The position numbers were made by a program, and so were the translations under genes. The notes below the pieces were generated by a model. The model saw only the letters and a program-made list of their open reading frames with translations. It was not told the DNA's origin and did not search any database. Shown one piece after another: positions 1 to 29,092 of a stretch of DNA of 29,092 nucleotides. Each line of letters starts with the position of its first letter. Position 1 is the stretch's first letter. This stretch comes from a virus. The stretch lies in IMG/VR virus record IMGVR_UViG_3300017714_000108, positions 1-29,092 of that record, one strand, 5' to 3'.

Positions 1-123
1 ACAAACAGGGGTTGTTGTTCTTACAAGTACTAATATAGCAGAGGGTACAAATTTATATTTTACAGATACAAGAGTTTCAGCTAATAGCGCTGTTGTTTTA
101 AATACTGCAAAGGTTTCTTTTCC
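1..123. repeat. Left copy of 123-bp direct terminal repeat
   Basis: Positions 1-123 are identical to 28970-29092. The repeat lies inside the tail fibre gene, and the reading frame entering from the right end continues without a stop into the left end. This fits the overlap an assembler leaves when it opens a circular or circularly permuted genome. Because the fibre gene is itself repetitive, a true internal repeat is a less likely alternative. Confidence 0.9.
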
Positions 124-3100
124 CGAAGCACCTAATGACGGTCAACAGTATGCAAGGCAATCGCAAGGTTGGGCGGTTGTTGTTGGTGGTACAGGAACAG
201 TTGAAAGTGTAAACGGACAAACGGGAGTTGTTATACTTGATACTGATAATATTACGGAGGGTACAAATAACTTATATTACACCGAAGCAAGAGTAAGTGC
301 AAACAGTAATGTTGTAGCCAATACCTTAAAGGTAGGAATTACACCTACACAGGCATCAGACATAACTAACAATAATTCAAAGGTAGGTATTACAACGCAG
401 CAAGCAAGCGACATAACAAGCAATAATAATAAAGTTGGTATAACTACTGCACAATCAAACGAAATAGCAGCAAACACGCTTAAAACAGGAATTACACAAT
501 CGCAAGCAGATGATATTACAGCTAATAATTTAAAGGTTACATTTCCCGAAGCACCTAACGACAATAAACAATACGCAAGAAAAAATCAAGCGTGGGCAGA
601 AGTTGTTGCAAGTGGTGGCGATGTTACAAGTGTTAACGGAGAAGTTGGAACAGTAGTTTTAGATACTGACGATATTAATGAGGGTACAAATAATTTATAC
701 TTTACAGATACAAGAGTAACAAATAATACATCGGTTTCTGCAAACACAGCAAAGGTTGGCATTACTACAGCACAGGCTACTGACATAACTACTAATAATG
801 CAAAGGTAGGTTATACAGATGCATTAGTTTCTGCAAATTCTGATGTAGTTGCGAATACAGCAAAGGTTGGTATAACATCAGCGCAAGCCAGTGACATTAC
901 AACTAACAATAATAAGGTTGGCATAACATCGGCACAGGCATCAGATATTACAGCAAACAATGCAAAAACAGGAATAACTACAGCACAGGCAGATGATATT
1001 GTTTTAAATACTGCAAAGGTTGGTATAACGTCAAGTCAAGCAACAGCAATTACTGATAACACAGCAAAAAATTCATACCCTACTGTTGATGCAACTAAAC
1101 TTGCAGGAATAGAAACAGGCGCAGAAGTTAACGATGTTAATAGCGTAAATGGTGCAACAGGTGTCGTTTCTTTAGGATTGCTTGATTTAGATGATGTAGG
1201 TGCAGACGGTGCAAGTGGGCAAGTTTTAACAACAGACGGAAGCGGTGCATTTACTTTTACAACTGTCAGCACAGGTGGAGGTGGTGTTTCAAGTGTAACA
1301 GGATCGGGGACAGTTAGCGGCTTAACATTAACAACAGGGGGTACAGCAGCTAATATAACATTAACATTAGGTGGCACATTAAGTTTAACAAGTGCAAACG
1401 TTACAAGTGCTTTAGGATTTACTCCTTACAGTAACACAAACCCCGACAATTACATTACAGGTATTGATAGCAGCGATGTTACAACAGCTTTAGGTTTTAC
1501 ACCCTATAACGCAACAAACCCTGCAGGTTACATTTCAACATACACCGTTACATCAAGTGACGTTACAACAGCATTAGGCTTTACTCCTTATAATGCTACA
1601 AACCCAGCAGGATATATAACTACATATACTGTAACAAGTGGAGACGTAACAGGTGCATTAGGTTTTACACCTTACAGCAATACAAACCCCGATAATTTTA
1701 TTTCTACATATACAGTAACAAATTCAGATGTAACAAGTGCTTTAGGCTTTACGCCATATAGCAATGCCAACCCAAGCAATTTTACAAGTAATTTAGGAAT
1801 AGTGCAAAGCGTTACAGGAAATGTAGGTGCTTTAGCAATTTCTAACGGAGTTTTAAACGTGCCACCAACAGCAGGTGCGCCTGTCGATAGCGTAAACGGT
1901 GCAACAGGGGTTGTAGTTTTAGATACAGACGATATTGCAGAGGGTACGACCAATAAATATATGGTATTGGGTACATCAGCAGGAACTGCTTTAGCAGGTA
2001 ATACAGATTTATTACAAATTGGTTTAACATCTACTACTGCTCTTGCAGGAAATACAACTACAATTTCTGGATCACAGGCAACAGCAATTACAGATAATAC
2101 AGCAAAGGTAGGTTTTACACAAACTTTAGTTTCTCAAAATACCGATGTTACAAATAACACAACAAAAGTTAGTAACGTACAAAGCGATTGGAATGCAACA
2201 ACTGGTTTAGCTGTAATATTAAATAAGCCAAGCATACCAAGTGCTGCACCTGTTGACAGCGTAAATGGAGAAATCGGAACTGTAGTTTTAGATACATCAG
2301 ATATTGCAGAAAATACTAATTTATATTTCACAAATGCAAGAGTTGCAGCAAATTCAGCAGTTACATTAAATACTGCAAAGGTTTCAATGGTTATAGGTAC
2401 TGCTGCAAATGAAGCAATGGCAGGTAACACTACAACTATTAGTGCGCAACAAATTACAGATATTTCTAATAACAATGACAAAATATCTTTTGATACTACA
2501 TCAAGCAATAAGTTAAATGGTATTGAGGATAATGCAGAAGTAAATGTGCAATCGGATTGGAACGCAACAAGTGGCGATGCTTTAATACTTAACAAACCAA
2601 GCATACCAAGTGCTGCTCCAGTAGATAGTGTTAACAGTTTAACAGGCGCAGTAGTTTTGACAACTGCAAATATAGCAGAAAACACTAATCTTTATTACAC
2701 AGAAGCAAGAGTATCAGGAAATACAAATGTTGCTGATAACACTGCAAAAATATCTTTTGATGCAACATCAAGTGCAAAATTAACAAATATTGAAGCAGGT
2801 GCGCAAGTTAATACAGTTGACAGCGTAAACGGAAATGTAGGTGCTGTAACATTAACTACAAGTAATGTAGCAGAGGGTACTAATAAATATATGGTTTTAG
2901 GTACTACTGCATCAACAGCGTTGGCAGGAGATACTGCATTATTGCAATTAGGTACATCATCAACAACTGCATTAGCAGGAGATACTACAGTTATTAGTGC
3001 GCAACAAGCAACAGATATTAGTAACAACAATAATAAAATATCTTTTGACAGTACATCAAGCACAAAGTTAGGAGGTATTGAAACAGGTGCAGAAGTAAAC

Positions 3101-3226
3101 ACGATTGATAGCATTGTAAGTGGAGAGCCAACAGGAAGCGACCAAGTTATAAACGTAGTTAGTTTAACGCAAGCAGAATATGACGGAGGGACTAAGGTAG
3201 CAACAACATTTTATATAATTACTTAA
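1..3226 (+). CDS. Tail fibre protein, main part (gene begins at 28743)
   Basis: The frame with codons starting at base 2 is open from the window start to the TAA at 3224-3226. Joined to 28743-28969 it makes a protein of about 1150 residues. It is low-complexity and rich in Thr, Ser, Asn, Ala and Gly. It contains many copies of short blocks: about ten units of the type KVGITTAQASDITTNN, several SVNGxxGxVVLDTDDIAEGTN units, and five DVTTALGFTPY units. Such blocks are characteristic of the shafts of phage tail fibres, which form beta-rich trimers. The C-terminus (LTQAEYDGG...TTFYIIT) matches the common fibre ending. It probably acts in host recognition. The next gene starts 1 nt downstream. A TTG at 1178 could be read as a start, but the upstream frame is open and repeats the same blocks, so I treat it as internal. 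The exact repeat number may have collapsed in assembly. Confidence 0.85.
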   Translation, partial: QTGVVVLTSTNIAEGTNLYFTDTRVSANSAVVLNTAKVSFPEAPNDGQQYARQSQGWAVVVGGTGTVESVNGQTGVVILDTDNITEGTNNLYYTEARVSANSNVVANTLKVGITPTQASDITNNNSKVGITTQQASDITSNNNKVGITTAQSNEIAANTLKTGITQSQADDITANNLKVTFPEAPNDNKQYARKNQAWAEVVASGGDVTSVNGEVGTVVLDTDDINEGTNNLYFTDTRVTNNTSVSANTAKVGITTAQATDITTNNAKVGYTDALVSANSDVVANTAKVGITSAQASDITTNNNKVGITSAQASDITANNAKTGITTAQADDIVLNTAKVGITSSQATAITDNTAKNSYPTVDATKLAGIETGAEVNDVNSVNGATGVVSLGLLDLDDVGADGASGQVLTTDGSGAFTFTTVSTGGGGVSSVTGSGTVSGLTLTTGGTAANITLTLGGTLSLTSANVTSALGFTPYSNTNPDNYITGIDSSDVTTALGFTPYNATNPAGYISTYTVTSSDVTTALGFTPYNATNPAGYITTYTVTSGDVTGALGFTPYSNTNPDNFISTYTVTNSDVTSALGFTPYSNANPSNFTSNLGIVQSVTGNVGALAISNGVLNVPPTAGAPVDSVNGATGVVVLDTDDIAEGTTNKYMVLGTSAGTALAGNTDLLQIGLTSTTALAGNTTTISGSQATAITDNTAKVGFTQTLVSQNTDVTNNTTKVSNVQSDWNATTGLAVILNKPSIPSAAPVDSVNGEIGTVVLDTSDIAENTNLYFTNARVAANSAVTLNTAKVSMVIGTAANEAMAGNTTTISAQQITDISNNNDKISFDTTSSNKLNGIEDNAEVNVQSDWNATSGDALILNKPSIPSAAPVDSVNSLTGAVVLTTANIAENTNLYYTEARVSGNTNVADNTAKISFDATSSAKLTNIEAGAQVNTVDSVNGNVGAVTLTTSNVAEGTNKYMVLGTTASTALAGDTALLQLGTSSTTALAGDTTVISAQQATDISNNNNKISFDSTSSTKLGGIETGAEVNTIDSIVSGEPTGSDQVINVVSLTQAEYDGGTKVATTFYIIT
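1397..1790 (+). repeat. In-gene tandem repeat, ALGFTPY units, 84-nt period
   Basis: Five units encoding [DN]VT[TSG]ALGFTPY start at 1397, 1475, 1559, 1643 and 1727, i.e. spacings of 78, 84, 84 and 84 nt (28 residues). Units 2 to 5 are joined by segments such as NPAGYITTYTVTS. They are tail-fibre shaft repeats, diverged at the DNA level, and not a CRISPR array. Confidence 0.8.
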
Positions 3227-3227
3227 T

Positions 3228-4244
3228 ATGGCATTAAAATTAGGAACAGGCACACCAAGTAAATTATACAAGGGTACAACTGAAATAAATAGAGCTTATT
3301 TAGGCACAAATTTAGTTTGGAATAATTGGGACTTTGAAATACAAATACAACTTTCAGCTCCTAAACTTACTTTTGCATTAGGCTATGATAGTGGGGGAAC
3401 ATATACAGGCACTATTTATTGGGGAGACGGAAGTACAAGTACAAATAGTTATGCAAATAGAGAGCATACTTATTCAACAGGCGGAACGTACAATATTAAA
3501 ATTGCAGGGCAAATAAGCGATTTAAATTTTGATGATTATGCGAGTGCTGTATATAAATTAATTGCATTTGGCAAAGAAACATTTAATGCAATAAGGTTTC
3601 AAAATTGCTTAAATTTAAGCACATCAGATTTAAAAGATACTTTAAAAATAAATGGAATAAGTTTAAATAATTTATTTAGAGATTGTACAAGCATAACAAC
3701 AATACCATTTATAAATGAGTGGGACGTGAGCAGCGTTACATCAATGAGACATACATTTAATGGCGTGACAAGTTTTAATGATAGTTTAAGTAATTGGGAC
3801 GTTTCAAATGTTACAGATTTTAGATATTGTTTTGCTTATACATCAAGTTATAATACATCAGTTAATGCGTGGGACACATCAAGTGCAACAGATATGCGTG
3901 TTATGTTTGCATTTAGTGCTTACAATCAATCGCTATCAAATTTTGATACATCAAATGTTACTTTAATGACAAGCATGTTTCAATCAAATACTGCTTTTAA
4001 TCAAGAGTTAGATTGGGACTTTTCAAGCATTACTGATATGTCAAATTTTATGGCAGGAAAAAGTGCAGCAAATTACGATGCTACAAAATATGACACAATA
4101 TTAGAAAATTGTAATCTCGGAGGACAAAGTAATGTTACTTTAGGAATGGGAAGCGTTGAATATACAAGCGCAGCAACAAGCGATAGAAATACTTTAAGAA
4201 GTTTTTCAAGACGTTGGACAATCACAGACGGTGGACAACAATAA
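3228..4244 (+). CDS. BspA-like repeat tail protein, probable receptor-binding protein
   Basis: A 338-residue protein starting 1 nt after the fibre stop. The N-terminus (MALKLGTGTPSKLYKGTTEI) resembles the short anchoring segment found on flavobacterial phage tail proteins. Residues about 60-93 look like a PKD-type Ig fold (IYWGDGST, HTYSTGGTYNI). Residues about 164-275 hold five repeats of 24-25 residues with the signature W-D-[VT]-S-[SN]-[VAI]-T-x-M-x-x-x-F, starting near W165, W190, W215, F239 and W263. This is the BspA-like/DUF285 leucine-rich repeat family, usually seen on bacterial surface proteins that bind other cells or matrix. Its place directly after the fibre suggests a tip or accessory adhesin. 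The repeat family is clear; the binding role is inferred. Confidence 0.75.
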   Translation: MALKLGTGTPSKLYKGTTEINRAYLGTNLVWNNWDFEIQIQLSAPKLTFALGYDSGGTYTGTIYWGDGSTSTNSYANREHTYSTGGTYNIKIAGQISDLNFDDYASAVYKLIAFGKETFNAIRFQNCLNLSTSDLKDTLKINGISLNNLFRDCTSITTIPFINEWDVSSVTSMRHTFNGVTSFNDSLSNWDVSNVTDFRYCFAYTSSYNTSVNAWDTSSATDMRVMFAFSAYNQSLSNFDTSNVTLMTSMFQSNTAFNQELDWDFSSITDMSNFMAGKSAANYDATKYDTILENCNLGGQSNVTLGMGSVEYTSAATSDRNTLRSFSRRWTITDGGQQ

Positions 4245-4254
4245 ATAAAAAAAT

Positions 4255-4458
4255 ATGGCAACAATAGATTTTCCAACAATCAATAAATGGTTTATAGCTT
4301 ATAACGATAAAAGCGAAATTATGGCGTATGGTTTAGTTACACCACAGCAAACAATGGTTACAGCGTGGGAACAGTTAACAATATATAATACAGAGGAAGA
4401 ATACCTGCAGGTTTTAGCAGATGCAGGTATTGATATATTTACTATCTTTGATAAATAA
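4255..4458 (+). CDS. Small hypothetical protein, 67 aa
   Basis: Starts at ATG 4255 after a short A-rich gap (AATAAAAAAAT) and sits between the BspA-like protein and a coiled-coil protein. The sequence is soluble, with several aromatic residues (MATIDFPTINKWFIAYNDK...), and is acidic at the C-terminus (ILADAG-type helix ending IFDK). No domain or catalytic motif is recognisable. The first half, with its alternating hydrophobic residues, could form a small beta sheet. By position it could be a virion accessory part or a fibre chaperone, but nothing in the sequence decides this. Good codon continuity and a position in a densely packed + strand operon support it being a real gene. Confidence 0.6.
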   Translation: MATIDFPTINKWFIAYNDKSEIMAYGLVTPQQTMVTAWEQLTIYNTEEEYLQVLADAGIDIFTIFDK

Positions 4459-4475
4459 CTTTAAAAAATATTAAA

Positions 4476-4715
4476 ATGTCAAAAATCACAAAAGAAGAAT
4501 TAACATTAATTCAAGAACAAGATCAAAGAAAAAAAGCAATACTTAATGATTTAGGTTTACTGCAAACACAAATACACACGTTAAATCACATGTACGCACA
4601 ATTATTGCAAGAAGTTGAAGAAAACAAAAAAGTGCTTGAAAAAAAATATGGCGAAGTAAATATTGATTTAGCAAACGGTCAAATTAAACAAATAGAAAAT
4701 GGAGAAAATAAGTGA
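4476..4715 (+). CDS. Small coiled-coil protein, 79 aa
   Basis: A Lys/Glu/Gln-rich sequence that is helical almost throughout. Residues about 5-60 (EELTLIQEQDQRKKAILNDL..., then LLQEVEENKKVLEKKYG) show heptad-like spacing of Leu/Ile, so an oligomeric coiled coil is likely. The end is NGQIKQIENGENK. The gene overlaps the start of the downstream endolysin by 17 nt, which suggests translational coupling. Short coiled-coil proteins of this kind often lie beside lysis genes in flavobacterial phages, but their function is not established. No signal peptide or membrane segment is visible. Confidence 0.6.
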   Translation: MSKITKEELTLIQEQDQRKKAILNDLGLLQTQIHTLNHMYAQLLQEVEENKKVLEKKYGEVNIDLANGQIKQIENGENK

Positions 4716-5163
4716 ACATATAAGCTATAAAGAGGGGACATATTCAAACACTGCAAATTCTTTAGGTATTAAAAACGAGCCAACAGAAGCTAATCTTAAA
4801 AATATGAAAACTGTAGCTGAAAAAGTTTTTGAGCCATTACGTGAATGGGTAGGTTGTCCTATAAAAGTAAACAGTTTTTTTAGATCAAAAGAATTAAATA
4901 CTGCAATTAAAGGAAGTGCAAAAAGTAGTCATTTAAAAGGTCAAGCAATAGACATTACAAGTATGACTTGCGAAAAAGACGACTGCAAAACAAATTTAGA
5001 TATGTTTCATTACATAAAAGATAATTTAGACTTTGACCAGCTTATATGGGAGTATGGTGCAGTACCTAAATGGTTACACGTTTCCTATGTTTCAAAAAAG
5101 AAAAACAGAAAACAAGTTTTAGTTACAAGGCGAAAAGGAAAATATTATACTTATACAGACTAA
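4699..5163 (+). CDS. Peptidase M15-family endolysin
   Basis: A 154-residue protein of the zinc peptidase M15 (D-Ala-D-Ala carboxypeptidase-like) family, used by many phages to cut peptidoglycan peptides at lysis. The signature is SFFRSKELN followed by SSHLKGQAIDI: H78 and D85 match the HxxxxxxD metal ligands, and WLHVSY supplies the third ligand, H127. The segment QLIWEYG just before it is also typical. Length fits a single-domain enzyme without a cell-wall binding domain. There is no signal peptide, so export would depend on a holin, and holin-like genes follow at 5432 and 5587. The start ATG lies within the end of the preceding gene. Confidence 0.85.
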   Translation: MEKISEHISYKEGTYSNTANSLGIKNEPTEANLKNMKTVAEKVFEPLREWVGCPIKVNSFFRSKELNTAIKGSAKSSHLKGQAIDITSMTCEKDDCKTNLDMFHYIKDNLDFDQLIWEYGAVPKWLHVSYVSKKKNRKQVLVTRRKGKYYTYTD

Positions 5164-5176
5164 ATACAGACTAATT

Positions 5177-5419
5177 ATGAAAGTTGGAAAATACGAATTT
5201 AATAATAATGAAGAATTTAAAATTGCTTTAGCAAGCGTTGATAATAATATAAATACAATATCTTTTATTGGTGTAATAGATGACAAATACAAAGTCGATG
5301 TGCTTTGGAATGATGAAGTTACAGACCACCCAACCGAATGGTTAACATTTGCTATTGATATTGAAGAAGAGGGTATACATTTTTTTCACAATTACCCATA
5401 TTTAGAAAACAAATTTTAA
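5177..5419 (+). CDS. Small acidic hypothetical protein, 80 aa
   Basis: Starts at ATG 5177, 13 nt after the endolysin stop. The sequence begins MKVGKYEFNNNEEFKIAL and continues with a hydrophobic strand (INTISFIGVID) and a Trp/His-containing second half (DVLWNDEVTDHPTEWLTFAI). It is acidic, with no membrane segment and no known motif. Position inside the lysis cassette suggests a helper or regulator of lysis, or simply a gene carried along; the sequence cannot tell. The pattern of alternating strands followed by an EEEG turn suggests a compact alpha/beta fold. Confidence 0.6.
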   Translation: MKVGKYEFNNNEEFKIALASVDNNINTISFIGVIDDKYKVDVLWNDEVTDHPTEWLTFAIDIEEEGIHFFHNYPYLENKF

Positions 5420-5431
5420 TAAATATTAAAA

Positions 5432-5587
5432 ATGATAACAGACTTTAAGACATTACTTATAAATATAGGAGCATTTGGAATTTCAATGACAAATATAGAC
5501 ATAGCATTAAAAATTATACTTGTATTAGTGACAATAGGTTACACAGTACAAAAGTGGTATTTACTTAATAAAAGAAAAAAGAAGTAA
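5432..5587 (+). CDS. Small single-span membrane protein, possible holin partner
   Basis: A 51-residue ORF from ATG 5432 to TAA 5585-5587. It has one clear hydrophobic segment at about residues 24-40 (IALKIILVLVTIGYTV), followed by KWYLLNKRKKK, a strongly positive C-terminus that predicts a cytoplasmic tail. The stop overlaps the start of the holin gene (TAATG), so the two are probably translated together. In lysis cassettes such a pair can be holin and antiholin, or two holin parts. Which role this one has cannot be read from the sequence, but a single-span protein beside the endolysin and a holin-family gene makes a lysis role likely. Confidence 0.65.
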   Translation: MITDFKTLLINIGAFGISMTNIDIALKIILVLVTIGYTVQKWYLLNKRKKK

Positions 5588-6042
5588 TGCCAAAAAAAAA
5601 GTTTAAAGACACAAAAGTTGGTAAATTTTTAGTAAAAGCAGCACCAAACATTTTAGGAGTTGCCAGCGACTTATTGCCCGATGCAGGTGTTTTAGGCATG
5701 GTTAAACAACTTATAACAAACGACAATAAAATACCACCTAAAGACAAAGAAGAAGCGTTAAAACTTATTGAACTTGATATAATAGAAGCGCAAGAAGTTA
5801 GCAAACGTTGGCAAGCCGACATGTCAAGCGATAGTTATTTAAGCAAAAATACTCGTCCAATGACTTTAATATTTCTTACTGTATCAATGATTTTTTTAAT
5901 TGTACTTGATAGTTTAGACATTGATTTTGGTGTAAATACAGAATGGATTGAGTTGCTTAAAAGTCTTTTAATAACTTGCTATGTGGCTTATTTTGGATCT
6001 CGTGGAGTTGAAAAATATAAATTTATATCACAAAAGAAATAG
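5587..6042 (+). CDS. Holin, GTA-type (3TM phage holin family)
   Basis: A 151-residue protein. The middle and C-terminus carry the pattern of the GTA-release/3TM phage holin family: a helical amphipathic stretch, then SKRWQADMSSDSYLSKNTRP, a hydrophobic span (MTLIFLTVSMIFLIVLDSL), a short exposed loop, and a second span ending in the characteristic CYVAYFGSRGVEKYK. Basic residues at the C-terminus suggest a cytoplasmic end. It would open the inner membrane to let the M15 endolysin reach peptidoglycan. The N-terminal 45 residues (MPKKKFKDTKVGKFLVKAAP...) are moderately hydrophobic and may hold a further membrane-associated helix. It is the last gene before a long AT-rich spacer. Confidence 0.75.
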   Translation: MPKKKFKDTKVGKFLVKAAPNILGVASDLLPDAGVLGMVKQLITNDNKIPPKDKEEALKLIELDIIEAQEVSKRWQADMSSDSYLSKNTRPMTLIFLTVSMIFLIVLDSLDIDFGVNTEWIELLKSLLITCYVAYFGSRGVEKYKFISQKK

Positions 6043-6231
6043 AATATATTGCCAAACTCATTATATTTTTATTATTAATATATTTATTTAGATATATTTT
6101 TTTATTTATATATATATACATTTATATTTATTTATATTTGTTATAGAATATATTTTTATATACATATTTAGATAAAATACTAAATTATAAAAAATTCAAA
6201 GTTATTACATTTTTTTAAAAAAAACAAAAAT
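6043..6231. other. Very AT-rich intergenic region (possible promoter or origin)
   Basis: A 189-bp gap between the lysis cassette and the early region, by eye about 90% A+T, made of TATATTTAT-like runs. It contains an exact match to the Bacteroidetes -7 box, TATATTTG, at 6133-6140. If used, it would give a leader of about 85 nt before ATG 6232. No ORF, hairpin terminator or tandem iteron is evident. Such low melting stability would suit a replication origin, but I see no DnaA-box-like repeats, so this stays a suggestion. Confidence 0.4.
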
Positions 6232-6360
6232 ATGAATGAAACTAAATGTTTAAAAATTAGAAAAGAGCATTACATGCTATCAATTAAGGGGATTGTAATT
6301 GGAGAATTTGAGTTAAGCGAATTGCGACAATTAATAGAAGTTATTGATAATGCAATCTAA
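6232..6360 (+). CDS. Small hypothetical protein, 42 aa
   Basis: An ORF from ATG 6232 to TAA 6358-6360 after an A-rich leader (AAAAACAAAAAT). It encodes MNETKCLKIRKEHYMLSIKG followed by a helix-forming second half, ELSELRQLIEVIDNAI. The first part alternates hydrophobic residues as a beta hairpin would. The gene overlaps the start of the NinG-like gene by 11 nt. No motif is recognisable. As first gene of the early region it may be a small regulator or host-takeover protein, but that rests on position only. Confidence 0.5.
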   Translation: MNETKCLKIRKEHYMLSIKGIVIGEFELSELRQLIEVIDNAI

Positions 6361-6763
6361 AAAAATACCAAAAACAAAAAAAAAACAAAGCAGAAGTAAA
6401 TTAGTTAAAAAGTTAGATGCGGTATTCAGTCAGTACATTAGATTAAAAAATGCTGTTGACGGTTATGCAGTTTGTTTTACATGTGGTAAAAAGGATCATT
6501 GGAAGAAATTGCAAAACGGTCATTTTCAAAGCAGGAAACATTATGCGACAAGGTGGGACGAACAAAATTGCCAAGTACAATGCGCAGGCTGTAATGTTTT
6601 TAAATTTGGCGAACAATTTATTTTTGGTAAAAATTTAGATGAGAAATATTATGCAGGTATTGCAGATGAATTATATATAAAATCAAAACAAGTAGTAAAA
6701 TTTACAAATAATGAAATTGAAGATATGATATTAAAATATAAAAAGTTGGTAGATAATAAGTAA
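6350..6763 (+). CDS. ninG: NinG-like recombination protein
   Basis: A 137-residue protein similar in pattern to lambda NinG, a family of Cys/His zinc proteins linked to phage recombination. Visible signature: FSQYIRLKNA, then CFTCGKK (C42, C45), LQNGHFQSRKHYATRWDEQN with H58, and CQVQCAGCNVFKFG (C74, C78, C81). This HNH-like layout, with GHF followed by a CxxC pair, suggests a structure-specific nuclease fold. The N-terminus is very basic (KKIPKTKKKQSRSK). I chose ATG 6350 rather than the TTG at 6344 because ATG is the stronger codon and the two lie only two codons apart. It overlaps the upstream small gene and is followed by a promoter-like box and a terminator. Confidence 0.8.
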   Translation: MQSKKIPKTKKKQSRSKLVKKLDAVFSQYIRLKNAVDGYAVCFTCGKKDHWKKLQNGHFQSRKHYATRWDEQNCQVQCAGCNVFKFGEQFIFGKNLDEKYYAGIADELYIKSKQVVKFTNNEIEDMILKYKKLVDNK

Positions 6764-6777
6764 AAACAGTATCTTTG
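6746..6777 (+). promoter_or_regulatory. Candidate host-type promoter (TTG ... TATCTTTG)
   Basis: An exact TAnnTTTG match, TATCTTTG, lies at 6770-6777, with TTG at 6746-6748 as a possible -33 element (21-nt spacer, slightly longer than the usual 19). The predicted start near 6784 is only about 45 nt upstream of the end of a strong terminator. Confidence 0.45.
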
Positions 6778-6800
6778 CTTTAGTTTGTTGAATTTTGTTT

Positions 6801-6829
6801 AGGGGTTACAGAAATGTACCCCTTTTTTT
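6801..6829 (+). terminator. Rho-independent terminator with GAAA loop
   Basis: The arms AGGGGTTACA (6801-6810) and TGTACCCCT (6815-6823) pair with one bulged T around a GAAA tetraloop, followed by a T-run. It closes the NinG-like operon and would also stop transcripts from the promoter-like box at 6770. Confidence 0.85.
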
Positions 6830-6875
6830 GTTTATAAAATTTATTTTTTATACATTAGCAATGTGAAACTTTAAG

Positions 6876-6917
6876 AGGGGGTTAAATACGTAAAAATATT
6901 TTTCCCCTTTTTCCTTT
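6876..6917 (+). terminator. Weak second GGGG/CCCC hairpin
   Basis: AGGGG at 6876-6880 can pair with CCCCT at 6904-6908, with AAATA/TATTT possible inside the loop, and T/C-rich sequence follows. It may be a backup terminator or a leader hairpin. The loop is long and the T-run is broken, so confidence is low. Confidence 0.3.
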
Positions 6918-6918
6918 T

Positions 6919-6960
6919 TTATTAACATTATTGTTTATACCTTTACAATTATTAATTTAA
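6919..6960 (+). promoter_or_regulatory. Early promoter/operator, class TTATTAA-N6-TGTTTATA
   Basis: TTATTAA (6919-6925), six bases, then TGTTTATA (6932-6939). The same module with identical spacing occurs at 10311 and 13498. At the matching distance downstream lies TAATTTAA (6953-6960), a weak version of the TATATT box seen in the other two. It precedes the operon starting at 6972. Confidence 0.5.
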
Positions 6961-6971
6961 AAACAAAACAA

Positions 6972-7100
6972 ATGTTAAAAACAAACTTTAGCAATCAGAC
7001 TACAAACCAACTAATAACTGAATATCAGTTTAGAGTTGAAGCCTTACAAAACAAAATAGAAGAATTAAAGGCAATCTTACAAGTAAACAATTTAATATAA
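6972..7100 (+). CDS. Small coiled-coil protein, 42 aa
   Basis: An ORF from ATG 6972 to TAA 7098-7100, preceded by an A-rich leader (AATTTAAAAACAAAACAA) very like that of the gene at 13768. The protein begins MLKTNFSNQTTNQLITEYQF and continues as a short amphipathic helix (RVEALQNKIEELKAILQ) that could dimerise. It is the first gene of the recombination operon holding the annealing-like protein and SSB. No known domain is visible; a small regulator or a protein partner is possible. Confidence 0.5.
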   Translation: MLKTNFSNQTTNQLITEYQFRVEALQNKIEELKAILQVNNLI

Positions 7101-7104
7101 CAAA

Positions 7105-7500
7105 ATGGAACGAGACAAACTAATTGAGTTATACAAAAAGTATAATTTAGAAAAAACAGATGTATTTAAACACAAAAATTTTGTAATTATTACAAGACAA
7201 GGAATAGAAAAAATACAAGCGCAAGAACAAATATTAATTAAATTTGATGTTATAAAATGCGAGAAAGATTTTGCAGTTGTCAAAGCAACAGCAGCATTAA
7301 ACAAAAAAGATCAAAACATAATACAAACTTACGGTAGTGCTTTAAGAGGTAAAAATTTTGCTGACGGTAACACAATGTCTCATTATGTAATGGAACTTGC
7401 CGAAAAGCGTGCATTGTCAAGAGCAGTTTTAAAACTGACAGGTTTTTACAGTTTGGGAGTTTTTGGAGAAGATGAAAGCGAAGATTTTAAAAAAAAATAA
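7105..7500 (+). CDS. Possible single-strand annealing protein (ERF/Sak-like)
   Basis: A 131-residue protein lying 23 nt upstream of the SSB gene. The N-terminal half holds strands typical of a small alpha/beta fold (KNFVIITRQGIEKI, then FDVIKCEKDFAVVKATAAL). The C-terminal half carries MELAEKRALSRAVLKLTGFY followed by GVFGEDESEDF. The A-E-x-R-A-x-x-R-A pattern resembles the AETRAxGRAL signature of ERF and related Rad52-like annealing proteins, and pairing of such a gene with SSB is common in phages. The match is short and judged by eye, so the family assignment is tentative. The acidic tail may bind partners. Confidence 0.5.
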   Translation: MERDKLIELYKKYNLEKTDVFKHKNFVIITRQGIEKIQAQEQILIKFDVIKCEKDFAVVKATAALNKKDQNIIQTYGSALRGKNFADGNTMSHYVMELAEKRALSRAVLKLTGFYSLGVFGEDESEDFKKK

Positions 7501-7523
7501 ATATTAACTTAAATTAAATAAAC

Positions 7524-7829
7524 ATGAGTACATTAATTAATGGATCAATTAGAGTAGACAAATTGCCAAAGGAAAAATTTATAAAAGGCAAAGACAACGC
7601 AGTGTATTACAATTTTACTATTGCAGTACAAGATGAAACACGTTACGGGAACAATGTAGCGTTTATAGACAGTCAAACAAAGGAAGAAAGAGAAGCTAAA
7701 ATGCCAAAAACATATTTAGGTAATGGAAAGGTAATATGGACATCTGACGGTAAAATTGAAGTCGCAGAGCGTGAAGATGAAAAACTGGCTGTTGCAGTCG
7801 ACAGTCAAAGCGGAGATTTACCATTTTAA
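7524..7829 (+). CDS. ssb: Single-stranded DNA-binding protein
   Basis: A 101-residue OB-fold-like protein. The N-terminus (LINGSIRVDKLPKEKFIKG) and the following strands (VYYNFTIAVQDETRYGNNVA, KTYLGNGKVIW) fit a small SSB. The decisive feature is the C-terminal tail ending SGDLPF, the acidic -D-x-P-F tip by which SSBs recruit replication and repair enzymes. Its neighbours upstream (annealing-like protein) and downstream (RecA-fold ATPase) fit a recombination/replication module. It would coat single strands during phage DNA replication. A terminator follows directly. Confidence 0.75.
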   Translation: MSTLINGSIRVDKLPKEKFIKGKDNAVYYNFTIAVQDETRYGNNVAFIDSQTKEEREAKMPKTYLGNGKVIWTSDGKIEVAEREDEKLAVAVDSQSGDLPF

Positions 7830-7833
7830 ATTT

Positions 7834-7866
7834 AAAGGGTGTTATTAATTTAACACCTTTTTTTTT
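7834..7866 (+). terminator. Rho-independent terminator after ssb
   Basis: AAAGGGTGTTA (7834-7844) pairs with TAACACCTTT (7851-7860), leaving one bulged G and a short loop, and is followed by a run of T through 7866. It ends the operon of 6972-7829. Confidence 0.8.
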
Positions 7867-7867
7867 A

Positions 7868-7875
7868 TATCTTTA
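7868..7875 (+). promoter_or_regulatory. Candidate -7 box TATCTTTA before the ATPase gene
   Basis: TATCTTTA matches TAnnTTTG at all but the last base and lies right after the ssb terminator, 14 nt before ATG 7890. The expected -33 element falls in the terminator and is not clear, so this is a positional suggestion. Confidence 0.3.
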
Positions 7876-7889
7876 TAGAAAAATAATAT

Positions 7890-8741
7890 ATGACAGAAGA
7901 ACAACAAACAGAAAAACAAACAGAGCAAAATATGTTAATGGAGTTTATACATGATGATTGTATAATTGATATTGAAAAAAAAATTGAATACCCCCCAGTT
8001 GCATTAAGTTGTGGAGAAAAATTGATACAAACAAAAGAAAGAGATTTATTAATACCTATTGCGATTGGCACATACGGGAATTTAAGTGTAATAACAGCAC
8101 CCCCAAAAACACGTAAAACATTTTTTGTCTCATTGTTGGCATCAGCTTATTTAAGTAATAATAATATATATACAGGAAAAATAAAAGGTCATAAGGAAGA
8201 CGGAAACCTTTTACATATAGACACAGAGCAGGGACGTTACCATGCAAGCAGAGTTTTTTTACGTCCGTATGATATGGACAATAATATTGAAAAAAATAAA
8301 TATCATCATTTTTCATTAAGGACAGTTGACTATAAGGAAAGGTTACAATTTATTGAATGGTTTTTAAAAGAAAGAATTAAAAAAAAATCTTTAGTTATAA
8401 TTGACGGAGTAGCTGATTTATGTGCAGACGTTAACAATATAGAGCAAACCAACAAATTAGTATCATCTTTAATGAGAATAAGCACGCAATATAATGCACA
8501 TATTATAAATGTCATACATCAAAATTTCGGATCTGCAAAATTAGGTACTGGACATTTAGGCAGCGCATTAGAAAAAAAAGCAGAAACAGTTATTGCATTA
8601 GAAGCAAACACAGTAAATAAAGATTGGACAACAGTAAAATGCGGTCGAAGCAGGGGGTATTGTTTTGATACATTTAGTTTTGAAGTAAATGATTATGGGT
8701 TGCCGCAAGTAGTAAAAAATTTATATGATCCATTAGCGTAA
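7890..8741 (+). CDS. RecA-fold ATPase (AAA_25/RepA-like)
   Basis: A 283-residue protein with the layout of RecA/DnaB-fold ATPases of the AAA_25 (RepA-like) group. In order: P-loop APPKTRKTF (about 70-78), LLHIDTEQ (about 108-114), Walker B LVIIDG (about 168-173), and a late motif with VIHQNFGSAKLGTGHLGSAL (209-228) preceding KKAE. The first 60 residues are a variable, polar lead-in. The P-loop is unusual in having R where the GKT glycine is expected, a form I recall from relatives in Bacteroidetes elements. Likely roles are helicase loading, strand exchange or replication initiation alongside the upstream SSB; the choice cannot be made from sequence. The stop overlaps the next start (TAATG). 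Confidence 0.7.
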   Translation: MTEEQQTEKQTEQNMLMEFIHDDCIIDIEKKIEYPPVALSCGEKLIQTKERDLLIPIAIGTYGNLSVITAPPKTRKTFFVSLLASAYLSNNNIYTGKIKGHKEDGNLLHIDTEQGRYHASRVFLRPYDMDNNIEKNKYHHFSLRTVDYKERLQFIEWFLKERIKKKSLVIIDGVADLCADVNNIEQTNKLVSSLMRISTQYNAHIINVIHQNFGSAKLGTGHLGSALEKKAETVIALEANTVNKDWTTVKCGRSRGYCFDTFSFEVNDYGLPQVVKNLYDPLA

Positions 8742-9220
8742 TGACACAAAAAATTATGACCTTAATAGCAAAAAAGCATAATAATTGGATTGAGATTGTC
8801 CAAAGTTTTGGTTGTCCAAAAGAAACATCAGAGGACATAGTGCAAGAAATGTATATTAAAATACAAATTAAACTACAAAAAGGACTTGATATTATGTACA
8901 AAGATGACGTTAACTATTATTATATATTTAAAACTTTAAGAACATTATTTTACGATTTAAAACGAAAAGAAAAAAATATTACTATTATAAGTATTGATGA
9001 TGTTAATATTAATATGACTAATACAGATGTTGATTATAATAAAGCATACATTAAAATACAAAAAGAATTAAAAAAATTATTTTGGTATGATCGTAAAGTA
9101 TTTGAATTAATAAACGCAGGTCAAAGTGTAGCTGATTTAAGCAGAAAATCTTATATACAATATTACTCCTTATATAATACATATACTAAAGTTAAAAACA
9201 AACTAAAAAAATTATTATGA
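8741..9220 (+). CDS. Phage sigma-like transcription factor
   Basis: A 159-residue protein with the architecture of an ECF-type sigma factor. Residues about 16-78 resemble region 2: NNWIEIVQSFG, then SEDIVQEMYIKIQ, the classic helix around the core-binding surface, and YIFKTLRTLFYDLKRKEK, matching the -10 recognition helix with its basic end. An acidic linker (ISIDDVNINMTNTDVDY) follows. Residues about 105-158 resemble region 4: LKKLFWYDRKVFELINAGQS...LYNTYTKVKNKLKKLL. It may redirect host RNA polymerase to phage promoters; the CGTTATATA elements before five structural operons are the obvious candidates. The family resemblance is good by eye, while the target is inference. It overlaps both neighbours. 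Confidence 0.65.
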   Translation: MTQKIMTLIAKKHNNWIEIVQSFGCPKETSEDIVQEMYIKIQIKLQKGLDIMYKDDVNYYYIFKTLRTLFYDLKRKEKNITIISIDDVNINMTNTDVDYNKAYIKIQKELKKLFWYDRKVFELINAGQSVADLSRKSYIQYYSLYNTYTKVKNKLKKLL

Positions 9221-9561
9221 TACACAACAACGATTTTAAATATGATTTAAAATTTGGACAAGTTAAAGAGCAAGAACTTGCAAATATATTTAATAACAAA
9301 ACAGTTGAAGTTAAAAGATGCACAGGTGCAATATACAATGTGTTTGTTGAATATGAATGTAGGGGTAAAAAATCGGGAATAAGTACATCGCAGGCAGATT
9401 ATTATTGTTTTGCTTTTAAAAATACTTTTGCTTTAATTGAAACACAGGCATTAAAAATTAAATGCAGAAAGTATATAAATACAGACAAAGACAAATTAGG
9501 CGGAGACAGAAACAAACCAAACACAAAAGGAATACTTTTACCAATAAAAGAAATATTATGA
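9217..9561 (+). CDS. PD-(D/E)XK-type nuclease-like protein
   Basis: A 114-residue protein starting four bases before the end of the sigma-like gene. The first part (DLKFGQVKEQELANIF) is the helix that precedes the active site in many resolvase-like nucleases. Then come VEVKRC (E31, K33), NVFVEYECRGKKSGIS (E45) and STSQADYYCF with D61. The pattern ExK ... FVEYE ... GK-SGI-T-AD-Y is shared by small phage proteins classed as PD-(D/E)XK endonucleases. A role in resolving branched DNA would fit with the recombination genes nearby. Catalysis is inferred; the acidic residue order is not fully canonical. Confidence 0.55.
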   Translation: MIHNNDFKYDLKFGQVKEQELANIFNNKTVEVKRCTGAIYNVFVEYECRGKKSGISTSQADYYCFAFKNTFALIETQALKIKCRKYINTDKDKLGGDRNKPNTKGILLPIKEIL

Positions 9562-9704
9562 GATTAGGAAATATTATTTATTATATTACAAAGTACACAG
9601 GCATTAAATACATTGTTGAACGTTGGCATAAATACAAAGGAACTAAATGCAAATGTAATGACAGAAGAAAAAAGTTAAACAATATAAAAATAGACAGGTG
9701 GTAA
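9558..9704 (+). CDS. Small CxC-containing protein, 48 aa
   Basis: From ATG 9558, overlapping the previous stop (ATGA), to TAA 9702-9704. The frame is open further upstream but that part lies on top of the nuclease gene, so I take ATG 9558. The protein is basic and has the pattern TGIKYIVERWHKYKG followed by KCKCNDRRKKLN. I recall similar tiny proteins with a CxC...RxxxLN ending from flavobacterial phages. The two cysteines could be part of a shared metal site. No function is known. It overlaps the next gene by 7 nt. Confidence 0.5.
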   Translation: MRLGNIIYYITKYTGIKYIVERWHKYKGTKCKCNDRRKKLNNIKIDRW

Positions 9705-9910
9705 AATTTAAAAAGCAAGATTATGCAAAATGGGAAAACTTTAGAATGGGTACAAAGCAACACATTACTAACAAAGAATTTGAATTGGTATGCCAGCTAC
9801 ACGCAGAATATTATAAACACAGTTATTATAAACCCTGCACATGCAACCCAAAAACAATAAAAAATTGGATCAAAGATTTAAACGTTATATGGAATAATGG
9901 AGAAAAATAA
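9698..9910 (+). CDS. Small HTH-like CxC protein, 70 aa
   Basis: Starts at GTG 9698, overlapping the previous gene, with no in-frame ATG near the beginning. The protein is basic and mostly helical: ITNKEFELVCQLHAEYY, then YYKPCTCNPKTIKNWIKDLN. The last stretch looks like the recognition part of a helix-turn-helix (PKTIKNWI), and C-T-C just before it may bind metal. It may be a DNA-binding regulator. The string LHAEYY...YYKPCTCNPK is a pattern I associate with flavobacterial phages, without known function. Its C-terminal codons contain CGTTATATG, a near match to the late element, just before the next start. Confidence 0.5.
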   Translation: MVKFKKQDYAKWENFRMGTKQHITNKEFELVCQLHAEYYKHSYYKPCTCNPKTIKNWIKDLNVIWNNGEK

Positions 9911-10310
9911 AATACATCAGCTTGAAAAAGCAACTATTGAATTATTAAACTTTGACGGTTGGCAATTAGAATGGACAGGCAAAACAAATGAAAGATATGA
10001 TGCAAAAGGAAAAACAAATTTAGGATATGATTGTCTCATAGAAATGAAATTTAGAAATAAATATTACGAAACTAAAATGCTGGAAAAAGACAGATACGAT
10101 GCATTAATGAAATTAAAAGATGATTTTGTTTTGATTTATTTTGTAAATGATACTAAAGGAAATTTTATGTATTACTTAAATACATTAGAAATGCCAAAGT
10201 CCGAAAAAAAATATTGTCCCGACAGTACAATGTGGGCAAAAAAAAGAGTAACAAAAGATGTGTATTTACTCAAAGAAACTGATGCAGTTAGAATTAATCT
10301 AAATAAATAG
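9897..10310 (+). CDS. PD-(D/E)XK nuclease (VRR/Hjc-like)
   Basis: A 137-residue protein. The active-site pattern is clear: NERYDAKGKT with D35, then GYDCLIEMKFR with E49-x-K51, followed by YYETKMLEKDRYDAL, the usual helix after the ExK strand. This D ... ExK order in a small alpha/beta protein is typical of phage PD-(D/E)XK endonucleases of the VRR or Hjc type. Likely substrates are branched or recombination intermediates, or host DNA. It overlaps the preceding gene by 14 nt and ends just before an early-type promoter, whose left arm includes the stop codon. Residue matches are seen directly; substrate is unknown. Confidence 0.65.
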   Translation: MEKNKIHQLEKATIELLNFDGWQLEWTGKTNERYDAKGKTNLGYDCLIEMKFRNKYYETKMLEKDRYDALMKLKDDFVLIYFVNDTKGNFMYYLNTLEMPKSEKKYCPDSTMWAKKRVTKDVYLLKETDAVRINLNK

Positions 10311-10352
10311 TTATTAATACTCCTGTTTATAACTTATTATTTTGTATATTTG
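10309..10352 (+). promoter_or_regulatory. Early promoter with inverted-repeat operator
   Basis: AGTTAT (10309-10314) and ATAACT (10329-10334) form an inverted repeat separated by 14 nt, containing TTATTAA-N6-TGTTTATA. An exact TAnnTTTG box, TATATTTG, follows at 10345-10352. The same arrangement, including the 14-nt spacing, is at 13496. Predicted start near 10359, 20 nt before ATG 10379. Confidence 0.7.
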
Positions 10353-10378
10353 TAATTATTAACTTTTAAAAAAAAACA

Positions 10379-10546
10379 ATGTTACACAAACAAAGACTAC
10401 AAAAATTAATTGATTTAATTAGTACAACGGACAACTCATATTTATTAAATGAGCTTGAAATTTTAGAGTTAGAAATTGAAAGAGACTTAATACAAAAAGG
10501 TTATGATACTGTTGATGAATTTGCAGAAAGACTAAACATAAAATAA
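10379..10546 (+). CDS. Small helical protein, 55 aa
   Basis: An ORF from ATG 10379 to TAA 10544-10546 with a poly-A leader, directly downstream of a good promoter. The sequence is amphipathic helical: LHKQRLQKLIDLIS, then LLNELEILELEIERDLIQK, ending in TVDEFAERLNIK. It is acidic in the middle and has no cysteine or membrane segment. Four nucleotides separate it from the exonuclease gene. I do not recognise the family. As leader gene of the exonuclease operon it could be a regulator or an antihost peptide; nothing specific is visible. Confidence 0.5.
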   Translation: MLHKQRLQKLIDLISTTDNSYLLNELEILELEIERDLIQKGYDTVDEFAERLNIK

Positions 10547-10550
10547 AACA

Positions 10551-11264
10551 ATGATTTTATTAGTAGATGCAGACAGTTTAATATTTGCAGCATGTTATAA
10601 GAAAAGAGAACATGCAGACGATGAAAAGTATTATACTAACATAGAAGATGCAAGGGCAAAGTTTGACGAGCAATACATGTCTATTGTAAACCATTTAGAA
10701 GAAATGTACGAAATTGACAAGGTGCTTACATTTAGTGGATCTAAAGGCAATTTTAGAAAACTTATAACAAACAATTATAAAGCCAATAGAAAAAAACAAG
10801 AATTGCCACCATTACTAAACGAAATGCATAAATTTGTAAAAGAGCATTACGACAGTATTTTTGGGTATGGTATTGAAACAGATGACATGGTTGCTCGATA
10901 CTGGAAACAATTAACTGATGAATTAGGTAGAAATGAAGTAATGATTGTATCTATTGACAAAGACTATAAACAATTTCCTGCACTTATATACAACTATCAT
11001 TATAAGCATAAAGAGGTTATGGATATTACAGAAGATGAAGCGTTATATAATTTTTACGAACAAATGATTGTAGGCGATACAGCAGACAACGTTAACTATT
11101 TTAAAGGCAAAGGAGTTAGGTTTGCACAAAAATATTTATCAAATTGTATAAGTCATTACCAATACACAAAAAAAATATACGAATTATTTAAACAAGAATA
11201 CAAAGGCAAAGCAAAACAAAAATATATAGAATGTTACAACCTTTTAAAATTAAGAATTAATTAA
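10551..11264 (+). CDS. 5'-3' exonuclease / RNase H (FEN family)
   Basis: A 237-residue protein of the FEN/PIN-like 5' nuclease family, like T4 RNase H and the 5' exonuclease domain of PolA. Acidic metal ligands are in place: LLVDADSL (D6, D8), GIETDDMVARYW (E109, D111, D112), VSIDKDYKQ (D136, D138) and VGDTADNV (D176, D179). NYKANRKK (75-82) is the usual basic motif, and KGKGVRFAQKYL lies where the helix-hairpin-helix would be. It would remove RNA primers and 5' flaps during lagging-strand synthesis or degrade duplex ends. No phage DNA polymerase is visible in the window, so it would work with host replication enzymes. The stop overlaps the next start. Confidence 0.85.
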   Translation: MILLVDADSLIFAACYKKREHADDEKYYTNIEDARAKFDEQYMSIVNHLEEMYEIDKVLTFSGSKGNFRKLITNNYKANRKKQELPPLLNEMHKFVKEHYDSIFGYGIETDDMVARYWKQLTDELGRNEVMIVSIDKDYKQFPALIYNYHYKHKEVMDITEDEALYNFYEQMIVGDTADNVNYFKGKGVRFAQKYLSNCISHYQYTKKIYELFKQEYKGKAKQKYIECYNLLKLRIN

Positions 11265-11821
11265 TGGAAAATTTAGAAAGAATAAAAAGATATGTCGATC
11301 AATGTGCAGGATATGATATTTCCACAAAGTCGAGAAAATCAGATGCAGTATTATTTAGGACATTATATTTTAAATTGTCAATAGACAATACAAATAAAAC
11401 ATTAAGTAGTATAGGAGAAAAAGTCAATAGAAATCATGCAACAGTTTTACATGCTCGAAACAAATTATTTGATTATTTAATGAGCATACCTAATTACTCA
11501 AAATTATATGATATATATAAACTTGACTATTTAGGGCAAAAAATTACAGAGCATTACCAAAACATTGAACAGTATAATAAATTAAAAGATAAATACAATA
11601 ATTTATTAGTTACTAAAATACCTAAAAATTTTGGTTTCTTATTAACTGAAAACGAAATTGAATATCGAAAACTGGAAGATGAAGAAAAAAAAGACTACGA
11701 CAAAAGAGCAGAGTTAGTTTTAAAATCTTTTAAATGGAAACGTAAAGACGAAAAACGTAAAGAGGTTTACGATATTATTATAGGCGAGCCAGCAGTAACA
11801 GACGCAAGAGGAAATTTATAA
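11264..11821 (+). CDS. DnaA domain IV-like DNA-binding protein
   Basis: A 185-residue protein whose residues about 22-68 resemble DnaA domain IV: SRKSDAVLFRTLYFKL, then TLSSIGEKVNRNHATVLHA. The N-R-N-H-A-T-V-L-H-A string matches the DnaA signature (R/N)xHxTVLHA that reads the DnaA box. There is no ATPase domain. The remaining 115 residues are Lys/Glu-rich with helices (YNKLKDKYNNLL, EEKKDYDKRAELVLKSFKWK) and match nothing I know. It may mark the phage origin, capture host initiation factors, or act as a transcription regulator. Gene order after the exonuclease and before the terminases fits the end of the replication block. Confidence 0.65.
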   Translation: MENLERIKRYVDQCAGYDISTKSRKSDAVLFRTLYFKLSIDNTNKTLSSIGEKVNRNHATVLHARNKLFDYLMSIPNYSKLYDIYKLDYLGQKITEHYQNIEQYNKLKDKYNNLLVTKIPKNFGFLLTENEIEYRKLEDEEKKDYDKRAELVLKSFKWKRKDEKRKEVYDIIIGEPAVTDARGNL

Positions 11822-11964
11822 TGGATTGGGAATTAGAAATACAACTGCACTACCCACACGATAGATTTATGTTAGGGTGGGAATGTCTACAGCCAACAAA
11901 AGAATATAACTATCGAACTATAAAATTATATTTATTTATAGCAACATTTACACTTGACTTTTAA
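11821..11964 (+). CDS. Small hypothetical protein, 47 aa
   Basis: From ATG 11821, overlapping the previous stop by one base (TAATG), to TAA 11962-11964. The protein reads MDWELEIQLHYPHDRFMLGW and ends with a hydrophobic strand or short membrane segment (TIKLYLFIATFTLDF). Similar tiny proteins with the LHYPxDRFxxGW pattern seem to recur in flavobacterial phages and their function is unknown. It is the last gene before the CGTTATATA element preceding the terminase genes. Confidence 0.55.
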   Translation: MDWELEIQLHYPHDRFMLGWECLQPTKEYNYRTIKLYLFIATFTLDF

Positions 11965-11980
11965 AAATCAGTAATTTAAA

Positions 11981-11989
11981 CGTTATATA
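11981..11989 (+). promoter_or_regulatory. CGTTATATA late element before terminase genes
   Basis: One of five intergenic copies of CGTTATATA. It sits in an A/T-rich context (AATTTAAACGTTATATAT) and ends 10 nt before ATG 12000, the largest distance among the five. It would drive the terminase operon if it is a promoter. Confidence 0.6.
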
Positions 11990-11999
11990 TAAAAACATT

Positions 12000-12359
12000 A
12001 TGGACGAAAGTAGACACATAAAAAAAGAAAGTTTATTAAAAGCATTAGAACAAAGTTTAGGAGTTGTTACAGCAGCATGCAAGAAAGCAAGCATACCAAG
12101 AAGCACATATTATAAATGGCTTAATGAAGATGAAGCATTTGCAAAACAAGTTAGGGATATTGAAAATGTTGCATTAGATTTTGCAGAAACCCAGTTACAC
12201 AAACAAATATCTGAAAATTCAACAGCAGCAACAATATTCTATTTAAAAACTAAAGGTAAAAAAAGAGGTTATATAGAACGTCAAGAAATTACAGGAGCAG
12301 ACGGAATACCTAATAATTTTCAAATCGAAATAATTGGCTCAAAGAAAAATAAAGACTAA
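12000..12359 (+). CDS. terS: Terminase small subunit
   Basis: A 119-residue protein directly upstream of the large subunit. Residues about 10-41 form a helix-turn-helix: KESLLKALEQSLGVVTAAC, then KKASIPRSTYYKWLNED, the DNA-reading part that selects viral DNA for packaging. The central part (VRDIENVALDFAETQLHKQI, ending YLKTKGKKRGYIERQE) is the oligomerisation and ATPase-contact region seen in related phage small terminases, including the common TKGKKRGY motif. TerS rings recognise the packaging site and hand DNA to TerL. The 3' end overlaps the terL start by 26 nt. Confidence 0.8.
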   Translation: MDESRHIKKESLLKALEQSLGVVTAACKKASIPRSTYYKWLNEDEAFAKQVRDIENVALDFAETQLHKQISENSTAATIFYLKTKGKKRGYIERQEITGADGIPNNFQIEIIGSKKNKD

Positions 12360-13494
12360 CGTTGTCTATGATCATTTACTAATATCTCCCAAAAAAATTA
12401 TAGTTGAACAAGGCGGTACAAGGTCGGGTAAAACTTATAATATTATATTATGGATCATATTTAACTACTGCACAAATAACACTAATAAAGTTATTACAAT
12501 ATGTCGCAAATCATTTCCAAGTTTACGTGCAACTGTAATGCGTGACTTTATTAATATATTAGATATACATAAAATATACAAAGAAATACATCATAATAAG
12601 TCAAATTCAGAATATACCCTATTTGGCAATTTAGTCGAATTTATATCTTTAGACCAACCCCAAAAGATTAGGGGACGTAAAAGAGACTTGCTATTTGTTA
12701 ACGAGGGTAACGAGTTGTATTATGAAGATATGCAACAATTATTATTTAGAACGCAAGAAAAAATTATACTTGATTTTAACCCGTCAGACGAGTACCATTG
12801 GATATATGACAAATTGATACCAAGATTAGATTGCGATTTTTACAAAACAACATATTTAGACAACCCATTTATTGAAGATAGTATTGTTAAGGAAATAGAG
12901 CTATTAAAAGAAACTGACGAGCAGTATTGGCAAATATACGGTTTAGGCGAAAGAGCAGCCAGCAGGAGTACAATATTTAATTATGTTGAGGTTAACAAAA
13001 TACCAACAACAGCAAAATTAGTTAGCTATGGCATGGACTTTGGATATTCTAACGATCCGAGTGTTTTAGCTTCTGTTTATACAGAAAATAATAACCTGTA
13101 TATAAAAGAACATTTGTATCGAACTAAAATGACTACAAATGATATTAATCAGTTTTTAAAAGAAGAAAACATTATTGGCACTATATACGCAGACAGTGCA
13201 GAGCCAAGATTAATCGAAGAACTTAAAAGAATGGGACATAAAATATTTCCAAGTATAAAAGGCAGGGACAGTATTAATGCAGGGATTGATTTATTAAAAC
13301 GTTACAAAATACACGTGCTTAACACATCAACAAATGCAATATCAGAATTTAGAAATTATAAATGGAAAATGGACAAAACAGGCATGTTAACAAATACACC
13401 CGAAGACAAACACAATCATATAATTGATAGCTGCAGGTATGCGACATATTCTATTTTAAGCCGACCTAACTTTGGCAAGTACGCATTACATTAA
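12334..13494 (+). CDS. terL: Terminase large subunit (ATPase-nuclease)
   Basis: A 386-residue packaging motor. ATPase part: Walker A GGTRSGKT (27-34), Walker B LLFVNEGNE (119-126) and the coupling motif LDFNPSDEYHW (146-156). Nuclease part: YGMDFGYSNDPS with D235, IYADSAEPR with D287, and HIIDSCRYA with D365, the three metal-binding acids of the RNase H-like fold. It pumps DNA into proheads and cuts it. There is no ATG before the P-loop in this frame, so TTG 12334 is the best start: the residues KIKTNVVYDHLL that follow look like the family N-terminus. The gene overlaps terS by 26 nt, in another frame. Family and motifs are secure; only the start is uncertain. Confidence 0.9.
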   Translation: MAQRKIKTNVVYDHLLISPKKIIVEQGGTRSGKTYNIILWIIFNYCTNNTNKVITICRKSFPSLRATVMRDFINILDIHKIYKEIHHNKSNSEYTLFGNLVEFISLDQPQKIRGRKRDLLFVNEGNELYYEDMQQLLFRTQEKIILDFNPSDEYHWIYDKLIPRLDCDFYKTTYLDNPFIEDSIVKEIELLKETDEQYWQIYGLGERAASRSTIFNYVEVNKIPTTAKLVSYGMDFGYSNDPSVLASVYTENNNLYIKEHLYRTKMTTNDINQFLKEENIIGTIYADSAEPRLIEELKRMGHKIFPSIKGRDSINAGIDLLKRYKIHVLNTSTNAISEFRNYKWKMDKTGMLTNTPEDKHNHIIDSCRYATYSILSRPNFGKYALH

Positions 13495-13495
13495 A

Positions 13496-13538
13496 AGTTA
13501 TTAATAATTTTGTTTATAACTAAAATTGTTGTATATTG
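13496..13538 (+). promoter_or_regulatory. Early promoter with inverted-repeat operator (copy 2)
   Basis: AGTTAT (13496-13501) and ATAACT (13516-13521) flank 14 nt and enclose TTATTAA-N6-TGTTTATA, as at 10309. TATATTG at 13532-13538 serves as the -7 box. It lies immediately after terL and upstream of the structured region 13545-13740. Confidence 0.65.
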
Positions 13539-13544
13539 CAGTAT

Positions 13545-13740
13545 AATTAAATAAGTTCTTTGAAATATTGGTTGAATTGAGATAGTATAAAGATATAGGT
13601 AAAGTATTTTAATATGGAAAGCGAGCAGAAACCGACTTAATGTAGATGATTTCTTATTAGGCAGACTGGCGGCTTGTAATAGCAATTAAAAGAAATTAGG
13701 ATATGTAATGATTATCGAAGCAACCAATATTTCAAATTAT
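13545..13740 (+). ncRNA. Candidate structured RNA or structured leader
   Basis: A non-coding stretch between terL and the gene at 13768. TTTGAAATATTGGTTG (13559-13574) is perfectly complementary to CAACCAATATTTCAAA (13721-13736), so the RNA would be closed by a 16-bp helix around 146 nt. Just inside, GATAGT (13581-13586) can pair with ATTATC (13711-13716) across small internal loops. Further in, GCGAGC (13621-13626) can pair with GCTTGT (13672-13677), and AGAAA (13627-13631) with TTTCT (13650-13654). The centre is distinctly richer in G and C than the genome, and only ORFs of 8-13 codons occur. Two of the helices use G-U pairs that work only for the + strand. GTTCTTTGAAA at 13555-13565 resembles the boxA antitermination element. 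The promoter at 13496 would start transcription near 13545. It may be a free RNA or the 5' leader of the operon at 13768. I recognise no known RNA family. Confidence 0.5.
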
Positions 13741-13767
13741 ATTTTAATAATTTAAAAACAAAACAAA

Positions 13768-13884
13768 ATGAGCAATAGTGCAATAATAAGAATAGCATGT
13801 AATTTATACCCTAATAAAAATTTATGGGATCTTACAAAAGAACAAATGAATAAGGTAATGGATATTTATAACGACTATTACTAA
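13768..13884 (+). CDS. Very small hypothetical protein, 38 aa
   Basis: From ATG 13768 to TAA 13882-13884, with the same A-rich leader as the gene at 6972. The sequence starts MSNSAIIRIACNLYPNKNLW and ends with a helix (TKEQMNKVMDIYNDYY). It is the first of four tiny genes joined by stop/start overlaps (TAATG, then ATGA), so they form one translational unit behind the structured leader. No known family; the aromatic-rich acidic end is notable. Confidence 0.5.
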   Translation: MSNSAIIRIACNLYPNKNLWDLTKEQMNKVMDIYNDYY

Positions 13885-14039
13885 TGGCAACAGAATTGAC
13901 AGAAATAAACATGCAACTAAAAACTTATTTATATTCTAATAATCAAGAACAAATTGATTATGCAGAAATATATTTAAGAAACGTACATAGAAAATATGGA
14001 ACGGTGGACACAAAAATAATTAAAAGCATAATAAGATGA
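13884..14039 (+). CDS. Very small helical protein, 51 aa
   Basis: From ATG 13884, sharing one base with the previous stop, to TGA 14037-14039. It reads MATELTEINMQLKTYLYSNN, then NQEQIDYAEIYLRNVHRKYG and VDTKIIKSIIR, and is mostly helical with a basic C-terminus. There is no cysteine, signal or membrane segment. Overlap with the next ATG (ATGA) implies coupled translation. Function unknown; by context it belongs to a set of small, probably early, host-directed proteins. Confidence 0.45.
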   Translation: MATELTEINMQLKTYLYSNNQEQIDYAEIYLRNVHRKYGTVDTKIIKSIIR

Positions 14040-14167
14040 AAACAAACAAACCAAGTAATGCTGAAAAAGCAGCAAAGATTTTTAAGAAGTTAACAAAGTA
14101 TTTTTTAATATTCGCATTATGCTACTTTGTAGGTAGGACATTAGCATCAATACTTTTTAATATATGA
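14036..14167 (+). CDS. Small single-span membrane protein, 43 aa
   Basis: From ATG 14036 to TGA 14165-14167. The first 20 residues are basic and helical (NAEKAAKIFKKLTK) and are followed by one hydrophobic span, YFLIFALCYFVGRTLASILF. This gives an N-in, C-out single-pass inner-membrane protein by the positive-inside rule. It is far from the lysis cassette and is encoded with other tiny proteins behind an early-type promoter, so a role in altering the host membrane or excluding other phages is possible, but there is no direct evidence. Confidence 0.5.
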   Translation: MKTNKPSNAEKAAKIFKKLTKYFLIFALCYFVGRTLASILFNI

Positions 14168-14289
14168 GTTGGGACGATTTTTTAAACCCCCACGAACAAT
14201 TTGAATACCATTGCTGCGAATGTGGATCTAAAATGCAAACAGACAAAGGGGTATGCAGTGGGACTTGTCATGAAGCAAGTTTAATTTAG
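14164..14289 (+). CDS. Small zinc-ribbon-like protein, 41 aa
   Basis: From ATG 14164, overlapping the previous TGA, to TAG 14287-14289. It begins MSWDDFLNPHEQFEYHCCEC and continues GSKMQTDKGVCSGTCHE. Cysteines C17, C18 and C20 plus C31 and C35, with H16 and H36 nearby, could bind one zinc ion as a minimal ribbon. Such tiny zinc proteins often contact nucleic acid or host polymerase. It is the last gene before a strong terminator, closing the four-gene set. Confidence 0.55.
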   Translation: MSWDDFLNPHEQFEYHCCECGSKMQTDKGVCSGTCHEASLI

Positions 14290-14316
14290 TAGTTAGTTTT
14301 TTTTATGAAAGGATAG

Positions 14317-14343
14317 GCAGTCAGAAATGGCTGCTTTTTTTTT
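14317..14343 (+). terminator. Rho-independent terminator with GAAA loop
   Basis: GCAGTCA (14317-14323) pairs with TGGCTGC (14328-14334), with one G-U, around a GAAA loop. A run of nine T follows. It separates the tiny early-type genes from the tail operon. Confidence 0.85.
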
Positions 14344-14378
14344 ATTATCTTGCATGTAATAAAATAGTTAAATAAATA

Positions 14379-14387
14379 CGTTATATA
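14379..14387 (+). promoter_or_regulatory. CGTTATATA late element before tail operon
   Basis: An exact CGTTATATA ending 3 nt before ATG 14391 and preceded by AATAAATA. It follows a terminator, so the tail operon needs a promoter here or just upstream (TATCTTGC at 14346-14353 is a weaker, host-like alternative). Confidence 0.65.
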
Positions 14388-14390
14388 TAT

Positions 14391-15041
14391 ATGAATATTA
14401 ATATTGAAATACCGACAAGTTTAGAAGAAATCACATTAAGTCAATATAAGAGATTTTTAAATATACAGAAACAGACAGAAGAAAGCCATTTTTTAAACGC
14501 AAAGGCTATAGAAATATTTTGCGATATTGATTTAAAAGATGTAATGAGATTAAAAGTAGCAGATTTTAATATAATCACAAATAAAATTAATTTGTTATTT
14601 GAACAAAAACCAAAATTAGTACAAACATTTAAATTAGAAAATACTGATTATGGTTTTATACCGCAGTTGGACGATATAACATTAGGAGAATATATCGACA
14701 TTGACACCTATATTGGAGATTGGGAAAATATGCAAAAAACAATGAATGTATTATACAGACCGATTGTATCTAAAATAAAAAAACGATATGCAATAAAAGA
14801 GTATGATGTAAATACAAGCGATGCATTGTTAGATATGCCATTAAGTGCGGTATTATCGTCAATTTTTTTTTTGTGGAATTTAGGCAACGACTTGTCGAAA
14901 ACTATACTGAAATATTTGGAAGCGGAACAGGGAACGAACTTAATGCAAAGTCAAACTTTAACAGAAAATGGGGTTGGTATCAATCAATCTACACGCTATC
15001 TAACGGAAATATTGAACGGTTTGAAAATATCACTAAATTAG
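14391..15041 (+). CDS. Tail assembly chaperone, shorter product (gpG-like)
   Basis: A 216-residue helical protein, first gene of the tail operon. It begins INIEIPTSLEEITLSQYKRF, a common start for tail assembly chaperones of flavobacterial phages, and the middle is rich in helices (KAIEIFCDIDLKDVMRL, ENMQKTMNVLYRPIV). By analogy with lambda gpG it would bind the tape measure protein and be absent from the virion. A second open frame (-1) overlaps its 3' end and holds a conserved-looking tail segment, so a longer frameshift product is likely. The T10 run at 14863-14872 lies at codons 158-161. The zero-frame ending (LWNLGNDLSKTILKYLEAEQ onwards) still looks protein-like, so both products may be made. 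Confidence 0.65.
   Translation: MNINIEIPTSLEEITLSQYKRFLNIQKQTEESHFLNAKAIEIFCDIDLKDVMRLKVADFNIITNKINLLFEQKPKLVQTFKLENTDYGFIPQLDDITLGEYIDIDTYIGDWENMQKTMNVLYRPIVSKIKKRYAIKEYDVNTSDALLDMPLSAVLSSIFFLWNLGNDLSKTILKYLEAEQGTNLMQSQTLTENGVGINQSTRYLTEILNGLKISLN
14863..14872 (+). other. T10 slippery run, candidate -1 frameshift site
   Basis: Ten consecutive T. In the chaperone frame the codons are ATT TTT TTT TTG, so T-TTT-TTT fits the X-XXY-YYZ rule for a -1 ribosomal shift; RNA polymerase slippage is also possible. A -1 shift leads directly into the open frame ending at 15130. I cannot rule out that the shift occurs further 3', before the KWGWYQ codons. Confidence 0.5.
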
Positions 15042-15130
15042 AAATGCATAAATGCTTTACAATGTTATCATATATACAAGAGAAAACAGAAATAGAAGCA
15101 AATAACATAAAAAAGAAATTTAAAAGATGA
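14870..15130 (+). CDS. Tail assembly chaperone, -1 frame extension (gpGT-like)
   Basis: An open frame in -1 relative to the gene at 14391, ending TGA 15128-15130. It contains NRKWGWYQSIYTLSNGNIER followed by FENITKLEMHKCFTMLSYIQ and a basic end (NNIKKKFKR). The KWGWYxxIYxLxxGxIxxF pattern with a later CFTxLxY is what I expect of the C-terminal domain of tail assembly chaperone fusions in related phages. There is no good separate start: GTG 14873 is possible, but it lies at the slippery run. With a shift at T10 the product would have about 160 + 86 residues. The stop overlaps the next gene's start by four bases (ATGA). Confidence 0.6.
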   Translation, partial: FVEFRQRLVENYTEIFGSGTGNELNAKSNFNRKWGWYQSIYTLSNGNIERFENITKLEMHKCFTMLSYIQEKTEIEANNIKKKFKR

Positions 15131-15600
15131 GCAACCAAACAGGAATAAGGGGGTTTTACCAATTAACAGAAACTATTAAGGAGCAACTACTTGCTGACGT
15201 AAATATTAATACTGTTTCAACTGGTAATATATCAGATGTTAATTTAAATAAACAAGATATTTTCCCTTTAGCGCATATTATGGTTGACAGTGTTACCGCA
15301 GAGGAACAAGTTTTAAGATTTAATATTACAGTAATTGCAGCAGACATTGTAGATCAAAGCAAAGATTTAACACTTGACAGATTTACAGGCAACAACAACG
15401 AACAGGATATAATTAATACGCAGTTAGGAGTACTAAATAAATTAATACAAAATTTACGAAAAGGGCAACTGCATGCAGATATGTACCAATTAGAGGGCAA
15501 CCCTACATGCGAGCCTTTTTATGATAGGTTTGAAAATATGTTAGCAGGTTGGAGTTGCAGAATTGAAATACTAATATACAACGACATTACTATTTGCTAA
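15127..15600 (+). CDS. Putative tail completion / terminator protein
   Basis: A 157-residue alpha/beta protein with strands such as DIFPLAHIMVDSVT and RFNITVIAADIVDQS, helix NTQLGVLNKLIQNLRKGQL, and a closing segment LEGNPTCEPFYDRFENMLAG, then WSCRIEILIYND. This layout, in which a short strand-helix protein ends with a CEPFxDRFENxLAGW motif, recurs in flavobacterial phages at the place where the tail terminator is expected, between the chaperone and HK97 gp10-like genes. It would cap the tail tube and connect it to the neck. Identification is from pattern and gene order; there is no catalytic motif to confirm. Confidence 0.5.
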   Translation: MSNQTGIRGFYQLTETIKEQLLADVNINTVSTGNISDVNLNKQDIFPLAHIMVDSVTAEEQVLRFNITVIAADIVDQSKDLTLDRFTGNNNEQDIINTQLGVLNKLIQNLRKGQLHADMYQLEGNPTCEPFYDRFENMLAGWSCRIEILIYNDITIC

Positions 15601-15601
15601 A

Positions 15602-16150
15602 ATGAAACTCAAAGAAACTGAAAAAGCGTTGCGATTATTTTCTGACTATGTTATACAACAGTCAAAAACAAGATTAACAAAAGGCAAACAAAATTACTCA
15701 AAAGAACTTTACAACTCATTAAAGTATAAATTTGATGAAGAAAATGACGGTTTTATTATTGATTTTGAAATGCAAGGTTACGGAGAATTTCAAGACAAAG
15801 GGGTACGAGGAATTGGCGGAGTTAGAAAAACGACAAGCAAATTTAATAGCAGAAACAACAAAGGCAAGATGTGGAAACAAAAAGGGGGTAACAGTCCATT
15901 TAGTTTTAAAGAGGGTAACAAACCGTCCGTAAAACATTTTGTAGGTTGGGCAAAGTCTAAAGGATTATCGCCTTTTGCAGTTAGGGAAGCAGTGTATCAT
16001 CAAGGAATTAAACCAACGCAATTTTTTACAAAGTCCTTTAATTTAGGTTTTGAAAAGTTGCCAAAAGAATTACAAGAAGCATTTATAATAGACATTGAAT
16101 TTGCAATAGTATTAGCAAAAAAAAATAAGATATGCCAAGATTATTATTAA
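15602..16150 (+). CDS. HK97 gp10-like neck / tail completion protein
   Basis: A 182-residue protein. Residues about 5-50 are helical (KALRLFSDYVIQQSKTRL), then FEMQGYGEFQDKGVRGIGG, SKFNSRNNKGKM, a loop, and WAKSKGLSPFAVREAVYHQG ending IKPTQFFTKSFNLGFEKL. The elements Y-G-x-F-x-D-K-G-V-x-G and G-I-x-x-T-x-F-F are those of the HK97 gp10-like family, which joins head and tail. The tail ends with a short helix. It overlaps the following gene by 19 nt. Family resemblance is fairly good; the exact interface is inferred. Confidence 0.55.
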   Translation: MKLKETEKALRLFSDYVIQQSKTRLTKGKQNYSKELYNSLKYKFDEENDGFIIDFEMQGYGEFQDKGVRGIGGVRKTTSKFNSRNNKGKMWKQKGGNSPFSFKEGNKPSVKHFVGWAKSKGLSPFAVREAVYHQGIKPTQFFTKSFNLGFEKLPKELQEAFIIDIEFAIVLAKKNKICQDYY

Positions 16151-17112
16151 GAAGTCCACAGTTTAAATTTGTAGAAATACCTATATCGGGTGTTAATTCT
16201 TGTACGTGTGAAATTAAAATTAATAGCGTTGTAGAATATTTATTAGTAAAAAATACTAAAAAAGGAACGACACAAAATTTTGATATTTCAGAACTTTGCA
16301 GAGATTATTTAGAAATTTCTTATCAATCAAGTTATCAACCCCAAAAAATAACAATACAAGTAACATTAAGAAATTATGCAGATTTTAACGGAACAGGAAC
16401 TTTAAGGAGTACAAAAGCATACGCTACTGATAATGGCTTTATGGGTTACGGATATTTTGAGGACGGAACAAACCCTTTTACTGCAAACGGTCAATACTTT
16501 ATATCTAAAAACCCCGATTTAAATCTTGTACAATTATATTATCCAAACAATACAACAGGCATAGTTGCTCAAACTATGTCAAGTTCAGAACAAACAGTTA
16601 GTTTTGGTGCAAATGCAACTACAATAGGTGGAAATTATAGTAGCAATATTAAAAGAATAGATTGTACAAAATATGGAGACGGTAGGCGAATAGTTTTTAT
16701 AAACAAATACGGTGCGCAGCAGGACTTATTTTTTTTCTTAAAAGAAACAAAAACACTAACAAGGAAAAACGAAAATTATAAAACAAATATATTAACATAC
16801 CCAAGCACAAATAACCCTGCTACTTACTCAATTTCTGATGCACCTAACAAAACTTTTAACACAACTGCTAAACAAAATTTCACTTTAAGTAGTGGTTATT
16901 ATCCGCAAGGTGCAAATAACTTTTTTGAGGAACTTTTATTAAGTGAGCATGTTTGGATTGAAAGACCAAACAAAGCAACAGGAAATGACGAAGTTGTGCC
17001 AGTAAAAGTGAAAAAGTCATCTTTACAATTTAAAACGTCTGTTAACGACAGATTAATAGAATACACTATTGATTTTGAAGAAGCATTTGATTATATAAAT
17101 AACGTTAGATAA
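16132..17112 (+). CDS. Tail structural protein, 326 aa
   Basis: A mostly beta-stranded protein beginning PRLLLRSPQFKFVEIPISGV, followed by a Cys-containing strand pair (NSCTCEIKINSVVEYLLVKN). The middle is Asn/Thr-rich (TMSSSEQTVSFGANATTIGG), and the end (LQFKTSVNDRLIEYTIDFEE) again forms strands. No enzyme motif is visible. By place between neck genes and the large protein at 17112 it is probably a distal tail or minor tail subunit. The start ATG lies within the previous gene. The last base is shared with the next ATG (TAATG). The class is not certain, but length and composition fit a virion part. Confidence 0.5.
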   Translation: MPRLLLRSPQFKFVEIPISGVNSCTCEIKINSVVEYLLVKNTKKGTTQNFDISELCRDYLEISYQSSYQPQKITIQVTLRNYADFNGTGTLRSTKAYATDNGFMGYGYFEDGTNPFTANGQYFISKNPDLNLVQLYYPNNTTGIVAQTMSSSEQTVSFGANATTIGGNYSSNIKRIDCTKYGDGRRIVFINKYGAQQDLFFFLKETKTLTRKNENYKTNILTYPSTNNPATYSISDAPNKTFNTTAKQNFTLSSGYYPQGANNFFEELLLSEHVWIERPNKATGNDEVVPVKVKKSSLQFKTSVNDRLIEYTIDFEEAFDYINNVR

Positions 17113-19310
17113 TGCAGCAAAAGTTAATTTTATATATTGGGAACAAAGGAAGTTTAGGAGTTTATACCGAAGCTAATAGGGTTGATCAGTTTAAAGACGA
17201 AAGCGTATCTTTTACTCAAACAATACAAAACGTTAAGGACTTAAAAAAAATATTTACTGAATTTACTAAAACTTTTGCATTACCTGCATCGCCAAAAAAC
17301 AATAAATTATTTAAACATTATTATAATTTTGATATTTCAGACAGCACCTCTTTTGATGCAAGAGTGAAAGTAGGTGCATCTTTAGAGTTAAACGATATAC
17401 TATTTAAAACAGGTAAAATAGCCTTAACGGGTGTTGAATTAAAAAATAACGTACCACATACATATAAGGTAACATTTTATGGCAGCACAGTTGATTTAAA
17501 AGATATTTTAGGAGATCAACAATTAAGCAGTTTAAGCGATTTAAATGATTTAAATTTAGATTATGATTTTACAACCGTAAAAGATAAAATACAAAATACA
17601 GATTATGGCGATGATATTATTTGTCCATTAATTACTAACAGCGCAAGGCTTACATATTCAACTGCAAATGCTGACAGAGCTTTAAATAATCTTTATTACA
17701 GAAATATATACCCCGAAAACGGGGTTGTATTTACGGAACTTAAATATGCGTTAAGATTGCAAAAAATTATTGATGCAATACAAAATCAATTTCCTATTAC
17801 TTTTTCTAATGATTTTTTTAATGATGCAACAAATACAGATTGGGACAATTTATATATGTGGTTGCATAGAAAAAAAGGAAATGTTACACCTGCAGAGCAA
17901 GTTTCAGTAATATGGACAACTGCTGACGAATACGGAGACTACACATGTAATGCACCCTGTATAAACTATTCAAGTGAAAACAACGGAGTTATAACTATAG
18001 GCGCTCAACAAGTAGGAAGCGATTTTTTAAGACAAACTACCGTTACTATAACACCTACTATTGGAGATACAACCGAATATTCAGCGCAAGTTTTGATGAC
18101 ACAAAACGGAGAACAAACAATAGTTTCACAATTAATAAATGTAACAGGAACTCAATTTATGGGCAACCAATTTAACAATCTAAATGGACAATTTAATGCA
18201 AATGCAGAATATGTTTTACAAATAACAACCGATCCTGCAACCCCTATTACATTACCCCCAGACGGTATTACATGGTACATTAGTTACCAAAGAATATCAG
18301 AGCAAGGAAGTCCTTATTATTTTCAAAGGTGGCAAAATGCAAATAGTTTTACAAATACAAATACAATACCTTTTAGAATACAAGAACAAATACCTAAAAT
18401 GAAAATTATTGATTTTCTTACAGGTATATTTCAAATGTTTAATTTGACTGCTTATGTAGAAGACGAAATAATTGTTGTGCAGCCTTTAGATGAATTTTAT
18501 AATAAAGCACCACAAACAGTACCGCCTATTGGAGAAGATCCCGAATTTATAGGAGTAGATATTGACAAGTATTTAGATGTAACAAAATCAACAGTAGATA
18601 TTGCTTTACCTTTTAAAGAGGTTAATTTTACTTATAAAGGCTTAAAAACATTTTTAGCACAACAATACGAACAATTAAATAATACTGGTTGGGGTAGTTT
18701 GTCATATAGTGCCAATGATTATTTTGATGCACCGCAAGAAAAATATAGTATTGAGCTACCTTTTGAGCACATGATGTTTGAAAGACTATTTAACAGCAGT
18801 AGTGGATCAACATCGACATTAATGTATGGTTATTTTGTAGACGATAACCAAGAGCCATATTTCGGAAGTCCTTTATTGTTTTATGGCTTTAGAAGACAAC
18901 CACCTTTAACATCAACATCTTTCGCATTAAAACCAACAGCAAGTAGTCCACCCGATCAAATAACGGAATATTGGATCCCTATGAACACAAAAGAAATTAA
19001 CCCTGCAACCAGCAATACATCTTTGCATTTTAACAATGAATTAATGGAGTATAACGCAAATATTTATGCAGATGCAAATCAATTTACAGGCACGTTATTT
19101 GAAAATCATTACAAAAACTATATCCAAGAAGTTTTTAATACAAGATTAAGATTAACAAAAGTTACTGCATACCTACCATACAAAATATTTAGTAGCCTGC
19201 AGTTATATGATAGAATAAGATTTAGGCAACAGAATTATAAAATTAATTCAATGACTACAAACCTAACAACAGGAAAAACAGAATTTGAATTATTAAATAC
19301 TGATATATGA
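17112..19310 (+). CDS. Large tail protein, possible hub or baseplate
   Basis: A 732-residue protein. The N-terminus (QKLILYIGNKGSLGVYTEAN), then ESVSFTQTIQNVKDLKKIFT and EFTKTFALPASPKNNKLFKH, is a pattern I associate with large tail-tip proteins of flavobacterial phages. The middle (about 280-410) is strand-rich and Thr/Gln-rich. After about 415 comes RIQEQIPKMKIIDFLTGIFQ, then a long beta region with RLFNSSSGSTSTLMYGYFVD. The end (IRFRQQNYKINSMTTNLTTG) resembles the folded end of hub-type proteins. It could be the tail hub or tip that carries the fibre. No lysozyme or peptidase motif is seen. The previous and next genes both overlap it. Confidence 0.5.
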   Translation: MQQKLILYIGNKGSLGVYTEANRVDQFKDESVSFTQTIQNVKDLKKIFTEFTKTFALPASPKNNKLFKHYYNFDISDSTSFDARVKVGASLELNDILFKTGKIALTGVELKNNVPHTYKVTFYGSTVDLKDILGDQQLSSLSDLNDLNLDYDFTTVKDKIQNTDYGDDIICPLITNSARLTYSTANADRALNNLYYRNIYPENGVVFTELKYALRLQKIIDAIQNQFPITFSNDFFNDATNTDWDNLYMWLHRKKGNVTPAEQVSVIWTTADEYGDYTCNAPCINYSSENNGVITIGAQQVGSDFLRQTTVTITPTIGDTTEYSAQVLMTQNGEQTIVSQLINVTGTQFMGNQFNNLNGQFNANAEYVLQITTDPATPITLPPDGITWYISYQRISEQGSPYYFQRWQNANSFTNTNTIPFRIQEQIPKMKIIDFLTGIFQMFNLTAYVEDEIIVVQPLDEFYNKAPQTVPPIGEDPEFIGVDIDKYLDVTKSTVDIALPFKEVNFTYKGLKTFLAQQYEQLNNTGWGSLSYSANDYFDAPQEKYSIELPFEHMMFERLFNSSSGSTSTLMYGYFVDDNQEPYFGSPLLFYGFRRQPPLTSTSFALKPTASSPPDQITEYWIPMNTKEINPATSNTSLHFNNELMEYNANIYADANQFTGTLFENHYKNYIQEVFNTRLRLTKVTAYLPYKIFSSLQLYDRIRFRQQNYKINSMTTNLTTGKTEFELLNTDI

Positions 19311-19456
19311 TAAAAAACATATTAGACTTATTACAAGAAGTAAACGGAGAAACGGAAAACATACGTATTGCACAGGGTAAATATGCTTTACCTACATCAG
19401 TAAAAAACAGTTATAAATTAATTAAACAGGTATGGGCAAGGAAAAATACGAAGTAG
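19307..19456 (+). CDS. Small protein before tape measure, 49 aa
   Basis: From ATG 19307, overlapping the previous TGA (ATGA), to TAG 19454-19456. The sequence MIKNILDLLQEVNGETENIR is helical and is followed by a basic end (YKLIKQVWARKNTK). It overlaps the tape measure gene by 25 nt in another frame. A short helix plus basic tail before a tape measure could be an assembly factor, but nothing is recognised. The coupled overlaps on both sides favour a real gene. Confidence 0.45.
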   Translation: MIKNILDLLQEVNGETENIRIAQGKYALPTSVKNSYKLIKQVWARKNTK

Positions 19457-21225
19457 AATTAGCAGCAAATACAAAAGAAGCAGAAAAAAATGTTGATGCC
19501 TTAAATAAAAAAGTAAAGGACACAGGTAAAAGTGCAAGAAAATCGGGCAAAGAATTATCGGCAGGCATGCAGTTAGGTAATGAAGCTGTTAGAGGTTTAG
19601 ACAGATATACAGGCGGTTTAGCGTCAAAATTTGTTGCGGTTGGAAAAGCTGCAAAATTAAGCGGCAAGGCTATGAAAACTGCACTAATATCATCGGGTAT
19701 TGGTTTGTTAGTTGTTGCATTAGGTTTAGTTGTTCAGTATTGGGACGAAATTACTGAATTAGTTAATGGAGTTAGTGGCGAACAAAAAGACTTATTGGCT
19801 AACACAGAAAAAACATTAGAAACACAGCAAAGCCAATTAGACACAATAGGGCAAATGTCAAACACTTTAAAACTACAGGGTAAAAGTGAAAAAGAAATTA
19901 GAGATTTAAAAAGGCAACAAACAGATGAAATAATTACATCTACAGAATTATTATTAGAGCAACAAAAGTCACAGAAAAAAGCACAGGTTGAAGCAGCAGA
20001 ACGGAATAAGAATATTACAATGGGTATTATTACGTTTCTTACTGCACCTATTGTTATGATATTAGGGGTAATAGATGCTTTAAGTGCTGCAATGGCATCA
20101 TTAGGTATAATAGATGAAGCAACAAATTTAGCAGAGGGTTATGTTACAGGTGTGGCAGAAATGCTTTTTGATCCCGATGAGGTTGCAGCGGCAGGAGACG
20201 AAACAATTAATGAAACAGAAAAAAAATTAAGACAATTAAAAAATACTCGTGACGGTTATATATTGCAAGATAAAAAAGAAACAGAAAAAGCCGAACAAGA
20301 CAAAAGAGCTAAAGCAAAATCTGATGCACAAAAATTAACTGACATAGAAAAACAGGCTTTAAAGGACAAAAACAAAGCTATTGAAGATATTAGGAAAGCA
20401 TTAATTGTTACAGAAGATCAAGAACGAGCAGAAACATTAAGAAAAATTGGCGAAGATTATGATAACCAAATTGCATTAGCTGAAAAATATTATGGCGAAG
20501 ACAGTGAAAAAGTTTTAGAATTAAGAGCTGCAAGGAAAGTTGTTTTAGATGAGCAACAATTAACGTTTGACGAACAAGACAAAGCAAAACAAGAAAAAAT
20601 TGATGCAGATGAAGCTAAAAGATTAAAGGACAAAGAAGATGCAGAAAAGGAAGCAGCAGAAGCAAAATATGCAAGAAATCAAAAATCATTAGATGATCTT
20701 ATTGCGATAGGTGGGCAAGAGACAAAATTTGGACAAGCTATGTTAATTGCAAAACAAATATTAGCAGCCAAAGAGATGATAATGGAAATGAAAGGTACAT
20801 TATTTACTGCAAAACAATCAGCAACAAAGGCAACAGTTAAGGCTGCAGAAAGTGGGGTTGATGTTGCAGCAGGTGGAGCTAAAACTGCATCTGTTGGTTT
20901 TCCACAAAATATACCTTTAATTATAGGATATGCAGCGCAGGCAGTAGGTATTGTTTCTGCTATAAAAGGTGCAATGAAAGCTATGAAAGGAGCAAGTAAA
21001 CAAAACGTGCCAACACCAAGAATAGAAACACCGACTGCAACAGCAGGTGCGCCCGAAAGTATACCGCCAGCATTTAATATTGTAGGTGCAAGCGAAACAA
21101 ACCAATTAGCAGATGCAATAGGTGGTCAAACTCAAATACCTACTAAGGCATTTGTTGTTGCAAGTGACGTATCAACAGCGCAGGAAATGGACAGGAACAT
21201 AATTGAGGGTGCAAGTATTGGATAA
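19432..21225 (+). CDS. Tape measure protein
   Basis: A 597-residue protein, Ala/Lys/Glu-rich and mostly helical. It starts GKEKYEVELAANTKEAEKNV, the usual coiled-coil opening. Hydrophobic spans lie at about 84-103 (ALISSGIGLLVVALGLVV) and 197-226 (MGIITFLTAPIVMILGVIDA). A long charged coiled coil follows (about 255-420), then another hydrophobic stretch near 480-515 (IPLIIGYAAQAVGIVSAIKG). The combination of long helix and membrane-like spans is typical of tape measure proteins, which fix tail length and are released on DNA ejection. At about 1.5 angstrom per residue (textbook rule) it would specify a tail near 90 nm. The chaperone genes at 14391 sit upstream in the same operon. Confidence 0.8.
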   Translation: MGKEKYEVELAANTKEAEKNVDALNKKVKDTGKSARKSGKELSAGMQLGNEAVRGLDRYTGGLASKFVAVGKAAKLSGKAMKTALISSGIGLLVVALGLVVQYWDEITELVNGVSGEQKDLLANTEKTLETQQSQLDTIGQMSNTLKLQGKSEKEIRDLKRQQTDEIITSTELLLEQQKSQKKAQVEAAERNKNITMGIITFLTAPIVMILGVIDALSAAMASLGIIDEATNLAEGYVTGVAEMLFDPDEVAAAGDETINETEKKLRQLKNTRDGYILQDKKETEKAEQDKRAKAKSDAQKLTDIEKQALKDKNKAIEDIRKALIVTEDQERAETLRKIGEDYDNQIALAEKYYGEDSEKVLELRAARKVVLDEQQLTFDEQDKAKQEKIDADEAKRLKDKEDAEKEAAEAKYARNQKSLDDLIAIGGQETKFGQAMLIAKQILAAKEMIMEMKGTLFTAKQSATKATVKAAESGVDVAAGGAKTASVGFPQNIPLIIGYAAQAVGIVSAIKGAMKAMKGASKQNVPTPRIETPTATAGAPESIPPAFNIVGASETNQLADAIGGQTQIPTKAFVVASDVSTAQEMDRNIIEGASIG

Positions 21226-21248
21226 AACGCAAAATATTTAATTAAAAA

Positions 21249-21257
21249 CGTTATATA
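21249..21257 (+). promoter_or_regulatory. CGTTATATA late element before prohead protease
   Basis: An exact CGTTATATA ending 3 nt before ATG 21261. The upstream 30 bases, running from the tape measure stop codon (AAAACGCAAAATAT...AATTAAAAA), are nearly the same as those before the element at 23333, so the whole cassette is duplicated. Confidence 0.7.
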
Positions 21258-21260
21258 ATT

Positions 21261-21869
21261 ATGAAAATAATAGAGCTTATTTTAGATGAAGATCAAGAAG
21301 AAACAGGAGTCGAAGCAATATCTATTGTTGAAAGTCCTGCTATTGAAAGCGACTTTATTGCTTTAAAAGACCAAGAAATAAAATTAGCGAAAGTTGATGA
21401 AGACAAAAAAATCTTAATGGGTGCATTGTTAATACCTAATAAACCTATTTACAGAAATGGTGCAGAGGGCGAATATTATATTTATTTTTCAAAAGATACA
21501 GTACAAAAAGCATCACAGTTATATTTACAAAATGGTTATCAGCACAATAGTACATTAGAGCATCAGCAAACGTTACAAGGCTTAACATTAGTTGAAAGTT
21601 GGATTGTTGAAGATGAATTACAGGATAAAACAAGAAAATACGGACTTAATGTGCCTGTTGGCAGTTGGGTTGGATCAGTAAAAGTTAATAATGATGAAAT
21701 ATGGCAGGAGTATGTTAAAACAAATAAAGTTAAAGGTTTTTCTATTGAGGGGTATTTTGCTGACAAAATGGAAGCACCTAAGGACAAAATTAAAGAGGAA
21801 TATTCAAAAAATAAAAGTGCTGAAAAGACATTAAATAAAATCATAAATATATTGACCAATGAAAAATAA
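21261..21869 (+). CDS. Prohead protease, XkdF-like
   Basis: A 202-residue protein with the pattern of the XkdF-like (Peptidase S78-related) prohead proteases. After an acidic N-terminus (LILDEDQEETGVEAISIVES) come ILMGALLIPNKPIYR, GEYYIYFSKDTVQKASQLYL, STLEHQQTLQGLTLVESWIV with H101, and VPVGSWVGSVKVNNDEIWQE ending VKGFSIEGYF. These elements in this order define the family. It would cut scaffold and capsid proteins during head maturation. The last 15 residues (AEKTLNKIINIL) resemble the scaffold's C-terminus and the N-terminal tag of the next three proteins, perhaps a shared signal for entry to the prohead. It overlaps the next gene by 11 nt. Confidence 0.8.
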   Translation: MKIIELILDEDQEETGVEAISIVESPAIESDFIALKDQEIKLAKVDEDKKILMGALLIPNKPIYRNGAEGEYYIYFSKDTVQKASQLYLQNGYQHNSTLEHQQTLQGLTLVESWIVEDELQDKTRKYGLNVPVGSWVGSVKVNNDEIWQEYVKTNKVKGFSIEGYFADKMEAPKDKIKEEYSKNKSAEKTLNKIINILTNEK

Positions 21870-21936
21870 TATTGAAAAAGTTTACGGTAAACTACCAAAG
21901 AAAAAATTAGGTTTAAAAAAGCATAAAATTGATTTA
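21859..21936 (+). repeat. Duplicated 5' tag, copy 1 (copy 2 at 22239-22316)
   Basis: The first 78 nt of paralogues 1 and 2 encode identical 26-residue tags. Only four synonymous third-base changes occur, all in the first ten codons. The next 48 nt (21889-21936 and 22269-22316) are identical at DNA level, whereas the bodies that follow are not alignable at DNA level by eye. Confidence 0.85.
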
Positions 21937-22239
21937 AATCTTGCTGATGATTTGATGCAAAAAAGCGATGATCTTTCTACATTATTTAGTTTTGCAGAAG
22001 ATGACAACGATTTTTTAGGGGGTGCAGTACAAAGAATTTTAATGATTGATACAGAATTAATTGATAATAAAAGATTAATAGAAGAATTTCAAGAAGAATA
22101 TTTTAAATTTTTAGATTTAGCAAATGAATTAGGAGTTGAAATACCTAATGAAATATTTAATGGTTTAGCAATATCTGAACAATTATCAAGATTAACTGAT
22201 GACATGACATTTAAAATAAATTCTATAAAAAATAAATAA
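21859..22239 (+). CDS. Tagged helical protein, paralogue 1 (126 aa)
   Basis: First of three tandem relatives. Residues 1-26 (KNNIEKVYGKLPKKKLGLKK, then HKIDL) are identical to those of paralogue 2; after that the sequences diverge. The body is acidic and helical (DLMQKSDDLSTLFSFAEDDN, IEEFQEEYFKFLDLANELGV) with ANELGVEIP as a shared turn in the middle of a probable helical hairpin. It lies right after the prohead protease and before the scaffold and capsid genes. A conserved basic tag with a variable body in this place recalls T4 internal head proteins, whose N-terminal capsid-targeting tag is removed by the prohead protease. That role is my inference; no family is recognised. Confidence 0.65.
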   Translation: MKNNIEKVYGKLPKKKLGLKKHKIDLNLADDLMQKSDDLSTLFSFAEDDNDFLGGAVQRILMIDTELIDNKRLIEEFQEEYFKFLDLANELGVEIPNEIFNGLAISEQLSRLTDDMTFKINSIKNK

Positions 22240-22688
22240 TGAAAAATAACATAGAAAAGGTTTACGGAAAACTACCAAAGAAAAAATTAGGTTTAAAAAA
22301 GCATAAAATTGATTTAGCAGTTGGTAATGAATTAAGTTCATTAGAAGAACAAGTTGTATCATTATCACAAAAATTCGATGATAATGTTGGTCTTGCTTAT
22401 GATCCTTTAAGACAAGTTGAAAAAATAGTAGAAGAATTACCAGATGAAATAAATGGTTTTCAAGAATTTCTTAACGCATTACAACAATTAGAAGAACAGT
22501 ATTTAAAAGATGAACAAAAAGTTAGAGATTTTGAAAATGAATTAGGTGTAAAAATTGATAGACCAGAAGCATTAAATGTAGCATTAAAAACACTTGAATT
22601 ATATCAAAATCTTGAAGAAATAGGTAGACAAAGTATTAATGAATATCAAGAATACGCAAATCAATTAAGAGGGTTTAGAGTAGTTTAA
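22239..22688 (+). CDS. Tagged helical protein, paralogue 2 (149 aa)
   Basis: Second relative. It starts at ATG 22239, overlapping the previous stop by one base. The tag is residues 1-26, identical to paralogue 1. The body has two long acidic helices (SSLEEQVVSLSQKFDDNVGL, NALQQLEEQYLKDEQKVRDF) joined at ENELGVKIDRPEALN, then a further helix (KTLELYQNLEEIGRQSINEY). There is no membrane segment or catalytic pattern. The N-terminal tag is basic (KLPKKKLGLKKHK) and the rest acidic, which gives a strongly split charge. Like its neighbours it is a candidate prohead-internal protein; a structural role as a minor head subunit is the main alternative. Confidence 0.65.
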   Translation: MKNNIEKVYGKLPKKKLGLKKHKIDLAVGNELSSLEEQVVSLSQKFDDNVGLAYDPLRQVEKIVEELPDEINGFQEFLNALQQLEEQYLKDEQKVRDFENELGVKIDRPEALNVALKTLELYQNLEEIGRQSINEYQEYANQLRGFRVV

Positions 22689-22709
22689 GTTTATAAAATA
22701 AATAAAAAA

Positions 22710-23147
22710 ATGAAAAGTAGATTAGAAAAAGTATTAGATAAAATGCCTAATAAAAAGATAGATTTAAAAGCACAAAAAGTAGCTTTAGGGTTAATAGATG
22801 AATTTTCCTATGGAGATGTAGATAGTTTAAATGATGAAGTTAGCAGATTATCATATTCTGTTGAAGAATGGTTTGATGAAAAATTTGATCAATGGTATAC
22901 TATTGGTAGAGAGATATATTCAGTTTATTTTCAAAATTCAGAAGCATTTGTTACAAGTGCAGATGTAGCAAGAGATGAAGAAGTGTTACAAGAAATTAAA
23001 ACAAGGTCACAGGAATTAGGTGTAGATGTTTACGATGTTTACCCAAAATGGGACGAGCATAAAGAAACTTTAGAATATTTAAAATATTTAGAAAAAAGAT
23101 TTGACCAACAAAAAGAAGAATTTAGAAACGAGAGCAAATCAGTTTAA
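22710..23147 (+). CDS. Tagged helical protein, paralogue 3 (145 aa)
   Basis: Third relative. It begins KSRLEKVLDKMPNKKIDLKA, a diverged version of the same tag: same spacing of I/L-E-K-V, K-L/M-P and KK. The body is acidic and aromatic-rich (VEEWFDEKFDQWYTIGREIY), with QELGVDVYDVYPKWDEH at the place of the shared ELGV turn and a closing helix (EYLKYLEKRFDQQKEEFRNE). It is separated from paralogue 2 by 21 nt and overlaps the next tiny gene by one base. Divergence is greater than between copies 1 and 2, so it is the older duplicate. Function unknown; see paralogue 1 for the head-protein idea. Confidence 0.6.
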   Translation: MKSRLEKVLDKMPNKKIDLKAQKVALGLIDEFSYGDVDSLNDEVSRLSYSVEEWFDEKFDQWYTIGREIYSVYFQNSEAFVTSADVARDEEVLQEIKTRSQELGVDVYDVYPKWDEHKETLEYLKYLEKRFDQQKEEFRNESKSV

Positions 23148-23308
23148 TGCAAAGAAACAACAAAAATAAAACCTTTATACCAAGTAGAACATCGCCTACA
23201 GGCAGCACAAGAGCCTGTTTATGTTGGGACACTAACACTTATTCAATAAGCTGTTGTGACGGATCTATGAGGGCGCAGGGCATAGGAGTAATAACAAGAA
23301 CAGACTGA
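23147..23308 (+). CDS. Small Cys-rich protein, 53 aa
   Basis: From ATG 23147, overlapping the previous stop (TAATG), to TGA 23306-23308. The sequence has a basic start (MQRNNKNKTFIPSRTSPTGS), then RACLCWDTNTYSISCCDGSM and RAQGIGVITRTD. The pattern ACLC-(x)n-YS-x-x-CCDGS-x-RAQGIG is one I recall from many flavobacterial phages. Four cysteines in two pairs (CLC, CC) could bind zinc. Its placement, always near head genes as far as I recall, suggests a small virion or assembly part. There is no enzyme signature. Confidence 0.55.
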   Translation: MQRNNKNKTFIPSRTSPTGSTRACLCWDTNTYSISCCDGSMRAQGIGVITRTD

Positions 23309-23332
23309 AAACGCAAAATATAAATTAAAAAT

Positions 23333-23341
23333 CGTTATATA
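23333..23341 (+). promoter_or_regulatory. CGTTATATA late element before scaffold and capsid
   Basis: An exact CGTTATATA ending 6 nt before ATG 23348. The segment from the preceding stop codon onward (GAAAACGCAAAATATAAATT, then AAAAAT) closely matches that at 21226-21248. It would serve the most strongly expressed structural genes. Confidence 0.7.
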
Positions 23342-23347
23342 AGTATT

Positions 23348-23938
23348 ATGAAAGCAACCAAAATGTTAAATGACATTAAAACACTTTTAAACATCGAGGT
23401 AAAACTCGAGGAAATGAAGTTAGAAAATGGCACTGTAATAACAACAGATGCATTAGAAAAAGGCAACGAAGTTTTTATCGTTACCGAAGATGAAAAAGTG
23501 GCTATGCCAGTAGGGGAGTATATCCTCGAAGACGGTAGACTACTAATTGTATCGGAAGAGGGTATTATTGGAGACATTAAAGATGTATCAGATGAAGTGC
23601 CAGCAGAAGAAACAACAGAAGATTTAGAAGAAACTATTGAAACGGAAGTACCCGAAGAAGTGGCAACAGAAGTAGAAGCAATAGTTGAAGCAGTAGTTGA
23701 AGTAATTGCACCAGTTATTGAAGAAGTTAAAACAGAAGTTGAAGAACTAAAAAAACAATATGCATCTTTAATGGACGGAGAAGAAAAAAAGAAAGAGGAA
23801 AAGAAAAAGGAGGACTTATCGGCTGCAAAAAAGCCAATTAGGAGAACATCTAAAAAACCAACCAAAACTAAAGTAGAATTTGGAACAGGTAAATTTTCTA
23901 CAACATTAGACAGAGTATTAAATAAATTAAATAAATAA
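23348..23938 (+). CDS. Capsid scaffolding protein
   Basis: A 196-residue protein directly before the capsid gene. The N-terminal part (VKLEEMKLENGTVITTDALE, EVFIVTEDEKVAMPVGEYIL) is a small beta domain often seen in flavobacterial phage scaffold proteins. Residues about 80-135 are very acidic and helical (EETTEDLEETIETEVPEEVA, TEVEAIVEAVVEVIAPVIEE). A Lys-rich stretch (GEEKKKEEKKKE, then AAKKPIRRTSKKPTKTK) leads to the end GTGKFSTTLDRVLNKLNK. Acidic coiled body plus a basic C-terminal helix is the usual scaffold design, where the helix binds the coat protein. The prohead protease at 21261 would degrade it. The gene precedes the capsid gene by 7 nt. Confidence 0.65.
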   Translation: MKATKMLNDIKTLLNIEVKLEEMKLENGTVITTDALEKGNEVFIVTEDEKVAMPVGEYILEDGRLLIVSEEGIIGDIKDVSDEVPAEETTEDLEETIETEVPEEVATEVEAIVEAVVEVIAPVIEEVKTEVEELKKQYASLMDGEEKKKEEKKKEDLSAAKKPIRRTSKKPTKTKVEFGTGKFSTTLDRVLNKLNK

Positions 23939-23945
23939 AATAAAA

Positions 23946-24926
23946 ATGGCAAATTTAAGAAAAACAAATCTTGCAACCGCAGTAAATATTACAACAACCT
24001 ATGCAGGAGAATTTGCAGGGGAGTATATTGCTGCTGCATTACTATCTGCATCAACTATTGATGACGGGGGTTTAACAGTTAAAGCAAATATTGCTTACAA
24101 AGAAGTAATCAAAAAATTAGCAACAGGAAGTTTAGTTACTGCAGCAGGTTGTGACTTTACACCTAATTCATCTGTAACATTAACAGAAAGAATTATACAG
24201 CCTGTAGAGTTACAAGTAAATTTACAACTTTGTAAATATGATTTTGTGAACGATTGGGAAGCACAATCTATGGGTTACGGTTTAGGTCAATCATTACCGC
24301 CTAAATTTTCTGATTTTATGATTGCACATGTAGCAGCAGAAGTTGCACAGAATACTGAATTTTGTATTTGGCAAGGAGATACAGCAGGCGCAACGCATAC
24401 ATCATTTGACGGTTTCGAAAAACTAATTGCAGCATCAGCAGCAGCAGGGGATATCCCAGCAGCACAGCAAGTGGCAGCAGTTGCAGGCGGTTTAGACGCA
24501 ACAAATATTATAGCTGAACTTTCAAAAGTAGTTGATGCAATTCCAGCACAACTTTACGGAAAAGAAGATTTATTTTTATATGTTGGATCAAAGGCAGCTA
24601 AACATTATGTGCAGGCATTAGGTGGTTTTGCAGCAAATGGATTGGGTGCAAATGGTGTAAATGCACAGGGTACTCAATGGTGGAACAACGGAAGCCTAAC
24701 TGTTAACGGTGTAAAAATCTTTGTATGTCCTGGAATGTCAGACAACAAAATGTATGCAGCACAACGTTCTAACCTATATTTTGGAACTGGATTGTTAAAT
24801 GATACAAATTCTATTAAAGTATTGGATATGGCAGATTTAGATGCTTCAAACAATGTAAGAATGGTAATGCGTTTTACATCAGCAGTACAATTTGGAATTG
24901 CAGAGGACTTAGTAGAATACGCTTAA
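23946..24926 (+). CDS. Major capsid protein, HK97 fold
   Basis: A 326-residue protein, Ala/Gly-rich, ending at TAA 24924-24926 just before a terminator. Features fit the HK97 fold as found in flavobacterial phages: an N-terminal region (LATAVNITTTYAGEFAGEYI), a spine with FCIWQGDTAGATHTSFDGFE, a helix pair with ELSKVVDAIPAQLYGKEDLF, the strand segment LYVGSKAAKHYVQALGGFAA, then VKIFVCPGMSDNKMYAAQRS and a C-terminal strand (MRFTSAVQFGIAEDLVEYA). YVGSKAAKHYxQAL and the GMSDNKMYAA...NLYFGT string are typical. Expected to form the icosahedral shell after scaffold removal. Codon use matches the neighbours and upstream signals point to high expression. Confidence 0.85.
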   Translation: MANLRKTNLATAVNITTTYAGEFAGEYIAAALLSASTIDDGGLTVKANIAYKEVIKKLATGSLVTAAGCDFTPNSSVTLTERIIQPVELQVNLQLCKYDFVNDWEAQSMGYGLGQSLPPKFSDFMIAHVAAEVAQNTEFCIWQGDTAGATHTSFDGFEKLIAASAAAGDIPAAQQVAAVAGGLDATNIIAELSKVVDAIPAQLYGKEDLFLYVGSKAAKHYVQALGGFAANGLGANGVNAQGTQWWNNGSLTVNGVKIFVCPGMSDNKMYAAQRSNLYFGTGLLNDTNSIKVLDMADLDASNNVRMVMRFTSAVQFGIAEDLVEYA

Positions 24927-24939
24927 AATTAATCAAAAT

Positions 24940-24978
24940 AAAGGCAGGTAGGTTTATTGCCTGCTTGCCTTTTTTTTT
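24940..24978 (+). terminator. Strong terminator after major capsid gene
   Basis: AAAGGCAGGTAGG (24940-24952) pairs over 13 positions, two of them G-U, with CCTGCTTGCCTTT (24960-24972) around TTTATTG, followed by a long T-run. It will end most scaffold/capsid transcripts, so the next gene needs its own signal. Confidence 0.9.
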
Positions 24979-24996
24979 AAAAAAAATATAAATAAC

Positions 24997-25028
24997 GCTG
25001 ATAGAGGTATAACTACTTGATAATCAGC
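24997..25028 (+). promoter_or_regulatory. Leader hairpin before tail tube gene
   Basis: GCTGAT (24997-25002) pairs with ATCAGC (25023-25028). Inside, AGGTA (25005-25009) pairs with TACTT (25014-25018) around TAAC. It ends 14 nt before ATG 25043. It may protect or shape the 5' end of the tail tube mRNA, because this gene lacks the CGTTATATA element despite following a terminator. Confidence 0.4.
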
Positions 25029-25042
25029 ATAATACAAAAACA

Positions 25043-25573
25043 ATGAGTTGTAGTATAACGATAGGAAGAAAAATACCCTGTAAATCAGCTTTTGGCGGAA
25101 TAAAAAAAGTTTTGTTTGCAGATTATGGAAACATAACAGGGGTAACAATAGATGCAGCAACAGGGGAAGCGTCAATAAATGCCACTACATCGCCAAGTTG
25201 GTATGAATACGATGTCAAAGGAAATTCAAGTTTAGAAACTACTGTTACAAGTAGTAGAGAAAACGGAACAACTTTTTACACGCAGACATTAAATTTAACA
25301 CTTACATATTTAGATGCGTTAACACAGCAGGAATTACAATTACTTGCAGTAGGTAGACCATACATAGTAGTTGAAGATTACTATGGCAACCAATTTTTAT
25401 GCGGCATGGAGAATGGAATGGAATGTACAGGGGGAACAGTCGTAACGGGTGCTGCCGCTGGAGATTTGAGCGGCTTTACTTTAGTGTTTGAGGGTATGGA
25501 AGAAAGCGCACCGTTCTTTTTAGAAAGCAATCAAGTTACAGCAGAAGCAGGACAAATAGATCCAACAGCGTAG
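25043..25573 (+). CDS. Major tail tube protein
   Basis: A 176-residue beta-rich protein. Elements in order: MSCSITIGRKIPCKSAFGGI, KKVLFADYGNITGV, WYEYDVKGNSSLETTVTSSR, ENGTTFYTQTLNLTLTYLDA, LLAVGRPYIVVEDYYGNQFL, CGMENGMECTGGTVVTGAAA and GDLSGFTLVFEGMEE. This is the pattern of the phage tail tube proteins typical of flavobacterial phages: PCK-GGIK at the start, SSRENGTT in the middle, and GDLSGxTLxFxGxE near the end. It polymerises into the tail tube along the tape measure. It is flanked by terminators on both sides, which allows expression separate from capsid and portal. The fold class is clear by pattern, though not confirmed by search. Confidence 0.75.
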   Translation: MSCSITIGRKIPCKSAFGGIKKVLFADYGNITGVTIDAATGEASINATTSPSWYEYDVKGNSSLETTVTSSRENGTTFYTQTLNLTLTYLDALTQQELQLLAVGRPYIVVEDYYGNQFLCGMENGMECTGGTVVTGAAAGDLSGFTLVFEGMEESAPFFLESNQVTAEAGQIDPTA

Positions 25574-25596
25574 GTTTTAGTTTTAGTTAGTAAATT

Positions 25597-25624
25597 AGCA
25601 CTCTTAACGGAGTGCTTTTTTTTT
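25597..25624 (+). terminator. Terminator after tail tube gene
   Basis: AGCACTC (25597-25603) and GAGTGCT (25610-25616) form a perfect 7-bp stem with loop TTAACG, followed by a run of T to 25624. Confidence 0.9.
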
Positions 25625-25658
25625 ACAATAAAATTTCTACAAATTATGAGATTAATTA

Positions 25659-25667
25659 CGTTATATA
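25659..25667 (+). promoter_or_regulatory. CGTTATATA late element before portal operon
   Basis: An exact CGTTATATA ending 4 nt before ATG 25672 and following a terminator. It is the only visible signal for the operon running through portal, connector and tail fibre and on to the lysis genes. Confidence 0.7.
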
Positions 25668-25671
25668 TACG

Positions 25672-26100
25672 ATGATTATATTAAGTACAAGTGCAGCAGC
25701 ACAAAATTTAAAAGTAATAGCAAGAGATTATTTAGACAGTTTTATAATGTCTATACGTGACGACAGCACAAACGTTTCAAAACACTACGAAATTACGGGA
25801 GCAACAACAGTAGGTAATTATTTAACATTTACAAATATTTTTAACCCTGTTTTAGTAGAAAATCATTTTTACGATGTTACGTTAGGGGTTGCAAATAGCC
25901 TTTGGAATACTAATATAAAACTTTGGCAAGACGATCAAACTTTATGGAATGTAGATGATACAAGTGACGGAGTTATTTATAAGGATAAAATATTTTGCAC
26001 AGACCAAGATATAGACCAAGAAAACAACGACTATTATAAAATAAATAAAGGGCAGTATATTAGCTCTAATAGTTACGATAATACTTATTTAGTAATATGA
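25672..26100 (+). CDS. Structural protein before portal, 142 aa
   Basis: I use ATG 25672, 4 nt after the late element. The frame is open further upstream, but that part overlaps the terminator and is not protein-like. It begins MIILSTSAAAQNLKVIARDY and continues with a beta pattern (FIMSIRDDSTNVSKHYEIT, YLTFTNIFNPVLVENHFYDV). The later part has GVIYKDKIFCTDQDIDQEN and ends YDNTYLVI. I recall similar proteins with the YKDKIFxT pattern in flavobacterial phages, at the head or portal locus, without assigned function. It may be a head decoration or neck part. The next gene overlaps it (ATGA). Confidence 0.5.
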   Translation: MIILSTSAAAQNLKVIARDYLDSFIMSIRDDSTNVSKHYEITGATTVGNYLTFTNIFNPVLVENHFYDVTLGVANSLWNTNIKLWQDDQTLWNVDDTSDGVIYKDKIFCTDQDIDQENNDYYKINKGQYISSNSYDNTYLVI

Positions 26101-28151
26101 AACAAAAAAGAAATAGTAAAGGGCAATTTAGTAAAACAAAAGTGTCGGAGTTTGGTTTTGTTAATTTAGGCACATATACAAGTCCCGAAATAAAAGAAGT
26201 AAACGGGGAAGATTGGATTGAGTACGGTGCAGATAATGATTATTTTCAATATTTAATAGACAGATACAATGGAAGTCCTACTAATAACGCTGCTATTAAT
26301 GGCATTAGTCAAGCAATATACGGAAAAGGGCTAAATGCATCGGACAGCAACAAAAAACCTAATGAGTACGCACAAATGATTGCATTATTTAAAAAAGATG
26401 TTGTTAGAAAGGTATGTTACGATTTAAAATTAATGGGTAACGCTGCAATACAAGTAATTTATTCAAAAGACCATAGCAAAATTGTTCAATTAGAGCATAT
26501 ACCTATTGAAACATTAAGAGCAGAAAAATGCGATGATGACGGAAAAATACCAGCATATTATTATTTTGAGGATTGGGCAAATATTACAAGAAACGATGAT
26601 CCGTTACGCATACCAGCTTTTGGAATGTCTAAAGAGGGCATCGAAATATATTATATTAAGCCATACAGAAGCGGTTTTTATTATTATAGTCCAGTAGATT
26701 ATCAAGGCGGTTTACAATATGCAGAACTTGAAGAGGAAGTGTCAAATTACCACCTCAACAACATTATGAATGGTCTTGCACCGAGTATGTTAATTAACTT
26801 TAACAACGGCACACCTAATCAGCAAGAGCGACAATTAATTGAAAAGAAAATTGCACAAAAATTCAGCGGTACAAGCAACGCAGGAAAATTTATACTTGCA
26901 TTTAATGATAACAAAGAAAGTCAAGCAGAAATAACACCTGTACAATTAAGCGATGCACATAACCAATACCAGTTTTTAAGTGAAGAAAGTACCCAAAAAA
27001 TAATGGTTGCACATCGTATTGTATCGCCAATGCTGTTAGGTATTAAAGACGGTAGCGGTTTAGGTAATAATGCAGAAGAAATAAAAACTGCATCTTTACT
27101 TATGGATAACACCGTTATAAGACCGTTTCAAGAATTATTAATAGACTGCTTCGATCAGATATTAGCATACAATGAGATTAGCTTAAACCTATACTTTACA
27201 ACATTACAACCTTTAGAGTTTACAGATGTAGATAAATCAGTACAAGATGACGAAACTATTGAGGAAGAAACAGGAATTGAAAAGCGCAAGTTTAGTTTTA
27301 AAAAGATTGACGGAAAAGAAGCATACGAAACAAAAGAGGAAGCAATAAAGGTAGCAGAGGAACAGGGGTGCGGTGGTTATCACGAACACGATGTAGAGGG
27401 GGTTACATATTATATGCCATGTGAAACACATCAAGAATTAAAAAAACCATGTTGGGACGGTTACGAACAATACGGTACAAAAATAAAAGACGGAAAAGAA
27501 GTGCCTAATTGCGTAAAAATGTCAAACGAGTTTTTGTCAGACGAAATGGGACAAGCAATACTTGATAATTTAAAAGGCGAAACTATTACTGACGAATGGG
27601 AGTTAGTTGACGAATTAAGTGCAGATGAAAATATAAGCGATGAAGATTGGGCAAACATTTGTATAAAAAAAAAGAGAAGTAAACTACAAAAGTTTTATGA
27701 CGAAATTACATCAAAAAATAACGGAAGCGCAGAAAGTTTTTTAGATAGTGAGTATTTTAAAATACGTTACAAATATGTTGTAGGCTCTAATAAGCCAATG
27801 GAAGCAGGTAATCAGTCAAGAGATTTTTGTAAAAATATGATGCGTTTGTCAGATGACGGAATTATATACAGAAAAGAAGATATTGATCAAGCAAGTTTTA
27901 GGGGGGTAAATAATGAATTTGGACATAAAGGTCAAAACTATAGTTTGTTTAAATTTAAGGGCGGAATTTACTGCAGGCATAAATGGGTAAAATTATTATA
28001 TAGAATGAAAGCTACAACGGAGCCGTCAAATGATTTAGATGATTATAAAAGAACAAGAGAAATACCAGCAAAATATAATATAAACCCAACGGGAACAACT
28101 GAAAGCGAAATTGCACCAATTAATATGCCCGACAGGGGTGCATACAAATAA
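26097..28151 (+). CDS. Portal protein with long C-terminal extension
   Basis: A 684-residue protein. Residues about 15-380 look like a portal: SPEIKEVNGEDWIEYGADND, YNGSPTNNAAINGISQAIYG, a beta region, then the long wing/stem part with STQKIMVAHRIVSPMLLGIK and a C-terminal helix RPFQELLIDCFDQIL. The extension (about 385-684) is unusual: CGGYHEHDVEGVTYYMPC (C425, H429, H431, C442) could bind zinc; KPCWDGYEQYGTKIKDGKEV is a short repeat-like motif; and residues about 555-640 (SRDFCKNMMRLSDDGIIYRK, SFRGVNNEFGHKGQNYSLFK, KGGIYCRHKWVKL) resemble a head-morphogenesis domain often separate in other phages. The portal is the entry point for DNA and binds TerL. It may have gained a fused internal-head or assembly domain. 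Confidence 0.75.
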   Translation: MKQKRNSKGQFSKTKVSEFGFVNLGTYTSPEIKEVNGEDWIEYGADNDYFQYLIDRYNGSPTNNAAINGISQAIYGKGLNASDSNKKPNEYAQMIALFKKDVVRKVCYDLKLMGNAAIQVIYSKDHSKIVQLEHIPIETLRAEKCDDDGKIPAYYYFEDWANITRNDDPLRIPAFGMSKEGIEIYYIKPYRSGFYYYSPVDYQGGLQYAELEEEVSNYHLNNIMNGLAPSMLINFNNGTPNQQERQLIEKKIAQKFSGTSNAGKFILAFNDNKESQAEITPVQLSDAHNQYQFLSEESTQKIMVAHRIVSPMLLGIKDGSGLGNNAEEIKTASLLMDNTVIRPFQELLIDCFDQILAYNEISLNLYFTTLQPLEFTDVDKSVQDDETIEEETGIEKRKFSFKKIDGKEAYETKEEAIKVAEEQGCGGYHEHDVEGVTYYMPCETHQELKKPCWDGYEQYGTKIKDGKEVPNCVKMSNEFLSDEMGQAILDNLKGETITDEWELVDELSADENISDEDWANICIKKKRSKLQKFYDEITSKNNGSAESFLDSEYFKIRYKYVVGSNKPMEAGNQSRDFCKNMMRLSDDGIIYRKEDIDQASFRGVNNEFGHKGQNYSLFKFKGGIYCRHKWVKLLYRMKATTEPSNDLDDYKRTREIPAKYNINPTGTTESEIAPINMPDRGAYK

Positions 28152-28157
28152 AATAAT

Positions 28158-28664
28158 ATGGCAACAACTTTATTTATAAACCGAACAGATTTAGTGCGTA
28201 ATTCTATAATGGACGGAAATTTGGATAGTTCAAAATTTTTACAATTTGTGAAGATTGCACAACAGATAGACGTTAAGCAGATAATGGGAACAAAAATGTA
28301 TGACGGTTTAACATCTGCAATACCTTATATTGATGATCCAGTAAATGCACGTTGGAAAACTGTATTAGATGATTATATAGTGCCAATGTTGATATGGTAT
28401 GCGCAAGCAAATTATATGCCTTTTGCAGCGTATCAAATAAAAAACGGTGGAGTATTTAAGCATACATCAGAAAATTCGCAATCAGTTGATAAAAACGAAA
28501 TAGATTTTTTAGTAGAAAAAGCACGAACAAATGCAGAATGGTACAGCAGAAGATTTATAGATTTTATGAGTTTTAATCAAACAACATACCCTGAATATAC
28601 AAGTAATGTTAATGATGACATTTACCCAAGCAACGACGCAACTTTTAATGGTTGGGTATTATGA
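28158..28664 (+). CDS. Putative head-tail connector (DUF6712-like)
   Basis: A 168-residue helical protein directly after the portal. It reads FINRTDLVRNSIMDGNLDSS, FVKIAQQIDVKQIMGTKMYD, LDDYIVPMLIWYAQANYMPF and AAYQIKNGGVFKHTSENSQS. The pattern of early helices with IxQxxDxxxxxGTKxYD, then Y-x-x-P-x-x-x-W and G-G-V-F-x-x-T-S-E-x-S, matches the small head completion/adaptor proteins of flavobacterial phages. These fill the gap between portal and tail. The C-terminus (YPEYTSNVNDDIYPSNDATF) is variable. The next mini gene overlaps its stop (ATGA). Confidence 0.6.
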   Translation: MATTLFINRTDLVRNSIMDGNLDSSKFLQFVKIAQQIDVKQIMGTKMYDGLTSAIPYIDDPVNARWKTVLDDYIVPMLIWYAQANYMPFAAYQIKNGGVFKHTSENSQSVDKNEIDFLVEKARTNAEWYSRRFIDFMSFNQTTYPEYTSNVNDDIYPSNDATFNGWVL

Positions 28665-28741
28665 TTTATAAACCGAAAAAAACAAACATAGAAAAATTAA
28701 AAACCTTTTTAAAAAAGGTAAAAACAAAAAACAAAAAATAG
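28661..28741 (+). CDS. Tiny Lys-rich peptide, 26 aa (uncertain)
   Basis: From ATG 28661 to TAG 28739-28741, overlapping the connector stop by four bases and ending 1 nt before the fibre start. The peptide (MIYKPKKTNIEKLKTFLKKV, then KTKNKK) has 13 Lys in 26 residues. The tight coupling on both sides and lack of any spacer argue for translation, but a composition this simple could also arise by chance in A-rich DNA. Confidence 0.35.
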   Translation: MIYKPKKTNIEKLKTFLKKVKTKNKK

Positions 28742-28742
28742 T

Positions 28743-29092
28743 ATGGCAACTTTATATAATACTAAAATATCTGAAACATACACAGGTTTAATAAAAACAT
28801 CTAATAATGGCATTATTGGTGCTGTTGAGCAAAACATAACTGACGGAAGTGGAAACGCATCAACTTTAAGTTTAGGGACAGCATCAGCAAGTTTTACAGG
28901 AACATTAGATTTAACAAATGCGACTGTTGTTGGTTTTTCTGGTGGTGGTGCTGTAGATAGTGTAAACGTACAAACAGGGGTTGTTGTTCTTACAAGTACT
29001 AATATAGCAGAGGGTACAAATTTATATTTTACAGATACAAGAGTTTCAGCTAATAGCGCTGTTGTTTTAAATACTGCAAAGGTTTCTTTTCC
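28743..29092 (+). CDS. Tail fibre protein, N-terminal part (continues at 1)
   Basis: Begins ATG 28743 and is open to the window end; bases 28970-29092 equal 1-123, so the gene continues at position 1 in the same frame and ends at 3226. The N-terminus (MATLYNTKISETYTGLIKTS) followed by NNGIIGAVEQNITDGSGNAS and TLDLTNATVVG is a start I recall from fibres of flavobacterial phages and probably anchors the fibre to the tail tip. The first shaft repeat (SVNVQTGVVVLTSTNIAEGT) starts at the join. See the entry at 1-3226 for the rest. Confidence 0.85.
   Translation, partial: MATLYNTKISETYTGLIKTSNNGIIGAVEQNITDGSGNASTLSLGTASASFTGTLDLTNATVVGFSGGGAVDSVNVQTGVVVLTSTNIAEGTNLYFTDTRVSANSAVVLNTAKVSF
28970..29092. 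repeat. Right copy of 123-bp direct terminal repeat
   Basis: Identical to 1-123. The match begins at base 28970 and runs to the window end with no mismatch. Together with frame continuity it indicates circular closure with a unique length of 28,969 bp. Confidence 0.9.

Follow-up and report, generated by a model that had tools for sequence, protein, structure and literature searches.

The window, by which we mean the whole viral stretch of 29,092 nucleotides that was analysed, carries directly behind its terminase large subunit gene a noncoding segment with a promoter in front of it and a run of very small genes after it. The features of this locus are the following.

12334..13494, + strand: terminase large subunit gene (terL), the upstream neighbour (PHROG matches)
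13510..13538, + strand: putative Bacteroidetes-type promoter (TTG at 13510-13512, 19 nt, TATATTG at 13532-13538; from the sequence)
13553..13740, + strand: conserved structured RNA, family A (covariance model R1; 183.3 bits, covariation)
13553..13569, + strand: boxA-like motif AAGTTCTTTGAAATATT, whose 3' part opens the closing helix (motif match, host 16S leader counterpart)
13559..13574, + strand: 5' arm of the closing (leader-trailer-like) helix (16 bp; fold and shuffles)
13721..13736, + strand: 3' arm of the closing helix (16 bp; fold and shuffles)
13768..13884, + strand: 38-aa ORF, the nearest of the small ORFs downstream of the RNA, also found in L202, which has no RNA
13884..14289, + strand: three more small ORFs of 51, 43 and 41 aa (no family match)
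14315..14336, + strand: intrinsic-terminator-like hairpin at the end of the small-gene unit (terminator-like site prediction)

The promoter was assigned from its TTG and TATATTG elements, which we take to represent the Bacteroidetes-type consensus. A good promoter had been claimed here in an earlier note made from the sequence of the window, and one is present, of the Bacteroidetes type and not of the sigma-70 type; the promoter search listed no sigma-70 site at 13510-13538. The four tiny genes that had been reported after the RNA correspond to the four ORFs listed above. For comparison, 151 loci with a TerL end (window included) were used, 10 of which were too short downstream, leaving 141 usable loci and 116 distinct sequences; the Bacteroidetes-type promoter pattern was found downstream of terL in 102 of these 116. 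Behind terL, 80 related loci mostly have a promoter-like element and then small coding genes. Only two TerL matches were found in bacterial genome contigs, in a Flavobacteriaceae MAG and a Winogradskyella MAG (69-70% identity), and the host is therefore probably a marine flavobacterium.

Two other features of the window may be mentioned. Positions 1178-3226 hold a repetitive ORF of 682 aa with recurring blocks, e.g. SDVTTALGFTPYNATNPAGYI and DSVNGATGVVVLDT, perhaps encoding a tail-fibre-like protein. Two ORFs of 126 and 149 aa that follow each other at 21859-22688 begin with the identical peptide MKNNIEKVYGKLPKKKLGLKKHKIDL, and a third (22710) starts similarly, which suggests duplication of an N-terminal module.

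The long-range helix proposed in the earlier note could be reproduced in both coordinates and complementarity: TTTGAAATATTGGTTG at 13559-13574 and CAACCAATATTTCAAA at 13721-13736 pair over 16 bp with 0 mismatches across a spacer of 146 nt. The predicted fold of 13545-13750 has a z-score of -3.44, with one of 200 dinucleotide shuffles equally good, and that of 13559-13736 a z-score of -4.74, with none of 100 shuffles equally good. When the 5' arm was allowed to pair anywhere in the 420 nt downstream, its pairing was equalled in none of 200 shuffles.

Relatives were retrieved by a promoter plus boxA scan and an interior-pattern scan of viral contigs. The resulting RNA family, named family A, comprises at least the window, L351, L383 (with its near-copy L390) and L377, as judged by nhmmer; further pattern scans of viral contigs and nhmmer gave no extra members among the matches listed. 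On the + strand, model R1 scored the five members at 216.9, 211.2, 211.2, 183.3 (the window) and 171.1 bits, whereas the best score on the - strand was 28.8 bits over all members and 12.3 bits in the window, in agreement with the + strand orientation that had been deduced from G-U pairs. Across the four distinct sequences, 8 of 48 base pairs are changed on both sides, a number reached in none of 500 shuffles and compared with 0-3 in slid controls, and 95.8% of the pair cells are standard, as high as in none of 500 shuffles; these counts come from three lineages only, with the structure derived from the same sequences as tested. The candidate structured RNA is thus backed by covariation among homologues. 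The closing helix itself is nearly invariant within the family, and the interior is conserved well past boxA.

The internal pairings that had been suggested fared differently. GATAGT/ATTATC corresponds to helix 2 of the model and is supported, its register in L377 being ambiguous by one base. For GCGAGC/GCTTGT, four of the six base pairs belong to the consensus, one of them changed on both sides, and the other two do not. The pairing of AGAAA with TTTCT was not upheld, L377 having TTTCT without AGAAA. Two further conserved helices had not been listed: one at about 13591-13596/13701-13706, with changes on both sides, and one at 13608-13616/13683-13690.

In line with the earlier note, no Rfam family matches the RNA: none reached the cut-off anywhere in the window and none appeared at E 10 in 13350-13900, and homologues gave nothing beyond chance-level hits and the boxA stretch of the DUF2693 RNA. 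ARAGORN found no tRNA or tmRNA, and blastn against GenBank phages gave short partial matches only. In bacterial genomes there were 0 pattern matches, and model R1, applied with stricter filters, found the RNA in 0 of 397. Elsewhere in the window, exact complementarity to the RNA extends over at most 12 nt (10-15 in shuffles), and in the host rrn operon over 9 nt, in neither case above chance. A conserved peptide within the RNA was also considered, L351 having an ORF of 28 codons, and was rejected because the same ATG in the window (13614) is followed by a stop after 8 codons and is missing in L377. Neither this RNA nor any boxA leader of a Bacteroidetes phage RNA was the subject of a paper listed in a literature search, which had most subscription papers outside its coverage. 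Family A is a phage RNA family without an Rfam entry and with a pre-rRNA-like layout.

The RNA behaves as an accessory cassette, present or absent as a unit. In L202, which is 96.7-97.3% identical to the window on both flanks, it is precisely absent. In L351 and L383, as well as in L204, L210 and L300, a boxA-led RNA lies behind a TerL only 28-35% identical to that of the window. The RNA of L377 lies away from terL (no TerL match within 7.4 kb), between long opposite-strand ORFs, one of which ends like the window tape-measure protein, and is antisense to the structural genes. The first gene behind the RNA also differs between the window, L351/L383 and L377; in each family A member examined, an ORF starts 26-42 nt downstream of the helix. 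No boxA was found within 320 nt upstream of the first-gene homologues of the window (L202, L203, L012, L217, L002, L008) or of L351/L383 (L024, L043, L060, L071); another first-gene homologue, in L325, has a different boxA-led RNA farther upstream.

The earlier note had overlooked the boxA and therefore missed the likeness to an rRNA precursor. In the window this motif differs by one base from the consensus used and, as in boxA-dependent (rrn-type) units, lies close behind the promoter. In 7 of 30 loci from flavobacterial genomes, the 16S 5' motif is preceded at 113-129 nt by a closely similar sequence, AAGTTCATTAACATATTG or one base off; many of the remaining 23 loci end too early or are other sites. 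The phage motif is a putative boxA by resemblance, and has GTTCTTT at the place of GTTCATT in the host boxA. In the one host operon that was read (L547), ATTGAATTGACAGC immediately after boxA pairs with GCTGTTAATTTAAT in the 16S trailer. The phage RNA helices start in boxA or at its end, which in this one genome is also the start point of the host pre-16S helix. The passages of PMC10250234 on E. coli describe boxA as necessary and sufficient to recruit antitermination factors, and the rRNA flanks as forming leader-trailer helices with an RNase III site within the helix. Unlike in E. coli, the 3' half of the phage boxA lies under the closing helix.

Nine boxA matches with up to two mismatches on either strand were found in the 151 loci. 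Five of them lie 50-268 nt behind terL on the terL strand (window, L007, L023, L204 and L210), and the interiors that follow differ; in L007 and L023, the motif AAGTnCTTTnACATATT is followed by a long noncoding stretch. Among 189 distinct motif sites in viral contigs, 60 are preceded by a promoter-like element at a distance of up to 60 nt; 52 of these 60 sites lie outside long open frames, compared with 58 of the 129 without such an element. At 28 of the 189 sites, ARAGORN placed a tRNA or tmRNA no more than 400 nt away. A boxA match with up to three mismatches lies 401-491 nt upstream of all 12 GOLLD 3' domains (Rfam), and in six of nine cases in viral contigs the tmRNA starts at the base right after the boxA match. 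Because most of these loci had been retrieved with the motif itself, they give no unbiased rate for the association of boxA with noncoding RNAs; five cases have a motif variant outside the fetch patterns (GOLLD in L153, L294 and L329; tmRNA in L288 and L346).

The closing helix was then assessed at 16 sites by comparing the pairing of the 5' arm with 200 shuffles each. The number of shuffles pairing as well was 0 for the window and L377, 1 for L383 and L375, 2 for L007 and L204, 3 for L210 and 5 for L300; it was 13 for L327, 35 for L023, 54 for L304, 73 for L309, 90 for L370, 165 for L313, 171 for L363 and 197 for L284. A closing helix is therefore clear in family A, in three other kinds of RNA that differ in sequence (L007, L204/L300 and L210) and in L375, and was not found above chance in L370, L023, L327, L313, L284, L363, L304 and L309.

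Several other boxA-led noncoding RNAs were noted during the analysis. One, of ~340-360 nt, occurs with similar interior blocks in L007 (4234-4575) and on the minus strand of L370 (~7347-6985), behind terL in the former and ~5 kb before terL in the latter; it has no Rfam match. Another, of ~300 nt, is found in L023 (3688-3985), L325 (839 on) and, on the minus strand, L327 and L375, blocks such as GGCAATTCACTCA and GAAATGAAATCGTATG being common to these copies; no Rfam match was obtained for L023 and L375. Behind a different TerL lie the RNAs of L204 (2088-2325) and L300 (5223 on), of ~230 nt, and that of L210 (1958-2130), of ~155 nt, and the closing helices of all three exceed the shuffles. Just behind the post-terL promoter, short noncoding inserts that lack a boxA fold above shuffles in L077 (z -2.4) and L271 (z -3.3); the insert that L056/L044 have there, small and structured-looking, does not. 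The Rfam consensus of the DUF2693 RNA (RF02956) opens with a boxA-like stretch, as seen against L351 779-831, and the DUF2693 RNA may therefore be another boxA-led RNA.

On balance, we think it somewhat probable that the locus encodes an accessory free noncoding RNA that is made by rRNA-type antitermination, probably cut at its closing stem, and active in trans. Transcription would start at the Bacteroidetes-type promoter behind terL, and the nascent RNA would expose a host-like boxA that should recruit NusB/S10 and the rRNA-type antitermination complex, allowing the modified RNA polymerase to cross the untranslated segment without Rho termination. The emerging 3' arm would pair with the sequence beginning inside boxA, giving a leader-trailer helix of 16 bp like that of pre-16S rRNA. 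RNase III, a double-strand endonuclease, would then probably cut this helix and free an RNA of ~180 nt (~165-190 nt) from the small-gene mRNA, and the freed RNA would act in trans. Of the three functions that had been offered earlier, the free regulatory RNA remains the best reading, and the packaging RNA and the gene-specific leader are disfavoured.

The lambda nut and HK022 put sites are comparable cis-acting antitermination sites, and the boxA and the RNA could likewise modify RNA polymerase in cis, so that it would pass the small genes and the terminator behind them and reach the structural genes. The boxA directly behind the promoter and the terminator-like hairpin that separates the RNA from the next structural gene fit such a role; however, the same promoter and gene order occur without boxA in most relatives (boxA is there in 5 of 151), including the ~97% identical L202, the L377 cassette points against the structural genes, and the interior is conserved far past boxA. 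We regard this explanation as rather unlikely. A structured leader or riboswitch-like element for the first small gene would agree with the start of an ORF shortly after the helix (26-42 nt) throughout the family A members examined, and yet seems improbable: there is no constant downstream gene family and no Rfam riboswitch match, and a gene-specific leader is disfavoured because the first genes differ and two of them have homologues without the RNA. Very unlikely, in our view, is a boxA decoy that titrates NusB/S10 off the host rRNA operons; boxA is indeed the element common to the different RNAs at the post-terL site, but its 3' half is covered by the closing helix in the folded RNA and the conserved interior would be superfluous. 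A packaging RNA like the phi29 pRNA, acting with the adjacent terminase, would suit the position beside terL, the end-to-end helix and the similar size, but is hardly credible because the RNA is absent from L202, is kept unchanged beside TerL proteins of 28-35% identity and lies away from terL in L377, and it has no Rfam match.

Beyond the accessory RNA acting in trans, we tentatively propose that Bacteroidetes phages may express noncoding RNAs in general by the host rRNA route, with boxA antitermination and a leader-trailer helix, and that the post-terL slot may be an exchange site for unrelated accessory RNAs built in this way, although we would not count on this wider proposal being correct. 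If it were, these RNAs would be the RNA counterpart of moron genes, possibly serving host takeover or counter-defence, and those behind terL, if exchanged like accessory genes, would be candidates for such functions. The suggested rule that a host-like boxA marks the starts of noncoding transcripts in Bacteroidetes phages (tRNAs, tmRNA, GOLLD and other RNAs) could serve to find more phage RNAs, and it points to phages borrowing both antitermination and processing from the rRNA pathway. Family A also adds a phage RNA family absent from Rfam.

The window RNA can be compared with several known systems. It shares with GOLLD (RF02032) and ROOL that they are phage noncoding RNAs, and GOLLD is boxA-led in Bacteroidetes-type phage contigs, but it matches neither model, has about a quarter of the GOLLD length and lies behind terL, not among tRNAs; a passage of PMC12286853 describes the function of GOLLD as unknown. 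The DUF2693 RNA has the boxA-like start in common, whereas none of 12 phage records reaches its cut-off of 81.3 bits and only the boxA part aligns (L351 scores 12.2 bits, from boxA alone). The phi29 prohead RNA is likewise phage-encoded, of similar size and paired end to end, but the window RNA has no Rfam match and no single terminase partner, and is absent from a near-identical phage. As in lambda nut and HK022 put, an RNA element near the promoter may modify RNA polymerase, but the window RNA has a much larger conserved interior, an end-to-end helix and an accessory distribution. A tRNA or tmRNA identity was indicated by neither ARAGORN nor Rfam. The pre-16S rRNA unit differs in that the phage RNA encloses ~150 nt without rRNA similarity, has a helix that reaches into boxA, and is phage-borne and accessory; the two have in common a promoter, a boxA and a helix that runs from the end of boxA and pairs with the 3' flank, the flanks around the presumed mature phage RNA being complementary over 16 bp.

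Follow-up and report, generated by a model that had tools for sequence, protein, structure and literature searches.

T4, P1, and other large phages are known to have internal, injected head proteins that are targeted by a tag, and the question raised here is whether three tandem genes of a small marine phage encode proteins of this kind. The genes share an N-terminal tag and lie between a prohead protease and a scaffold-like protein in an uncultivated virus record of 29,092 bases (IMG/VR IMGVR_UViG_3300017714_000108), which as a whole is hereafter called the window. The original prediction had placed three tagged ORFs in tandem at this position, and their coordinates, the identity of the tags, and the Pfam PF14550 match of the protease all agree with it. 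The host is likely flavobacterial; that of the nearest cultured relatives is a Nonlabens/Persicivirga strain, and two matches to bacterial assemblies (one Flavobacteriaceae, one Bacteroidia MAG) could stem from phage contigs that were placed in these bins.

Gene order around the tagged genes

All features described here are on the plus strand. The left neighbor of the slot (21261-21869) encodes a 202-aa prohead protease of the Peptidase_S78_2/XkdF-like family (PF14550, E 1.1e-15), in which H101 and S161 are invariant in alignment A2. The gene for the first tagged protein (T1, 126 aa; 21859-22239) overlaps the protease gene by 11 nt, the start of the second (T2, 149 aa; 22239-22688) overlaps the T1 stop (TAATG), and the third (T3, 145 aa) follows at 22710-23147. 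Downstream of T3 lie, in this order, a 53-aa cysteine-rich ORF (23147-23308) that the original prediction had left unmentioned and whose start sits on the T3 stop in the same type of overlap as that of T2 on T1, a scaffold-like ORF of 196 aa (23348-23938), and the major capsid protein (MCP; 23946-24926), whose role is assigned from its position and family (phrog_11320, E 8e-32) and which has a relative in Nonlabens phage P12024S. The portal protein (phrog_33693, E 6e-96; PF04860) is encoded at 26097-28151. The start/stop overlaps would link translation to that of the protease gene, and the arrangement suggests that the tagged genes and the cysteine-rich ORF are read together with the head genes.

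The N-terminal half of PHROG 24921 matches the protease (E 3e-54) and its C-terminal half the scaffold-like protein (E 7e-9), and in phages P12024S/L the two are a single 349-aa protein with the MCP next to it; the slot thus sits between what are two halves of one gene in P12024S/L. The cysteine-rich ORF (FIPSRTSPTGSTRACLCWD..CCDGSMRAQGIGVITRTD), which had no PHROG or Pfam family match, closes the slot in nearly all relatives and is highly conserved in them, with or without tagged ORFs. Separately, we observed a 39-nt leader with 85% identity between its two copies, AAAACGCAAAATAT..TTAAAAA-CGTTATATAA, immediately 5' of the start codons of the protease and the scaffold (21224-21262 and 23308-23346). 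It is possibly a duplicated promoter or translation start, and a looser form of the pattern had 5 matches in the window versus 1.5 expected.

A common tag and a divergent family of bodies

Residues 1-26 of T1 and T2 (MKNNIEKVYGKLPKKKLGLKKHKIDL; 21859-21936 and 22239-22316) are identical at 26 of 26 positions, as originally claimed, and T3 carries a related, diverged version, MKSRLEKVLDKMPNKKIDLKAQKVAL (22710-22787; type KSRLEKVLDKMPNKK); the tag HMM matches the tags of both T1 and T3. The T1 and T2 tags differ in 4 of 78 nt, and a 48-nt exact repeat (21889-21936 in T1, 22269-22316 in T2) ends precisely at codon 26, i.e., at the border between tag and body. DNA repeat family D1 has three copies in the window, and with T1 as query the only matches in the whole 29-kb record were T2 (E 1e-15) and T3 (7e-5). 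In the tag, a short amphipathic helix (I/LEKVYxKLP) precedes a basic linker whose end reads K-V/I-x-L. Past the tag the three sequences are no longer alike. The tags are basic (+7, +7, and +5 for T1, T2, and T3) and the bodies acidic (about -13, -14, and -16), so that the description of a shared basic tag on diverging acidic helical bodies stood in its charges and its divergence; it needs correction in that an LG[VIALMT] turn was present in 148 of 150 bodies, and since these are helical proteins we take the bodies to be one divergent family and not unrelated cargoes. As a side observation, one tagged protein (L138:4946-5446) has an apparently doubled tag linker (KVDLKSQKVNLKAHKVALGL), and the number of K-x-E-L units in other tags ranges from one to three, which looks as though the linker lengthens through repetition.

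AF2 models were made of two of the proteins. The core of the tag was predicted as a short, flexible helix (residues 4-10, low confidence), which leads through a loop into a body folded with confidence: T1 forms a helical hairpin and T3 a three-helix bundle. Fold searches with T3 in the PDB and in viral models gave nothing below E 0.5. T1 matched no Pfam or PHROG family at E 0.01, and 31 tagged members had no consistent Pfam or PHROG family and no recognizable effector domain in their bodies. One of the 31 matched phiKZ_IP of Pfam (E 5e-4), which we read as helix composition, and the PADLOC, Pfam, and PDB sequence matches to bodies were set aside as weak coiled-coil matches. In tblastn searches of cultured phages, T1 found no relative of a tagged protein, a T3-like consensus found only phiKZ-type shell proteins (E 0.8), and the tagged protein of L057 found none. 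The literature yielded no virion proteomics for this phage group.

Occupancy of the slot among relatives

More than 590 relatives of the MCP are present in IMG/VR; scans with the tagged proteins brought about a hundred loci, and the whole set comprised 162 non-redundant loci. The original prediction had proposed that copy number and body diversity be compared among related phages, and the comparison revealed zero to three copies, strict synteny, and high turnover of bodies. The 162 loci contain 131 distinct tagged ORFs, all in the orientation of the head genes, with every one (131/131) located between the protease and the cysteine-rich ORF or scaffold. Among 104 distinct slots, those with a standard protease held no tagged ORF in 30 cases, one in 20, two in 30, and three in 5, and those with an extended protease held one in 12, two in 3, and none in 1 (L076), while in three the contig stops within the protease; the way in which the loci were fetched influences these proportions. 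Thirteen long contigs (21-31 kb) had the tag only in the slot or in a fused protease, and three long contigs of tagless relatives had it nowhere. A protease-profile scan of bacterial genomes produced two MAG contigs only, with a tagged ORF in neither.

About one in three of the examined slots holds no tagged ORF, and we therefore regard the tagged proteins as dispensable accessories. A tree of the MCP requires at least 11 changes of occupancy (27 with shuffled labels) and, for the fused state described below, 9 changes for 12 fused tips (11.5 with shuffled labels), which indicates that the cassette is often gained, lost, or exchanged. Many mostly tagless relatives have a further variable slot, in which a 139-aa protein is encoded between scaffold and MCP (L029:5554-5973, L066:5511-5930, and others), and in one locus a 149-aa protein lies between the cysteine-rich ORF and the scaffold (L005:3355-3804). 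Decoration proteins are a possible identity for the products of these extra slots.

Replacement of bodies and exchange of tags

The clearest view of body turnover came from L014, a near-twin of the window with 95-99% nucleotide identity across the protease, the cysteine-rich ORF, the scaffold, and the start of the MCP. Its tags are kept (24-25 of 26 residues relative to T1 and T2), whereas the first two bodies share just 21-26 matches in about 87-118 residues with those of T1 and T2 and have been replaced; the third body is a T3 homologue (68/116). Two of three bodies thus differ between these near-twins. Elsewhere in the window, at 18000-19200 and 20200-20500, strong divergence from L014 also affects parts of two other genes, one in the tail region (732 aa) and the one for the tape measure. 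In the reverse situation, L008 and L011 have the same body (99% over 126 residues) under two different types of tag, and the synonymous divergence of 0.013 in the body as compared to 0.82 in the tag locates a recombination point at the tag/body border.

The dN/dS ratios, which are estimates from few sites per pair, were 0.02-0.07 for the neighboring protease and scaffold genes, mostly 0-0.3 for the tags, and 0.02-1.5 for the bodies, mostly above 0.25 and below 1 in most pairs. Among the body-body BLAST pairs, only those of high identity were used, because the weak ones had been run without composition correction.

Bodies fused to the prohead protease

The protease has a length of 279-323 aa instead of about 200 in 15 distinct slots, the C-terminal extension being a body of the tagged type. 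The C-terminal helix of the protease (e.g., LLSKIESIVKGEKVEL) continues into the body in these forms, and the joint reads KGEKVEL or a variant of it, i.e., the KVEL element of the tag. From EKVELGLVDD onward, the fused body of L156 aligns with the free tagged body of L178 over 116 aa at 89% identity, and the fused body of L046 is 58% identical over 88 aa to the free body of L011. These pairwise BLAST comparisons are independent of the tag HMM, which was retrained with some of the fused proteases, so that its own matches to such proteases are not independent. The second half of the tag, with its K-V-x-L border element, and the body are common to free and fused forms, but where the free forms have the first half (the I/LEKVYxKLP helix) the fused ones have the protease. 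Covalent attachment to the protease thus appears to substitute for this first half. Proheads are the place where prohead proteases act (T4 gp21, HK97 gp4, SPN3US gp245), and for this reason the fusions are the best evidence from which we infer, by comparison of sequences, that the first half of the tag acts as a prohead address.

A search at the KVEL border for a cleavage motif gave a suggestive outcome only, with no significant motif in other substrates. The protease of L076 (2605-3603) bears another, unrelated C-terminal extension (KKVNNKCATQVGKIRAQQLADKKPISMQTIKRMFSYLSRAE..CGTISYLLWGG), so the C-terminus of this protease accepts other fusions too.

A helix motif possibly shared with scaffold and protease

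An eight-residue PSSM of the tag core, built from tags only, was scanned over 7,797 positions of the 32 other proteins of the window. Its best match was the C-terminus of the scaffold (LDRVLNKL, residue 187 of 196; 23906-23929), a likeness spotted by eye before the test, and its second best was the C-terminal helix of the protease (LNKIINIL, residue 191 of 202; 21831-21854). When the columns were permuted, a single trial among 2,000 (0.05%) gave both C-termini the two highest ranks, and rank 1 for the scaffold alone was reached by 0.95% of permutations. Among relatives, the best tag-core site fell within the last 25 residues in 140 of 141 scaffolds but in only 64 of 98 proteases. In the reverse direction, a model of the scaffold tail ranked the T3 tag third and a model of the protease tail had no tag among its top eight, and because these scans were weaker than the forward one we keep the shared helix as a supporting point and not as proof. 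The likeness raises the idea that the tag perhaps binds a site that is also used by the C-termini of scaffold and protease. The second-best match of the protease-tail profile was the N-terminus of the scaffold (LNDIKTLL), perhaps a relic of the fusion of protease and scaffold that P12024S has.

Discussion

Taken as a whole, these results probably, although by no means certainly, reflect a set of accessory internal head proteins that are targeted to the prohead by the tag and carry hypervariable cargo. We infer targeting from the tag and its replacement by the protease; cleavage at K-V-x-L, ejection, and an anti-host role are speculative. The helix of the tag would dock inside the assembling prohead, on the inner face of the shell or on the core, so that the variable body, which is acidic and helical, would become enclosed in the head. 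The prohead protease would then cut the tag, probably at or near K-V-x-L, freeing the body, and a fused protease would trim itself. The freed body would stay with the DNA, be packaged, and probably be ejected into the host, where fast-changing bodies might counter host functions; for the exchange of bodies, the tag DNA would offer recombination a stretch of homology. Points that count against this explanation are the strong purifying selection in some body pairs (L132/L134, L161/L168), the weaker reverse motif scans, the lack of an established cleavage motif, the many empty slots, and bodies in which neither an effector domain nor, for T3, a fold match was found. A broader generalization, which we advance only tentatively and do not yet consider probable, is that of tag-and-cargo delivery in small Bacteroidota phages, in which one helix motif would be shared by scaffold, protease, and recombining injected anti-host proteins, the cargo alternatively being a cleavable protease fusion.

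The main rival is an auxiliary scaffold role (CpmB- or DarA/Hdf-like), in which the proteins would be auxiliary scaffolds or factors of head size or assembly: the tag would dock on the coat, and the bodies would tune assembly and be cleaved or expelled before packaging, never to be delivered. This would account well for a scaffold-like tag core, helical bodies, a slot beside the scaffold, and optional presence, and it has precedents in the competition of SaPI CpmB with scaffold and in P1 DarA/Hdf (PMC12810830). However, if bodies had to fit the same shell, their extreme turnover beside near-identical capsid, protease, and scaffold genes would be unexpected, and the presence of zero to three copies among phages with closely related MCPs and the relaxed dN/dS of bodies as compared to head genes point the same way, making this role rather unlikely. 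Less likely still are late-expressed effectors acting inside the cell, or immune decoys, in either case no part of the virion, whose tag would be an interaction motif for protease or scaffold (e.g., shielding them from host sensing or regulating cleavage). Protease fusion and motif sharing do tie the proteins to protease and scaffold and not to the finished head, and fast evolution of bodies fits an arms race, but a body fused to the protease would enter the prohead with it, since the protease acts there, and the design of the tag matches capsid-targeting precedents (PMC9026906, PMC9024508). A neutral recombination hotspot, in which tag repeats drive duplication and exchange of bodies under little functional constraint, would suit the 48-nt exact repeats at the tag/body border, the variable copy number, and the at least 11 occupancy changes on the MCP tree, but it is very improbable given frames that stay open, a common range of lengths, the LGV turn, a predicted helical fold, and dN/dS below 1 in most body pairs.

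If the internal head protein explanation is confirmed, the principle would also hold for marine phages of about 30 kb, which form an abundant group. More than 100 candidate effectors that evolve fast would then be catalogued, and a short tag would be at hand with which proteins could be loaded into heads of this type. Natural fusions of protease and body allow the idea of targeting to be tested directly.

Comparison with known systems

The nearest cultured head module is that of Nonlabens phages P12024S/L (NC_018271, NC_018272), with related protease and scaffold and an MCP of about 26% identity; unlike the window, these phages have protease and scaffold in one gene and no slot, and no tagged protein was found in them. 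More distant parallels exist in SPN3US and phiKZ, where two head proteins have N-terminal propeptides of 20-24 residues and the SPN3US protease gp245 loses a C-terminal propeptide by self-cleavage (PMC10052503). The tags would resemble such propeptides and the extended proteases resemble gp245 in having a C-terminal extension, but SPN3US and phiKZ are giant myoviruses with other sequences. SaPI1 CpmB, which competes with the 80alpha scaffold for a site on the coat and redirects head size (cited in PMC12810830), is likewise an accessory protein, although binding of our tag to coat would be a prediction from sequence, and CpmB is a size-redirecting satellite protein whereas here an N-terminal tag heads a variable set.

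The P1 Dar proteins (DarB, DarA, and Hdf; PMC9024508, PMC12810830) are also accessory head proteins, and the first 30 residues of DarB are sufficient for its packaging (PMC9024508), a signal close in length and position to our tag. DarB and DarA are much larger, however, a set of tagged paralogues is not described for P1, and homology was compared via family libraries. In T4, IPI, IPII, and IPIII bear a capsid targeting sequence (CTS), the propeptides of IPII and IPIII are identical, and the set varies among relatives (PMC9026906). The T4 IP/CTS pattern of a common tag on several paralogues with divergent bodies is present here, and the two sets are also alike in the shortness and N-terminal position of the (here putative) targeting propeptide, in having a prohead protease in the pathway, and in being accessory. 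They differ in the length of the tag (about 26 aa versus 10-19 in T4), in the bodies, which are acidic and helical here and basic in T4, and in their setting, i.e., a slot between protease and scaffold in a genome of about 30 kb with a tape measure protein, where the protease in some cases carries a body as a fusion. No convincing sequence homology was found between the tagged proteins and the internal proteins of T4 or phiKZ. The proposed T4-like design is strongly supported among relatives by strict synteny, body turnover, tag/body recombination, and protease fusions but not as regards sequence homology or basic bodies. On our best reading, the tagged set would resemble T4 IP/CTS and P1 DarB in the way it works while being homologous to neither, and what would be new relative to T4 is that it occurs in an unrelated small phage and that some of its bodies are fused to the head protease itself.
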